Shown: in pieces, positions 1 to 41,388 of the stretch
Position numbering within the stretch: position 1 is the stretch's first letter
How the letters are laid out: each line of letters starts with the position of its first letter
Virus record (IMG/VR): IMGVR_UViG_3300032954_000506
Location: 1-41,388 of that record
From: a virus
Direction: 5' to 3' (one strand)
Length of the DNA stretch: 41,388 bases
Translations under genes and position numbers: made by a program
Notes under the pieces: model-generated
The model's input: the letters and a program-made list of their open reading frames with translations, nothing else
Told to the model about the DNA's origin: nothing
Databases searched by the model: none

Positions 1-297
1 GTGCAGCATGACCCACTCGGTGGTCAGCTCCAGGTCCTTGTTGTCGGCGAAGCTGAGCTTGCCGTGGACGGTCAGGCCGTTGAGCGGCGGGGGGCTGACA
101 TCCAGGACTACATCCTTGTCCTTGGGAATCTCGACCTTGTCCCCCGCGACCGGCACTTTGTGATCCGGCCAGGTAGCTGGATCAGACCAGCGCGAGGCCG
201 ATGATGTTTCCTTTGCCTGAACGGCACCGAATACGCCGGCGAGCAGGACAGCTGGAACCAGTGATGCAAGAAGGACTGAGCGATATGGCTTACTCAT
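1..297 (-). CDS. G8-domain exoprotein, N-terminal part (runs off left edge)
   Basis: Minus-strand gene starting with ATG at 297; the first 99 codons are inside the window. Residues 1-28 are a signal peptide: MSKPYR, a hydrophobic stretch rich in L, A and V, then AVQA before a likely cleavage site. The following residues have the G8-domain pattern: SASRWSDPATWPD (the W-x-x-x-x-x-W start), VPVAGDKVEIP and LNGLTVHGKLSF. In this family the G8 domain is normally followed by a right-handed parallel beta-helix and binds or processes extracellular polysaccharide (CEMIP/TMEM2/PKHD1-like). That half lies outside the window. A GGGG-rich sequence 10-20 nt upstream may be the ribosome site. It is host DNA on the same strand as the BON gene. 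The G8 assignment is from motif memory but the spacing is characteristic. Confidence 0.75.
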   Translation of the reverse strand, partial: MSKPYRSVLLASLVPAVLLAGVFGAVQAKETSSASRWSDPATWPDHKVPVAGDKVEIPKDKDVVLDVSPPPLNGLTVHGKLSFADNKDLELTTEWVMLH

Positions 298-596
298 GGC
301 TTCAACCCCCTAACCCCTTTTGATGAACACCCCGTACTTGAGCGGCCTGAAGGGCCCGTACGTTATCGGCGAAGCATAGCCTGATCGCCCGCCACCCGGC
401 ATCGAAGCGGATGCGGAATGACCACCTGGTGGGTCCTGCGATGTCCGGCGGCCAATTCATGACCGAAGAACGGCCAGATCGCGGCTTCGACCGCGGTATT
501 TCGGATACCGCCTGCGGAATCGCCGATGCGCCCGGGTGGTCCGCGACCCGGGGAGCCGCTGGCGGTCATCTGCCAGCGGCGCGAGACCTCGATCTG
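298..596. other. Host intergenic region upstream of the G8 gene
   Basis: These 299 bases lie between the start of the G8 gene and the stop of the BON gene. The only open frame of note is a 68-codon minus-strand frame at 363-569 with a proline/arginine/glycine-rich product and no family resemblance. I do not call it. A minus-strand TATGCT hexamer near 379-384 could be a -10 element for the G8 gene, but no convincing -35 is seen. Confidence 0.4.
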
Positions 597-1301
597 CTAG
601 TCGCTGACCGTCAATGCCGAGGCATCAACGCCCCTGACATCGCGGACATTGCTGGCAGCCAGCCTGGCCTTCTCCAGTACATCCTGGCTGGGTACCGAGC
701 CCGCCAGTTCCACCACACCGTCCCTGGTCGTGACATCGATGGCGCCGCCCGGCGCAACGGCCGCCACGCGGGATTTGACGTCGGCGGTGATCTGGCTGTC
801 CTTGCCCGCAGGCGCATCGGCGGCAGGCACGGGCTTTGCGTCAACGGCATCCGCAGTGACTGCGGGCTCACTGACGGCGTCGCCGCCGGAGTTGCCCAGG
901 TTCGACTCTTCCGCGTCACTCCGGGCCGCAGGTGTGACCGCCGCGACGCGGGCGGCCGGCACTTCTTCAGCCCGCGGCGCTGGTTCCACCGCGACACGGG
1001 GACGCGGCGTTTCCGGCGCCCTGGCCGCGGTGGTGAGGTCCGGGGCTTTCGGAGCGGGTGCCGGGGCCGGTGAGCTGGCCTGGGAAGTCAGCGCATCTTG
1101 CGGTGCCGGGGTTCCGGCGGATTGCGGGATGACCGGCAGCGGCGCGACGGAATTGGCTATTGGCGCGGGAATCGCGGAAGGCGGGTTCTGCGCGACCACG
1201 CTGTCATGCCCGGAGTGCGGCATGAAGAACGCCGCCGCCGTGGCATAGATCGCAACCAGGCCGACGCCCACCACAATCTTCGGAGTTTTCGAGGTGTTCA
1301 T
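597..1301 (-). CDS. Membrane-anchored BON-domain protein
   Basis: ATG at 1301 is preferred over upstream in-frame starts because the hydrophobic anchor follows at once (MNTSKTPK, then IVVGVGLVAIYATAAAFF, about residues 9-27). The product is 234 residues. A long proline/alanine-rich linker (about residues 35-165) leads to a C-terminal BON domain: DSQITADVKSRVAAV, IDVTTRDGVVELAGSVPS, AASNVRDVRGVDASAL. BON domains usually bind membranes or periplasmic ligands in stress-related envelope proteins (OsmY-type). The N-terminal segment may be an uncleaved anchor, with the domain in the periplasm. It is a host gene on the same strand as both G8-family genes and just outside the prophage. The exact function is unknown. 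Confidence 0.75.
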   Translation of the reverse strand: MNTSKTPKIVVGVGLVAIYATAAAFFMPHSGHDSVVAQNPPSAIPAPIANSVAPLPVIPQSAGTPAPQDALTSQASSPAPAPAPKAPDLTTAARAPETPRPRVAVEPAPRAEEVPAARVAAVTPAARSDAEESNLGNSGGDAVSEPAVTADAVDAKPVPAADAPAGKDSQITADVKSRVAAVAPGGAIDVTTRDGVVELAGSVPSQDVLEKARLAASNVRDVRGVDASALTVSD

Positions 1302-1504
1302 TTCGGTACCCCATCTCGCAGAAGGATGACGGGATACTTCTAACGCGCCTCGCTTCAGCTGCTGATAGGTCCCTCGGACAAGTGTGATTCGGGCAATTCC
1401 TACACGAGGAAGTGTGTCGGCGCCTACAGACAGTCCGTCGCGCTTCACCGACATGCGCCGACCGGGCTTTCAGCGACCAGGCAGCTTACAACACCCAAAA
1501 GAAA

Positions 1505-1528
1505 AGCCCCCGGCACAGGCCGGGGGCT
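1505..1528 (-). terminator. Factor-independent terminator of the right-hand G8 gene, displaced by the prophage
   Basis: A perfect 10-bp stem (AGCCCCCGGC / GCCGGGGGCT) closes a 4-nt loop. On the minus strand it is followed by TTTTCTTTT. Rejoining the host by removing 1531-39798 and one target copy puts this hairpin about 25 nt downstream of the stop codon of the minus-strand G8/beta-helix gene that ends at 39827. It is therefore probably that gene's natural terminator. The prophage target duplication covers the outer stem arm, so the hairpin survives intact on the left side only. Confidence 0.8.
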
Positions 1529-1530
1529 CT
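1525..1530. repeat. Left copy of 6-bp target-site duplication (GGCTCT)
   Basis: GGCTCT lies immediately before the phage terminal dinucleotide TG at 1531 and is repeated exactly after the terminal CA at 39798 (39799-39804). Mu-type transposases make 5-6 bp staggered cuts that are repaired into such direct repeats. Its presence with TG...CA ends fixes the prophage boundaries. Confidence 0.85.
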
Positions 1531-1537
1531 TGAGCAG

Positions 1538-1572
1538 GGGCGAGATATTTGGGGCCTTAGGGCGAGATATTT
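1538..1572 (+). promoter_or_regulatory. Left-end transposase-binding sites (two copies)
   Basis: GGGCGAGATATTT occurs at 1538-1550 and again at 1560-1572, a 22-bp period. The outer GCGAGATATTT starts 9 nt inside the left end. Near-identical GCGCGATATTT sites occur in inverted orientation at the right end with the same 9-nt offset. By analogy with the Mu L1/L2 sites these should be bound by the transposase during synapsis. Nothing coding is apparent in 1573-1665. Confidence 0.75.
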
Positions 1573-1665
1573 CCCGGAAGAGCCCGGAAGGGCTCGGCCA
1601 AATCAGGACAGGAAACGCAACGGCGTTGCCTGTAGTGCAACAGGCGCCATCGAGCGCGGACAATG

Positions 1666-1974
1666 CTAGTGCTGACGGTAGCCCGTCTCCGAGGCCGGCC
1701 AGAGCTCGACAGGCTGTGCAGGCCCAAATGCACACCAAGAGGTAACCAGGTCTTTTAGCAAGCACATTGCGGCGTCAGCTTCCTGGTCTCGAGCACGAAC
1801 CTGAAAGCCGACGATGCGTCGATAGTGCCGGCCGCGCCCCAAGCCAACGATGGCCTCAACGACCATGCCACGCATCACCTTCGAATGCGAAGACAACCTG
1901 GTCAGTTGGTAGTCTGGCGCATCGTGCGCCAGGAGCTGGAACGCAACTCGTTGGGAGGCGGTCGTGTCGTTCAT
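1666..1974 (-). CDS. Unknown early protein, last gene of the leftward operon
   Basis: 102 residues, ATG at 1974 with a G-rich ribosome-site candidate (GAGGG...GGGG) within 15 nt upstream. The product is a balanced mixed alpha/beta sequence (MNDTTASQRVAFQLLAHDAP..., IVGLGRGRHYRRIVGFQVRARD). It has no signal peptide, membrane segment or motif I recognise. It ends about 130 bp from the phage left end, so it is the most promoter-distal early gene. Accessory host-takeover genes often sit in this position, but no function can be read. Confidence 0.55.
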   Translation of the reverse strand: MNDTTASQRVAFQLLAHDAPDYQLTRLSSHSKVMRGMVVEAIVGLGRGRHYRRIVGFQVRARDQEADAAMCLLKDLVTSWCAFGPAQPVELWPASETGYRQH

Positions 1975-2299
1975 ACCCCTATACCCTCAAAATGTCGCCC
2001 AAGCGCCGCCATCATAGTCCTTTTGAGACCAGCCCAGTTCCGCGCTGGCTGAAACACTTCGATGTACAGTCCAACGAGATTTCCTCTCGACGCCTGGAGC
2101 CGCTCAAGGACCTGCGACAGGCGTTCCTGGCCGAGGCGGCCCAGCTCGCGGCGGAGGGCTGGACGGTCGAGGGGGATGGCGCCCGCGGCGCCACCGCGCT
2201 GTTCTTCTACCACCGCGGGCAAGAGCGCCGGCACTGCGTGATCACCCCGGTCGAGCAGCCGCTTCAGCCGCACAGCTCGTGATCGAGGGAGGCGCGTCA
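1971..2299 (-). CDS. Alternative minus-strand frame, possible early protein (competes with 1992-2282)
   Basis: A minus-strand frame from GTG at 2299 overlaps the upstream stop codon as GTGA, and its TGA overlaps the next ATG as ATGA. This matches the linkage of most genes in this operon. The product (108 residues) is Arg/Leu-rich with a possible helical stretch (RRELGRLGQERLSQVLERLQ). However, this frame is codon-aligned antisense to the plus-strand frame at 1992-2282, and the plus frame has the stronger third-position G/C bias. At most one of the two is likely to be a real gene. Confidence 0.3.
1992..2282 (+). CDS. Unknown plus-strand protein at the left end (tentative)
   Basis: 96 residues from ATG at 1992; no good ribosome site is visible. 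By hand count, about 81% of codons end in G/C against about 70% starting with G/C, and the bias is stronger after 2100. That supports this strand over the codon-aligned antisense frame. The product looks like a small folded protein: a helix (PLKDLRQAFLAEAAQLAAEG), then alternating beta-type sequence (WTVEGDGARGATALFFYHRG, RRHCVIT). If real, it is a lone rightward gene inside the leftward early arm, convergent with the gene ending at 2297 and divergent from the one starting at 1974. Confidence 0.5.
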   Translation: MSPKRRHHSPFETSPVPRWLKHFDVQSNEISSRRLEPLKDLRQAFLAEAAQLAAEGWTVEGDGARGATALFFYHRGQERRHCVITPVEQPLQPHSS

Positions 2300-2458
2300 C
2301 CGCGCACCTCCGGCCGGCTTCCAACTGGCGATGATCAGCTCGCCAGTACTCTTCGTCGGCCGGCGCTGACCGCCGACCGTGTAGCGGATCCCGACGCGCC
2401 GCATTGGCAGCCCGGCGAACGCGCGCCGCATCTTTGCATTGCTGGGATGCAAATTCAT
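2297..2458 (-). CDS. Small basic early protein
   Basis: 53 residues (MNLHPSNAKMRRAFAGLPMR...IIASWKPAGGAR) starting at ATG 2458, which overlaps the stop codon of the preceding gene as ATGA. It is strongly basic with no membrane segment. Translational coupling to its neighbour is likely. Function unknown. Confidence 0.5.
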   Translation of the reverse strand: MNLHPSNAKMRRAFAGLPMRRVGIRYTVGGQRRPTKSTGELIIASWKPAGGAR

Positions 2459-2592
2459 GGCGCGGTACCGCCGCGCAGCGTGATCCAGACCGTGATGCAC
2501 GGCAGGACGTTGATGCACCAGCGGCGGTTGCGCCGCGACCAGTGCGCGCCGATCCATAGGGCGCCGGGCTGGAGGAGCACGCCTGCTGTCAT
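2455..2592 (-). CDS. Very small early protein with a hydrophobic core
   Basis: 45 residues from ATG 2592. The sequence begins MTAGVLLQPGALWIGAHWS, then RRNRRWCINVLPCITVWITL, and is rich in W, L and I. It resembles the tiny tryptophan-rich proteins found in Mu-like phage early regions, but that is a general impression. Its stop overlaps the next start (ATGA). The gene begins 26 bp after the 3' end of the tRNA-like element on the same strand, so both are probably in one transcript. Confidence 0.55.
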   Translation of the reverse strand: MTAGVLLQPGALWIGAHWSRRNRRWCINVLPCITVWITLRGGTAP

Positions 2593-2617
2593 TGCTCACA
2601 CCGGTGGAGCAGCAAGG

Positions 2618-2714
2618 AGGGCTGGGAAGGGTTCGAACCTTCATGACCGCCGCGCGGCGCCGCGCTGTTGCGATCCCGGTGCTGCCGGGCGTCTACCAAT
2701 TCCGCCACCAGCCC
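2618..2714 (-). tRNA. Class-II (leucine-type) tRNA-like element with an abnormal anticodon loop
   Basis: 97 nt on the minus strand. It has a perfect 7-bp acceptor stem (GGGCTGG/CCAGCCC), a leucine-type D arm (GGCGGAATTGGTAGACGC), a 5-bp T stem (GAAGG/CCTTC) and a standard T loop TTCGAAC. A long variable arm can be closed by GATCGC/GCGGTC with one G-U pair. The anticodon arm is odd. The best stem is CCGG/CCGG around the 5-nt loop CAGCA, or a 7-nt loop GCAGCAC lacking U33. CAG would be a Leu anticodon, but the loop is not canonical. No CCA is encoded. It is either a degenerating tRNA or a tRNA mimic kept for its acceptor/T domain. It lies in the gap between two early genes on the same strand. 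Confidence 0.65.
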
Positions 2715-2726
2715 ATGAGCCTTCAT

Positions 2727-2906
2727 TCAACCGCCCTGCTGGTCATGAACCAGCCCGCGCTTGCGGCATGCCGAGATCGCGTTGCCCCACGCACTGAGTG
2801 TCTCGCCGGTCGGGCTGACCAACGTGAAGCCATCCTGGACGCGCCAGCCGGCCGCCAGCAGCTCAGCGACCTTCTTCCAGCTGGTAATGCGACGCTCGTT
2901 GCTCAA
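2727..2906 (-). CDS. Small unknown early protein (TTG start)
   Basis: 59 residues from TTG at 2906, preceded by GGAAGGG as ribosome site and overlapping the upstream stop as TTGA. This coupling decides the start over longer upstream frames. The product (SNERRITSWKKVAELLAAGW, then FTLVSPTGETLSAWGNAISA) looks like a compact alpha/beta fold. There is no recognised family. It ends 12 bp before the tRNA-like element. Confidence 0.55.
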   Translation of the reverse strand: MSNERRITSWKKVAELLAAGWRVQDGFTLVSPTGETLSAWGNAISACRKRGLVHDQQGG

Positions 2907-3109
2907 GCGCCCTTCCGGTTCCTTGCAACACGGTTCGCCGAGAGGAAAAGATCGCCCGCTACAGTGAGCCAGAGCACCTGCTTGAGTGGTGCCTTGGTTG
3001 GTGGCAATACACCGGATAACCACAGAAAGCACGCCGCCGCGAGCGTCAGCAATGCACGGGCAAGACGGGTTGCGACGATGTCGACGAAGCGATCAGTGGA
3101 ATTGCTCAT
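2903..3109 (-). CDS. Small membrane protein
   Basis: 68 residues from ATG 3109 with a strong AGAGGAG ribosome site. One clear membrane segment spans about residues 18-35 (ARALLTLAAACFLWLSGVL), and a second weaker hydrophobic stretch lies near 45-58 (VLWLTVAGDLFLSA). Its start overlaps the upstream stop (ATGA) and its stop overlaps the next start (TTGA). In the early region, such proteins may act on the host envelope or superinfection, but this one has no identifiable function. Confidence 0.6.
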   Translation of the reverse strand: MSNSTDRFVDIVATRLARALLTLAAACFLWLSGVLPPTKAPLKQVLWLTVAGDLFLSANRVARNRKGA

Positions 3110-3327
3110 AGGCTCCTCTTGCATACTCCAAAGTGACAGGTGTGCCGCACGTAGTCGTATTCCTGGTCGGATACCTCCACCGTGTCGGCGTCGACCGCGA
3201 CGTTCTTTCCGGCCTGCGTCCTGAACCAGATGATTCTCGCGTTACAGCCACGCAGCTTGCAGCGCTTGATCCGGCGCTCGTGAGCCGCGGCCGCACCCTC
3301 ATCGTCCGCCAAGTGCTCGAAGCTCAT
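3106..3327 (-). CDS. Zinc-ribbon-type small phage protein
   Basis: 73 residues from ATG 3327 (ATGA overlap with the preceding gene). The second half has the pattern of a common small phage zinc-ribbon protein: CKLRGCNARIIWFRTQAGKN, then VAVDADTV, then HTCHFGVC. Two Cys near residues 23 and 28 and the HTCH/C cluster near 62-69 could bind one zinc. The basic patch RRIKRCK suggests nucleic-acid contact. The start MSFEHLADDEGAAAAHERR is acidic then charged. Role unknown; the assignment rests on motif memory. Confidence 0.6.
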   Translation of the reverse strand: MSFEHLADDEGAAAAHERRIKRCKLRGCNARIIWFRTQAGKNVAVDADTVEVSDQEYDYVRHTCHFGVCKRSL

Positions 3328-4049
3328 GGCTTCCGCACCTTCGCGACCACCTGCTTCTTCCGGCGCTCGCGCTGACGCGGCGCATAGACCGTGCGCCAGC
3401 GCTCGCGGTTCTGCTCGTAGTACCGGCGCTTCTCCGCGGCGATGCGGTCCTTGTTGGCCTCGCGGTACCGGCGCTGCTCCGCGGCGATGCGGTCCTTGTT
3501 GGCCTCGCGGTACCGGCGCTGCTCCGCGGCGATGCGGTCCTTGTTGGCCTCGTAGTACCGGCGCTGCTCCGCGGCGATGCGGTCCTTGTTGGCCTCGCGG
3601 TACCGGCGCTGCTCCGCGGCGATGCGGTCCTTGTTGGCCTCGCGGTACCGGCGCTTCTCCGCGGCGATGCGGTCCTTGTTGGCCTCGCGGTACCGGCGCT
3701 GCTCCGCGGCGATGCGGTCCTTGTTGGCCTCGTAGTACCGGCGCTTCTCCGCGGCGATGCGGTCCTTGTTGGCCTTCTCGACCTGCACGGCGATGGCCTT
3801 TCGATCGACGGGCAGCGACCCCAGGCGCGGGAGGTCTGGTCGAAGGTATCGGCCGAGGACGAGTTGGAGGGCGCCACGGCGCACGAGCGCCTGAAGCTGG
3901 ATATCGAGAATGGAGGGTTCCTGACCGCGGAGCGCGTTGCGAAGATCCCGTGCGGCAATGCCGCCTGGCGGAACCGCTCCGAGAATGAGCTTGGCGAGCT
4001 CGCCGCCGCCACCCACAACCCGGCGAACATCCTTGGCGACGGCGCTCAC
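3324..4049 (-). CDS. Winged-helix-like protein with eight 15-residue helical repeats
   Basis: 241 residues from GTG 4049 (GTGA overlap). Residues about 12-75 look like a helix-turn-helix/winged-helix domain (ELAKLILGAVPPGGIAARDL, LDIQLQALVRRGALQLVLGR). Residues about 93-212 are eight tandem copies of ANKDRIAAE(Q/K)RRY(R/Y)E, followed by a basic tail (RERWRTVYAPRQRERRKKQ). Each repeat is amphipathic and highly charged, and together they should form a long rigid helix. Proteins with similar YxEANKxRI repeats occur sporadically in phages and bacteria, sometimes with HNH nucleases, but no nuclease motif is present here. Inference: a DNA-binding head on a charged helical rod. Its stop overlaps the next ATG. 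Confidence 0.65.
   Translation of the reverse strand: MSAVAKDVRRVVGGGGELAKLILGAVPPGGIAARDLRNALRGQEPSILDIQLQALVRRGALQLVLGRYLRPDLPRLGSLPVDRKAIAVQVEKANKDRIAAEKRRYYEANKDRIAAEQRRYREANKDRIAAEKRRYREANKDRIAAEQRRYREANKDRIAAEQRRYYEANKDRIAAEQRRYREANKDRIAAEQRRYREANKDRIAAEKRRYYEQNRERWRTVYAPRQRERRKKQVVAKVRKP
3414..3773 (-). repeat. Eight tandem 45-bp coding repeats
   Basis: Exactly 360 bp consist of eight in-frame 45-bp units. They differ only at a Q/K codon (gctgct versus gcttct) and an R/Y codon (cgcggtacc versus cgtagtacc). The near-identity at synonymous positions points to recent expansion by slippage or recombination. Copy number is likely to vary between isolates. Confidence 0.9.
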
Positions 4050-4330
4050 CGCGCCACCTCACGCCCTTGACGCACGAGATCTTCCTCGATCAAGCGTTGC
4101 TGCTCCGCCGCGAAGATCCGCTCGCTCTGCGCCACGCGCAGTTCATCGGCGGCCGCCTCAACGGCAATGCGGGCGGCGGATACGCGACGCGCGGCCCGCA
4201 GGCAGGCCAACGCTGCCTGCGAGAGATCCTCTTCAGTGGCCGCACGCCGGCTGGCATCACCAAGTTGCTCTGCAAATAGCGGGCTCGACCGCTCTGCAAT
4301 GACCTGCCATTTATTCGCGCCGTTCTGCAT
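4046..4330 (-). CDS. Unknown helical early protein
   Basis: 94 residues from ATG 4330 with AGGAG seven bases upstream. The sequence is almost wholly helical and Ala/Glu/Arg-rich (DLSQAALACLRAARRVSAAR, ADELRVAQSERIFAAEQQRL), a probable coiled coil. The stop overlaps the next GTG. No family recognised. Confidence 0.55.
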   Translation of the reverse strand: MQNGANKWQVIAERSSPLFAEQLGDASRRAATEEDLSQAALACLRAARRVSAARIAVEAAADELRVAQSERIFAAEQQRLIEEDLVRQGREVAR

Positions 4331-4333
4331 GGC

Positions 4334-4579
4334 TCAGCTCCTGCGAGGGAAACGCATCGACGGTGAACGGGCAGCGGCCATCGGCCCCGATATGGCGCAG
4401 GGGGGGGGCTGCTCAGTGCGCGCCTCGCGCGCCCGGGCGATCCAGTACTCGACAGTGCGCTCCGGGAGATCCAGGCGGAACGCGATCGCCTTGATGGTGA
4501 GTTTCCTGCGCAGGCGTTCCGCGCGGGCAATGTAGCGTCGCTGGGAGTCCGTCACCTTCGAGGGTCTGCCGCTTTTCAC
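4334..4579 (-). CDS. Small helix-turn-helix DNA-binding protein
   Basis: 81 residues from GTG 4579 (GTGA overlap with the gene before). The first 50 residues match a resolvase/transposase-type HTH: GRPSKVTDSQRRYIARAERL, then LTIKAIAFRLDLPERTVEYW, where AIAFRLDLPERTVEYWI fits the turn and recognition helix. The C-terminal 30 residues (PPPCAISGPMAAARSPSM) are low in structure. Probably an early transcription regulator; its target is unknown. Confidence 0.6.
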   Translation of the reverse strand: MKSGRPSKVTDSQRRYIARAERLRRKLTIKAIAFRLDLPERTVEYWIARAREARTEQPPPCAISGPMAAARSPSMRFPRRS

Positions 4580-4893
4580 GCGCGCGCATCCATCTCGACC
4601 TGCAGGGCGGCGATGCGCTCCTGCTGCTCGCGGCAGTGAGCCTGCAGGCGCTCGATCTCCCGAGCGTGGTAGGCAATGTTCCGCCGCCAGGCGTCAAGGT
4701 GGTGGACGAACCTCAGGGACTCGGTATCGCGCTCGCCCTTCAGCAGAATGATCGCCACGCGCGCCCGCTCTAGTGCATCTACCAGGAGCAGGTTCTTCAA
4801 GCCCAGCACGTCCGCGCCGCTGGTCGACTCGCGCCGAAGATCGTTCAGCAGCAGATCCAGCGCCTTGTCGGAGGTGGGCTTCTCCACGCTCAC
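4576..4893 (-). CDS. Unknown coiled-coil early protein
   Basis: 105 residues from GTG 4893 (GTGA overlap). An N-terminal helical part (TSDKALDLLLNDLRRESTSG) is followed by a long predicted coiled coil (about residues 60-104, NIAYHAREIERLQAHCREQQ). No enzymatic motif is seen. It lies between the Mor-like activator and the HTH gene, so all are co-expressed. Function not recognised. Confidence 0.5.
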   Translation of the reverse strand: MSVEKPTSDKALDLLLNDLRRESTSGADVLGLKNLLLVDALERARVAIILLKGERDTESLRFVHHLDAWRRNIAYHAREIERLQAHCREQQERIAALQVEMDARA

Positions 4894-5246
4894 GTGGCGT
4901 CCTCCTCAATGAACGAGATCTGCCGCAGGTGCGCGCCGCGCAGCTCCTTGCGCTGGCGGAGCTTGCGCACGGCCACCTCGGTCATGTTGTACCGCTTGGC
5001 GATCTCGTGGGGCGAGGCGCCCTCGGCGATCTCCTGCAGGATGCGGATATCGCGCTTGGCGATCCGATAGAAGAAATCAGTGGGGATCGTGATGATCTGG
5101 CCACCCCAATCCTGGGCAACCTCATCGGCCGCGGCCGCGCCGATCTGCTCGGCGATATCGGCGGCGACGCCGTGCGCGCGGGCGGCCTCGGCCACGGTGC
5201 GCGCGACGCCGGCGAGCAGCGCATTGCGGCGCGGGGACATCTTCAC
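4890..5246 (-). CDS. mor: Mor-family transcription activator (middle/late gene activator)
   Basis: About 116-118 residues. GTG 5246 has GGAG 8 nt upstream and a GTGA overlap with the preceding stop; ATG 5240 is the alternative. The C-terminal half matches the Mor/C family of Mu: a dimer part ending DWGGQIITIPTDFFYRIAKR, then DIRILQEIAEGASPHEIAKR and the HTH YNMTEVAVRKLRQR. In Mu, Mor and C bind short dyads upstream of middle and late promoters and recruit RNA polymerase. Here the obvious candidate targets are the identical palindromes at 17030-17049 and 25322-25337. Only one such gene is seen, so it may serve both roles. Confidence 0.75.
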   Translation of the reverse strand: MKMSPRRNALLAGVARTVAEAARAHGVAADIAEQIGAAAADEVAQDWGGQIITIPTDFFYRIAKRDIRILQEIAEGASPHEIAKRYNMTEVAVRKLRQRKELRGAHLRQISFIEEDAT

Positions 5247-5521
5247 GCGCGCAGCTCCAGCAGAGGCAGCTCGCGCAGCCACAGCAGCACATAGGGGGCG
5301 CTGTCCTGGCGCTCCACGCGCTCGATGGCGCGGGCAACCTGGTAGGCGGTCGTGGATACGCGGCGCAGGGTCTGCAGCTGCAGCACCAGCAGGTCGCGGT
5401 CGTGGTACCTGCAGCCCGCGCGCTCCGGCAAGGCTATGGCGCTCGCGCGCTGGTGCGCGACGGCCGAGAAGTTGTCCCAGCCGACCGGCACGATGTGCGT
5501 GCGAATCGCGCGCGTCATCAC
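5243..5521 (-). CDS. Unknown early protein
   Basis: 91-92 residues; starts at GTG 5521 (GTGA overlap) or the adjacent ATG 5518 (TGATG). The product is a well-balanced soluble sequence (IRTHIVPVGWDNFSAVAHQR, YQVARAIERVERQDSAPYVL) without membrane segments. It lies between the gp16-like and Mor-like genes and is co-translated with both. I do not recognise the family. Confidence 0.55.
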   Translation of the reverse strand: MMTRAIRTHIVPVGWDNFSAVAHQRASAIALPERAGCRYHDRDLLVLQLQTLRRVSTTAYQVARAIERVERQDSAPYVLLWLRELPLLELRA

Positions 5522-5940
5522 TGCACCTGGACGCCCGGCTCGCGCCGGCGGCGTCGCTGATCGATTGAGAGCGCGGCGACCAGCTTGCGCTGCTGGTCGT
5601 AGTCGCAGAACGCCACGCGATCCACGTGGAACATGCGCTGGGCGAGTGCATCGGCATATTCCCAGCCGCGGCCGGCGTCGGTGAGAAGCGCGCCGATCTT
5701 CTGGAGCAATGGACTGCCCTGCGCGTTGTGCGGGCGCGCCCGGCCGCGCGCACCGCGATCCTGAAAGCCGCGGGCCCGCAGGTGATCCAGCACCGCACGC
5801 CGGCCGGCGTCGTCCAGGTCCTTCGCGCTCGTCACACGCGCCACCGAGAACAGCATCGCGCGGTAGGTCTCGTCATCGAGACCGAGCTGCGTCTTGGCGA
5901 TGTGGATCCGCGCCAGCTGCGCGTTGCGGATGGCACTCAT
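5518..5940 (-). CDS. Mu gp16-like early protein (DUF1018)
   Basis: 140 residues from ATG 5940, which overlaps the stop of the preceding small membrane protein gene (ATGA). The N terminus has the family signature of Mu gp16/DUF1018: AQLARIHIAKTQLGLDDETY, RAMLFSVARVTSAKDLD, then LDHLRARGF. The C-terminal half continues LLQKIGALLTDAGRGWEYAD and WHVDRV-like sequence, ending in a basic tail. The gp16 family is conserved in Mu-like early regions but its biochemical role is unknown. Confidence 0.8.
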   Translation of the reverse strand: MSAIRNAQLARIHIAKTQLGLDDETYRAMLFSVARVTSAKDLDDAGRRAVLDHLRARGFQDRGARGRARPHNAQGSPLLQKIGALLTDAGRGWEYADALAQRMFHVDRVAFCDYDQQRKLVAALSIDQRRRRREPGVQVQ

Positions 5941-6089
5941 TGCGGACCACCGCCGGGCCAGTTGCTCACGACCGCCCGGCGGTCGGGCGCCGCGGCCACG
6001 TGCAGGCGCGAGCGCGCGCGCCGGGCACAGCGGCGCCACCACCAGGTGGTGAGCACCGCAACGCCCAGCAGCAGCGCGACCTGCCACAT
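5937..6089 (-). CDS. Very small membrane protein
   Basis: 50 residues from ATG 6089. An N-terminal membrane helix (MWQVALLLGVAVLTTWWW) is followed by a strongly basic stretch (RRCARRARSRLH), which predicts the N terminus out and C terminus in the cytoplasm. The stop overlaps the start of the gp16-like gene by ATGA. It is too short for family assignment. Confidence 0.55.
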   Translation of the reverse strand: MWQVALLLGVAVLTTWWWRRCARRARSRLHVAAAPDRRAVVSNWPGGGPQ

Positions 6090-6092
6090 GAA

Positions 6093-6293
6093 TCAGCAGT
6101 TCGCCCGCAGCGCCGCCGGATCCAGCACCCGCAGCCGCAGCCCGCCGGTGGTGGTGGATTCCAGCATGAGCCCCGCGTTGGCCGCGGCCTCGGCAAAGCG
6201 CCTGATCGGCACGTTGCCGTCCACTTCCATCTGCACGGGCGCGTCGAGCCGGGCGGCCGGCGCTGCGCTCGTGGTGTTGTCGGTGCCTTCCAT
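6093..6293 (-). CDS. Unknown small early protein
   Basis: 66 residues from ATG 6293, chosen because GGAGG lies 8-9 nt upstream. The product reads MEGTDNTTSAAPAARLDAPV, then QMEVDGNVPIRRFAEAAANA and LESTTTGGLRLRVLDPAALR, a small alpha/beta fold. It is in the same transcript as its neighbours. No function recognised. Confidence 0.5.
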   Translation of the reverse strand: MEGTDNTTSAAPAARLDAPVQMEVDGNVPIRRFAEAAANAGLMLESTTTGGLRLRVLDPAALRANC

Positions 6294-6307
6294 CTCATGA
6301 CCTCCAG

Positions 6308-6517
6308 TTAGGAAAGGAACGTCTCGCCCGCCTCGATCGCCAGGAGGCGGTCGAGGGCCTGCTGCGCGCGTGAGCGCGCAAACTGCTCGGATCTGCAGGG
6401 CACGAAGCCCCGCACGCTGTTGCCGCGTGGGGGTTGCACGTCGTAGCGCCACCAGATGCGGCTATCGCCGGCCACCGGCGGCAAACACGGCGCGAGGATG
6501 AGGCGCTGCGCGCTCAT
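6308..6517 (-). CDS. Unknown small early protein
   Basis: 69 residues from ATG 6517, overlapping the preceding stop (ATGA). The sequence contains RIWWRYDVQPPRGNSVRGFV and CRSEQFARSRAQQALDRLLA, ending in a helical stretch. No motif recognised. Coupling to the gene before it supports reality. Confidence 0.5.
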   Translation of the reverse strand: MSAQRLILAPCLPPVAGDSRIWWRYDVQPPRGNSVRGFVPCRSEQFARSRAQQALDRLLAIEAGETFLS

Positions 6518-7038
6518 TCCACGGATTCCTCCTGGTCGTCCAGGAGCGCCGCCACGAGCTTGTCGACCTCGCTGTCGGCGGGCTTGATCAGCACCTCATC
6601 GCCGGTGCCCTCGATCTTGCAGCCGATACGCATGAGGTCATCGGCGGAGAGGTTCACCAGGGCGCTCTTGACCGGCTTCTCCTCGGTGGCAATCAGTACG
6701 TCCGCCTGGTCAGGCAGGCGCTTCTTGATCAGCGCCACCACCTGGTCGGCATCCTCGTAGGCGACTTTGCCTTTACCCTTCTGCAGCCCGACGCGGATGC
6801 CGTGCAGGATGCGCGAGCGCGGGCGCTCGAAGAGCTCGCGCGCGGCGTCGATCGCGTTGTGCAACTCCAGGCGAGACTCCTTGGCTCGCAGCACCGCGCC
6901 GCGGATGCTGCGCAGGTAGCGTGCTTTTGCGGCGCGCAGCTCCTCGTCGAGCGCGGCAACGCGCTCGGCCAGCTCGGCGCGGTGCTCGGCATGGGCCTTG
7001 GTCAGGCGCTCGATGGTGTCGATGGTGGGTTTGCTCAT
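6514..7038 (-). CDS. Conserved-type early protein with N-terminal coiled coil
   Basis: 174 residues from ATG 7038. Residues about 5-70 are a coiled coil (IERLTKAHAEHRAELAERVA). The second half, beginning RSRILHGIRVGLQKGKGKVA, is an alpha/beta domain (VVALIKKRLPDQADVLIATE, then VKSALVNLSADDLMRIGCKI), ending acidic. Proteins with the ILHGI-VG-QKGKGK motif occur in BcepMu-like transposable phages just downstream of the ATPase gene, as far as I recall, without known function. The length equals that of Mu Gam by coincidence and the sequence does not look like Gam. Confidence 0.6.
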   Translation of the reverse strand: MSKPTIDTIERLTKAHAEHRAELAERVAALDEELRAAKARYLRSIRGAVLRAKESRLELHNAIDAARELFERPRSRILHGIRVGLQKGKGKVAYEDADQVVALIKKRLPDQADVLIATEEKPVKSALVNLSADDLMRIGCKIEGTGDEVLIKPADSEVDKLVAALLDDQEESVE

Positions 7039-7049
7039 GGGCGCTTCCG

Positions 7050-7508
7050 TCAGGTCGGCAGATGGAGCTGCCCGTACAGGTCGGGCAGGGAAATGTGTTT
7101 CATCGCCGCGGCCTGGCGGAGCGACGTCATGGCGCGGTCGACCAGGAAGCGGCAGGTGTCATCCAGCTCGCTCGGGCGCGCCGCGAGGTAGTACCCGTCC
7201 CGCGGATGGGCGCAGATGTGGTGACCTTCCAGGCGCAGCTGCATGACCAGCGCCCGGACGTTGCGGGCAAAGGCCGCCGCGCTGTCAGCCGGGCCGCGGT
7301 GCGGATCGATCATGCGCAGCACCAGGCGCTCGATCGGAATGCCCTGCGTCGCGCCGACATGCTCGGCAAGTACTTCCAGCAGGCGATCGCGCGTGAGCAG
7401 CTTCTCCGGCGAGGTGCCCCCGCGCGTGCACCGCGGGCACAGGCCCGCGCTCAGCGTGAACGCACCCTCCCCGCAGAGCTCGCACGGCAATGGCGCCCAG
7501 CCGCCCAC
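7050..7508 (-). CDS. Zinc-ribbon plus winged-helix early protein
   Basis: 152 residues from GTG 7508, 2 nt after the MuB-like stop, with a GGGGGA ribosome site. It has an N-terminal four-cysteine ribbon (CELCGEGAF, then GLCPRC, about residues 10-28). A helical region with the look of a winged helix follows (LLTRDRLLEVLAEHVGATQG, IPIERLVLRMIDPHRG, VRALVMQLRLEGHHICAHPR). The pattern suggests a DNA-binding factor working with the transposase and ATPase just upstream. The exact family is not identified. Confidence 0.55.
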   Translation of the reverse strand: MGGWAPLPCELCGEGAFTLSAGLCPRCTRGGTSPEKLLTRDRLLEVLAEHVGATQGIPIERLVLRMIDPHRGPADSAAAFARNVRALVMQLRLEGHHICAHPRDGYYLAARPSELDDTCRFLVDRAMTSLRQAAAMKHISLPDLYGQLHLPT

Positions 7509-7510
7509 GG

Positions 7511-8776
7511 TCAGATCCCCCGCACCACGTCGGCCGACACCTGGGGCAGCTGCACCTCGGCCGCGCGGTTCATCGCGGCGGTGAGCGCGTTGGCGATCGC
7601 CAGCGGGTACAGCAGCGTGCCGGTCGCGCGCGTTGGGGTGAGCTTCTCGCGCAGCGCATCGATGGCGCCGGCGTGCACGACCTTCTCCAGCGGCACGCCG
7701 GCGCGCGCAAAGCGGTGCTTGAGATAGGCGCCCAGGTCCGTGCTCAACGCCGGCAGCGTCACGATCTCGATGCGCTGCACGACCTCGCGTACCTCCGGGT
7801 TGTGCTCGGAGAGGATCTGCAGCAGCTCGGGCTGCCCCAGCAGGATGATCGACAGCAGGCGCTTTAAGCCCGAGCGCAGCTCCAGGAAGCGTTTCAGGTG
7901 CTTCAGCGTCTGGCGGGGCATGCAGTGGGCCTCCTCCACGATTACCACGTGGCTGTGGCCAGCGCGGGCGCTGTTCTTCAGGCTCTCGTGCAGCTGGTGG
8001 AAGCGCGCATTGGGGCTGGAGCGGATGGTGGCGAGCGGATCGATCGCGGCCATCATGGCCTCGGCGATGTGCGTCGCGCGCAGGGTTTTGCCGACCTTGT
8101 CCTGGGCCTCCATCGCGAGCACGTAGGGCTCGATCACGATGATCGACTGCGCCTCGCGCTCGATGCGGTCCAGCAGCTCCATGCGCAGCGTCGACTTGCC
8201 GGCCCCGCTCTCCCCGATGACGCCCATGAACCCGCCGTGGCGGGCCACCTGGTACATCGACTCGCGCACATAGCGCAGCTCGCTGTTGAGGTAGACATCC
8301 TCCTGGGTCGCTGGGTCCTCGAACGGATCCCGCGGCAGCTGGAAGTGCTGCCGGGTGGCTGGCGAAAGGGTCTGCTTGCGCAGTAGCATGGCGTCGTCCT
8401 CGACTGTGGTTGGCGTTGGGGCGATGGCCCTCGCGGCGTTCGCGCGCTGCGGGGGCTTTTTCTTGGCGAGGTCGGCGGCGGCGAGCGCGAGCTCGTGCAG
8501 CGCACGCCGTGTCTTGTGGCTGGCATGCGGCGCCGCGTGAATTGCGACCGCGGGCGCTCGGTCGGTGGCGAAGAGTCCCGTGTGGCTTCCGCCGGCGGCC
8601 TTCACGGCCGCCATGATGCGAGCGCGCAGCGCCGCGCGATCCACCCGCGGCGGCCAGTGGCCGTGGTTCACCAGCTTGTTGAGCGCGTCGCGCGGGATCT
8701 TGGCCGCGGCGGCCATCACGCCCTGGGTGATGCCACAGGACTCCATGACGCGCTTCAGGCGCAGCGGCGCGCTCAC
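7511..8776 (-). CDS. MuB-like AAA+ target-selection ATPase (ExeA/TniB type)
   Basis: 421 residues from GTG 8776, overlapping the transposase stop (GTGA). The N-terminal about 65 residues look like an HTH (LKRVMESCGITQGVMAAAAK), followed by a flexible linker. The ATPase core has Walker A GESGAGKST (188-196), Walker B HVVIVEEAH (276-284) and a downstream LGQPEL sensor-type motif. The arrangement matches ExeA/TniB-like ATPases that serve as MuB in BcepMu-type phages. The protein should bind DNA with ATP, choose target sites and activate the transposase. The pairing with a DDE transposase in one coupled unit makes the call firm. Confidence 0.85.
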   Translation of the reverse strand: MSAPLRLKRVMESCGITQGVMAAAAKIPRDALNKLVNHGHWPPRVDRAALRARIMAAVKAAGGSHTGLFATDRAPAVAIHAAPHASHKTRRALHELALAAADLAKKKPPQRANAARAIAPTPTTVEDDAMLLRKQTLSPATRQHFQLPRDPFEDPATQEDVYLNSELRYVRESMYQVARHGGFMGVIGESGAGKSTLRMELLDRIEREAQSIIVIEPYVLAMEAQDKVGKTLRATHIAEAMMAAIDPLATIRSSPNARFHQLHESLKNSARAGHSHVVIVEEAHCMPRQTLKHLKRFLELRSGLKRLLSIILLGQPELLQILSEHNPEVREVVQRIEIVTLPALSTDLGAYLKHRFARAGVPLEKVVHAGAIDALREKLTPTRATGTLLYPLAIANALTAAMNRAAEVQLPQVSADVVRGI

Positions 8777-10605
8777 TGGCCACCGCCTACCGCCCGCAGG
8801 CGGTTGCCCTGGTAGAGCTGCTCGCACCAGGCGTCGAGCGCATCGTAGGGCACCCCGTCGGGGAACTGTGCCTGCGTCGCCTGCATCATCGCGGCGGTCC
8901 AGGCGATGCCACGCGCGGCCAGGCGCGGCCGCAGCGCATTGGCGGCCTCGAAATGCGAGTACGGGGCAAACTCGCGAGCCGTGGCGCCCTGCAGCTGCGG
9001 CTCAATGCGGCGCGCTGCCATGACCGTGGCCGGCGCCTGCACGTCGGACTGCGTGCCGGCGCGCGGCAGGTGCGGCGCGGGCGGCGCATCGGTCAGGTGC
9101 TTCAACGGGTCGATGCGGCCACCGAACGGCAGCTTCTTCGCCTTGCGCGCCGCGCGAACCTCGGCGTCGGTCGCTACCTCCATCGCCACCCGGTCGAGCT
9201 CCTTGCGCGCCGCGTCGGCGGGGGTCTCGGGCGGCGACCGGAACGTCTCGCCGATCACCGCCGCGGTGTCCAGGAAGCCATACTCGTTACGCGGGATGCG
9301 TGGGGCGATGTAGTGCAGCGGCTCGCCGTGCACCTCGCCAGGCATCAGCACCCGGACGCTGCCGACCGGGTCGAGCGCGTTGACCAACGCCTCCACCGTC
9401 GCGCCGTTGATCAGGCCAGGCACGCCACGCACGTCGTAGTACTCGTTGCGCAGCCGGATCATGCAATCGCGGACCTTGCACGGGATCGGCTTGGAGTTGG
9501 GCAGCTGACGCAGCACCTCGATGGGCGGGGCCAGGAGCAGCTCCTGCGGCGTGATGCGCAGCCAGCCATCGCGGCGCTTCATGCCGGTGCGCGTGTGCAC
9601 CTCGGTCGCGTTGTAGCTGTAGGTCCACTTCTGGGCGTGCCGGTTGATCTCCTCGACGCAGCTGACGGGGTCCGTCAGCTTCAGCACCGCCTCGAAGTGG
9701 ATCTCCACCAGGTGATGGGACTTCTCCACCTGGCCGGTCGCGCGCGGGTTGCCGGCGGCGTGAGTGATGCGCTGGATGCCGAGCGTGCGGCAGAAGTTGT
9801 CCACCGCAATGGCATTGCTCGCGCTGCCCGGGTCGGCCATCAGGATGCGCGGAATGCCGTGCATGGTGCCGCCTGGCCGCTGCGTCATGGCGTGGATCAG
9901 CGCCGTGAGCAGGTTCGAGGCGCTCTCTGCACCCAGCACATAGAACAGCTCGATGCAGCCGCTCGCGTGATCGGTGATCACGTAGCGCCACAGGCGCCGG
10001 TCCGAGATTCGGGCGAAGTTACGTGGTTTGCCGCGGTAGAACTCCGACTGCGGCATGGGCCGCGTCCCGTCTTCGGCGAGGTAGAACTGCCGGCTGATCG
10101 AGGCATCGATCTGCCACACGTGATTGGGATGCCGGCTCGCCATGCGCGCCGCGGGCGACGCGACAGCAAGTTGCGCCTGGTGCATGTAGTGCTGGCGCAG
10201 CGCGCGGCGCACCGTGGAGGCGTGCGCGGCCCTCACCTCGCCGGTGCCGCGATCGATGCTCGCGGCCTGGAAGATTCCGTTGGCGCGCCCGACGCGCAGT
10301 GCATCGTCCAGCGGCAGCGTGCCGCTGCCGGTTTGTCGGCGCGTTTCCTCGATCATCGAGGAGATGCGCGTCAGGTCCTCCCGCGCGATGCTGGTGGTCC
10401 CTGCATCGCGGCGGCGCCGACGCGGCCGCAGCGCGCTCGTCAGCGCCTGCAACTGGCGATAGGCAGACTGCACGGAGATGCCCAACTCCGCGGCCAGGCG
10501 CGCGACGATTGCCCCGCGCGTGCCGCGACCGGCGTGCTTGAGCGCATCGGCCGCGGCCAGGATCCGCGGATCTGGTTGGCCGGCTGCGGACATGTCAGCC
10601 GTCAC
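8773..10605 (-). CDS. DDE transposase (MuA-like)
   Basis: 610 residues from GTG 10605; ATG 10593 is an alternative that removes four residues. An N-terminal HTH (GAIVARLAAELGISVQSAYR) precedes an rve-type catalytic core: D167 in VWQIDAS, D258 in LMADPGSAS, and E294 in GQVEKSHH, giving a D-D-35-E arrangement (numbered from the GTG). A C-terminal beta-barrel-like region (IRLRNEYYDVRGVPGLINGA) follows, as in Mu/Tn552-family transposases. It should bind the end sites at 1538-1572 and 39756-39789, cut and join them to target DNA for integration and replicative transposition. It is the fifth gene of the leftward operon. Confidence 0.9.
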   Translation of the reverse strand: MTADMSAAGQPDPRILAAADALKHAGRGTRGAIVARLAAELGISVQSAYRQLQALTSALRPRRRRRDAGTTSIAREDLTRISSMIEETRRQTGSGTLPLDDALRVGRANGIFQAASIDRGTGEVRAAHASTVRRALRQHYMHQAQLAVASPAARMASRHPNHVWQIDASISRQFYLAEDGTRPMPQSEFYRGKPRNFARISDRRLWRYVITDHASGCIELFYVLGAESASNLLTALIHAMTQRPGGTMHGIPRILMADPGSASNAIAVDNFCRTLGIQRITHAAGNPRATGQVEKSHHLVEIHFEAVLKLTDPVSCVEEINRHAQKWTYSYNATEVHTRTGMKRRDGWLRITPQELLLAPPIEVLRQLPNSKPIPCKVRDCMIRLRNEYYDVRGVPGLINGATVEALVNALDPVGSVRVLMPGEVHGEPLHYIAPRIPRNEYGFLDTAAVIGETFRSPPETPADAARKELDRVAMEVATDAEVRAARKAKKLPFGGRIDPLKHLTDAPPAPHLPRAGTQSDVQAPATVMAARRIEPQLQGATAREFAPYSHFEAANALRPRLAARGIAWTAAMMQATQAQFPDGVPYDALDAWCEQLYQGNRLRAVGGGQ

Positions 10606-10632
10606 CCTGCGGCGCCAGCTGGCTAGCCAGGT

Positions 10633-11574
10633 TCACCGGAGCACCGCGCGCATGTCATCGGCGGGCTTCTTCGCCCCGCCCAGCTCCAGCGTGTTCAGCA
10701 GCGCGCCGACCTCGCAGGCGAACACGGAAGCATGGTGATCGAGCGCTTGCTGCCACTCCTGCGGGTCGATCTCGTTCGCGCTCAGGTGCTGCAACAGCGC
10801 GAGCGTGCATTTGGAGAGATGCCGCAGCGGCACCAGGCAGTCCTGTATTGCCTCCATCGCCTCGCTCAGCATTGCCCGCGCCTTCTCGTCGGGCGTCTCG
10901 CGCGGGATGCGCGCCACCTGCTCCTGCAGGCGGTGGATCTGGTCCTTGTTCTGCTGGATGACTTTCTCGCGCGAGTCGTAGTCGGCCACCGCCTTGTCGC
11001 GCTCCTTCTCCAACGCCTTGCGCTGCCGCTCGCCCCGCGCAAGCAAGTCCTCGGCGAGCTCCAGCACCTGGTCCTTCGAGCCCTTGATGGCCAGTTCAGC
11101 CAGCGCTGCCTTGTCGTCCTCGGGCAGCTGGCGGAGCTGACGCAGTTCGCGGTAACCGATGCCGGCATCGGCCAGCGCATCGAAGGTCTGGTCGCCGAAC
11201 GCCCGCAGGTTTTTGATGTCCTCATCGACCTGATCGACCGATCGCTTACCGTTGGTGGCGCACCGGACATAGTCCTCCCAGGTACCGTCGAGAATTTCCG
11301 GATGTCCGGGAAAGGTGGTGCCGCGCAAGTGCTTGTAAATCTTCGATTCTTTAATTCTGGCGAGGCCAGAAATCCGGACAATCCGGGAAAATTCCTCGTT
11401 CGCGTAGGCCATGCGGGCCTGACCGAGCGAGATAAGCAGCTCGCACAACGCCTCATTGCGCTGGGCGGTATCTGCCGCGCCGGCCGCATATGAGAGCTGG
11501 ACCACGTCCAGGTTTTTGCCCGGCGCCGGGGCGGCTGTTGGCGGCACTTTTTTCGGCAGGGGCTTACGCGCCAT
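10633..11574 (-). CDS. Coiled-coil early protein, possible DNA-associated factor
   Basis: 313 residues from ATG 11574; the start overlaps the upstream gene by 11 nt. The N-terminal region is Lys/Pro-rich (ARKPLPKKVPPTAAPAPGK). A helical domain (RIVRISGLARIKESKIYKHL) resembles the start of KfrA/ParB-like HTH proteins. A long coiled coil lies at about residues 195-240 (RQRKALEKERDKAVADYDSR). A further helical C-terminal domain ends CEVGALLNTLELGGAKKP. In the BcepMu-type early regions I recall, a similar protein lies next to the transposase. Function unknown. Confidence 0.6.
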   Translation of the reverse strand: MARKPLPKKVPPTAAPAPGKNLDVVQLSYAAGAADTAQRNEALCELLISLGQARMAYANEEFSRIVRISGLARIKESKIYKHLRGTTFPGHPEILDGTWEDYVRCATNGKRSVDQVDEDIKNLRAFGDQTFDALADAGIGYRELRQLRQLPEDDKAALAELAIKGSKDQVLELAEDLLARGERQRKALEKERDKAVADYDSREKVIQQNKDQIHRLQEQVARIPRETPDEKARAMLSEAMEAIQDCLVPLRHLSKCTLALLQHLSANEIDPQEWQQALDHHASVFACEVGALLNTLELGGAKKPADDMRAVLR

Positions 11575-11965
11575 GAGCAAGCGCTCCCTGCGGCTGGAGG
11601 GCGCGCGCATCCCCCGCGCCTGCCCGCGCGCGTATGGCCACGGCCAGGTGCGGCAGCAGCCGCTCAGCCCACCCTTCAGCGAACATCGCGTCCAGGGCAA
11701 TGTTGCGCGCCGTGATCGAATGCAGGCCGGCGGGCGTCAGTTGCCTGTGCCGCTGCCATGCGTTGATCAGCAGCTGCTGACCGACCTCGCTAAACCCGGC
11801 TGCGATGATGAAATCGAACGAATCGAAGCCACGGCGGGCAAGGGTTCGATGAAAGCTCATCAGGCCGCCGAGCTGCACTGAGCTCAACAGGGCTTTGCGC
11901 ACAACAGCGCGCGCTCTAGCGAGCTCCCTCTGGGTGAATGTCGCGGCACAATCATTACTCGTCAC
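11564..11965 (-). CDS. Unknown early protein
   Basis: 133 residues from GTG 11965 (GTGA overlap). A largely helical soluble product: FTQRELARARAVVRKALLSS, then RRGFDSFDFIIAAGFSEVGQ and LINAWQRHRQLTPAG. A winged-helix-like character (LTPAGLHSITARNIALDAMF) is possible. No family is recognised. It sits between the IclR-type HTH gene and the coiled-coil gene. Confidence 0.5.
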   Translation of the reverse strand: MTSNDCAATFTQRELARARAVVRKALLSSVQLGGLMSFHRTLARRGFDSFDFIIAAGFSEVGQQLLINAWQRHRQLTPAGLHSITARNIALDAMFAEGWAERLLPHLAVAIRARAGAGDARALQPQGALAHGA

Positions 11966-12273
11966 AACTGAACCCCTGCGGCAATCCGCTGTTGAACCTC
12001 GGTGATGCGCGCCTGGGCGCGCGCGATGTGTTCGGCATGGGCTTGGGCGATCTGCAGCAGCGCAATAGAGGGCGCGTAGCGGCCGTTCTCCAGCTGCGTG
12101 GCGAAGCCCTCATCGACCAGGACCTGCAGCATGCGGGAGACGTTGGGCGCGCTCTCGCCAAGGGCCTGCGCGAGCTCGCCATTGCTGACGCCCGTCAGGG
12201 TCGTGCCGCGCATGGCCATCAGCATGCGCAGGGCGCGGCGGGCGGGCATGAGGCTCTGTTTGTCCTCGCTCAT
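11962..12273 (-). CDS. Winged-helix DNA-binding protein (IclR/MarR-type HTH)
   Basis: 103 residues from ATG 12273, overlapping the upstream stop (ATGA). The HTH is clear: TLTGVSNGELAQALGESAPN, then VSRMLQVLVDEGFATQLENG with a wing RYAPS. A C-terminal helical tail (IAQAHAEHIARAQARITEVQ) may dimerise. The form is that of an IclR-type N-terminal domain without the effector domain. As the third early gene it may modulate early transcription, but this is inferred. Confidence 0.65.
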   Translation of the reverse strand: MSEDKQSLMPARRALRMLMAMRGTTLTGVSNGELAQALGESAPNVSRMLQVLVDEGFATQLENGRYAPSIALLQIAQAHAEHIARAQARITEVQQRIAAGVQL

Positions 12274-12569
12274 GGGGGCGAGCTCTCATCGGCGGCCCGG
12301 ATGAACCAGGCGAATACCGCCTTGCCCGAGTATCCGCGCGCTGGGCCACCGTCGAATGGCCGTAGATCCATTAGGAGTTCCCCGCGTCGGCGCAGCTTGC
12401 GCGCTCGCTGCGCGTGCACGACTCGCATATGACCTCTGTAGACCTGGCGCTGCCCACCGTCGTCGTCGGTGATCCACTCCGGCGGGACGCCGTCAAGGCG
12501 GGGCGTCTCGCCAGGGCCGAGCGGGGCGCAGCATCGAAGGAGGCCATTGCGGGGAGAGCGGGTTGCCAT
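12270..12569 (-). CDS. Unknown small early protein
   Basis: 99 residues from ATG 12569, whose first base is the last of the preceding stop (TGATG). Contains PEWITDDDGGQRQVYRGHMR, then a basic helix (VVHAQRARKLRRRGELLMDL) and AVFAWFIRAADES. No recognisable motif. Start choice is by coupling; an upstream extension in the same frame lacks support. Confidence 0.5.
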   Translation of the reverse strand: MATRSPRNGLLRCCAPLGPGETPRLDGVPPEWITDDDGGQRQVYRGHMRVVHAQRARKLRRRGELLMDLRPFDGGPARGYSGKAVFAWFIRAADESSPP

Positions 12570-12775
12570 CACTGGAGAAGCCCCGCGGCTTTCAGCACGC
12601 GTGTACGCATCGCGCGGCCCTTGGGGCCATTCCACGTACCGATCAGTGCCTGGCGCGCATCGCTCGGGCGCACCGCGTTCTTTTTGCACCACGCATGCAA
12701 CGTCGAGCCCTTGCGGATGAAGGAAATCCTGGTCTCTAAGAAAAGTGACTGGCCGGGCGCAGGGTCGGCGAGCAT
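12569..12775 (-). CDS. Ner-like early DNA-binding regulator
   Basis: 68 residues from ATG 12775, the first gene of the leftward operon. The sequence FIRKGSTLHAWCKKNAVRPS, then DARQALIGTWNGPKGRAMR and TRVLKAAGL, is a compact HTH of the type found as the first early gene of many Mu-like phages. In Mu the equivalent Ner protein turns down early and repressor promoters after induction. By position and fold this one likely binds the region 12776-12854. A start further inside the frame is possible because no ribosome site precedes 12775. Confidence 0.6.
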   Translation of the reverse strand: MLADPAPGQSLFLETRISFIRKGSTLHAWCKKNAVRPSDARQALIGTWNGPKGRAMRTRVLKAAGLLQ

Positions 12776-12854
12776 GCGGGGTGCTACCCTTCTCTTAACG
12801 ATTAATAGCTAGTGGGAGTCTAGTTCATAAATATGGATCTAGTCCATACCCTGC
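12776..12854. promoter_or_regulatory. Divergent early/repressor control region
   Basis: The 79 bp between the leftward early operon and the rightward repressor are AT-rich compared with the rest of the phage. CTAGT recurs three times (near 12810, 12821 and 12839). A TTAACGATTAAT stretch (12796-12807) on either strand offers -10-like hexamers. This must hold the early promoter and the repressor promoter. The exact start points cannot be fixed from sequence alone. Confidence 0.65.
12832..12848. promoter_or_regulatory. Repressor operator candidate (TATGGA-TCTAG-TCCATA dyad)
   Basis: A perfect 6+6 inverted repeat with a 5-bp spacer lies 6 nt before the repressor start codon. A related half-site (TCTAGTTCAT) lies at 12819-12828. 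The position just upstream of the repressor gene suggests autoregulation and control of the opposing early promoter. Binding by the repressor is inferred. Confidence 0.6.
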
Positions 12855-13394
12855 ATGCGCGAGTTTGACGAGCAGCTTTTGCGCCTGAAGTACGCCCTGG
12901 GGCTCTCGGCCGACCAGGACGTGGCGTCTGTGCTCGGGTTCACGAAAACAGCCTTTTCGGAGCGCAAGAAGAGAGGGGTATTCCCGGCCGACAAAGTGCG
13001 CGCGTTGGCTGGCGAGAAGCCCGAGCTGCGACTCGATGTGGACTACGTCCTAACAGGCACTTCAGATGCTCAGAAGGAGTTGAATCGCAGGCTGGCGATA
13101 ATCAAGACTTCGACCGAGAAGGCCCTCAAATTGGCCGTATCCCCTGAGCAGGGTTCACTGCTCCAAGCCATCATTTTTTTTATTGAGATGGAGGATAGGG
13201 ATCGTCTTCAGGATTGCCTAAAGGACATGAAGAACTGGGTGTTTCCGATGCCACCGGATGAGCAGGCGCTACTTGACGACTATCGACGCATCGATGCCGG
13301 TAATCGACCCCAAGTATGTGAGTTGGCCGCCCGATTGGCCGGCGACTCACTTCCCCCAATCCCTAGCCGCCCCCCTCGAATCTCCAAGGAATAG
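12855..13394 (+). CDS. CI-type phage repressor
   Basis: 179 residues from ATG 12855, divergent from the early operon. Residues about 8-65 match the phage CI-repressor HTH domain: LRLKYALGLSADQDVASVLG, FTKTAFSERKKRGVFPADKV, then LRLDVDYVLTG. The middle is helical (ELNRRLAIIKTSTEKALKLA, probable oligomerisation). There is no peptidase S24 domain, so induction probably does not follow RecA-driven self-cleavage. A GC content lower than the structural genes is noticeable. No clear ribosome site is seen, and the operator dyad overlaps where it would be. Confidence 0.8.
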   Translation: MREFDEQLLRLKYALGLSADQDVASVLGFTKTAFSERKKRGVFPADKVRALAGEKPELRLDVDYVLTGTSDAQKELNRRLAIIKTSTEKALKLAVSPEQGSLLQAIIFFIEMEDRDRLQDCLKDMKNWVFPMPPDEQALLDDYRRIDAGNRPQVCELAARLAGDSLPPIPSRPPRISKE

Positions 13395-13398
13395 CGAG

Positions 13399-13824
13399 AT
13401 GAACGGAAAGCTGCTTGCTTCGCTGCTGCTGGTTGCCCCGATAGTTCCCGCGATGGCAGACATAAAGCGCCTTGACTGTATGCCGAGCAATGCCACGGCA
13501 GGGTATGTGGTCCACGCCGTCATTGACGACGCGACGGACAAGGCGGAGGCGCAGGTTTATGGCAACGGCGCCCAATGCGCCTCGAGCAAATCGTGTGAGA
13601 CAGCGGTCTACCAGAAGGACGTGCTGCCCTCTGTGATTCGCCTTACGCGCACCCAGGATTTTGGCCCATTGGCGGGCTTCGTAATTGCAACCGTAGTCGA
13701 TATCGATAGGACGACGCTGTCAGTAACCCTGCGAGTGAGCACTAAATCGTCCGGCGGGAACACCGAGAGCACGTATACAGGAACGTGCAAAATGACCGTG
13801 GACGAATCAAAGAAGCTTCTTTAG
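13399..13824 (+). CDS. Secreted lysogeny-expressed ('moron') protein
   Basis: 141 residues from ATG 13399, 4 bp after the repressor stop with AAGGA in the right place, so it is probably expressed with the repressor in the lysogen. The signal peptide is clear (MNGKLLASLLLVAPIVPAMA, cleavage after AMA). The mature part is beta-rich with five cysteines (for example CASSKSCET), suggesting disulphides in the periplasm. Codon use is less GC-biased than in neighbouring structural genes. Position and export suggest a lysogenic-conversion function such as superinfection exclusion. No family is recognised. Confidence 0.65.
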   Translation: MNGKLLASLLLVAPIVPAMADIKRLDCMPSNATAGYVVHAVIDDATDKAEAQVYGNGAQCASSKSCETAVYQKDVLPSVIRLTRTQDFGPLAGFVIATVVDIDRTTLSVTLRVSTKSSGGNTESTYTGTCKMTVDESKKLL

Positions 13825-14144
13825 GGGACGTCAAGAAACCGCAGCCGCTGCACGGTGTAGATGAAGTCCTGGGACTTCTGGTCCTCGCCGTCGAGCCCAT
13901 AGCTCGCCACCACGGTCACCATGCGCCGCTCCTGGTCGCCAGCGCCCACCATGCGGTTGTCGCTCGATGTGAGCTGCAGGGTCAGTGACGGCGCCGGATC
14001 CAGCGCCGTCCAGGCGCGCAGCTGCTGCCCGCTGTCCACGTCGTCGATTCGATAGGTGATCGAGAGCGGTGCCTGCATCTGGTTCGCGATGTTGCGGAAG
14101 ACCAGATCCAGGAAGGCGCTATCTTTTTCTTTCACGGCGCTCAT
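13821..14144 (-). CDS. Small beta-rich virion appendage protein
   Basis: 107 residues from ATG 14144 (TGAGGG upstream), 8 bp after the stop of the repeat protein gene. MSAVKEKDSAFLDLVFRNIA, then ITYRIDDVDSGQQLRAWTAL and VTVVASYGLDGEDQKSQDFI resembles the small Ig-like proteins found next to fibre genes in siphophages (general recollection). It is the last gene of the inverted appendage module. Its stop overlaps the convergent secreted-protein gene by 4 bp. Confidence 0.5.
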   Translation of the reverse strand: MSAVKEKDSAFLDLVFRNIANQMQAPLSITYRIDDVDSGQQLRAWTALDPAPSLTLQLTSSDNRMVGAGDQERRMVTVVASYGLDGEDQKSQDFIYTVQRLRFLDVP

Positions 14145-14152
14145 GGCGGCCC

Positions 14153-15745
14153 TCAGTGGAGTCGGAAGGAAATGCTGCGCGTGCGCAGCCGCCCAAAGTG
14201 GACTTCGGTGATGGGCAGCGGCGTTCCACCACCAGACAATTCGGCGGTGGCGCTTGCGCGCGCCACCGCATCACCGGAGAGCTGGATGGCCGCATTGACG
14301 GTCAGCGCCGCGCCGCCCACGACCGTGGCGATCGCGCCGCCCGACAGGTGCACCTGCACCTGCAGCTGGCCGGTGGCGAGGCTATCGGCCACGGCCTGTG
14401 CGGTCAGCGGGATCTGCAGGTGCAGCTGGGCGACCGCCGATGCGCCCGCCGCCGCGGCGCCGGCCAGTGCCGCCTGGCCGGTGAATTCCGCCTGGGCCTG
14501 CGCGCCCGCCGCCGCGGCGCCAGTGAGCGGCACGCCGTGCGTCAGGCTCCCGCTGGCGGCGGCGCTACCAATGGCCTGCCCGGACAGGTGCGCGCTGACC
14601 GTGAGCGCGCCGGCGGTCACGGCACCAAGATTCGCGGCGCCGGCGAGCGGCACCTGGTGGATGAGATCGGCCTGCGCCAGCACCGCGGCCACCGCCGCGC
14701 CGCTCAGCAAGACGTTCAGGCGAAGCACCGCCGCGGCCGATGCGCCGGCGACGGCCCCGCCGGCAAGGTTTACCGCGCCATTGGTGCTGAGATCCGCAGC
14801 GCCATTGGCGCCTGCCGCCGCGGCGCCAGCAAGCGGCACCAGGTGAGTGGCCTGCGCGGCCGCAAGCGCCGCGGCGAATGCATCACCGCCCAGGTGAATC
14901 GAAAGCTGCAGTCCTGCGGCGCCTACGGCTGACCCCAGCGCTGCGCCAGTGAGTGGCACGCCGTGCAACAGCGCGCCGCTTCCCAGCGCCGATGCAACAG
15001 CCGCCCCGATGAGCGTCACGCCTTTGCTCAATGCGCCGGTGGCCGCCGCGCTAGCCGCGGCATCACCGGCGAGAGCTTGGGTCCCGCCCGAGGCCATTTT
15101 CACCTCGACCGCCAATGCGCCGGCGTAGGCATACGCGGCGCTGGTGGTCATTGCGGGCGAGGTATCCGCGCTCGTCTTATAGGCCAGCGCGCCCGCGAAT
15201 GTGTACGGGCTCGTCGCCTGCTGGAGGAAGGTCGGATTCCAGCCGGATTCCGGCGTGAGCGGGTTGGACCCGTCAGAGGTTCCGAGCTGCAGCGTCAGAT
15301 TGCCGGGGTTCGAAAAAGCCGCCAGCGCGCACGTCAATGCGTTGGGCGTGACGCCGGCGGTATTGATGGACATTCCATTGGGGGTGCCAAAGCAGTCCGC
15401 CGCGGCCGCCGGCAATCCCACCGTGTCCTCGTCGATCTCGACCACGCCGGCCGCGTGCGACCAGAACGCCGCGTGATGGAACGTCACGGCGCTGGATGCC
15501 GGGGAGCCGGATGTTTTGCAGGCCCAGAACGAGATCTCTCGATCGTCATTGCCGTCGTTGTAGACCAGCGCGCTGCCGATCTGCACCCATGTTCCATGTC
15601 CGGTGACGCTGGTGCAGTGGGCGTATCCCTCGATCCAGCCGAACAACAACTTGTTGGCGCCGGGCGTGAAGGCGGTGATGACCGTCGTACTGGCCTCATT
15701 TTGCGGGGCATCGGTCAGTCCGCGACTTGTGAGCGACCAGGTCAT
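14153..15745 (-). CDS. Fibre-like protein with about 14 twenty-residue repeats
   Basis: 530 residues from ATG 15745. Residues about 1-215 form a beta-rich domain (STTVITAFTPGANKLLFGWI, FHHAAFWSHAAGVVEIDE) like jelly-roll domains of phage fibres. Residues about 220-510 contain around 14 units of the form L-(S/A/T)-G-(A/D/G)-A-x-A-x-A-x-A-x-(A/G)-x-L-x-(L/V)-x-(V/I)-(P/H/L), for example LTGAALGSAVGAAGLQLSIH. The periodic small/hydrophobic pattern suggests a fibrous shaft. The C terminus is unique (ITEVHFGRLRTRSISFRLH). It is transcribed against the late genes. A tail-fibre or decoration role is inferred. Confidence 0.6.
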   Translation of the reverse strand: MTWSLTSRGLTDAPQNEASTTVITAFTPGANKLLFGWIEGYAHCTSVTGHGTWVQIGSALVYNDGNDDREISFWACKTSGSPASSAVTFHHAAFWSHAAGVVEIDEDTVGLPAAAADCFGTPNGMSINTAGVTPNALTCALAAFSNPGNLTLQLGTSDGSNPLTPESGWNPTFLQQATSPYTFAGALAYKTSADTSPAMTTSAAYAYAGALAVEVKMASGGTQALAGDAAASAAATGALSKGVTLIGAAVASALGSGALLHGVPLTGAALGSAVGAAGLQLSIHLGGDAFAAALAAAQATHLVPLAGAAAAGANGAADLSTNGAVNLAGGAVAGASAAAVLRLNVLLSGAAVAAVLAQADLIHQVPLAGAANLGAVTAGALTVSAHLSGQAIGSAAASGSLTHGVPLTGAAAAGAQAQAEFTGQAALAGAAAAGASAVAQLHLQIPLTAQAVADSLATGQLQVQVHLSGGAIATVVGGAALTVNAAIQLSGDAVARASATAELSGGGTPLPITEVHFGRLRTRSISFRLH

Positions 15746-15865
15746 GTAAGTTCGTGGTTCCCCTGGGCGAGGCCAGCGACAGCGGCTCTCGAATCAGCCC
15801 GTCGGCCATGAACGCCGCGCACCGCGCGATGATGGGGCTGCATCACCGCGGGCGCGGATGCGGCG

Positions 15866-16465
15866 CTACTGCAAGGTGACGGTCAATGCCCCCGCGGCAA
15901 AACTCACCGCGTCCCCGCTGTTGATCGTCTTGTTCGTGGTCAGCGGCGCGCAGATGAGCTCGTTGCCGCTGGTCGAGGCATCGGCGAGGAACCAGGAGAC
16001 GACCGTTCCCCAGCCCGCCGTCGGCGTCGGGAAGGTAATGGTGTTGTTATTGGAGATCTGGCCGCCCGTGCCGGTGCTGGCGGTGGTACTGCCAGCGCTT
16101 TGCGTGCCTGCCCAGTTTGCGAGCGAGCTCGTCACCGCAACCCGCGCATACGAGCCACCCGAGACCTCGGTGCCGAATGAGCTGTCGGAGCAGGCCGCGG
16201 TAGAAAGCCCCACATACACGGTGCTCGGCGCGGTGAAGGTCTGCCCGCGGAAGATGAAATCCGCGAGCTTGTTCTCCGCGTAGTCGCTGAACGCCTGCGC
16301 GTTGCCGGTTTGCGGTGCGAGCAGCGCGATGCTGGCGACGGTTGTTGCGGCGATCGGCGCGGCGACCGGCGCGACAGTGGTCACCGTCGTGACGGCCAGG
16401 GAGCTGAGCGCCAGTACTGCCGCGATGGCGGCGGCGCGGGCGCGGGTGATCAGTGTGCGGATCAT
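15866..16465 (-). CDS. Tail-fibre-type domain behind an N-terminal signal/anchor sequence
   Basis: 199 residues from ATG 16465 with GAGGTAA upstream. Residues about 60-199 match a common phage fibre-associated domain: FSDYAENKLADFIFRGQTFT, STVYVGLSTAACSDSSFGTE, VSGGSYARVAV, then ITFPTPTAGWGTVVSWFLAD and an end AAGALTVTLQ. Unusually, residues 1-57 are a basic start (MIRTLITRARAAAIAAVLAL) plus a long Ala/Val/Thr hydrophobic stretch ending TGNAQA. This looks like a signal peptide or membrane anchor, which virion fibre proteins normally lack. The domain assignment is from memory of similar 'YVALHTA' proteins. Confidence 0.6.
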   Translation of the reverse strand: MIRTLITRARAAAIAAVLALSSLAVTTVTTVAPVAAPIAATTVASIALLAPQTGNAQAFSDYAENKLADFIFRGQTFTAPSTVYVGLSTAACSDSSFGTEVSGGSYARVAVTSSLANWAGTQSAGSTTASTGTGGQISNNNTITFPTPTAGWGTVVSWFLADASTSGNELICAPLTTNKTINSGDAVSFAAGALTVTLQ

Positions 16466-16496
16466 GGCGGGTTACCTCGTGGTGGCGGCGGAAGGG

Positions 16497-16946
16497 TTAC
16501 GGGGCGACCTGGTTCAGGTTCACCGTGACGGTGACCTGCAGGCCGGTGGGCGCGTTGGGAACGCTGACGATGAAGGCTTTGGTGGCCTGTGCGGAGAGCG
16601 AGCTGCACACGTCGTTGCACGCGGCGACCCGGAAATAGAGCGTCGAGCCATTCGGCACCACGCCCTGGTACTGGTAGGTCGTCGCAGCCGGCCCGAGCTC
16701 CAGCGTCGGCGTCGCGCCGGCGTCGGGAATGCTGTTCGGACTGATGAACACCTGCACCTTCTTCAGTGCGTTGGTGCCGGCGAGCTGGCCGCCCAGCGTA
16801 TCGGTGGTGGGCAGCGTCCAGCTCATGCTGGCAGTGGCGGTGACCTGTGCGGGATCGGCGGCGTATCCGCGGGACATCCCCACGACGGATATCGCCAACA
16901 GCGCTATGAGCATCGGGATGGACCGTGCGAACAGTGAACGAGACAT
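16497..16946 (-). CDS. Secreted Fn3-like protein
   Basis: 149 residues from ATG 16946 with AGGAG directly upstream. The signal peptide is clear (MSRSLFARSIPMLIALLAIS, ending SRGYAA). One fibronectin-III-like domain follows: VTATASMSWTLPTTDTLGGQ, LKKVQVFISPNS, then STLYFRVAACNDVCSSLSAQ. It is the first gene of the four-gene minus-strand module that faces the repressor. Function unknown; an exported adhesin or an appendage partner is possible. Confidence 0.55.
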   Translation of the reverse strand: MSRSLFARSIPMLIALLAISVVGMSRGYAADPAQVTATASMSWTLPTTDTLGGQLAGTNALKKVQVFISPNSIPDAGATPTLELGPAATTYQYQGVVPNGSTLYFRVAACNDVCSSLSAQATKAFIVSVPNAPTGLQVTVTVNLNQVAP

Positions 16947-17029
16947 GAGAGCTCCTGGTGGGTGACTGAAACGAGGCCCTTGCGGCGCCATCGCGTGCTC
17001 GTCATGCTGATAAGTGCTCCTGCACTTGG

Positions 17030-17049
17030 CATTGGGACATGTCCCAATG
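17030..17049. promoter_or_regulatory. Late control palindrome, copy 1 (before endolysin)
   Basis: A perfect 20-bp palindrome whose 16-bp core TTGGGACATGTCCCAA (17032-17047) recurs exactly at 25322-25337. The shared stretch extends to 19 nt with TGA on the right side. It is 18 nt before the endolysin ATG, at the start of the rightward late genes. In Mu, C-dependent late promoters lie before the lysis and head genes, and the two copies here fit those positions. The likely binder is the Mor-like protein; an RNA hairpin role is the alternative. Confidence 0.65.
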
Positions 17050-17067
17050 ACTCGCGGTGGCGCGTCC

Positions 17068-17580
17068 ATGACGCTGCCGGGCATGTCAGGGATCTACGGG
17101 CTTGACCCGGCTCAGTTCGGCGTTCGCATCATCCGGCCACTGCTGGTGGACATCGGTCTGTGGTCGACCGTGGCCGAGCGCCTGGTGCTCGGCACCGCCA
17201 TGCAGGAATCCCGCCTCACGTACCTGCAGCAGGTGAGCGGCCCGGCCATCGGCATCTATCAGATGGAGCCGGCCACTTACGACGACATCCGCTGCAACTT
17301 CCTGGCGAACCAGCGCGCGCTGCGCCTGCACGTGGATGCCTGGGCCATCGGCGCCGCCAATGCGCGCGAGATGGAGGGCAACCTCTACTTCGCCACCGCC
17401 ATGTGCCGGGTGCTCTATCGTCGCGTGAGCGATCCGCTGCCGCGCGCGGATGACGCCGCCGGGCTCGCCGCCTACTACAAGGCGCACTACAACACGCCGC
17501 TCGGCAAAGCCACGGTCGACCAGGCCCTGCCTCACTTCCAGCGCGCGATCGACGCTTTTTCAACCGGAGGGTTGTCATGA
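17068..17580 (+). CDS. Endolysin, lytic-transglycosylase (SLT) type
   Basis: 170 residues from ATG 17068; 17047 is an in-frame alternative that would overlap the palindrome. The SLT-like motif has the presumed catalytic Glu47 in LGTAMQESRLT, followed by GPAIGIYQMEP, then a helical C-terminal part (YYKAHYNTPLGKATVDQALP). It should cleave the glycan strands of peptidoglycan during host lysis. No signal peptide is seen, so it needs a holin. It is the first late gene, and its stop overlaps the lipoprotein start (ATGA). Confidence 0.75.
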   Translation: MTLPGMSGIYGLDPAQFGVRIIRPLLVDIGLWSTVAERLVLGTAMQESRLTYLQQVSGPAIGIYQMEPATYDDIRCNFLANQRALRLHVDAWAIGAANAREMEGNLYFATAMCRVLYRRVSDPLPRADDAAGLAAYYKAHYNTPLGKATVDQALPHFQRAIDAFSTGGLS

Positions 17581-18002
17581 AGGCACGAGTCTTGTGTTTG
17601 GTCGCCGCGCTGGGCGCGGTGCTGGTGGGGCTGACCGCCTGCCAGGAGGACATGGCGCGTATCACTGTCCAGTACGCCACGATGAAGGTCATCGAGAAGG
17701 GCGACACGCCAGCCGCCCAGCAGCAGCGCGCGGCGCGGATCCACCAGATCGCCTCGGATGCGGAAGGGCTGCTCAAAGGCGTCACCGTGACCGTGAACCT
17801 GCTGGAAGCGGCCGTGCGTGAGCAGGTGGGCAAGCTGAACCTGTCGCCGTCGGACGGCTTTCTCGTCGACGCACTGATCAGCCAGGTGGTGAGCGACCTG
17901 CAGCAGAAGGTGGGCACCGCCGCGCTCAACGAGGACCAGCGATTCAAGGTCGCGAAGGTACTCGACTGGGTGATCTCCGGCGCCGCGCAGGCCGGAGGCT
18001 AG
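17577..18002 (+). CDS. Phage lipoprotein near the lysis gene
   Basis: 141 residues from ATG 17577. A lipoprotein signal MKARVLCLVAALGAVLVGLT, then AC at the lipobox (LTAC), predicts lipidation at Cys22. The mature part is helical (AQQQRAARIHQIASDAEGLL). It sits immediately after the endolysin and is co-translated. A spanin-like or lysis-control function is possible but it lacks the short Pro-rich form of o-spanins, so this is speculation. Confidence 0.65.
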   Translation: MKARVLCLVAALGAVLVGLTACQEDMARITVQYATMKVIEKGDTPAAQQQRAARIHQIASDAEGLLKGVTVTVNLLEAAVREQVGKLNLSPSDGFLVDALISQVVSDLQQKVGTAALNEDQRFKVAKVLDWVISGAAQAGG

Positions 18003-18010
18003 CGGCGGCC

Positions 18011-18457
18011 ATGTTCATCGGCGAGCTCGATGTCCGGGCGTATCGTGGGCACGACGATGAGTGGGTCGTGCTCAGCGACATGTGGTGGCGCGATGCCGCG
18101 TTTGCCGTTGCCCTGGGCGCGCCCGAGCTCGCCGAGATCAAGGTTCCGCGCGGGTTCGTCACGGACCTGGCGAGCATTCCCAGGCCACTGCGCGGGTTGC
18201 TTGACGTCAACGGACCCTCGCGCCGCGCCGCGCCGCTGCACGACTACCTGTACTGCTCGCAGCCGTGCCTGCGGGCGCAGGCCGATGCGCTATTCCACTT
18301 CGCCCTGGCCACGGAGGGCGTCGGCCTGATCGACAGGAACATCTACTACGCCGGCGTGCGCGGCGGCGGGTGGTACTACTGGAACAAGCGCCTGCGCGAT
18401 CCTCACCTGCGCGCCGAGGACTTTGTGCCGCCTGGCTACTGGGAGGCAGGCGCGTGA
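18011..18457 (+). CDS. DUF1353 family protein
   Basis: 148 residues from ATG 18011. Family features: IKVPRGFVTDLASIPRPLRG, then RRAAPLHDYLYCSQ and ADALFHFALATEGVGLIDRN with YYAGVRGGGWYYWNK. The conserved F-TD-AS-PR and HDYLY motifs are typical of DUF1353 (small phage and Mu-like proteins of unknown function, often next to lysis genes). Soluble, no signal peptide. Confidence 0.75.
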   Translation: MFIGELDVRAYRGHDDEWVVLSDMWWRDAAFAVALGAPELAEIKVPRGFVTDLASIPRPLRGLLDVNGPSRRAAPLHDYLYCSQPCLRAQADALFHFALATEGVGLIDRNIYYAGVRGGGWYYWNKRLRDPHLRAEDFVPPGYWEAGA

Positions 18458-18807
18458 CGATCCAGATCGATTTCTGGCAGCTGGTGCTCGCCGTGGCGGG
18501 GCTGTTGGCCGCCATTGGCGGCGCGTTCTTTCTGATGTTCCGGATGCTGCTGGCGCAGGACCGCTCTCTGCAGGACGAGCGGTTCTCGAACTTCCGGGCG
18601 GACATCGAAAAGCTCCAGGGCATGGAGACGCGCTTTTCCACCTGGCTCATTGAGGCATCCGAGAAGTTTGTCCGGCGGGAGGACTACGTTCGCAACCAGA
18701 CGGTCATCGAGGCCAAGCTGGATGCGATCGGCAGCCGGGTGGAGCTTTCGCGCGTGGAGCACGTGCGAGCCGAGCTGCTGAAACTTCACGGAACGAAGGG
18801 GGTTTGA
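18454..18807 (+). CDS. Membrane protein with coiled coil (DUF2730-like)
   Basis: 117 residues from GTG 18454 (GTGA overlap with the stop before it). One N-terminal membrane helix (WQLVLAVAGLLAAIGGAFFL) is followed by a charged coiled coil. The layout recalls DUF2730 proteins at this locus in Mu-like phages, just before the small terminase genes. It could contribute to lysis, but nothing in the sequence proves it. Confidence 0.6.
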   Translation: MTIQIDFWQLVLAVAGLLAAIGGAFFLMFRMLLAQDRSLQDERFSNFRADIEKLQGMETRFSTWLIEASEKFVRREDYVRNQTVIEAKLDAIGSRVELSRVEHVRAELLKLHGTKGV

Positions 18808-19115
18808 TGTCCACTGCCACTATCCGCACGCCACAGATCCGTTGGATCATCCTGCTGGCGCTCAACAACGCTCGCCCATACGGTGCCCACGAGCAGGTGC
18901 TGCTGGCCACCGTCCAGGCGATCTACCCGGACGCCACCAGGGAGGAGATCCGTCGCGAGCTGGACTACCTCGACCAGGACAGCCGGAACCTGATCTCCGT
19001 GCGCAAGGCGCCGGATGGTCACTGGCACGCCGAGCTCGCCCGCTATGGCGTCGATCTGGTCGAATACCAGGTCGAGTGCGACCCGGGCATCCTGCGCCCG
19101 GAAAAGTACTGGTGA
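18807..19115 (+). CDS. Small winged-helix protein (VpaChn25_0724-like)
   Basis: 102 residues from ATG 18807 (TGATG overlap). IRWIILLALNNARPYGAHEQ, then ATREEIRRELDYLDQDSRNL and HAELARYGVDLVEYQVE matches the small winged-helix phage protein placed before the small terminase in many Mu-like genomes. It may regulate or assist packaging. The family name is given from memory. Confidence 0.65.
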   Translation: MSTATIRTPQIRWIILLALNNARPYGAHEQVLLATVQAIYPDATREEIRRELDYLDQDSRNLISVRKAPDGHWHAELARYGVDLVEYQVECDPGILRPEKYW

Positions 19116-19119
19116 GGCG

Positions 19120-19659
19120 ATGCCACCGCGCAGCAAGATCGCGCAGCTGCCTGAGGAGCTGAAGGGCGCGCTGAACCGCCGGCTCATCGAGGGCGGATTC
19201 AGCGGCTACGAGGATCTCTCGGCGTGGCTGACCGAGCAGGGCTTTTCGATCGGGAAGTCTGCGGTCGGTGCATACGGCCTCTCGCTGCAGCGGCGGCTGG
19301 ATTCCATCAGGACGAGTACGGAAGCGGCCCGCCTGATTGCGCAGGCCGCTCCCGATGAAACCGATGACCGCGGCGGGGCCTCCATCTCGCTGCTGCAAAC
19401 CGCCCTGTTCAACGTGATGGTGGCGATCGAGGAGGCCGAGAACGAGAAGGACGCGATCAAGAAGGCCGAAACCCTTTCCAAGATCGCCCGGGCGCTGGCG
19501 GATCTGACGCGCGCCGGAGTCACGCGCAACAAGTGGGTGGCTGAGGTACGCGAGAAGGCCGCCGATGCCGCGGCTGAGGTCAAGAAGATCGCAGCCAACG
19601 CTGGCCTGTCCGAGGAGGCGATCGCCGCGATCGACGCGCGCATCATGGGGATTCCCTGA
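19120..19659 (+). CDS. Small terminase subunit (Mu gp27-like, DUF3486)
   Basis: 179 residues from ATG 19120. The N terminus SKIAQLPEELKGALNRRLIE, then YEDLSAWLTEQGFSIGKSAV and GAYGLSLQRRLDSIRTS is the DUF3486 signature (HTH for DNA recognition). A helical oligomerisation region follows. It should recognise phage DNA near an end and deliver it to the large subunit. TGATG overlap with the large subunit supports joint translation. Confidence 0.85.
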   Translation: MPPRSKIAQLPEELKGALNRRLIEGGFSGYEDLSAWLTEQGFSIGKSAVGAYGLSLQRRLDSIRTSTEAARLIAQAAPDETDDRGGASISLLQTALFNVMVAIEEAENEKDAIKKAETLSKIARALADLTRAGVTRNKWVAEVREKAADAAAEVKKIAANAGLSEEAIAAIDARIMGIP

Positions 19660-21116
19660 TGGGTAATGCCAAGATCCGCCCGCCGAACCCCCGGGCGGCG
19701 CTGCTGCCGTTTCAGGCCCGTTGGGTCAACGACAGTTCGCGTCTGAAGCTCGCCGAGAAGTCCCGTCAGATCGGCTGGACCTGGTCAAGCGCTTATGCCT
19801 GCACGCGGCGCACCGGGCGCAAGGCCGCGCGCGACGACCAATGGATTTCCAGCCGTGATGAGATCCAGGCGCGCCTGTTCGTCGAGGACTGCAAGTTCTG
19901 GCTCGACGTGATGAAGATCGCTGCCCAGTACCTGGGCGAGCAGCTCGTGGACGCGGAGAAGAAACAGTCCGCGTGCGTGCTCGAGTTCGCGAATCATCGC
20001 CGCATCAACTCAATGTCGAGCAATCCTGATGCGCAGGCCGGCAAGCGCGGCGGGCGCGTGCTGGATGAGTTCGCCCTGCACCAGGATCCGCGCAAGCTCT
20101 GGGCAATCGCCTATCCAGGCATCACTTGGGGCGGCCAGCTGGAGGCGTTCTCCTCACACCGCGGCAGCGCCAACTTCTTCAACCAGCTAGTGCGCGAGGT
20201 CAAGGAAGGAGGCAACCCGAAAAAGATCAGCCTGCACACAGTCACGCTGCAGAACGCGCTGGAGCAAGGGCTGCTCTACAAGCTGCAGCAAAAGCTCCCT
20301 CCCGAGAGCGAAGTCCAGGAGATGGACGAGTCGAAGTACTTCGACTATGTGCGCGCCGGCTGCGCGGACCAGGAATCCTTCGACCAGGAGTACATGTGCA
20401 GGCCGGCTGACGACGATGCCGCGTTCCTGGAATACGACCTCATCGCATCGGCCGAGTACAAGATCGACTGGAACTGGCGCGCCATCGAGGGCCGCGACAT
20501 CTACGTCGGCGTGGACATCGGGCGCAAGCGCGACCTGACGGTGATCTGGGTGCTGGAGCGCCTCGGCGATGTCCTGTACACGCGCGAGGTCATCGAGCTG
20601 TCGAAAATGCGCAAGAGCGAGCAGGAGGCAATCCTCTGGCCGTGGATCCAGCGCGCCGGCCGCACCTGCATCGACGCGACGGGCCTCGGCATCGGCTGGG
20701 TGGATGACGCCCAGGATCACTTCGGCGAACACCGCGTCGAGGGCGTAGTGTTCACGGCCTCCACGAAGGAAGCCCTGGCCTATCCGGTGCGCGGGGCGAT
20801 GGAAGATCGCAAGCTGCGCATTCCCTACAGCCCGCAGATTCGAGCCGACCTGCGGCAGGTCACCAAGGCGGTCAGCGCCGCCGGCACCGTGCGGTTCACC
20901 GCCGAGCGCTCCCCCGACGGCCATGCGGACCGCTTCTGGGCGTTGGCCTTGGCGATCCATGCCGCCAGCACCCCGGCGGCCCGCATCGAGCTGGCCACCG
21001 CCGGCCAGCGCGCCAGCGCGGGCCTGGTCGAAATCCCCGGTACCGGCATCCTCACGCTGGAGGACGGCATGGGCATCGTCGGGGGCGGCGTGGACGTCCA
21101 GGGCTACACGGAATGA
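19659..21116 (+). CDS. Large terminase subunit (Mu gp28-like)
   Basis: 485 residues from ATG 19659. The ATPase domain has a Walker-A-like KSRQIGWT (34-41) and a Walker B GRVLDEFA (132-139). The RNase H-like nuclease domain has D286 in YVGVDIGRKRDLT, D339 in CIDATGLGIGWVDD and D424 in GHADRFWALALA, as expected for Mu-type terminases. It packages DNA by the headful route, with host DNA attached in Mu-like phages. Confidence 0.88.
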   Translation: MGNAKIRPPNPRAALLPFQARWVNDSSRLKLAEKSRQIGWTWSSAYACTRRTGRKAARDDQWISSRDEIQARLFVEDCKFWLDVMKIAAQYLGEQLVDAEKKQSACVLEFANHRRINSMSSNPDAQAGKRGGRVLDEFALHQDPRKLWAIAYPGITWGGQLEAFSSHRGSANFFNQLVREVKEGGNPKKISLHTVTLQNALEQGLLYKLQQKLPPESEVQEMDESKYFDYVRAGCADQESFDQEYMCRPADDDAAFLEYDLIASAEYKIDWNWRAIEGRDIYVGVDIGRKRDLTVIWVLERLGDVLYTREVIELSKMRKSEQEAILWPWIQRAGRTCIDATGLGIGWVDDAQDHFGEHRVEGVVFTASTKEALAYPVRGAMEDRKLRIPYSPQIRADLRQVTKAVSAAGTVRFTAERSPDGHADRFWALALAIHAASTPAARIELATAGQRASAGLVEIPGTGILTLEDGMGIVGGGVDVQGYTE

Positions 21117-21148
21117 ACGAGCCACGGAGAGGCCCTATAAGCCGCGCT

Positions 21149-21187
21149 GTAGGAGACCCGCCCCTACCCCCGTCGGTGGGCGCCTAC
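21149..21187 (+). other. Stem-loop between large terminase and portal
   Basis: The 123-bp gap 21117-21239 has no gene. GTAGG...CGCCC pairs with GGGCG-CCTAC (21149-21163 against 21178-21187) to make a two-part stem. No U-tract follows, so it is not a standard terminator. It may process or stabilise the late mRNA. Confidence 0.35.
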
Positions 21188-21239
21188 GCGGAACGTGGGC
21201 CTGTGCACACCCCTCAAATTTGGAGTTCGGAGGCTACCC

Positions 21240-22733
21240 GTGACTGACCAACCCATACTCGGGCAGGAGATCGCCGTCATCGACGGCGGCATGGACATCA
21301 CCCGGGGGTATGTCGGGCCGCTCCTGCTGCCCTATGACTCGGTGCTTTCCGGTCGCGGGGGCGGGGACCTGCGCATCTACGAGGCGGTGCTCTCGGACTG
21401 GGAGGTCAAGAGCTGCCTGTCGCAGCGCCAGCTGGCGGTGACGAGCGCCGAATGGGCGGTCGATGCCGGTGGAGATCGGCCGATCGACAAGGCCGCGGCC
21501 GACTTCCAGAAGCAGCAGCTGGAGCGGATCGGCTGGGACAACGTCACGCTGCTCATGCACTTCGGGGTCTTCTACGGGTTCAGCGCGGCCGAGCTGATCT
21601 ACAAGCGCGAGGGCGCGGCCATCGTGCTGGATGCGGTGAAGGTGCGAAACCGCCGCCGCTTCCGCTTCGACAAGAACGCGGCGCTGCGCCTGATCACCCA
21701 GAGCAACATGACCGAGGGCGTGCTGTGCGAGCTGCCGTACTTCTGGCACTTCGCCACGGGCTCGGACAACTCGGACGAGCCCTACGGCACCGGCCTTGCT
21801 CACTGGCTTTACTGGCCGGTGCTGTTCAAGCGCCAGGGCGTGAAATTCTGGATGCAGTGGCTGGACAAGATGGCGATCGGCACGGCGCTGGGCAAGTTCG
21901 GACCTAACGCCACCCCCGAAGAGAAGGCCACGCTGCTGCGCGCGGCCTCGGCGCTCGCCGGCGGCGCGGCCGCGGTGACGATACCGCAGGGTATGGCGGT
22001 CGAGCTGCTGAAGGGGGCCAATGCCGGCACGCCGGACTACGAGGCGCTGCAGGATCGAATGGATGCTGCCATCCAGAAGGTGATCCTCGGCCAGACCGCC
22101 AGCACGCAGGGCACCGCGGGCAAACTCGGCAACGATGATCTGCAGGGCGAGGTGCGCAGCGACATCATCAAGGCCGATGCGGATCTGATCTGCGAGAGCT
22201 GGAACCTAGGGCCCGCGCGATGGATCACGGAGTGGAACTTCCCCGGCGCCGCGCCGCCGCGCGTCTATCGCGTGACCGAACCGCCGGAGGATCTGGACGC
22301 TCGCGCCGCGCGCGACGGCAAGGTGAAGCAGCTGGGCTACAAGCCCACCTTGGAGTACGTGCAAGCCACTTACGGCGATGGCTGGGTCGAGGACCCCGCC
22401 GCTCAGCGCGTCGTGCCGCCGGGCGATGGGCAGGATCCGGCCGCGGCCTTCGCCGAAGGCACGCAGCCGGATGCGCCGGCGCGCATGGTCGACCAGCTGG
22501 AGCGCAACCTTGCCCCGTCCACTGCCGAGTGGGTCGGCAAGATCCGCGCGCTCACCGACCAGGTGCTCGCCGATGGCGGCACGCTCAAGGACCTGCGTGA
22601 CAAGCTGCTCGACGTCTACCCGCGCATGTCGCTCGACCAGTATGCGCTCGCGCTCGCCGAGGCTGATGCGGCCGCGAACCTCGTCGGCCGCGCCGCGGCG
22701 CGTGATCCATCCACCACAGGAGCCACCCCATGA
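21240..22733 (+). CDS. Portal protein (Mu gp29-like, DUF935)
   Basis: 497 residues from GTG 21240 with GGAGG 7 nt upstream; an earlier start in the same frame has no ribosome site. DUF935 features: GYVGPLLLPYDSVLSGRGGG, CLSQRQLAVTSAEWAVDAG, FGVFYGFSAAELIYKREG, then YWPVLFKRQGVKFWMQWLDK and VILGQTASTQGTAGKLGN. It forms the dodecameric ring through which DNA enters the capsid. ATGA overlap with the next gene. Confidence 0.88.
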   Translation: MTDQPILGQEIAVIDGGMDITRGYVGPLLLPYDSVLSGRGGGDLRIYEAVLSDWEVKSCLSQRQLAVTSAEWAVDAGGDRPIDKAAADFQKQQLERIGWDNVTLLMHFGVFYGFSAAELIYKREGAAIVLDAVKVRNRRRFRFDKNAALRLITQSNMTEGVLCELPYFWHFATGSDNSDEPYGTGLAHWLYWPVLFKRQGVKFWMQWLDKMAIGTALGKFGPNATPEEKATLLRAASALAGGAAAVTIPQGMAVELLKGANAGTPDYEALQDRMDAAIQKVILGQTASTQGTAGKLGNDDLQGEVRSDIIKADADLICESWNLGPARWITEWNFPGAAPPRVYRVTEPPEDLDARAARDGKVKQLGYKPTLEYVQATYGDGWVEDPAAQRVVPPGDGQDPAAAFAEGTQPDAPARMVDQLERNLAPSTAEWVGKIRALTDQVLADGGTLKDLRDKLLDVYPRMSLDQYALALAEADAAANLVGRAAARDPSTTGATP

Positions 22734-23098
22734 CCGATCAGCCGCCCGCGGCGGATAACTCGGCAGCGCCATCGGTCATGGATCGCATGCGGGGCTTTCG
22801 CACCCTCGGCGCCTCGGTGCTCGGCGCGACGCTGGTGCCGATCATCGTGCGCCAGCTGAAACACGTCGGCATTGAGCTCACGCCCGACGAGCAGCTCGGT
22901 CTGGCCACGCTCCTCATGGGCGTGCTGATGGCGGTGATGCGGCTGCTGACCACGACGCCGGTGGGTCGGCGGCTCAAGCCCGCGGCCGAGGAGCTGCTGG
23001 GCCACCTGGACCTGAGCCTGCTCGCGCGCTTGGTGGCCGACGAGCTCGCCAACCGCACCGCCGCTTCCGCCACCCAAAGGAGTACTCCCAATGCCTGA
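22730..23098 (+). CDS. Holin-like membrane protein
   Basis: 122 residues from ATG 22730. Two hydrophobic segments (about residues 26-42, TLGASVLGATLVPIIV, and 56-74, LGLATLLMGVLMAVMRLL) are separated by a short charged loop, then a helical tail. This two-helix form fits a holin or another small membrane protein. The position between portal and F-like gene is not the usual lysis site. No better holin candidate is apparent near the endolysin. Confidence 0.5.
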   Translation: MTDQPPAADNSAAPSVMDRMRGFRTLGASVLGATLVPIIVRQLKHVGIELTPDEQLGLATLLMGVLMAVMRLLTTTPVGRRLKPAAEELLGHLDLSLLARLVADELANRTAASATQRSTPNA

Positions 23099-23321
23099 GC
23101 CCGCACCGCTGAACAACATCATGCGCCACCAGCAGCGCCCGCTGACCGATGCCGAGCAAGCCGAGATCTTAGTACTGAAGGACAAGGCGCTGGACCTGTG
23201 GCACCACCTTGACCGGATCGGCCGCAAGAATGCGGACGCGCCCGGCTCGCGGGAGCTGTCGCTCGCCAAGACGCATGTCGAGGAAGCGGTCATGTGGGGC
23301 GTGAAGCACATTACACGGTAG
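23091..23321 (+). CDS. Acb2/Tad1-like small helical protein (possible signalling-nucleotide sponge)
   Basis: 76 residues from ATG 23091, overlapping the previous gene by 8 bp. After NNIMRHQQRPLTDAEQAEIL the sequence forms two helices: VLKDKALDLWHHLDRIG and SRELSLAKTHVEEAVMWGVK. The pattern R-x-(L/M)-(S/A)-L-A-(K/R)-T-x-(V/L)-(E/Q)-x-(A/G)-(V/F)-M, with a preceding helix and an RxLT start, matches my recollection of the Acb2/Tad1 hairpin domain. That family binds cyclic oligonucleotides or cyclic ADP-ribose products and blocks CBASS or Thoeris. Assignment is by motif memory; not all sponge residues can be checked. Confidence 0.65.
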   Translation: MPEPAPLNNIMRHQQRPLTDAEQAEILVLKDKALDLWHHLDRIGRKNADAPGSRELSLAKTHVEEAVMWGVKHITR

Positions 23322-23324
23322 CCC

Positions 23325-24569
23325 GTGGCAACCGTCGCCTACGGCTCGGTCCCCTTCCAGGAGCAGATCGCCTTCTTCCGCAAGAAGCTGAACCTGCCCA
23401 CCTCGGCGTGGACCGATGTCTATACCCGGGAGCACGACTGGGCGTTCGTGGTCGCCGGCGCCGACCGAGATGAGATCGTCAGCGCCTTCCGTGGGGCCAT
23501 CGACAAAGCGATCGCCGGCGGCGCGACGCTCGAGGAGTTCCGCAAGGACTTCGATGCGATCGTCGAGCAGTATGGCTGGGACTACCAGGGCGGCCGCAAC
23601 TGGCGCTCGCGTGTGATCTACGAAACCAACCTGCGCACGAGCTACGCGGCGGGCCGCTACGAGCAGCTGCAGCAGCTGAAGCGCCTGCGGCCGTTCTGGC
23701 GCTATTGTCACTCCGATGCGGTCGTGCATCCGCGGCCGCTGCACCTGAAATGGAACAACACGGTGCTGCCGGCAGATGATCCCTGGTGGTCGACGCACTT
23801 CGGGCCCAACGGCTGGGGCTGCCAGTGCTATGTGGAGGGGCTGAACGCGCGCGACGTCAAGCGCCTGGGCTTGGCGGTCGGGCCGCGGCCCGAGGATGGC
23901 ACCGAGACCGTGGTCATCGGCCAGCGCAGCCCGAACGGTCCGCGCACCGTCACCGTGCCCAAGGGCATCGATCCGGGGTTCGAATACACACCCGGCAAAG
24001 CACGCCTGGAATCGCAGATCCCGCCGGAGATTCCGGATCCGCCGGTCTCCGGCAGCGCCGGCGGCGCGGGCCTGCCCAATCGCCGCCCCTCTGACCCGCT
24101 GCCGGCGCCGCGCCGCGCGCCGGCCAGCCGCCTGCTACCGGCGAACCTGTCCGACGAGCGCTACACGCAGGCGTTCCTGCAAGAGTTCGGCGCGACCCCG
24201 GAGATGCCAGCCATCTTTCGCGATGTGCTCGGTGAACCGCTACCGATCGGCAATCGGCTGTTCCTGGATCCCAGCGGCGTGACGAAGATCAACAAGCGCG
24301 GCCGCGGGCAGTACCTGCTGCTGCTCGCCGATGCCATCAAGTCACCCGATGAGATCTGGGTGCGGCTGGAGTGGCATGGTGCGAGGACGCTGGCAGTGGT
24401 GCGGCGCCGATACATCGCCCGCTTCCAGGTGCAGGGTTCAGACAAACCTCTGCTCGCCGTGTTCGAACGTGGTGAGGATGGTTGGTTCAGTGTGACCGGC
24501 TTCGCGGGCGACACGCAGCAGGCCGATGACTGGCGCGTCGGCGTGCGGCTGTATCGACGCCAGGAATGA
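23325..24569 (+). CDS. Mu gp30/F-like minor head protein fused to a C-terminal PBECR2-like nuclease domain
   Basis: 414 residues from GTG 23325. Residues about 1-180 form the F/head-morphogenesis domain (FRKKLNLPTSAWTDVYTREH, VIYETNLRTSYAAGRYEQLQ, DPWWSTHFGPNGWGCQCYVE). After a Pro-rich linker (about 225-275), residues about 277-414 (LSDERYTQAFLQEFGATPEM, then RLFLDPSGVTKINKRGRGQY, EIWVRLEWHGARTLAVVRRR and RRQE) resemble the PBECR2 domain, a barnase/EndoU/RelE-type nuclease module attached to phage head proteins. It may be an injected nuclease active on entry. Catalysis is not demonstrated. Confidence 0.75.
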   Translation: MATVAYGSVPFQEQIAFFRKKLNLPTSAWTDVYTREHDWAFVVAGADRDEIVSAFRGAIDKAIAGGATLEEFRKDFDAIVEQYGWDYQGGRNWRSRVIYETNLRTSYAAGRYEQLQQLKRLRPFWRYCHSDAVVHPRPLHLKWNNTVLPADDPWWSTHFGPNGWGCQCYVEGLNARDVKRLGLAVGPRPEDGTETVVIGQRSPNGPRTVTVPKGIDPGFEYTPGKARLESQIPPEIPDPPVSGSAGGAGLPNRRPSDPLPAPRRAPASRLLPANLSDERYTQAFLQEFGATPEMPAIFRDVLGEPLPIGNRLFLDPSGVTKINKRGRGQYLLLLADAIKSPDEIWVRLEWHGARTLAVVRRRYIARFQVQGSDKPLLAVFERGEDGWFSVTGFAGDTQQADDWRVGVRLYRRQE

Positions 24570-24668
24570 AAAACCAGCGCGCTGCCACACGCTGATTACC
24601 CCGGACGTGGGATCGGTGGCCCTGGCAGGGGCTGCCCGTCCGATGGGTGAGGCTCCAAGGATACCGCA

Positions 24669-25256
24669 ATGACCGCACGGATCGAAATCACCCGCGACGC
24701 CATCACCGCGACGCTGCAGGCCGCCGGCAGCCCGACGCTGCGCGAGGCATTCGTGCAGCTGACGCTGCCCGACATCGGCGAGTACCTCCTGATGGCCACC
24801 CGGGAGCGCGCGGCGCGCCAGGTGGCGCCCGATGGCGCGCCGTGGCAGGCCCTGTCACCGGCGTACCAGCGCTGGAAAGCGCGCAAGCGCCCGGGCCTGC
24901 CGATCCTGAAATTCGACTTCCACATGCTGGGCGATCAGCTCGCCTACCAGGTGGAAGGCGATGAACTGCTCGTGGGCACCAATGCCCCATATGGCGCTGC
25001 GCACCAGTTCGGCGCCACCATCGAGATCGCCCCGCGCAGCCAGCAGGTCTACTTCAAACGCAACAAGGCGGGCGATGTCGGCAATCTCTTCGTGAAGAAA
25101 TCCCGCTCCAATTTCTCCCAGCCGGTGGAGTTGCCGCGCTACTTCATCACGATCCCTGCGCGGCCGTGGCTCGGCATCTCGGCCGAGGACGAGACGGAGA
25201 TCTCCACGCTCATCGCCGAGCGCGCGCAGGCGCTCTTCGCGCCGCCCGGTAGCTGA
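24669..25256 (+). CDS. Phage virion morphogenesis protein (Mu gpG-like)
   Basis: 195 residues from ATG 24669, separated from the F-like gene by a 99-bp gap without clear features. Family features of Phage_tail_S/gpG: LTLPDIGEYLLMATRERAAR, QVAPDGAPWQALSPAYQRWK, RPGLPILKFDFHMLGDQLAY, then TNAPYGAAHQFGAT and ARPWLGISAEDETEI. It helps in assembly of the head-tail joint. Confidence 0.85.
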   Translation: MTARIEITRDAITATLQAAGSPTLREAFVQLTLPDIGEYLLMATRERAARQVAPDGAPWQALSPAYQRWKARKRPGLPILKFDFHMLGDQLAYQVEGDELLVGTNAPYGAAHQFGATIEIAPRSQQVYFKRNKAGDVGNLFVKKSRSNFSQPVELPRYFITIPARPWLGISAEDETEISTLIAERAQALFAPPGS

Positions 25257-25321
25257 TCGGCCCCACTCCCGCGCGCACCGCGCCCTCTGGTATGGTGGGC
25301 GCGAATCTGCAGCGGGGTTCT

Positions 25322-25337
25322 TTGGGACATGTCCCAA
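25322..25337. promoter_or_regulatory. Late control palindrome, copy 2 (before the protease/head genes)
   Basis: Exact second copy of TTGGGACATGTCCCAA, followed by TGA as in copy 1. It lies 38 bp before the probable protease start. A TGGTATGGT extended-10-like sequence stands about 30 bp upstream (25288-25296). Its place before the head operon matches the Mu P-I late promoter. Confidence 0.65.
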
Positions 25338-25374
25338 TGATTTCGGGATGGGTGAGGCCCGAAGATCGCCCGCG

Positions 25375-26496
25375 ATGCAACCCAATGCTCGTATCGCGAT
25401 CCTGCGCACCGGCACCCACACCTCGGTGGATGGCCGCAAGTTCACCTTCTCCCCGGCAATCCTCGGCGAGCTCGCCGAGGGCTACGACGCGAAGGCGAGC
25501 GAGGCGCCCCTGGTGGTCGGTCACCCGAGCCTCGATGCACCGGCCTATGGCTGGGTCAACAACCTGCGCGTGGATGGCGACCTGCTGTATGCCGAGCCGC
25601 GCCAGGTCGAGCCGCAGTTCGCCGAGCTCGTCAACGCTGGCCGCTACAAGAACGTCAGCGCCTCAATCTATCTGCCCGACAGCCCGGGCAATCCGAAACC
25701 CGGCAAGCACTACCTGAAGCACGTCGGGTTCCTGGGCGGCGCTGCCCCAGCGGTAAAAGGGTTGCCGCAGGTGCAATTCGCGGAAGGCAGCGGCGCGGTC
25801 GAATTCGCCGCGCCGCTGGGTTACGTCGGCGGGATCCTGGGCGATCTCTTCCAGCGCATCCGCGACTACTTCGTCGAGCGTGACGGCGCGGACAACGCCG
25901 ACAAGATCATCCCGCAGTGGCAGATCAGCTCGCTGCGGGACATCGGCTCCACCGACGCCGATGGTCTGGCCACTTCATTCGCCGCGCCGAGCGGCACCGA
26001 TCCGGAGAGCACCATGCCCAAGCCCGCCACCACCGATCCCCAGCTCGAAGAGCAGCTCAATGCGCGCGCGACCGAGCTGGAAACCCGCGAGCAGGCGCTG
26101 CGGACCCGCGAGCTGCAGGCGCTGCGCTCCGATGCGGCCGCCTTCGCCGAGCAGCTGGTGACCGAGGGCAAGCTCTTGCCACGCCAGAAGGACCAGGTGG
26201 TGGAGATCCTGGTCTCGCTGCCCGCGAACGTGGCGATCTCCTTCGCCGAAGGCGGCAGCACCGTCAGCAAGCCCACGGGCGAGGTGCTGCGCCAGATCCT
26301 CACCGACATGCCGGTGCGCGTGGACTACCGCGAGAAGTCCGGTCAGCCGGGCGTGACCGATCCGGTCAGCTTCGCGGCGCCCTCGGGGTTTACGGTCGAT
26401 GCGGGCCGGCTGGAACTGCACAACAAGGCGCTGGCGCATATGGCCCAGCACCCCAACACCGCCTACCTGGACGCCGTGAAGGCTGTCGGCGGCTGA
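25375..26496 (+). CDS. Mu gpI-like capsid protease with C-terminal scaffold
   Basis: 373 residues from ATG 25375; ATG 25348 is an alternative 9 codons upstream, without a ribosome site. The protease domain has the Mu-protease pattern: NARIAILRTGTHTSVDGRKF, EAPLVVGHPSLDAPAYGWV, YKNVSASIYLP, KHYLKHVGFLGGAAPAVKGL. Residues about 214-373 are the helical scaffold that also exists as a separate product from 26014. The protease matures the prohead and digests the scaffold. Confidence 0.85.
   Translation: MQPNARIAILRTGTHTSVDGRKFTFSPAILGELAEGYDAKASEAPLVVGHPSLDAPAYGWVNNLRVDGDLLYAEPRQVEPQFAELVNAGRYKNVSASIYLPDSPGNPKPGKHYLKHVGFLGGAAPAVKGLPQVQFAEGSGAVEFAAPLGYVGGILGDLFQRIRDYFVERDGADNADKIIPQWQISSLRDIGSTDADGLATSFAAPSGTDPESTMPKPATTDPQLEEQLNARATELETREQALRTRELQALRSDAAAFAEQLVTEGKLLPRQKDQVVEILVSLPANVAISFAEGGSTVSKPTGEVLRQILTDMPVRVDYREKSGQPGVTDPVSFAAPSGFTVDAGRLELHNKALAHMAQHPNTAYLDAVKAVGG
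26014..26496 (+). CDS. Nested in-frame scaffold protein (Mu gpZ-like)
   Basis: 160 residues from ATG 26014, in the same frame as the protease and sharing its stop. A strong GGAGAG ribosome site lies 6-7 nt before the ATG. The product is a coiled coil (LEEQLNARATELETREQALR) followed by helical scaffold (FAEQLVTEGKLLPRQKDQ). In Mu the Z scaffold is likewise nested in gene I. The internal ribosome site makes this very likely. Confidence 0.75.
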   Translation: MPKPATTDPQLEEQLNARATELETREQALRTRELQALRSDAAAFAEQLVTEGKLLPRQKDQVVEILVSLPANVAISFAEGGSTVSKPTGEVLRQILTDMPVRVDYREKSGQPGVTDPVSFAAPSGFTVDAGRLELHNKALAHMAQHPNTAYLDAVKAVGG

Positions 26497-26533
26497 CCGT
26501 TCGCCCCCAACCGTTCTGACAGGAGCACCCGAC

Positions 26534-26875
26534 ATGTCCACCCAGAAGAAACCCCTGCTGACGCTGGCGATCGCGGCCACCGCAGCGCTCACCGCCAACC
26601 GCGCCGCGACGCTCGCCGGCGCCGTGCCGGCCGCTGGCGCCGCCGCCACCGGCGGCGTGTGCACGCGCGATACGGCCATCGGCGGCATTGCGCCGTGCGA
26701 CGTCCTGGGCACCACCACGATGGAGGCCGGCGCGGCGGTGGCCGCCGGAGTGCAGCTCGATCTGGACGCCAGCGGCCGCGCCATCACGCATGCCGCGGGC
26801 GTGATCATCGGTCGCGCGCTGCAGGCCGCGGCCGCCGCAGGCGACCTGATCGAAGTGCTGCTGCTGCCCACCTGA
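26534..26875 (+). CDS. Head decoration/cement protein (DUF2190-like)
   Basis: 113 residues from ATG 26534 (AGGAG upstream). Features: LLTLAIAATAALTANRAATL, TAIGGIAPCDVLGTTTMEAG and AITHAAGVIIGRALQAAAAA, a beta-tulip pattern like DUF2190 decoration proteins. The position between scaffold and capsid is typical. The hydrophobic start is part of the fold rather than a signal peptide. Confidence 0.75.
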   Translation: MSTQKKPLLTLAIAATAALTANRAATLAGAVPAAGAAATGGVCTRDTAIGGIAPCDVLGTTTMEAGAAVAAGVQLDLDASGRAITHAAGVIIGRALQAAAAAGDLIEVLLLPT

Positions 26876-26925
26876 CCGCGCAGTCCTTCCAACCACCATC
26901 CGCTCACGACGTTTCGAGGTAGTCC

Positions 26926-27867
26926 ATGCAGAACCTGTCCCAGACCCGAGTGGTCGATGCGATCCTGACCACCCATGCCCAGGGCTACCAGCGGCCGGGC
27001 AATGTCGGCCCGCTGCTGTTCCCGCGTGTGAGCGTGGGCGCCTATGGCGGCAACGTCATCCAGTTCAGCAAGGAGAGCTTCCGGCTGCTGAACATCGTGC
27101 GCGCCCCGGGTTCCCGCACCACCCGCGTGGAGTTCGGCTATGCCGGCGTGCCCTACGCCATCACGCCGAAGTCCCTGGAAGGCGTGGTGCCGTTCGAGCG
27201 CATGCGCGACGCCAGTCAGGTCCCGAACATCGACCTGGCGCGCGTGGCGGTGGACTCCACGATGGACATTGTGGAGCTGGGATACGAGAACGACTGCGCG
27301 ACCCTCGCGCGCACCGCCGCCAACTATGACGCCGGGCACAAGGCGACGCTCGCCGGCGCGGCGCTGTGGAGCGCGGGCACCGGCAATCCCACGAGCGACG
27401 TCGAGGCCGGCGTGGAGGCGATCCGCGCGAGCATCGGCATGCGCCCGAACACGGTCATCCTGTCGGCCACCGCGTTCAAGAACGCGCGCACGAACCCCAA
27501 CATCATCGATCGCTACAAGTACACCGGTCGCGACAGCATCACCACGCAGATGCTCGCCGCGCTGTGGAACGTGCAGACCGTCGCGGTCGGTGAGGCGGTC
27601 AGCGCCTCCGGCCAGGCCGATGCCCTGGGCGATGTGTGGGGCAACGACGTGGTGATTGCCTACGTCGCTCCGGGCGGGGCCGGCGTCACGCGCGATGCGG
27701 CGCGGCCGAGCTACGGCTACACCTACACCATCGATGGCATGCCGCTGGTGGAACAGCCTTACCAGGATCGCAACGTCAAGAGCTGGATCTACCCGGTCAC
27801 CGCCGACCGGCAGCCGGTGCTCAGCGGCATCACCGCGGGCTACCTGATCCAGAACGCCGGCTCCTAA
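26926..27867 (+). CDS. Major capsid protein (Mu gpT-like)
   Basis: 313 residues from ATG 26926 (GAGG upstream). The sequence VVDAILTTHAQGYQRPGNVG, PLLFPRVSVGAYGG, VAVDSTMDIVELGYENDCAT, then LSATAFKNARTNPNIIDRYK and SYGYTYTIDGMPLVEQPYQD is characteristic of HK97-fold capsids in B3/D3112-like transposable phages. It assembles the icosahedral shell. High codon bias fits high expression. Confidence 0.88.
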   Translation: MQNLSQTRVVDAILTTHAQGYQRPGNVGPLLFPRVSVGAYGGNVIQFSKESFRLLNIVRAPGSRTTRVEFGYAGVPYAITPKSLEGVVPFERMRDASQVPNIDLARVAVDSTMDIVELGYENDCATLARTAANYDAGHKATLAGAALWSAGTGNPTSDVEAGVEAIRASIGMRPNTVILSATAFKNARTNPNIIDRYKYTGRDSITTQMLAALWNVQTVAVGEAVSASGQADALGDVWGNDVVIAYVAPGGAGVTRDAARPSYGYTYTIDGMPLVEQPYQDRNVKSWIYPVTADRQPVLSGITAGYLIQNAGS

Positions 27868-27873
27868 GTCTCT

Positions 27874-27951
27874 GGTCTGTCGCGTCGACGAGGTGGGTTA
27901 GTCCAGCAAGACCCCCCGTTTTGTTAGCCGGCCTCCCCGGCGCGACGGACC
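27874..27951 (+). other. Structured RNA candidate after the capsid gene
   Basis: The gap 27868-27984 holds no gene. GGTCTGTCGCG (27874-27884) pairs with CGCGACGGACC (27941-27951) with one G-U, enclosing a smaller hairpin GCCGG/CCGGC (27927-27941, sharing one base). No U-tract follows. It could modulate expression or stability of the abundant capsid mRNA, but no function is established. Confidence 0.45.
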
Positions 27952-27984
27952 GGAACCATTCACCGTTTTCGAGAGCACTCAACC

Positions 27985-28506
27985 ATGAAGCACCTGGTCA
28001 TCGGCAACATCAAGACCGGCGAGGGATTCATCCCGCTGGGATCGATCATCGAGATTGCCGAGAATGCCGCGGCTGTCCTGGTACGCGACGGGTACCTGCG
28101 GCTGCCCACCGAGGTCGAGCTCGCCGCGCACGCCGCGGCGGAGGCGGTCCGCATCGCCGACGCGCAGAAGGCGGCGGAGCAGCAGGCCCGCGAAAGCTCC
28201 ACGAATTCACCCCCGCAGAAAGGCGGGGCTGATTCCGCGGCGGGAGCCGGGGCGCAAGCTCTGGCTCCCGTTGCCGCGGCGCAAGCTCTGGCTCCCGTTG
28301 CCGCGGCGGAAGCCCCGGATCAGCAGGCCGCGGCCAGCGATTCTCCCCCCGCGGGGGACCCGGATACCTCAGCAGCGCAGGCAGGCGCCTCACCGGCCGG
28401 GGCTTCGGCTCCGGCCGGTGATGGCGCGCTCGCCATCAACGAGTCCGCGCCGGCCAGTGATCCTCCCCCGGCTGGGGGCGGCAAGAAGAAGGGCTCCCGC
28501 GGCTGA
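27985..28506 (+). CDS. Mu gp35-like small head protein with low-complexity tail
   Basis: 173 residues from ATG 27985. Residues 1-65 form a compact domain (VIGNIKTGEGFIPLGSIIEI, VLVRDGYLRLPTEVELAAHA). The rest is Ala/Pro/Gly-rich and repetitive, ending KKKGSRG. In Mu-like phages a small protein of this kind lies between capsid and gp36, with a head-tail joining or structural role. The long disordered tail is unusual. Confidence 0.6.
   Translation: MKHLVIGNIKTGEGFIPLGSIIEIAENAAAVLVRDGYLRLPTEVELAAHAAAEAVRIADAQKAAEQQARESSTNSPPQKGGADSAAGAGAQALAPVAAAQALAPVAAAEAPDQQAAASDSPPAGDPDTSAAQAGASPAGASAPAGDGALAINESAPASDPPPAGGGKKKGSRG
28252..28305 (+). repeat. 27-bp exact tandem duplication in the gp35-like gene
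   Basis: Two adjacent identical 27-bp units (28252-28278, 28279-28305) encode AQALAPVAA twice. They lie in the disordered tail, so length can vary without loss of function. Confidence 0.85.
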
Positions 28507-29048
28507 TGTACTGCGAGCCTCTCCAGCTGCTCGATGCGCTCAGCACGCGCGAGCTCGCGCAGGTGGCGACCCCTGACCGCGCGCCGGTCATCGCCGACGA
28601 CCTGATGGATGCGACGCTGCGTGGCACCGACCGCAGCGCATTCGATCCGGCGGATGTCGCGATCGCCGACCAGGCGCTCGCGCGCATCCAGCAGGCGCTG
28701 GAGGACGCCGACCAGCTGATCGATGGGTTCCTGCGCACCAGGAAGCCATCGCCCTACACCGTGCCACTGGATCCGGTGCCTGGCCTCGTGACGGTATGGG
28801 CGCGCTCGATCGCGCGCTACATGCTGCACAAGGACCGCGCGACGCCCGGCGGTGAATCCCAGGACCCGATCCTGCGCGACTATCGCGACGCGCAGAAACT
28901 CCTGAGCCAGGTGGCGGCCGGCACGTTCTCCCTGGGCGGGGATGATCCGCAGCCGCCCGCCGGCGCAGGCTCGGCCGAGATCTCCAAGGGCTGCGGCGTG
29001 TTCAGCGATGCGGCTCTCAGCGACTTCGCGCGCGACTATGGAACATGA
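28506..29048 (+). CDS. Mu gp36-like head-tail connector (DUF1320)
   Basis: 180 residues from ATG 28506 (TGATG overlap). DUF1320 features: LQLLDALSTRELAQVATPDR, ADQALARIQQALEDADQLID, FLRTRKPSPYTVPLDPVPGL and SIARYMLHKD. The protein acts as an adaptor between portal and tail. ATGA overlap with the next gene. Confidence 0.85.
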   Translation: MYCEPLQLLDALSTRELAQVATPDRAPVIADDLMDATLRGTDRSAFDPADVAIADQALARIQQALEDADQLIDGFLRTRKPSPYTVPLDPVPGLVTVWARSIARYMLHKDRATPGGESQDPILRDYRDAQKLLSQVAAGTFSLGGDDPQPPAGAGSAEISKGCGVFSDAALSDFARDYGT

Positions 29049-29518
29049 GCGCGGCGCCGTTCGACGTGGGCCTGATCCAGCAGCGCCTGGCTTCCGCCGC
29101 CACTGGCCTGCGGTCAGTGGGCCTTGCGGCCGACTACGCGGCGGTGCGCAAGCTCGCGGACTTTCCGGCGCCGTGCGCCTATGTGCTGCTGGCCACCGAG
29201 CAGGGCTTGCCAAAGCCGCCGGGCAATACGATCCGCGGCCAGCAGGTATCCGCGCAGCAGCAGGTCATGGTGCATATCGGCGTTGCCTACGCGCTGCGCA
29301 GCTATCGCGCCCAGGCGGGCGCCGACATCGTCGACGAGTGGAAGGCGCAGCTCGGCCCGGCGCGCGACGCGCTGTACGGCTTCTGCCCCGACCTTCCCGG
29401 CGCGCGCCCGCTCGAATTCGTGCGCGGGGATCTGCAGGACTACGACAACACCACCGCGCTGTGGATCGATGTGTGGTCCACCCAGCACACGTTCCGCACC
29501 CCGACTGGGTCACGCTGA
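29045..29518 (+). CDS. Mu gp37-like tail terminator
   Basis: 157 residues from ATG 29045. Sequence DVGLIQQRLASAATGLRSVG, then FPAPCAYVLLATEQG and VMVHIGVAYALRSYRAQAGA fits the gp37 family. The protein caps the tail tube and completes the head-tail interface. The assignment is supported by gene order. Confidence 0.75.
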   Translation: MSAAPFDVGLIQQRLASAATGLRSVGLAADYAAVRKLADFPAPCAYVLLATEQGLPKPPGNTIRGQQVSAQQQVMVHIGVAYALRSYRAQAGADIVDEWKAQLGPARDALYGFCPDLPGARPLEFVRGDLQDYDNTTALWIDVWSTQHTFRTPTGSR

Positions 29519-29537
29519 CAACCTGGAGTTTCGACCT

Positions 29538-29720
29538 ATGAGCAAGAACGACAAGGCCGCTGCATCCGATCCCAAGCTCTTCGAGGTGACGCTCGCGAAG
29601 CCGCACACCCACGAGGACCGCCCGCGCGAGGCCGGCGAGAAGATCGTGGTCAACGAGCACGACCTTGCCTGGCTCACCGACCAGAAGGTCATCGATCCGG
29701 CCGCGACCGTCGCGCTGTAA
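29538..29720 (+). CDS. Small DUF7210-like protein
   Basis: 60 residues from ATG 29538 with GGAG upstream. Pattern KLFEVTLAKPHTHEDRPREA, GEKIVVNEHDLAWLTDQKVI matches small proteins (xKPHTHxGxxYxPGDxIxV) found between the terminator and tail-tube genes. Role unknown. Confidence 0.65.
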   Translation: MSKNDKAAASDPKLFEVTLAKPHTHEDRPREAGEKIVVNEHDLAWLTDQKVIDPAATVAL

Positions 29721-29757
29721 GTCGCACCCACCTCTTCCTTTCACGGAGTAATCCGCC

Positions 29758-30513
29758 ATGTACCAGTCGCTCCAGGGCATCGTGCGCTTCGGCCTGCGCC
29801 TTCCATCCGGCAAGCCCGGCGCCATGTGGGATGTGGGCAACGTGCCCGACGCCACCCTCCAGATGCAGACCCAGTCCACCACCAAGAACGAGAGCCGCAC
29901 CGGCCAGCGCCTGCCCGCGCTGATCCTGTTCACGGGCAAGTCCGGCGCGTTCAACCTCACGCTCGATGAGTGGAACACGAAGAACCTGGAACAGGCGTTC
30001 TACGGCGTGTCCTCTCCCACGGTGGCCGGCACCGTCACCGGCGAGGCGTTCCCCGCGGGCCTCCTCGCCGGCGACCAGGTGCGCCTGGCCAAGCCCTACG
30101 CCTCCGCGCTCGTGCTCACTGACAGCGCGGGCTCGCCCGTGACCGTCACCAGCACCAAGTACAAGCTCACCGGCCATAATGACCGCGTGGTGGAGATGCT
30201 GGACGTCGCCACCTACACGCAGCCGTTCAAGGCGGCCTACTCCTACGATGACTTCGAGTCCGTGGAAGCGTTCGCGGCGCTGCCGCGCGAGCTCTACGTG
30301 CAGTTCGACGGCATCGACACGGTCACCAATGTGCCGGTGACCGTGGACCTGTACCGCGTGCAGTTCAGCCCGGTGCAGAACCTCGGCCTGATCCACCAGA
30401 CGGATACCGGCCCGCTGCCGCTGCAGGGCTCGATCCTCTACGACGAGCTGAACGACGACGGCACTTCGGCCAACGCGGGGTTCTTCAAGTTCCTGCGCAA
30501 GACGGCGGCCTGA
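29758..30513 (+). CDS. Major tail tube protein
   Basis: 251 residues from ATG 29758 (GGAGTAA upstream). A beta-rich sequence: QTQSTTKNESRTGQRLPALI, FTGKSGAFNLTLDEWNTKNL, then PRELYVQFDGIDTVTNVPVT with conserved end QGSILYDELNDDG. It fits tail-tube proteins of B3/D3112-like siphophages. There is no sheath gene nearby, so the tail should be non-contractile. TGATG-type overlap with the chaperone. Confidence 0.8.
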   Translation: MYQSLQGIVRFGLRLPSGKPGAMWDVGNVPDATLQMQTQSTTKNESRTGQRLPALILFTGKSGAFNLTLDEWNTKNLEQAFYGVSSPTVAGTVTGEAFPAGLLAGDQVRLAKPYASALVLTDSAGSPVTVTSTKYKLTGHNDRVVEMLDVATYTQPFKAAYSYDDFESVEAFAALPRELYVQFDGIDTVTNVPVTVDLYRVQFSPVQNLGLIHQTDTGPLPLQGSILYDELNDDGTSANAGFFKFLRKTAA

Positions 30514-31055
30514 TGGCCACGAAGGTGGATCGCCGGCGCGCCGCGCGGCCCGCTGCCGCCGGCCCGACCGAGGCGGCCACGCGGGAGCTGGAGATCCTGC
30601 ACCCGGAGCGCCGGCTCACCATCGGAGTGGGTGCGGCGGCGCGCACGGTCACCGTGCGGGAGTACGGGTTCGTCGAGGGCAATGCGCTGCGGCCGCAATA
30701 CAAGATCTTCCTGGACGCGCTGTACGCGCTGATCTCTGGGTCTGGCGCGAGCCCGACCTTCGAGATGGTGGAGGACCTGCTGGCGGCGCATCAGCCCGAG
30801 GTCCTGGCGCTCATCGCCACGGCCGCGGATCTGGAGATGGCGGATCTTGCGGCCCTGTCCGATGAGGACGGCTACCGCCTGATGCAGACCTGGTGGGTGG
30901 TGAACGCGGGTTTTTTTATCCGGCGGTTGATCAGCCTGGCCGCGCGCCAGGCCGCGCAGCGGCGCGCGGCGCCCGAACCGCAGGCTGGGGGCGCATCTAC
31001 CACACCCTCATCGCCGCCGGCTACGGACGCTGCCCCGCTGACATCGGCCGCCTGA
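30513..31055 (+). CDS. Tail assembly chaperone, zero-frame product (DUF6631-like)
   Basis: 180 residues from ATG 30513. Features: LEILHPERRLTIGVGAAART, EYGFVEGNALRPQYKIFLDA and AADLEMADLAALSDEDGYRL, followed by WWVVNAGFFIRRLISL. The run of seven T at 30911-30917 lies in the GGT-TTT-TTT context near residue 134. Ribosomes that do not shift end at 31055. The last part (AAPEPQAGGASTTPSSPPAT) is low in structure and probably matters less than the shifted tail. Confidence 0.75.
   Translation: MATKVDRRRAARPAAAGPTEAATRELEILHPERRLTIGVGAAARTVTVREYGFVEGNALRPQYKIFLDALYALISGSGASPTFEMVEDLLAAHQPEVLALIATAADLEMADLAALSDEDGYRLMQTWWVVNAGFFIRRLISLAARQAAQRRAAPEPQAGGASTTPSSPPATDAAPLTSAA
30911..30917 (+). other. 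Slippery site for -1 programmed frameshift (T TTT TTT)
   Basis: The heptamer T-TTT-TTT matches the X-XXY-YYZ rule in the zero frame of the chaperone gene. A -1 shift here joins residue 135 to the overlapping frame that ends at 31204. Tail chaperones of long-tailed phages (the G/GT pair in lambda) commonly use such a shift. The sequence just downstream is GC-rich and could form the stimulatory structure. Confidence 0.75.
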
Positions 31056-31204
31056 CGGCGCGCCAGATCGATCTGTTCTATCGCGAGGCCGCACGCGCAC
31101 AGCTGCGCGAGCGCGCGGAACGGGTGATCGATACGAACCTGGCGATGAGTGGCGAGGCCGCAAACCAGCATCTGCGGCGACTGGAAGAGGGTGAAAAGCA
31201 GTGA
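30917..31204 (+). CDS. Frameshift extension of the tail chaperone (T part of a G-T pair)
   Basis: A 95-residue extension read in the -1 frame after the slippery site, giving a fusion of about 230 residues. The protein-like part IYHTLIAAGYGRCPADIGRL, then TARQIDLFYREAARAQLRER and RLEEGEKQ resembles the T-domain that binds tape measure protein. It lacks a convincing start codon and ribosome site of its own. The stop overlaps the tape measure GTG. Confidence 0.7.
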   Translation, partial: YPAVDQPGRAPGRAAARGARTAGWGRIYHTLIAAGYGRCPADIGRLTARQIDLFYREAARAQLRERAERVIDTNLAMSGEAANQHLRRLEEGEKQ

Positions 31205-34200
31205 CGGCGCGCGGCACGGGTAGTCTGGATCTGGCGATGCGGGTGCTGCTGGACGTGCAGGACGTCCCGCGGCAGGTCCAGCAGCTCGGCGAGGACTTCA
31301 AGGGCCTGAAGGACAATGCCGCGGCCGCGGGCGAGAGTCTTGCCAAGGCCGCCCAGGGCGGTGATGCGCTGGCGCAGTCCTTCGCGTCCTTTACTTCCGC
31401 GCAGCGCGAGCTGGATGGCCTGCGCGACCGCGTGGATCGCGGCGTCGCCTCGCTGAAGGACCTGGCCGACGTCGAGCTGCAGATTGACCAGGCGATGCGC
31501 AAGGGCACGCTGGCCGAGGCCGAACAGGTGGAGATGCTTGCGCAGCTGGATGCCCAGGAGAAAAAGCTCCTGGCCACGCACCAGCGCGATGAGCAGGCCC
31601 TGCAGCAGCTGGTCCGTGCCTACGATCCGACCAGCGCGGCGCTGAAGAAGCTCGCGGCCGATGAGGCGCGCCTCACCGCGGCGCGCGATGCCGGGCGCAT
31701 CAGCCAGGACCAGTACACGCGGGCGATGGGCGCGCTGTCCTCTCAGCGGGCGGAGTGGGAGGAGGCGCGCACGACGCTGTTCAATCTCGGCCAGACCTCG
31801 GCCCTGACCGCGCGTTCGCTCGCGGCCGTCACCAGCAACCTTGCGCGCGGAGACATCAGCGGCGCGGGCAGTTCGCTGCTCACGATCTCCGGCCGCGAGA
31901 TCGTGAACCTCGGTCTGCTGGGCGGCGCGGCGGCCACCGCCGCGGCCGCAGTCGCCGTGCTGGTGGCGGGCGTCATCAAGGGCCAGCGCGAGTTCGAGGA
32001 GATCGACCGGCTGCTGGAGGCGACCGGCCATGCCGCGGGGCTGTCGGCCGAGGACTTCACGGCGGCCGGCCGCGCGATCGATGCGACCACCGGCACCGTG
32101 GGCAAGGGGCGCGACGCACTGCTGCAGCTCGTCCAGACCGGCGAGAAAGGCGGCCAGGCAATGGTCGATCTGGGCAAGGCGGCGGTGGCCATGTCCGAGC
32201 TCACCGGCCGCAGCGCTGCCGATGTGGCTCGCGATCTGACCGAGGTGCTGAAGAACCCGACCAAGGCCGCGGCCGATCTCAACGCGCAATACCATTTCCT
32301 CACGGCCGCGGAATACGAGCGCATCGCCGCGCTGCAAGCCGAGGGGCGCGAGCAGGAGGCGGCCGCCCTACTGGCTAACCGGCTCGCCGACGTGCAGGTG
32401 CAGCGGCTCGATGACGTGCGGGAGCGCGCGGGCTGGACTGCGAAGGCATGGAAGGACATCAAGGACGCGGTGAGCGGCGCATGGGAGGAGATCAAGAACC
32501 TCGATGGCCACGATGCCGGCAAGCAACTCGAGGTTGTCACCGCCGCCATCGCAAAGCTGCGGGACTCGCTGGCGCACCCGGAGCAGCCGCTGCTCGTGCA
32601 TAGCGACCTGTTTGGCTTCGTTCCGGCTTCGGCGGAAGACAAACAGCAAAGGCAGCAGCAGGCCCTGAACGACCTGCTCAAGCAGCAGGCGGTGCTACAG
32701 GCGAAGGTCGATGCGGACCATGCCGCCGCGACTACGGAGTCCGAGAAGGACGCCGAGGAGCAGGCGCGCATCGAGGCCGAGTCGTGGCTCAACGAAGACG
32801 CTGCCCATGATCGCGCGATCGCCAAGGCGCGGGCCCTGCGAGACCTGGAACTGGAGATCGCCAAGATCCGCAAGGGCGGCGGTGACTCGCTCAATACACC
32901 CGAGGGTCCTGTTTCGCTCGATGACTACGAGCGGCGCCGCAAGGCCGAGATCGACAAGAAGTACGCGGATCCGGTCCAGGCCAAAACCGACAATGCCTTT
33001 GACCAGAAGAAGGTCGAACTAACGCAGGCCCTCGCGAAGGCGCAGCAGGATCTGGCCAATGCACAGTCGGGCGAGGCTACCTCGACCGACCAGGCGACCA
33101 CCGCCCTTAATGCCTGGCTCGAGGCGAACAAGAACGCGAAGGGTCTGACCGATGCACGCATCGCGCAGTTGCGCGACCTTGCGGCCGCGACCGACAAAGC
33201 CAATGCCGAGAAGCAGGGCATCGCCGATGCAAAGCAGCTGCAGGACCTGCAAGCGCAGCTGCTGCGCGCCCAGGGCAATGATGAGGGCGCGCTACAGGCC
33301 GAGTTCGAGCATAAGTATGGTGACTTCCTGAAGCGCTTGCAGGGTGCTGCGAAGGTGACAGGTGAGCAGCTCGTGCAGCAGCTCTTCTCGGTTGAGGAGG
33401 CCAGCACCACGCTGAATAAGGTGCAACGCACCTACCAGCAGTTCACCGACCAGCTCACCAGTGCCGAGCAGCGCCTGCAGATCGAGCGCGACGCGGACCT
33501 GATCACGCCGCTGGAGTTCCAGCGCAAGATGCTCGCGCTGCGCCAGCAGGAGATCGACCAGCTGCAGGTGTTGGTCCCGCAGCTCGAAGCCGCGGCGCGC
33601 GCCCTGGGCGACAGCCCCGAGGGCCAGAAGGCTCTCGCCAATGTCGATGAGCTGAAGAACCACCTGCTTTCCCTGCAGCACCAAGCGAGCGAGCTGCAGA
33701 TCGCGCTGCGCGATGCGTTCGAGGGCGGCGCCGCGCAGGGCCTCGATGCGCTCCTGACCGGCACCGAATCCCTGCGCGGCGCGGTGGTGGGGTTCCTGAA
33801 GGACATGGCGCAAGCGATGGCGCACTACGTCGACCAGCTCATCGCCGCGATCGCCTACCAGAAGCTGCTCGCGGCCTCGAAAATCATCGAGTCCGCGCTC
33901 GGCCTGGGCGGCGGCGGGCCTGGTGCCGCCACCGATGGCGGCGGTCTGGTCGGCGCTGGCGGAGTGTTCGCGGCAGGTGGCTGGACCGGCCCGGGTGGCC
34001 GAGACGAGCCCGCCGGAACCGTGCACCGCGATGAATACGTGCAGCCCAAGTACCGCATGCAGGAGCCTGGCGCCCTCGCGTTCATGGAAGCCTTCCGGGC
34101 CCACGGCATGGCGGCGATCGACGACTGGCGCGGCTACGCCGGCGGCGGCCTGGTAGGCGGCCCGGAGATTCGCTCCGCCGCGGACCTGCTGCCCGGCGGC

Positions 34201-34368
34201 GGCGTGACGGTGCCCGCGGCGCAGATCGCCAACAACCTGCGGATCCTGAACCTGCTCGACGTGGATGATCTGACGCGCCGCGTGGCCGCGACCTCGCACT
34301 TCGAGAAATCCGTGGTCAATGTCGTGAAGGCCAACAGCCGCGCGGTGCGCGAGAGCCTGGCCGCGTGA
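31201..34368 (+). CDS. Tail tape measure protein
   Basis: 1055 residues from GTG 31201. Coiled-coil start (VPRQVQQLGEDFKGLKDNAA), a hydrophobic segment near residues 235-260 (GGAAATAAAAVAVLVAGVIK), long Ala/Gln/Glu helical regions, and a lambda-type C-terminal region (FEGGAAQGLDALLTGTESLR, MAHYVDQLIAAIAYQKLLAA). The length implies a tail of roughly 150-160 nm by the usual ~0.15 nm per residue rule. It sets tail length and may enter the host envelope during injection. Confidence 0.88.
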   Translation: MTARGTGSLDLAMRVLLDVQDVPRQVQQLGEDFKGLKDNAAAAGESLAKAAQGGDALAQSFASFTSAQRELDGLRDRVDRGVASLKDLADVELQIDQAMRKGTLAEAEQVEMLAQLDAQEKKLLATHQRDEQALQQLVRAYDPTSAALKKLAADEARLTAARDAGRISQDQYTRAMGALSSQRAEWEEARTTLFNLGQTSALTARSLAAVTSNLARGDISGAGSSLLTISGREIVNLGLLGGAAATAAAAVAVLVAGVIKGQREFEEIDRLLEATGHAAGLSAEDFTAAGRAIDATTGTVGKGRDALLQLVQTGEKGGQAMVDLGKAAVAMSELTGRSAADVARDLTEVLKNPTKAAADLNAQYHFLTAAEYERIAALQAEGREQEAAALLANRLADVQVQRLDDVRERAGWTAKAWKDIKDAVSGAWEEIKNLDGHDAGKQLEVVTAAIAKLRDSLAHPEQPLLVHSDLFGFVPASAEDKQQRQQQALNDLLKQQAVLQAKVDADHAAATTESEKDAEEQARIEAESWLNEDAAHDRAIAKARALRDLELEIAKIRKGGGDSLNTPEGPVSLDDYERRRKAEIDKKYADPVQAKTDNAFDQKKVELTQALAKAQQDLANAQSGEATSTDQATTALNAWLEANKNAKGLTDARIAQLRDLAAATDKANAEKQGIADAKQLQDLQAQLLRAQGNDEGALQAEFEHKYGDFLKRLQGAAKVTGEQLVQQLFSVEEASTTLNKVQRTYQQFTDQLTSAEQRLQIERDADLITPLEFQRKMLALRQQEIDQLQVLVPQLEAAARALGDSPEGQKALANVDELKNHLLSLQHQASELQIALRDAFEGGAAQGLDALLTGTESLRGAVVGFLKDMAQAMAHYVDQLIAAIAYQKLLAASKIIESALGLGGGGPGAATDGGGLVGAGGVFAAGGWTGPGGRDEPAGTVHRDEYVQPKYRMQEPGALAFMEAFRAHGMAAIDDWRGYAGGGLVGGPEIRSAADLLPGGGVTVPAAQIANNLRILNLLDVDDLTRRVAATSHFEKSVVNVVKANSRAVRESLAA

Positions 34369-35570
34369 GCCTCATCACCGGCGATGATGTGGTGTGGCTG
34401 CTGCCGCCGGACTGGTCGCAGCCGGTCATCGAGACACTCACCTGGCTCACCGACGTGGGCATGTCGCGCACGGGCGTTCGGCAGAAGCGCCAGCTGCGGC
34501 TGGCGCCGCGCCGCGGGTTCTCGTTCCGGGTGGTGGATGATGCGGTCGCGCGGCGCCTGATGTCGCTGATGCGCGCCGGTGCCGGCGCCGGACCCTGGCA
34601 GCTGCCCATCTGGCACGACGCGCAGCGCCTGGCCGCGGGCCTTGACGCCGGCGCGGAGAGCATTCCGTGCGCGACGGCGGGCTATGACTTCGCGGCCGGC
34701 GCCAAGGCGCTGCTGTGGACTTCGCCGGCCGATTGTGAGGTCGTCGACATCGCCGCGGTGGCCGATGAGGGGCTCACGCTCGATGGCGCCACTGCCGCGA
34801 GCTGGCCCGCCGGCAGCCGCCTGTATCCACTGCGCCGCGCGCTGCTGCTGACCCCACCGCAGGAATCGTTCCTTTCGGCCGCGGCCTCGGCTACGGCGGT
34901 GGAGTTCCAGCTCGATGAGCCCTGCGACTGGCCGGCGCTCCTGCCGGATGTGGAATACGGCGATGCGCCGCTCCTCGAGGACCGGCCGAGCGAGCCGCAG
35001 GACTGGAGCGCGAGCTGGGGGCGCCAGCTGCAGCAGACTGACCCGCAGACCGGCCGCATCACCGTGCTCGACCAGCCCGGCAGACCGTTTCGCGCACAGC
35101 AAACGTTCTGGCAGATCGCCGGGCGGCAGGACAACGCGGCGTTTCGCTCGCTCCTCTACGGCCTCGCCGGCCGCTGGAGCGGTCCGCAGGGCGGGCTGTG
35201 GCTGCCCAGCTGGTCGCAGGATCTGCGCCTCGCGGCGCCGGCGGCCGAGGATGCGACGCAGATCCGAATCGAGTGGTGTGGTTACACGCGCTATGGACTG
35301 CAGCGCCCCGGGGTGCGCGATATCCGCATCGAGGTGGCCGGCGGGGATACGCCCTACGCCCGCATCATCGACAGCGTCGAGGATGGGTCGACAGAGCTGC
35401 TCACCCTCGACGGGCCGCTCGGCAGTGCGATCACGCCGGGCAATGTCCGCCAGATCAGCTTCGTGGCCTTCATGCAGCTCGCGAGCGATGCCATCGAGCT
35501 GCAGCACGTCACCGATGCGGACGGACTGACGACCTGCGAGCTCGATTGGGAAGCCACCGATGAGCAGTGA
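34365..35570 (+). CDS. Distal tail protein
   Basis: 401 residues from GTG 34365, overlapping the tape measure stop. Sequence VVWLLPPDWSQPVIETLTWL, TDVGMSRTGVRQKRQLRLAP, RRGFSFRVVDDAVARRLMSL, with a later RPFRAQQTFWQIAGRQDNAA. It matches the protein that follows tape measure in B3-type transposable phages and forms part of the tail tip. Domain name not certain. Confidence 0.65.
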   Translation: MSLITGDDVVWLLPPDWSQPVIETLTWLTDVGMSRTGVRQKRQLRLAPRRGFSFRVVDDAVARRLMSLMRAGAGAGPWQLPIWHDAQRLAAGLDAGAESIPCATAGYDFAAGAKALLWTSPADCEVVDIAAVADEGLTLDGATAASWPAGSRLYPLRRALLLTPPQESFLSAAASATAVEFQLDEPCDWPALLPDVEYGDAPLLEDRPSEPQDWSASWGRQLQQTDPQTGRITVLDQPGRPFRAQQTFWQIAGRQDNAAFRSLLYGLAGRWSGPQGGLWLPSWSQDLRLAAPAAEDATQIRIEWCGYTRYGLQRPGVRDIRIEVAGGDTPYARIIDSVEDGSTELLTLDGPLGSAITPGNVRQISFVAFMQLASDAIELQHVTDADGLTTCELDWEATDEQ

Positions 35571-36375
35571 GGCGCGGGAGGCCGCGCTCACTGGCGCGGT
35601 GCCGGTCAAGCTCTTCAAATTCACGCGCGCCGCCACCAGCTGGTGCTACACCGACGCCGACCGCCAGATTGAGTTCGCGGGCGACTCCTACCTGCCGACC
35701 GCCATCTCGCACACCGGCATCAAGGACAACAGCGAGCCCAACCAGGCGGGCATCAGCGTCAACTTCCCGAAGGACCTGCCGATCGCCGACAACTGGCGCC
35801 AGTACGCGCCGTCCGATCCGGTCAGCGTGTCGATCTTTACGCTTGAACTCGGCGAGGGCGACGTGCTGCTCGACTATGCCGGCCGCGTCGTGCAGCCGCA
35901 GTTCGATAATACGACCCTCACCCTGCAGACCGAGCCCAGTGCCACGCGCGCCCGGCGCGGCGGTGGCCAGCGGCGCTTCCAGCGCGCCTGCGACCTGGTG
36001 CTGTATTCCCAAGGCCCGGGCATGTGCGGCGTGGATCAGGCCGCACACACCACCACCGCGACGCTCACCGCCGTGGATGAGTCAACGCTCACCGCGGTGG
36101 AGTTCGGCGGCGTCGCCGCGGGCCGGCTCGCCGGCGGCCGCATCCAGTGGACGCGGGGAGACGGCTTCACGGACCGCCGCTCGATCAATGCGCATGACGG
36201 CGAGGTCGTCACCCTCGATTACCCGGCCGCGGACCTGGCGATCGGCAGCGAGGTGACGGCCGTGACCGGCTGCGGGCAGGACTGGGACAGCTGCGACTAT
36301 TACGGCAACACGCCGCGGTATGGCGGTGAGCTGTATATCCCGGACCGGGACTACTACGACGGGAATCCCATCTGA
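35560..36375 (+). CDS. Phage BR0599-family tail-tip protein (DUF2163-like)
   Basis: 271 residues from ATG 35560 (11-nt overlap with the previous gene). N-terminal part LFKFTRAATSWCYTDADRQI and IEFAGDSYLPTAISHTGIKD; C-terminal part with the family pattern CGQDWDSCDYYGNTPRYGGE, LYIPDRDYYDGNPI. Cysteine pairs near the C terminus may bind a metal. It links the distal tail protein with the tip. TGATG-type overlap with the next gene. Confidence 0.78.
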   Translation: MSSEAREAALTGAVPVKLFKFTRAATSWCYTDADRQIEFAGDSYLPTAISHTGIKDNSEPNQAGISVNFPKDLPIADNWRQYAPSDPVSVSIFTLELGEGDVLLDYAGRVVQPQFDNTTLTLQTEPSATRARRGGGQRRFQRACDLVLYSQGPGMCGVDQAAHTTTATLTAVDESTLTAVEFGGVAAGRLAGGRIQWTRGDGFTDRRSINAHDGEVVTLDYPAADLAIGSEVTAVTGCGQDWDSCDYYGNTPRYGGELYIPDRDYYDGNPI

Positions 36376-39300
36376 TGCTGCTGGCCCCTTCCTGGCGCGA
36401 ATGGCTTGTGGCGCTGCTGCTGGTGTGGCTGGTGCACGTGCTGGAGATGCTACGGCCGCGCCGCGAGCAGCCGGGCCTGCGCGATGCGCAGCGCGGCTAC
36501 CTTTTCATCACGATTCTGGTGCAGATCGTGGTCTCGGTCGCCGTCGCCGAAGCCGCCTTCCTGCTCACCAAGCTCAAGGGCACCAAGCCCTCCAGGCCCT
36601 CAGCGCCCACCAACAACGAGGGCCGCTGCCTGCGCCGCATCTACGGCACGGTTTGGATCGATGATCCGGTGCAGCTGGCGATGGTGCTGCTCTCGCCCGA
36701 GCCCATCAAGAAGAAAGTCAAAGGGCCGCTCGGCATCGGCAGCAAGCACGTCACCACCAACTACTGGTACCACTGGGTCATGCACTTCGGTTGGTGCGGG
36801 ACGATCGACGCGCTCCTGGAGCTGCGCGGCGGCAGTGCCACGGCCTGGAGCGGAGAGGTTGCGGACAACACGCTCCTCACAGTGAGCGCGCCGGACCTGT
36901 GGGGCGGGGAGGATTCCGGGGGTGGCATCGACGGGCAGCTCGACGTGCGCTTCGGCCGCGAGGGGCAGCTGCCGAGTGATTACCTCGTCACGGCCGTCGG
37001 CGTGCAGCAATGCGCTCACCTGGGCAAGTGCACCACCATCTTTCAGGGTGGGCGTTACGGGGCGGGCTCGGCCAATCCCGAACCGCTGTCGGCACTGGTG
37101 AGGCGCCTCACGCAGGACTGGCTCGACGACACCGTCTGGTATGCCGAGAAGGTGGAGATTCCCGGGAGCGGGAGCATGAATCCGGCGCACGTGCTTTACG
37201 ACTCGCTCACCCACCCGGAGATGATGGGCGAGCCGGTGGCCCTCGTGAACGATGCGAGCTTCCGCGCGGCCGCCGACCGCCTGTACGACGAGGGCCTCGC
37301 CATCGACGTGGACTATGACGAGGACGAGGAGACCATCGAGCAGTTCCAGCAACGCATCTGCGACATCATCGGCGGGGCCCTCTCACAGAGCCGTATCGAT
37401 GGCCAGTGGTATCTGGATCTGGTGCGCGGCGCCGGCGAGGAGGAGCTGCCGGAGATCCTCGAGGATGACATCATCGAGGCGACGATATCCCAAGCGCAGC
37501 CGCTGGAGGCCGTGAACATCGTCAGGGTCGAATGGTTCGACCGCACCGCCAAGCTGAAGCGTCTGACGGCACCGATCGCCTCGCTTGGCGCCATTGCCTC
37601 GGCTGGTCGCCAGAACACCCAAACCCAGAGCTATCCGGAGATCGCCACCGAGGCGCTCGCCCTGCGCCTGGGTCAGCGCGACCTCAACAGTTTCTGCGCC
37701 CCGCTGCACAAGCTGGAGCTGACGGTGCAGCGGCGCTTCCGCGGCCTGCGGCTCGGGCGCCTGGTGCGCGTGTCCGCACCCTCCGATGGCATTGTCAGCA
37801 TGATCTGCGTGGTTGGCGCCGTCGACTATGGCGACCGACTGAACGGCAACATGGCGCTCACTTTGGTGGAGAACGTGTTCGACTTGCCGTCTTCCACCTG
37901 GGTGAATCCTTCGCCCGGCCTCGGGGCCTCCCCGACAGACCCGCCGGCGGCGCCTGCGCACCAAGCCGCGTTCGAAATTCCCTACTCGGAGCTCGCCAGC
38001 GCCATGTCGCCCGGGGATTTGGCGGTGCTGCCGCCACTTGCCGGCTTCGTGATGACCACGGCGACGCAGCCAGGCGTTGCCCTGAACTACGACCTCTATA
38101 CCGCCCTCGATGGAGAGGACTACCAGGACGAGGCCACAGGCGACTGGACGCCGAGTGCTCTGATCACCGAGGGGGCCGACCAGCGAGCGACAGCCTTTCA
38201 TTTCACCGGCGGCGCTCTGTTGGACCGAGTGAAGGTCGGTTCCTGGGCGCTGTGGGGAGATGAGGTGGTGCGGGTGGACGCTTTGAGCATCGGCTTCGCC
38301 ACCATCACGCTCGGCCGCGGTTGCTTCGACACTCCGCCCATCAAGCACGACGCCGGCGAACGCATTTGGTTCTGTGGCGACTGGGCCGCAGAGGATCCTC
38401 GGCAGTTCGCGGGCGGTGACGAGGTGCATGCAAAGCTCGTCACCCGTACCACCCGTGCGCTGCTCGCGCTCGATGACGCGGTCGAAAGCTCCGTCACCTT
38501 GAACCAGCGGGCATACCGGCCTTATGCGCCACAGAGCCTGAAGATCGGCGGAGACCCTTACCCGGCCGCCGTCACCGGCGACACCACACTCACTTGCGCG
38601 CATCGCGACCGGCTCGGCCAAGGCACGGCCGTGATCGATACCACCGCCGGCGACGTCGGCCCGGAGGCTGGGGTCACCTACAGCTACGAGATCCACGACG
38701 ACGACTCGGATGACCTGCTCGACTCCGGATCCGGCCTGGAGGCCGTGTCGATCGATATGCCCGCCCCGGGCAGCGCGGTCAACAAGCGGGCGGAGATCTG
38801 GGCGGTGCGCGACGGGGTGGACAGCTGGAAGCGCCACATCTTCACGTTCCAGCACAACCCGGTCCCGGCGCTGCCCTACGGCAACGCATTCCTGCTGAAA
38901 TTCACATCAGGGGCGCTGGCGGACAAGGTGAGCGGGAGCACGCTGACCAATAGCGCGCCCACCTATATCCCTGGCTCCTCGGCCACGGGCATTGACGGGC
39001 CAGGCCTCGATTTCGCACCGACCAGCACCACTCACGCTGGTTACATCGCGGCGCTGCCGGTCAACCTGCTCAACCAGGGCGAGTTCATCTTCGAGTTCTA
39101 CCTGAACATCACCGCGATTACGGCCTACGAGTACCTGCAGGTGTGCCTGAAGGAGATCTCCGGCACGGGCTCAATTCCGACCGATCCCGGGGTTGCGCTC
39201 GGCATCGAGATCAACAACAGCGATGCCACGCACGGGACGCTCACTCTCGTTACGGCGCCGACTCACAGCAGCGGCACGGGCAGGACGACCTCCTCGGTCA

Positions 39301-39635
39301 CAAAGACGAAGGGCACCTTCGTGCACGTGTCGTTCCGGAAGGTCGCCTCCAGCAATCTCAGCAACTCCGGCACCGTCTACGTCTACATCGATGGGGTCCT
39401 TGTCCTGACGACCACCACCGGCGCCTGGACCCCGACCTCCGGCTCGACTTACCTGCATCTATGGGCCGCGAACAGCGGCGGGGCCAGCGCAAACACCGCG
39501 GTCGTCGATGAGATCCTGGGCGCCTGGTGGGTCAACAAGGCCGCGGCGCTCGCCGACCCGAACTCCCCGAGCAGCCTGGGCGGCGGCTTGGCGCCGCCTT
39601 CCTTCACCCCGGCGATCTATTACCCCGGCGGGTAA
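36375..39635 (+). CDS. Tail-tip/host-specificity protein with C-terminal lectin-like domain
   Basis: 1086 residues from ATG 36375. Two N-terminal hydrophobic segments (about 10-22, VALLLVWLVHVLE, and 43-65, YLFITILVQIVVSVAVAEAA) recall the membrane-like start of B3/D3112 tail proteins. The central body (about 70-800) is J-like (IYGTVWIDDPVQLAMVLLSP, YVVTAV-type folds, FRGLRLGRLVRVSAPSDGIV). Residues about 840-1065 look like a concanavalin/LamG jelly roll (GEFIFEFYLNITAITAYEYL, GTFVHVSFRKVASSNLSNSG, VYVYIDGVLVLTTTTGAWTP). Likely receptor-binding. Last late gene, ending 163 bp before the phage end. Confidence 0.8.
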   Translation: MLLAPSWREWLVALLLVWLVHVLEMLRPRREQPGLRDAQRGYLFITILVQIVVSVAVAEAAFLLTKLKGTKPSRPSAPTNNEGRCLRRIYGTVWIDDPVQLAMVLLSPEPIKKKVKGPLGIGSKHVTTNYWYHWVMHFGWCGTIDALLELRGGSATAWSGEVADNTLLTVSAPDLWGGEDSGGGIDGQLDVRFGREGQLPSDYLVTAVGVQQCAHLGKCTTIFQGGRYGAGSANPEPLSALVRRLTQDWLDDTVWYAEKVEIPGSGSMNPAHVLYDSLTHPEMMGEPVALVNDASFRAAADRLYDEGLAIDVDYDEDEETIEQFQQRICDIIGGALSQSRIDGQWYLDLVRGAGEEELPEILEDDIIEATISQAQPLEAVNIVRVEWFDRTAKLKRLTAPIASLGAIASAGRQNTQTQSYPEIATEALALRLGQRDLNSFCAPLHKLELTVQRRFRGLRLGRLVRVSAPSDGIVSMICVVGAVDYGDRLNGNMALTLVENVFDLPSSTWVNPSPGLGASPTDPPAAPAHQAAFEIPYSELASAMSPGDLAVLPPLAGFVMTTATQPGVALNYDLYTALDGEDYQDEATGDWTPSALITEGADQRATAFHFTGGALLDRVKVGSWALWGDEVVRVDALSIGFATITLGRGCFDTPPIKHDAGERIWFCGDWAAEDPRQFAGGDEVHAKLVTRTTRALLALDDAVESSVTLNQRAYRPYAPQSLKIGGDPYPAAVTGDTTLTCAHRDRLGQGTAVIDTTAGDVGPEAGVTYSYEIHDDDSDDLLDSGSGLEAVSIDMPAPGSAVNKRAEIWAVRDGVDSWKRHIFTFQHNPVPALPYGNAFLLKFTSGALADKVSGSTLTNSAPTYIPGSSATGIDGPGLDFAPTSTTHAGYIAALPVNLLNQGEFIFEFYLNITAITAYEYLQVCLKEISGTGSIPTDPGVALGIEINNSDATHGTLTLVTAPTHSSGTGRTTSSVTKTKGTFVHVSFRKVASSNLSNSGTVYVYIDGVLVLTTTTGAWTPTSGSTYLHLWAANSGGASANTAVVDEILGAWWVNKAAALADPNSPSSLGGGLAPPSFTPAIYYPGG

Positions 39636-39755
39636 TTGGCGAGTCCAGGCTGGGGCGAATCAGGCCCGAGAAGATCGCGCCAGCCCGCCTGGCTCGCGGC
39701 GGTCATTGCACGTGGGGCAATTTTGTTGTCACTGGTGCAATTTCGGTACGGGGGT

Positions 39756-39789
39756 AAATATCGCGCTCGCAGGGGCTGAAATATCGCGC
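39756..39789 (-). promoter_or_regulatory. Right-end transposase-binding sites (two copies)
   Basis: AAATATCGCGC occurs at 39756-39766 and 39779-39789, the inverse of the left-end sites, with a 23-bp period. The outer copy ends 9 nt before the terminal CA at 39798, mirroring the left end. The rest of 39636-39755 has no gene; GCAATTT occurs twice (39716-39722 and 39737-39743) and could be a further end site. Confidence 0.75.
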
Positions 39790-39798
39790 GCGCGTACA

Positions 39799-39804
39799 GG
39801 CTCT
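39799..39804. repeat. Right copy of 6-bp target-site duplication (GGCTCT)
   Basis: GGCTCT directly after the phage terminal CA, identical to 1525-1530. It is followed by host DNA (TGTTCACG) that leads to the stop of the G8/beta-helix gene at 39827. Confidence 0.85.
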
Positions 39805-39826
39805 TGTTCACGCGGCAGCGTCCCGC

Positions 39827-41388
39827 TTACCGGCTGACCTGGAGGCTGGTTCCACCACCAGGGCCGCCGCCAATGGGGCCGCGGGCACCGTTACCGTTGG
39901 AGACCACCTTCACCCACAGCGCGTCCTTGTCCTTGAAGTAGGACGTGTCACTGGCCTTGCGCAATGCATCCAGGCTGTCCTGCTGCGCACCTGAGGCCGC
40001 GGTGTTGAATCCCGGCAGCTGGAAGATCACCCACGAGCCGGCATCCATTTCCGTCAGCGTAAGGTTCAGGGAAGGCCTTTCGGTGGTGACCTTGATCTCG
40101 GTACCGGCTCGTACGTTGCCCGAGGTGAAGCTGTAGTCCCTGCCATTGCGGCTGAGCACGACTGGCGGCTGGGCAGGAGGTCGGCCGCCGCCGAGTCCGC
40201 CACCGGGAGCGGCCGGTGCACCAGGACCCGAAGCAGCCGGGCCTGCGCCGGCACCCAGACCTGGAATAGCACCTGTGGCTCTGGGAGCACCCGGGCCAGC
40301 ACCAGCACCAGCACCAGCACCGGCACCTGGGCCACCACAACCTGCACCAGAGCAGGGACCACCGCCACCGGCCCGCGGAGGGCCACCGCCGCCAAAACTC
40401 AGGCGTCCGATATCGCCCTTGCACACTGCGGCGTTCCAGTCGGTCTTGATCTCACAGGCCTGTGTATCGGTTGCGATCTGGTCGTTGGGGCCGTCGTTGA
40501 GGAGAATATAGGAATTGGGTACGCCACTGACGGAACCATCCTTGTCGTGGATGGCCGCGGCCTTCCAGGCCACGCCGTTCAGGTTGTCGTTGCCCCACTT
40601 GCGCTCCATCGGCGGGAAGTACACCGGCTTGGCGTTGACGAATTTCGCGCCCTCGATGGAGTTTTCGGTACTGACGCCGGCGCTGGTGTACATCAGGTAG
40701 GAGAGCGCTCCGGTCTTGCGGGTGGCGTTGTCCTGGAAATTCACGAACGTGTCGTTCACCACGTCATGGCGGTAATCGTAGTACTCGTAGCCGCGGATCG
40801 GGAAATCCGGCATTGAGGGTTTCGGCAGGCTGCGGCCGTAGGCCTTCTCCGCGTCAGTCCTGGGATTGCCGATGTTCTCGGTCTCGCCCACGAACAGCGA
40901 GTCGATCACCTTGGACGTGAAGGGGTCACGACCGGCCGAGCCGGAGGCATGCGTGTAGCCCATGGCATTGTCGGCCACCTTCACGTTCCTGAAGACGTGC
41001 ATCTCACCGCGGCCCCAGATGCCGCCATTGCGGTTCTTGTAGGAGGTGAGATCCTCGAAGTGCGTTTCCACCGTTCTGCTGTTCGGGTCGGCCGGATTTT
41101 CCTTGGGCATGTGGGCGTTGCCGGTAACACCGAAAGTGTTGTTGGGATTGGTGTTCCGGTCGAACATGAAACCATCGTAGTTCGAGTGCGCGACATTGCC
41201 CCTGAACTCGCGGAACGGCGTGCGGCGCGGCCAGGTGTTCTTGCTGATGTCGGTGTCCGCGAACGCACCATTCGGGTGCTCCGGCAGCGACATCCAGAAG
41301 CCGTTCGAGTCGGAACCCGCCGCGACATTATCCACGTAGCTGTTGTCCGGGTTGGTGATCCAGAAGGACGACACCGTGTTGTCCGAGG
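39827..41388 (-). CDS. G8-family beta-helix exoprotein, C-terminal 519 residues (starts beyond right edge)
   Basis: Reading frame is open from 41386 to the TAA at 39827. The first about 340 residues fit the right-handed beta-helix of the CEMIP/TMEM2/PKHD1L1 type: SSFWITNPDNSYVDNVAAGS, DSNGFWMSLPEHPNGAF, NVAHSNYDGFMFD, then SYKNRNGGIWGRGEMHVFRN. Next comes a low-complexity Gly/Pro/Ala linker (about residues 345-410, with GAGAGAGAGAGPGAP) and a C-terminal domain (VVLSRNGRDYSFTSGNVRAG, LTLTEMDAGSWVIFQLPGFN). Probably secreted, acting on an extracellular polysaccharide. Its natural terminator is now 38 kb away, beyond the prophage. Confidence 0.75.
   Translation of the reverse strand, partial: SDNTVSSFWITNPDNSYVDNVAAGSDSNGFWMSLPEHPNGAFADTDISKNTWPRRTPFREFRGNVAHSNYDGFMFDRNTNPNNTFGVTGNAHMPKENPADPNSRTVETHFEDLTSYKNRNGGIWGRGEMHVFRNVKVADNAMGYTHASGSAGRDPFTSKVIDSLFVGETENIGNPRTDAEKAYGRSLPKPSMPDFPIRGYEYYDYRHDVVNDTFVNFQDNATRKTGALSYLMYTSAGVSTENSIEGAKFVNAKPVYFPPMERKWGNDNLNGVAWKAAAIHDKDGSVSGVPNSYILLNDGPNDQIATDTQACEIKTDWNAAVCKGDIGRLSFGGGGPPRAGGGGPCSGAGCGGPGAGAGAGAGAGPGAPRATGAIPGLGAGAGPAASGPGAPAAPGGGLGGGRPPAQPPVVLSRNGRDYSFTSGNVRAGTEIKVTTERPSLNLTLTEMDAGSWVIFQLPGFNTAASGAQQDSLDALRKASDTSYFKDKDALWVKVVSNGNGARGPIGGGPGGGTSLQVSR

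Follow-up and report, generated by a model that had tools for sequence, protein, structure and literature searches.

The window, which is the whole 41,388-base virus record analysed here, carries a tRNA-like element that seems unable to decode. This raises the question of whether the element is an RNA with a role outside translation or a tRNA gene that was broken. An earlier note, made by reading the sequence, had placed the element at positions 2618-2714, with preserved acceptor, D and T arms and an abnormal anticodon arm.

Anatomy of the element

The coordinates 2618-2714 were right, and the strand is minus (2714 down to 2618). Infernal scoring, which the note had proposed as a check, gave 35.0 bits (E 4.8e-5) with RF00005, above the gathering score of 29; this means that the tRNA-like element is real. 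It reads, from 2714 to 2618, GGGCTGG TG GCGGAATTGGTAGACGC CCGGCAGCACCGGGATCGCAACAGCGCGGCGCCGCGCGGCGGTCAT GAAGG TTCGAAC CCTTC CCAGCCC T, and consists of the following parts.

2618..2714, minus strand: tRNA-Leu-like element with no decoding anticodon arm, 97 nt (Infernal, ARAGORN)
2708..2714, minus strand: acceptor 5' strand GGGCUGG, pairing 7/7 with 2619-2625
2689..2707, minus strand: UG and Leu-type D arm, GCGGAAUUGGUAGACGC; the 19 nt are identical in 98 of 104 elements of the class described below and in the ordinary tRNA-Leu of locus L500
2676..2688, minus strand: replacement of the anticodon arm, CCGG-CAGCA-CCGG, with 4 bp, a 5-nt loop and no U33 (from the fold)
2645..2675, minus strand: long arm GAUCGC...GCGGUC of about 31 nt in the variable region (from the fold), at the position of class helix S2
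2626..2642, minus strand: T arm GAAGG-UUCGAAC-CCUUC, stem 5/5 (Infernal match and fold)
2618..2625, minus strand: acceptor 3' strand CCAGCCC and U73; CCA is not encoded (UCCU)

As the note had described, the acceptor, the T arm and the D arm are all intact, and the anticodon arm is indeed abnormal; the D arm is of the Leu type (UGGCGGAAUUGGUAGACGC). When compared with canonical tRNA-Leu, the 7-bp acceptor, the D arm and the T arm are all present; an anticodon arm of the 5-bp/7-nt form, with U33 and an anticodon for Leu, was found neither by ARAGORN, whose output was tRNA-???, nor in the fold, and the A73 discriminator is absent, U73 being in its place. The middle between the D and T arms is 46 nt long; in the ordinary Leu tRNAs of the loci compared, it is mostly 31-36 nt. 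Judged from its sequence, the element has a class II tRNA-Leu body.

A D arm and a T arm at this spacing have a single occurrence in the window, and 100 shuffles gave none. The folding energy of the element was not better than that of shuffles (z 0.25), as expected at its GC content. Therefore, the evidence for the element is its homology to tRNA and not its stability. A tmRNA identity was rejected, RF00005 being the sole Rfam match above the cut-off.

Genome context

The minus strand of the window encodes Gam, GemA, Mor and transposase A, with a large B-like ORF downstream of the transposase, and the plus strand encodes the terminase, portal, head and tail genes. The phage is of the B3/Mu-like type; its leftward early region has, distally, an accessory block that contains the element. 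The early-operon location claimed in the note was nearly correct: the element points the same way as the leftward genes A, B, Gam, GemA and Mor, but it is downstream of Mor. The nearest named phages are the Stenotrophomonas phages phiSHP3 and vB_SmaS_Bhz63 (54% transposase identity). Their genomes end directly past Mor, and the window phage has beyond Mor a block of small genes without relatives. The relevant features are listed below.

8773..10605, minus strand: transposase A (PHROG 310, 3.3e-84; 54% to phiSHP3)
4890..5798, minus strand: Mor-like late activator ORF (Pfam Mor, 4e-17), with the Mor domain in its C-terminal part
2727..3032, minus strand: upstream ORF of no known family
2589..2726, minus strand: 45-codon ORF read through the element, which starts at the upstream stop and ends in an ATGA overlap; no Pfam match
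2455..2592, minus strand: downstream gene MTAGVLLQPGALWIGAHWS..., a conserved small phage protein of 45 aa with relatives in 25 viral contigs

The element fills the 134-nt gap between the ORF ending at 2727 and the 45-aa phage gene at 2592-2455. The first 2000 or so bases of the window may be flanking host DNA of a prophage. For the element itself, a host-flank origin was rejected, since its immediate downstream neighbour is a member of a phage gene family. Among the relatives of this gene in 25 viral contigs, none has a tRNA upstream. The protein (2455-2592, minus strand) conserves GxLWIGAHWSxxNRRxCINxxPCVTxWI across these contigs and has no Pfam match.

Three other minus-strand ORFs of the window should be mentioned. 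That at 597-1454 encodes a BON-domain protein whose N-terminus is signal-like and which lacks relatives in the related phage contigs. The small protein at 3299-4030 contains a repeated segment (gcggtccttgttggcctcgcggtaccggcgctgctccgcggcgat repeated) and has no family match, and the ORF at 39827-41374, opposed to the tail genes, gives a CEMIP beta-helix match (3.3e-22).

Relatives of the window element

No orthologue was found in about 130 related contigs scanned. ARAGORN gave no comparable element in 80 transposase relatives, and tRNA searches of the terminase relatives gave other tRNAs or weak or spurious calls, with no comparable element. The middle had no relative in any viral contig matched by the scans, and plasmids gave weak GC-rich matches only.

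One viral contig, L500, was found with the acceptor and D arm of the window element. It carries an ordinary tRNA-Leu(CAA), which has the same acceptor (GGGCUGG/CCAGCCC), D arm and T-arm architecture. However, this tRNA has a normal anticodon arm, a variable arm of about 14 nt and A73, none of which is found in the window element. Between the two T stems, both sides of pair 51-63 are changed, so that pairing is compensated.

A class of Leu-bodied elements

Similar elements were sought with a pattern of a Leu D arm, a long middle and GGTTCGA, with nothing else required. The pattern matched at least 120 viral contigs, compared with 65 matches in 257 Gb of cellular genomes; the latter were mostly ordinary Leu tRNAs or a chance second T-arm motif, and the anticodon-less elements in cellular genomes were mainly from Bacteroidota. 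Among the 122 unselected viral matches listed, 113 paired in at least 6/7 acceptor positions and at least 4/5 T-stem positions, and an ordinary anticodon arm was present in only 11 of the 113. In 58 of the 122 listed, the acceptor was not AGTCAGG and there was no anticodon arm. Pairing of the acceptor was 7/7 in 49 of these 58, with 37 different sequences, at a chance of about 0.1% each. A second scan with AGTCAGG, the most frequent acceptor, gave 124 elements with middles of 31-59 nt, of which none had a standard Leu anticodon arm (four passed a loose arm test, none Leu-like).

In total, the pattern scans gave at least 175 distinct Leu-bodied anticodon-less elements, mostly from IMG/VR contigs. 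This tally of about 175 comes from loci of viral and genome collections, after removal of obvious tRNA duplications and insertions. A73 is found in 142, C74 in 163 and U73 in 8; CCA is encoded in only 11, and the middle ends in CAT in 58 of 175. The median length of the middle is 51 nt (range about 31-61 nt), U is at position -1 in 76 of 104 elements, and the elements are co-oriented with their nearest neighbours in about 72% of cases.

Most members are in low-GC phages, and chromosomal members are mostly in Bacteroidota. In 395 genomes of this phylum, the pattern matches were almost all ordinary tRNA-Leu(UAA); one element in a prophage and three variants with a long hairpin were the exceptions. 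Members in prophages of Sphingobacterium and Bacteroides, with Bacteroides congonensis among the carriers, are, like the window element, close to early genes (ERF, antirepressor), and also to PDDEXK-nuclease genes. Unannotated class-like elements outside Bacteroidota were found in two named phages, Sulfitobacter phage phiCB2047-B, where the acceptor pairs only 5/7 by eye, and Leuconostoc phage phiLM33_01. BLAST of a class element or the consensus against annotated phages gave short tRNA pieces only and, with BLAST of the window element, led to L514 and L516.

Several other unusual RNAs were observed in the loci. In the viral tRNA-Leu(UAA) of L201 and L297, about 20 nt are inserted into the anticodon loop and might be a very small intron. 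In L335/L477, L480 and L481, a very long hairpin replaces the anticodon arm of a Leu-type body; these elements come from Chlorobaculum (L335) and from two more genomes in the phylum sample. L318, L321, L332, L352, L355, L360 and L363, mostly from gammaproteobacterial MAGs, are Leu-bodied long-variable-arm tRNAs with A73-CCA and non-Leu anticodons (GGA, GGC, CGC, CCC, TGG), and might be mistranslating tRNAs. The viral long-variable-arm tRNAs of L208, L211, L232, L233 and L299 have the acceptor TCTGGGG and G73-CCA, with an apparent Asn (GTT) anticodon in most. Furthermore, two contigs with anticodon-less elements encode a phage tmRNA, permuted in L225 (1518-1779) and ordinary in L401 (1051-1405).

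The window element has the anatomy of the class: a Leu-type D arm, paired acceptor and T stems, a 46-nt middle and no standard anticodon arm. It is typical in middle length, CAT end, C74, U at -1, orientation and phage setting, and is an outlier in being GC-rich, in having U73 and in having no orthologue. A possible pseudoknot (CGGC/GCCG with GATCGC/GCGGTC) gave z 0.5 and the nested fold z 0.7, neither better than shuffles, and the two drawings had equal scores. The element is likely a member of the class; that it is a member with a function is only a little better supported than the opposite.

A recently captured phage tRNA-Leu might also have lost its anticodon arm in one deletion or insertion, leaving a non-functional gene whose other parts have not yet decayed. 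The lack of an orthologue, the chance-level folding of the middle and the ordinary tRNA-Leu with identical acceptor in the phage of L500 are all in keeping with such an event, and Leu tRNAs scrambled through duplication or palindrome insertion do exist (L324, L366, L377). However, all 12 acceptor and T-stem pairs and the entire D arm are intact, the length, CAT end and C74 are those of the class, and the T-stem difference from L500 is compensated. A broken tRNA is considered a real but lesser possibility.

Structure and modularity of the class middle

In many class elements, the anticodon region has an enlarged loop that makes a pseudoknot by pairing with the variable region. The mean z of the pseudoknot drawings was 1.3, compared with 0.6 for the nested ones, which means that the pseudoknot is not visible in every member. 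A short anticodon-loop intron, as might be present in L201 and L297, was rejected for the class, in which the loop is paired with the variable region.

Compensatory stem changes, which the note had asked for among relatives, were found in two families of other class members. In L258/L305/L453, the acceptor, D, S0, S1, pseudoknot S2 and T helices pair in 100% of cells, and both partners differ in 11 pairs, of which four are in the middle (shuffled mean 3.7; 0 of 500). In L220/L286/L292/L295, 97.9% of cells are paired and seven pairs are changed on both sides (0 of 500 shuffles). These alignments contain three and four sequences, respectively, and the structures were drawn from those same sequences; the signal was lost when the partners were slid. 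In both families, the changes are in the acceptor and in the pseudoknot at the position of the anticodon arm. The compensating mutations indicate, at the level of sequence comparison, that selection acts on the RNA and that the odd shape of the class is maintained rather than decaying; this conclusion is well supported. The view of the note that the outer fold was kept and decoding lost by something other than random decay thus holds well for the class, and extends to the window element by inference.

In addition, the middles seem to be exchanged as modules. Middles of 83-100% identity were found in flanks without detectable similarity; those of L248/L308 and of L252/L421 are 100% identical within unrelated flanking DNA. 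L220 and L436 share a common middle with different acceptors, and several phages have two or three elements each, with different middles. One class middle was sought outside the tRNA frame and was absent from 201 genomes.

The modularity bears on pure operon punctuation, in which RNase P and RNase Z would use the element as a cleavage cassette and the released RNA would have no role. These enzymes recognise mainly the acceptor and T arm, both of which are kept, and the U at -1, C74 and the co-orientation in about 72% are as such a cassette would have them. The conservation of middles across unrelated flanks and the covarying pseudoknot pairs are left unexplained, and we regard pure punctuation as improbable.

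It is more doubtful still that the tRNA sequence became part of a small protein gene, the 45-codon ORF at 2726-2589, translationally coupled to both neighbours. The frame is open from right after the upstream stop to the ATGA overlap with the next ATG; however, such a length is fairly often expected when GC is 67%, coupling in this frame has a one-in-three chance, the ORF has no family match, its final residues may be a remnant of the interrupted neighbour, and selection in the class acts on RNA pairing.

Proposed function

The reading that we lean towards, by a small measure, is that the window element is a non-decoding tRNA-shaped RNA, in which the Leu-type body was kept and the anticodon and variable arms were replaced by another RNA module. 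The element would be co-transcribed with the leftward early or left-end genes and excised by RNase P at the 5' end and RNase Z at the 3' end; these cuts would also part the two flanking genes. The freed RNA would have no decoding ability. The conserved and shuffled pseudoknotted middles suggest that, in the class, the tRNA body serves as a stable, processable scaffold, from which the middle might be shown to an RNA- or tRNA-binding partner, possibly a host defence factor. The released RNA would then act in trans as a scaffold or decoy. Since the conservation of the middles does not depend on what surrounds them, this reading is preferred over pure punctuation.

Bacterial LeuRS does not require the anticodon and does require A73. 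Leucine charging of the window element, for which the note had proposed a test, is therefore unlikely in view of U73, whereas A73 is found in 142 of 175 class elements. Least probable of all is thus a leucylated non-decoding tRNA serving as a substrate or sink for leucine or Leu-tRNA users, in spite of the Leu-type D loop, the A73 of most of the class and the independence of LeuRS from the anticodon.

In the wider reading, whose chances we consider evenly balanced, phages of several bacterial phyla carry modular Leu-tRNA-bodied RNAs with interchangeable, often pseudoknotted middles. In such RNAs, the body would provide a scaffold and a handle for processing, the middles would work as decoys or as regulators, and the window element would be a GC-rich example from a transposable phage.

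Comparison with known systems

No description of the class was found in the literature searched, preprints and most subscription journals being outside its scope; anticodon-less Leu-bodied phage RNAs are apparently an undescribed class. Annotation tools for tRNA either overlook such elements or call them undetermined or pseudo-tRNA. Should the class be functional, a tRNA has time and again been made by phages into a non-translational RNA platform with exchangeable modules. This would be a new kind of phage non-coding RNA, likely with counter-host roles, and a caution against taking each phage "tRNA" for a decoding aid.

The tRNAOther of Bacillus cereus is a pseudo-tRNA with a role outside translation (PMC3399842). 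It resembles the class in being tRNA-like, non-translational and part of a larger transcript, but it bears an anticodon for Trp and is encoded by one chromosomal gene (PMC3399842), whereas the class has no anticodon arm, is phage-borne and is modular. The pseudo-ToxI of phage PhiTE is a phage RNA mimic of a pseudoknot antitoxin (PMC5449768). As a phage-encoded small RNA that can mimic a pseudoknot of the type III antitoxin kind, it offers an analogy in the way of working only; unlike the class, it has no tRNA frame.

At the class level, the tRNA-like domain of tmRNA (RF00023) is similar in that pseudoknot structure replaces the anticodon arm of a tRNA body. However, the class has no reading frame, has a D stem, and is Leu-type and not Ala-type, and Rfam places the window element in tRNA and not in tmRNA.

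Follow-up and report, generated by a model that had tools for sequence, protein, structure and literature searches.

We propose, with a probability of roughly 0.87 as judged from sequence, that two identical 16-bp palindromes in the window (the whole 41,388-base virus record analysed here) are operators at which a phage-encoded Mor-family activator switches on both late units, with transcription starting near the start codon. The sites themselves are very probably activator operators of Mor-dependent late promoters; binding, activation, the transcription start sites and leaderless translation are the parts that we infer. In the proposed mechanism, a Mor dimer would bind each 16-bp site with its centre about 43–45 bp upstream of the transcription start, and bound Mor would substitute for the missing -35 contact and draw the host RNA polymerase to the -10 element, which is weak. 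Late in the lytic cycle, activation would induce two units, lysis-terminase-portal (from 17083) and protease-head-tail (from 25375), and transcription would begin at, or at most about 2 nt from, the start codon to give leaderless mRNAs.

Phage context and the Mor-family activator

The window, a virus contig from IMG/VR, has a B3-type Mu-like layout, in which a leftward early region (transposase, GemA and a Mor-family activator) is followed by rightward late genes. The Mor-family transcription activator, the putative binder of the palindromes, is encoded on the minus strand at 4890–5240 (PF08765, E 3.9e-18; 65.8 bits against a cut-off of 24.9). Its gene lies at the left end of the leftward operon, the position held by B3 ORF1 and by the Mor gene of Bhz63, and a PDB sequence search with the protein returned no relative. 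It is the single PF08765 match in a record that may be incomplete, and to that extent the two Mor/C paralogues of a Mu-type Mor-then-C cascade are absent. Protein relatives of the head maturation protease occur in Luteimonas, Stenotrophomonas and Rhodanobacteraceae and in the phages Bhz63, phiSHP3 and B3, which suggests a host in the same order as these bacteria.

A leftward cluster of accessory genes is inserted between the early and late regions (13821–16946, minus strand). It encodes an Ala-rich repeat protein (14153–15745) and two proteins with apparent signal peptides; the product of 16500–16946 lacks a Pfam match. To the left of the Mor gene, positions 3354–3848 hold at least eight tandem 45-bp units within open frames, perhaps host DNA.

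Sequence and uniqueness of the palindromes

The perfect palindrome TTGGGACATGTCCCAA is present as exact copies at 17032–17047 and 25322–25337, each followed directly by TGA, which confirms the coordinates given in a preliminary description of this DNA; the symmetry of copy 1 is perfect over 20 nt (CATTGGGACATGTCCCAATG, 17030–17049). That description had seen no third copy, and none was found on either strand of the whole record at up to three mismatches; in a search for a more degenerate site, the sole extra match of at least 11/16 was at 33798, within the tape-measure coding region. Chance recurrence, which had been judged very unlikely, is indeed so: 0.06 matches to TTGGGACATGTCCCAA are expected in the shuffled record, none of 100 shuffles contained two, and the rough odds that any perfect 16-bp palindrome recurs exactly in 41 kb are ~3e-6 by our own arithmetic (N^2/2 x 4^-8 x 4^-16). 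The TGA that follows the palindromes (17048–17052 and 25338–25342) is seen again, as TGACC, in the near relatives L119, L012 and Bhz63, and because of this recurrence the operator may reach 3–5 bp further downstream.

Probable gene starts and candidate promoter elements

The first late gene encodes an endolysin-like protein (17083–17580, plus strand; no Pfam match), and the first gene of the head unit encodes a Mu gpI-like head maturation protease (25375–26496, plus strand; Pfam Mu-like_Pro at E 5e-4, below threshold). The in-frame ATGs nearest to the palindromes are at 17047 and 25348. Most of the best-matching relatives of the lysis gene align from residue 1–7 of the ATG 17083 start, and relatives of the protease align from ATG 25375; these alignments, together with the promoter model, favour both positions and point to ATG 17083 and ATG 25375 as the true starts.

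If +1 is the A of ATG 17083, operator copy 1 spans -51 to -36 with its centre at -43.5. For the identical copy 2, the centre is 45.5 bp from ATG 25375, a distance 2 bp greater than that of copy 1, so that the palindrome centres lie ~43 and ~45 bp upstream of the two starts. At both sites the palindrome occupies the -35 region. Candidate -10 hexamers are GACGCT (17070–17075, plus strand), which ends 7 nt before ATG 17083, and GAAGAT (25361–25366, plus strand), which ends 8 nt before ATG 25375. The preliminary description had noted no good -10 after the palindrome; this stands insofar as each hexamer is singly a poor match to TATAAT, yet both lie at a spacing that is conserved in relatives and both fit the pattern xAnnnT seen there.

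Copy 1 lies between divergent genes (16946–17047, minus strand), and a leftward CAGCAT mirrors the spacing of GACGCT from the palindrome. Because of this equal spacing, copy 1 might also serve the leftward accessory gene that starts at 16946, which has a signal peptide and the Shine-Dalgarno sequence AGGAG.

The same layout in related phages

Upstream regions were compared at 80 viral and 80 bacterial-genome loci that encode relatives of the protease. As start codon we took whichever ATG or GTG lay closest to the protein match, either at it or upstream; removal of similar upstreams left 111, and a palindrome was required to have at least 6/8 pairs. Palindromes were centred 42–46 bp from the protease start in 36 of these 111 distinct upstreams, compared with 4.3% at other positions (binomial p ~4e-22 for the clustering); about two-thirds of the relatives have no clear palindrome there at this threshold. 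The operator sequences vary widely (GCGGAAACGTTTCCGC, ACTAAAGCGTTTTACT, AATGAAGCGCTTCATT, TTTCGCCCAGGCGAAA and others), the distance from palindrome to start being kept while the sequence changes freely.

In 86% of the 36 operator-bearing upstreams, the last base of an xAnnnT hexamer lies 6 or 7 nt ahead of the start codon, compared with 0–8% for every other spacing. The middle bases of this hexamer played no part in the selection, and they favour C/T, A and A, as in TATAAT. Shine-Dalgarno motifs are found in 8% of the same upstreams. Given this spacing of the -10-like hexamer and the scarcity of Shine-Dalgarno motifs, the operator-bearing protease mRNA is probably leaderless, with +1 at the start codon.

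These two observations also weigh against a different outcome of the same activator model, in which the palindromes are activator sites as proposed and transcripts start further up- or downstream and are not leaderless. Leaders do occur in the family: the L014/L146 group has a normal leader with a Shine-Dalgarno motif at the protease gene, the lysis unit of Bhz63 has a clear leader, and the leader of Mu gene I includes a Shine-Dalgarno sequence. The -10 elements of the window are moreover weak, and we regard a non-leaderless start as unlikely but deserving of serious consideration.

Reuse of the proposed operators and covariation with Mor

One site before both the lysis and the head unit of a single phage is seen in relatives as well as in the window. 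Of 24 phages, nine carry a second copy of their own operator (at least 13/14), compared with 1.5% when operators were swapped between phages; this swapped-operator test replaced a looser 12/14 symmetrised-consensus statistic that was noisy in GC-rich loci. Phages in which a second or third late unit is likewise preceded by the phage's own, different operator include L119, a Luteimonas prophage with copies 7.5 kb apart, L134, with three copies, and L125, L137, L156, L158, L061 and L062. Phage B3 has its operator (TTTCG...CGAAA) at 11567, 19836 and 26819, preceding the holin, protease and tape-measure genes, and Stenotrophomonas phage Bhz63 has two copies, at 11068 and 19126.

Among 30 phages for which an operator and a Mor protein were both available, operator distance correlates with the distance between Mor helix-turn-helix regions (r 0.45). 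The correlation persists when protease distance is controlled for (partial Mantel r 0.37, permutation p 2e-4), although covariation is partly expected from shared ancestry, which the partial Mantel test removes incompletely. Because such tests can be too generous, we treat the covariation as supporting evidence only. This set includes seven phages, added by hand, that have only 5/8 pairs, and L020, L146, L181 and L184 were left out since their best palindrome is a GC run or the Mor fit is doubtful; in bacterial genomes, Mor and operator were matched up by contig coordinates. Inspection by eye pairs TAAA-type half-sites with S/T-x-M/V-R helices and TGAA-type half-sites with T-x-R-Q/H. The operators of the window's closest Mor relatives are only partly similar to its own (43–50% mismatch).

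The covariation bears on a second reading, in which the palindromes are operators of a repressor that silences the late genes in the lysogen. Perfect palindromes suit repressor dimers, and the record does encode other helix-turn-helix proteins, one CI-like (12855–13394) and one IclR-type (11962–12273). No copy is found, however, near the early promoter region at ~12.7–12.9 kb, the expected place of action of a lysogeny repressor; the palindrome centre agrees with that of a Mor site and lies upstream of the -10 instead of across it; and operator sequence covaries with Mor, the one regulator covered by that comparison. Repressor operators are therefore improbable. Among the mechanisms that the preliminary description had put forward, the activator site is the one supported, by the position of the palindromes, the recurrence of the layout in many relatives and the covariation with Mor.

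Another of those mechanisms was an RNA hairpin; in the form considered here, a structure at the 5' ends of late mRNAs that governs translation or stability, it now appears very improbable. Both palindromes are just before start codons, and an 8-bp hairpin is possible at site 1, but the folding energy there equals that of shuffled sequences (z -0.01) and the best fold of site 2 does not contain the palindrome hairpin. With the -10 at its conserved place, transcription would moreover start downstream of the palindrome, and the relatives preserve a distance rather than a sequence.

An exact search for the motif, as the preliminary description had suggested, did return matches, in six viral contigs with one copy each, but at loci that look unrelated, and megablast against phages gave no match. 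Because the six loci appear unrelated, we consider the sequence of TTGGGACATGTCCCAA itself unconserved and the architecture conserved. These single occurrences speak for a chance repeat or a host nucleoid or uptake motif, a reading that is effectively refuted by the comparative data: relatives show the same layout with other sequences. The window itself has two copies only, both at late-unit starts (chance ~3e-6).

Comparison with Mu and B3

At the Mu promoter Pm, a Mor dimer binds a 16-bp dyad from -51 to -36, centred at -43.5, in which a 6-bp spacer separates two 5-bp inverted repeats; the promoter has a -10 element, and the Mor site takes the place of a -35 element (PMC4390567, PMC4287176). 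The window resembles Pm in its 16-bp dyad and phage-encoded Mor-family activator, and it would also share a -10 element and the lack of a -35 element; with +1 at 17083, copy 1 would occupy precisely the -51 to -36 interval, with copy 2 within 2 bp. It differs in that the operator sequence is distinct and fully palindromic, spacer included, and in that the start codon is at or next to the inferred +1.

C, a relative of Mor, acts at the Mu late promoters Plys, PI, PP and Pmom (PMC4461284). The preliminary description had likened the two sites to Mu P-lys and P-I, and the positions of the lysis and protease/head units bear this out: in Mu, as in the proposed reading of the window, a shared activator site precedes the lysis and head (gene I) units, and the -10 elements are weak. 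Late transcription in Mu uses four promoters and a distinct C protein, and its gene I leader carries a Shine-Dalgarno sequence; whereas in Mu the order is Mor, then C, then the late genes, the window has one Mor-family protein and sites directly at the late units. Phage B3 (NC_006548) shares the genome layout, the single Mor gene at the left end, operators before the lysis and protease genes and a protease operator 43 bp before ATG 19887; its operator, TTTCGGTCCGCCGAAA, is different and is present in three copies rather than two. No characterisation of B3 promoters was found in the literature searched.

The annotated protease starts of B3 (L272; CTG 19857) and KS10 (L273, for which record position 2899 is cited; TTG 18120) look wrong, and ATGs at B3 19887 and KS10 record position 18177 fit the operator and -10 layout.

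Discussion

The kind of mechanism proposed here is known from Mu, and the system in the window is a variant of it, because a single Mor would control the late units directly and the starts are likely leaderless. No description of a leaderless single-activator layout was found in the non-subscription literature searched. We lean, by a narrow preference, towards a broader proposal: in B3-type and many Mu-like phages, one Mor with a fast-evolving, lineage-specific palindromic operator would drive all late units, and the head-unit mRNA would be leaderless, with transcription starting at its start codon. A specificity code would then link the operator to the recognition helix, and the protease start would be misannotated in many of these phages. 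If this is true, the code could be read from operator and helix, and the annotated B3 CTG 19857 and KS10 TTG 18120 starts would be in error.

A rule that uses sequence only (a palindrome, ~43 bp, a start codon, and xAnnnT 6–7 nt before that start) would locate late promoters in Mu-like phages and correct their gene starts. The relatives provide dozens of natural operator/activator pairs from which to learn how Mor-family helices read DNA. Taken together, these results suggest that a leaderless message may carry the main head operon in many Mu-like phages.

Follow-up and report, generated by a model that had tools for sequence, protein, structure and literature searches.

A candidate Acb2-type sponge gene without the dinucleotide-binding tyrosine between the portal and F genes of a B3-like transposable phage

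The window, that is, the whole stretch of 41,388 nucleotides analysed here, is an IMG/VR virus record. Its minus strand encodes a Mu-type transposase, a Gam-like protein and a late activator, while Mu gp27-like, portal, F, G-like (PF05069), cement and capsid genes are located on the plus strand. Similar DNA is found in Pseudomonas phages B3 and JBD67 and in Stenotrophomonas phage Bhz63, and the window phage is a B3-like transposable phage. Placement of the gene of interest in the head operon, as given in the preliminary description, is borne out by the profile matches to the surrounding genes, and the phage is Mu-like. The slot that holds it is bordered on the left by the Mu-type portal gene (21195..22733, plus strand; PF06074, E = 7e-96) and on the right by a Mu F-like minor head gene with a C-terminal PBECR2 nuclease-like domain (23325..24569, plus strand; PF04233, PF18810). 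An acb2-like sponge gene of 76 codons lies between them on the plus strand, starting with ATG at 23091 and ending with TAG at 23321, and its full translation is MPEPAPLNNIMRHQQRPLTDAEQAEILVLKDKALDLWHHLDRIGRKNADAPGSRELSLAKTHVEEAVMWGVKHITR. As described previously, it overlaps its upstream neighbour (22730-23098), by 8 nt, and precedes the F-like gene, whose GTG start at 23325 follows after 3 nt. A ribosome-binding site, AAAGGAG (23076..23082, plus strand), is situated 8 nt 5' of the ATG. The late and head-gene codon usage of the phage is matched in the sponge-gene frame only, which scores +0.28 bits/codon compared with -0.16 to -1.44 for the other five frames. The open reading frame is a real gene.

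The upstream ORF (22730..23098, plus strand) encodes 122 residues with two hydrophobic stretches and was inserted together with the sponge gene. No family above cut-off was found for it, nor any match in 80 Mu-like F loci, so that the earlier label "holin-like" lacks family support and the product is holin-like at most. It may represent a holin-like or membrane anti-defence partner of the sponge gene.

In B3, JBD67 and Bhz63 the portal stop and the F start are within a few bases of each other, whereas 0.6 kb with two ORFs separates them in the window. In the 80 closest Mu-like loci, found by means of the F gene, the portal and F matches are mostly 11-35 nt apart; the remaining loci have longer gaps filled with unrelated sequence. 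An Acb2-like gene was present at the portal/F junction in none of the 80. These two findings, the usual abutment of portal and F and the 0/80 count, led to rejection of the view that the sponge gene belongs to the standard head components. In two distant Mu-like phages, L078 and L079 (portal 28%, F 38%), a member of the same subfamily occupies the identical portal/F slot, while in L007 a member is found immediately 5' of the terminase gene. Acb2 genes of the PaP2 type occupy later positions of the head operon in JBD67 (gp34) and L092, and are found near head genes in L091 and L158. These varied positions suggest recurrent entry of sponge genes into Mu-like head operons at differing points. The portal/F junction is a possible cargo slot for anti-defence genes. 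As a separate observation, this usually closed junction apparently holds short, mutually unrelated ORFs in L089, L094, L122, L149 and others, for example one of 117 residues in L089 and one of 68 in L149.

Proteins of the Acb2 family are sponges that soak up the alarm molecules used by bacteria against viruses. The sole Pfam match of the 76-residue protein is to PF24729, Acb2_Tad1_hairpin (E = 3.3e-17, 62.9 bits against a curated cut-off of 27), covering positions 3-58 of 58, nearly the entire model. The profile search proposed in the preliminary description thus gave a match far beyond chance, and the protein belongs to the Acb2/Tad1 hairpin family. A search of PHROGs returned phrog_1454 (4.9e-7), annotated as "unknown function", and six GenBank phage records contain relatives, all termed "hypothetical protein", with a best identity of 51%. 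The closest named relatives are PHROG 1454 proteins such as Aussie_37 and DVVG_00015 (44-51% identity), which have the same short architecture but retain a tyrosine lost from the window protein, have no loop insert and are annotated only as hypothetical. Single-sequence searches of viral and genome contigs yielded no relatives, and an alignment query was required. With this query, 221 relatives were obtained from viral contigs, 80 of which were kept, together with 40 from genome contigs, mostly of Alphaproteobacteria and Bacillota. A profile of 49 members matched Acb2 homolog 43 (9ptq), Tad1, T4 Vs.4 and PaP2 p26 in the PDB at E-values from 8e-5 to 3e-3; the single sequence matched Tad1 alone among PDB chains, at E 0.12. 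The PADLOC defence models gave no match for the protein. In the tree it is placed on a long branch (0.81) and groups with L007 at 91/78, which is weak support for timing the loss of the tyrosine. The short subfamily is already in Pfam; the family and its fold, like the occurrence of Acb2-type genes in the head operons of B3-like phages, are already known or readily found.

The earlier proposal of a two-helix product agrees with the predicted structure, so that neither of the first two refuting outcomes named there, a missing profile match and a different predicted fold, arose. The AlphaFold2 model, obtained from 45 sequences, is an antiparallel two-helix hairpin with a mean pLDDT of 87.5; for most of each helix (20-46 and 54-75) the value is about 98. 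The first helix (residues 20-46; 23148..23228, plus strand) contains the conserved K30, corresponding to PaP2 K26 and T4 K23. The start of helix 2 lies within the signature SRELSLAKTHVEEAVMW (residues 53-69; 23247..23297, plus strand), in which R54 corresponds to PaP2 R67 and T61 to PaP2 T74 and T4 T68. The motif quoted previously, S-R-E-L-S-L-A-K-T-x-V-E-E-A-V-M-W, is exact and corresponds to this signature, whereas the "RQLT-like start" actually reads RPLT (QQRPLTD). When the model was compared with 350,542 PDB chains by Foldseek, Acb2 was the nearest solved structure: chains of T4 Vs.4 (7uq2) and PaP2 Acb2 (8h2j/8h2x) filled the first five places, followed by Tad1, with TM values up to 0.69 and probabilities up to 1.0 for the Acb2 chains. 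The E-values are weak (0.1-1), as is usual for a hairpin of 76 residues; despite these modest values, the ranking of Acb2 and Tad1 among all helical hairpins is specific. At the N-terminus, a helix at residues 5-12 is predicted in the single-sequence model and coil in the alignment-based model. In both models the protein is hairpin-only, with no further domain and no strand. The lack of a beta domain marks it as Acb2-like rather than Tad1-like; of the Acb2/Tad1-like sponge proposed originally, the Acb2-like part therefore stands and the Tad1, anti-Thoeris part is not supported.

The unexpected feature of the protein lies in its pocket. An alignment was made of PaP2 p26, T4 Vs.4 and 72 unique relatives, with numbering two below that of the full protein. 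The dinucleotide-binding tyrosine, PaP2 Y11 and T4 Y8, aligns with the Y of RHxYRVLSD, where the window protein has Q15 (codon CAG, 23133..23135, plus strand) in RHQQRPLTD with no gap nearby. In a wider alignment of 113 unique members, including the window protein and the solved Acb2 types, 110 have a residue at this position: Y in 106, H in two, F in one (L007, the only member with Phe) and Q in the window protein alone. A sequencing error is an unlikely cause of Q15, because conversion of a Tyr codon to CAG takes two base changes. No report of a natural Y-to-Q variant was found in the literature searched, and the variant is known from one sequence. The other pocket residues are kept: K30, R54 and T61 are equivalent to K26, R67 and T74 of PaP2 Acb2, K30 and T61 also match T4, and across the subfamily the pocket Y, K, R and T are conserved with Acb2. 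Moreover, a loop insert of seven residues, RKNADAP (45-51; 23223..23243, plus strand), is missing from nearly all subfamily relatives, and the SDxRT segment that precedes NN is missing from the window protein. In T4 Acb2, Y8A disrupts cyclic-dinucleotide binding (PMC12657218), and T68M, reported in phage Bas35, reduces affinity (PMC12657230); the equivalent of T4 T68, T61, is conserved here. The trinucleotide pocket of Acb2 is separate from the dinucleotide pocket (PMC12043709), and thus some binding could survive without the tyrosine. Judged from these residues, Q15 rules out calling the dinucleotide pocket canonical but leaves family membership untouched. Binding of cyclic dinucleotides appears doubtful, while trinucleotide binding is possible by analogy with Acb2.

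Comparison with solved and located sponges places the protein more closely. T4 Vs.4 and PaP2/PaMx33 p26 (also 8ixz) are, like the window protein, small single-domain phage proteins folded as a hairpin. The window protein has fewer residues, and structural alignments give about 15-21% identity to them. It carries Q where they have Y8/Y11, the region between its helices is much shorter, and the NNxxRH motif is additional. Of the PDB entries, Acb2 homolog 43 is matched best by the subfamily profile; it is also hairpin-only with 76 residues and has the signature REKS..KTK.EEA, but its helix ends differ. The earlier comparison with the Acb2 of Mu-like Pseudomonas phages applies in part. JBD67 gp34, an HMM match, is of the Acb2 type and likewise belongs to the head operon of a B3-like phage, but it is of the PaP2 subtype with Tyr and a long loop and is found 3' of the major capsid gene rather than between portal and F. 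Tad1 (CbTad1, 7uav, 8kbe) shares the hairpin and the SRE/T/EEA.MW signature, whereas its beta domain, part of the gcADPR pocket, is absent from the window protein.

A further link concerns the neighbours of the subfamily. Acb1 is an anti-CBASS nuclease unrelated to Acb2, and was present in three of the 50 subfamily records examined. In two of these (L060:3951-5780 and L081:4013-5881) a portal (PF06381) and Acb1 (PF23474) are fused in a single frame, adjacent or close to the Acb2-like gene, and in the record of L038 Acb1 is encoded in a frame of 604 residues about 2 kb from it. A search of the window phage for Acb1 found none, nor any co-located anti-defence gene. The company of Acb1 weakly ties the subfamily, though not the window itself, to CBASS.

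Taken by analogy with Acb2, the protein is probably a sponge against cyclic oligonucleotide signalling with an anti-CBASS role, for which dinucleotide binding is doubtful. It would be made late, as operon position suggests, and may assemble into a homo-hexamer like solved Acb2. It would then sequester, without cleaving, cyclic oligonucleotides that come from the CBASS of the host or from the cA3 branch, which type III CRISPR shares, such that effectors stay unactivated. The trinucleotides cA3 and cAAG, held in the separate Acb2 pocket, would be the likelier ligands, with weak or altered dinucleotide binding expected because the dinucleotide-stacking tyrosine is Gln. Against this reading stand the unique Q15 at a pocket residue that matters in T4, the weak Foldseek E-values, the branch length and the missing Acb1. 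A narrower version is put forward only tentatively: the protein could be a natural counterpart of Y8A in a head-operon slot, a sponge without the dinucleotide pocket that keeps its trinucleotide site or has gained a new ligand, and would block trinucleotide-based CBASS, not springing Panoptes-type traps that guard dinucleotides.

The same substitutions could also signify decay. A relic of an acb2-family gene with a ruined pocket, binding no signal and either harmless or kept to dodge Panoptes-type traps, would account for the unique Y-to-Q change, K23 to Q, the shortened N-terminus, the loop insert and the long branch; PaMx41 is reported to have lost acb2 naturally, and phage T2 to carry a change that probably breaks the pocket (PMC12657218). 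Nevertheless, a relic is unlikely, since the frame is intact with a good ribosome-binding site and late-gene codon usage, and the remaining signature is fully conserved, which is not expected under drift. It is similarly improbable that the entire RHxYR...SRExSLAKT subfamily is a hairpin with another role, in virion assembly, regulation or the binding of a different nucleotide. The setting of its genes is frequently among head genes, with portal, terminase, Mu F and capsid as neighbours, and the member in phage Aussie lies between the head-to-tail adaptor and the stopper; furthermore, PHROG 1454 carries no assigned function, and neither PaP2 nor T4 Acb2 has the N-terminal NNxxRH motif. However, the lack of such a gene at the junction of all 80 closest loci, and the fact that other phages carry members in early or recombination regions, indicate no structural necessity, and the subfamily-wide pocket conservation points towards Acb2. 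A Tad1-like sponge for gcADPR, that is, an anti-Thoeris protein, is very improbable. The stretch SRE..A.THVEEA.MW is close to Tad1, but the gcADPR pocket is built partly by the N-terminal four-strand beta domain of Tad1 (PMC12043709), and the window hairpin is strandless. In the predicted model, anti-Thoeris function is not supported.

Should the protein prove a relic or an ordinary sponge, one further member is added to a known family. As an Acb2-type sponge lacking the tyrosine, it would be a natural variant in which dinucleotide and trinucleotide binding may be uncoupled. Sponging dinucleotides triggers the Panoptes trap, whereas not sponging them exposes the phage to CBASS (PMC12657218), and this trade-off could be probed with the Q15 variant. 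More widely, "hypothetical" phage proteins resembling PHROG 1454, common in Alphaproteobacteria and viral contigs, become candidate anti-CBASS sponges. Regarding the right border of the slot, the PBECR2 end of the window F-like protein matches PF18810 at E = 3.4e-30, while the distant homologue in L078 has PBECR3 instead, so that the C-terminal domain of F differs between Mu-like phages.
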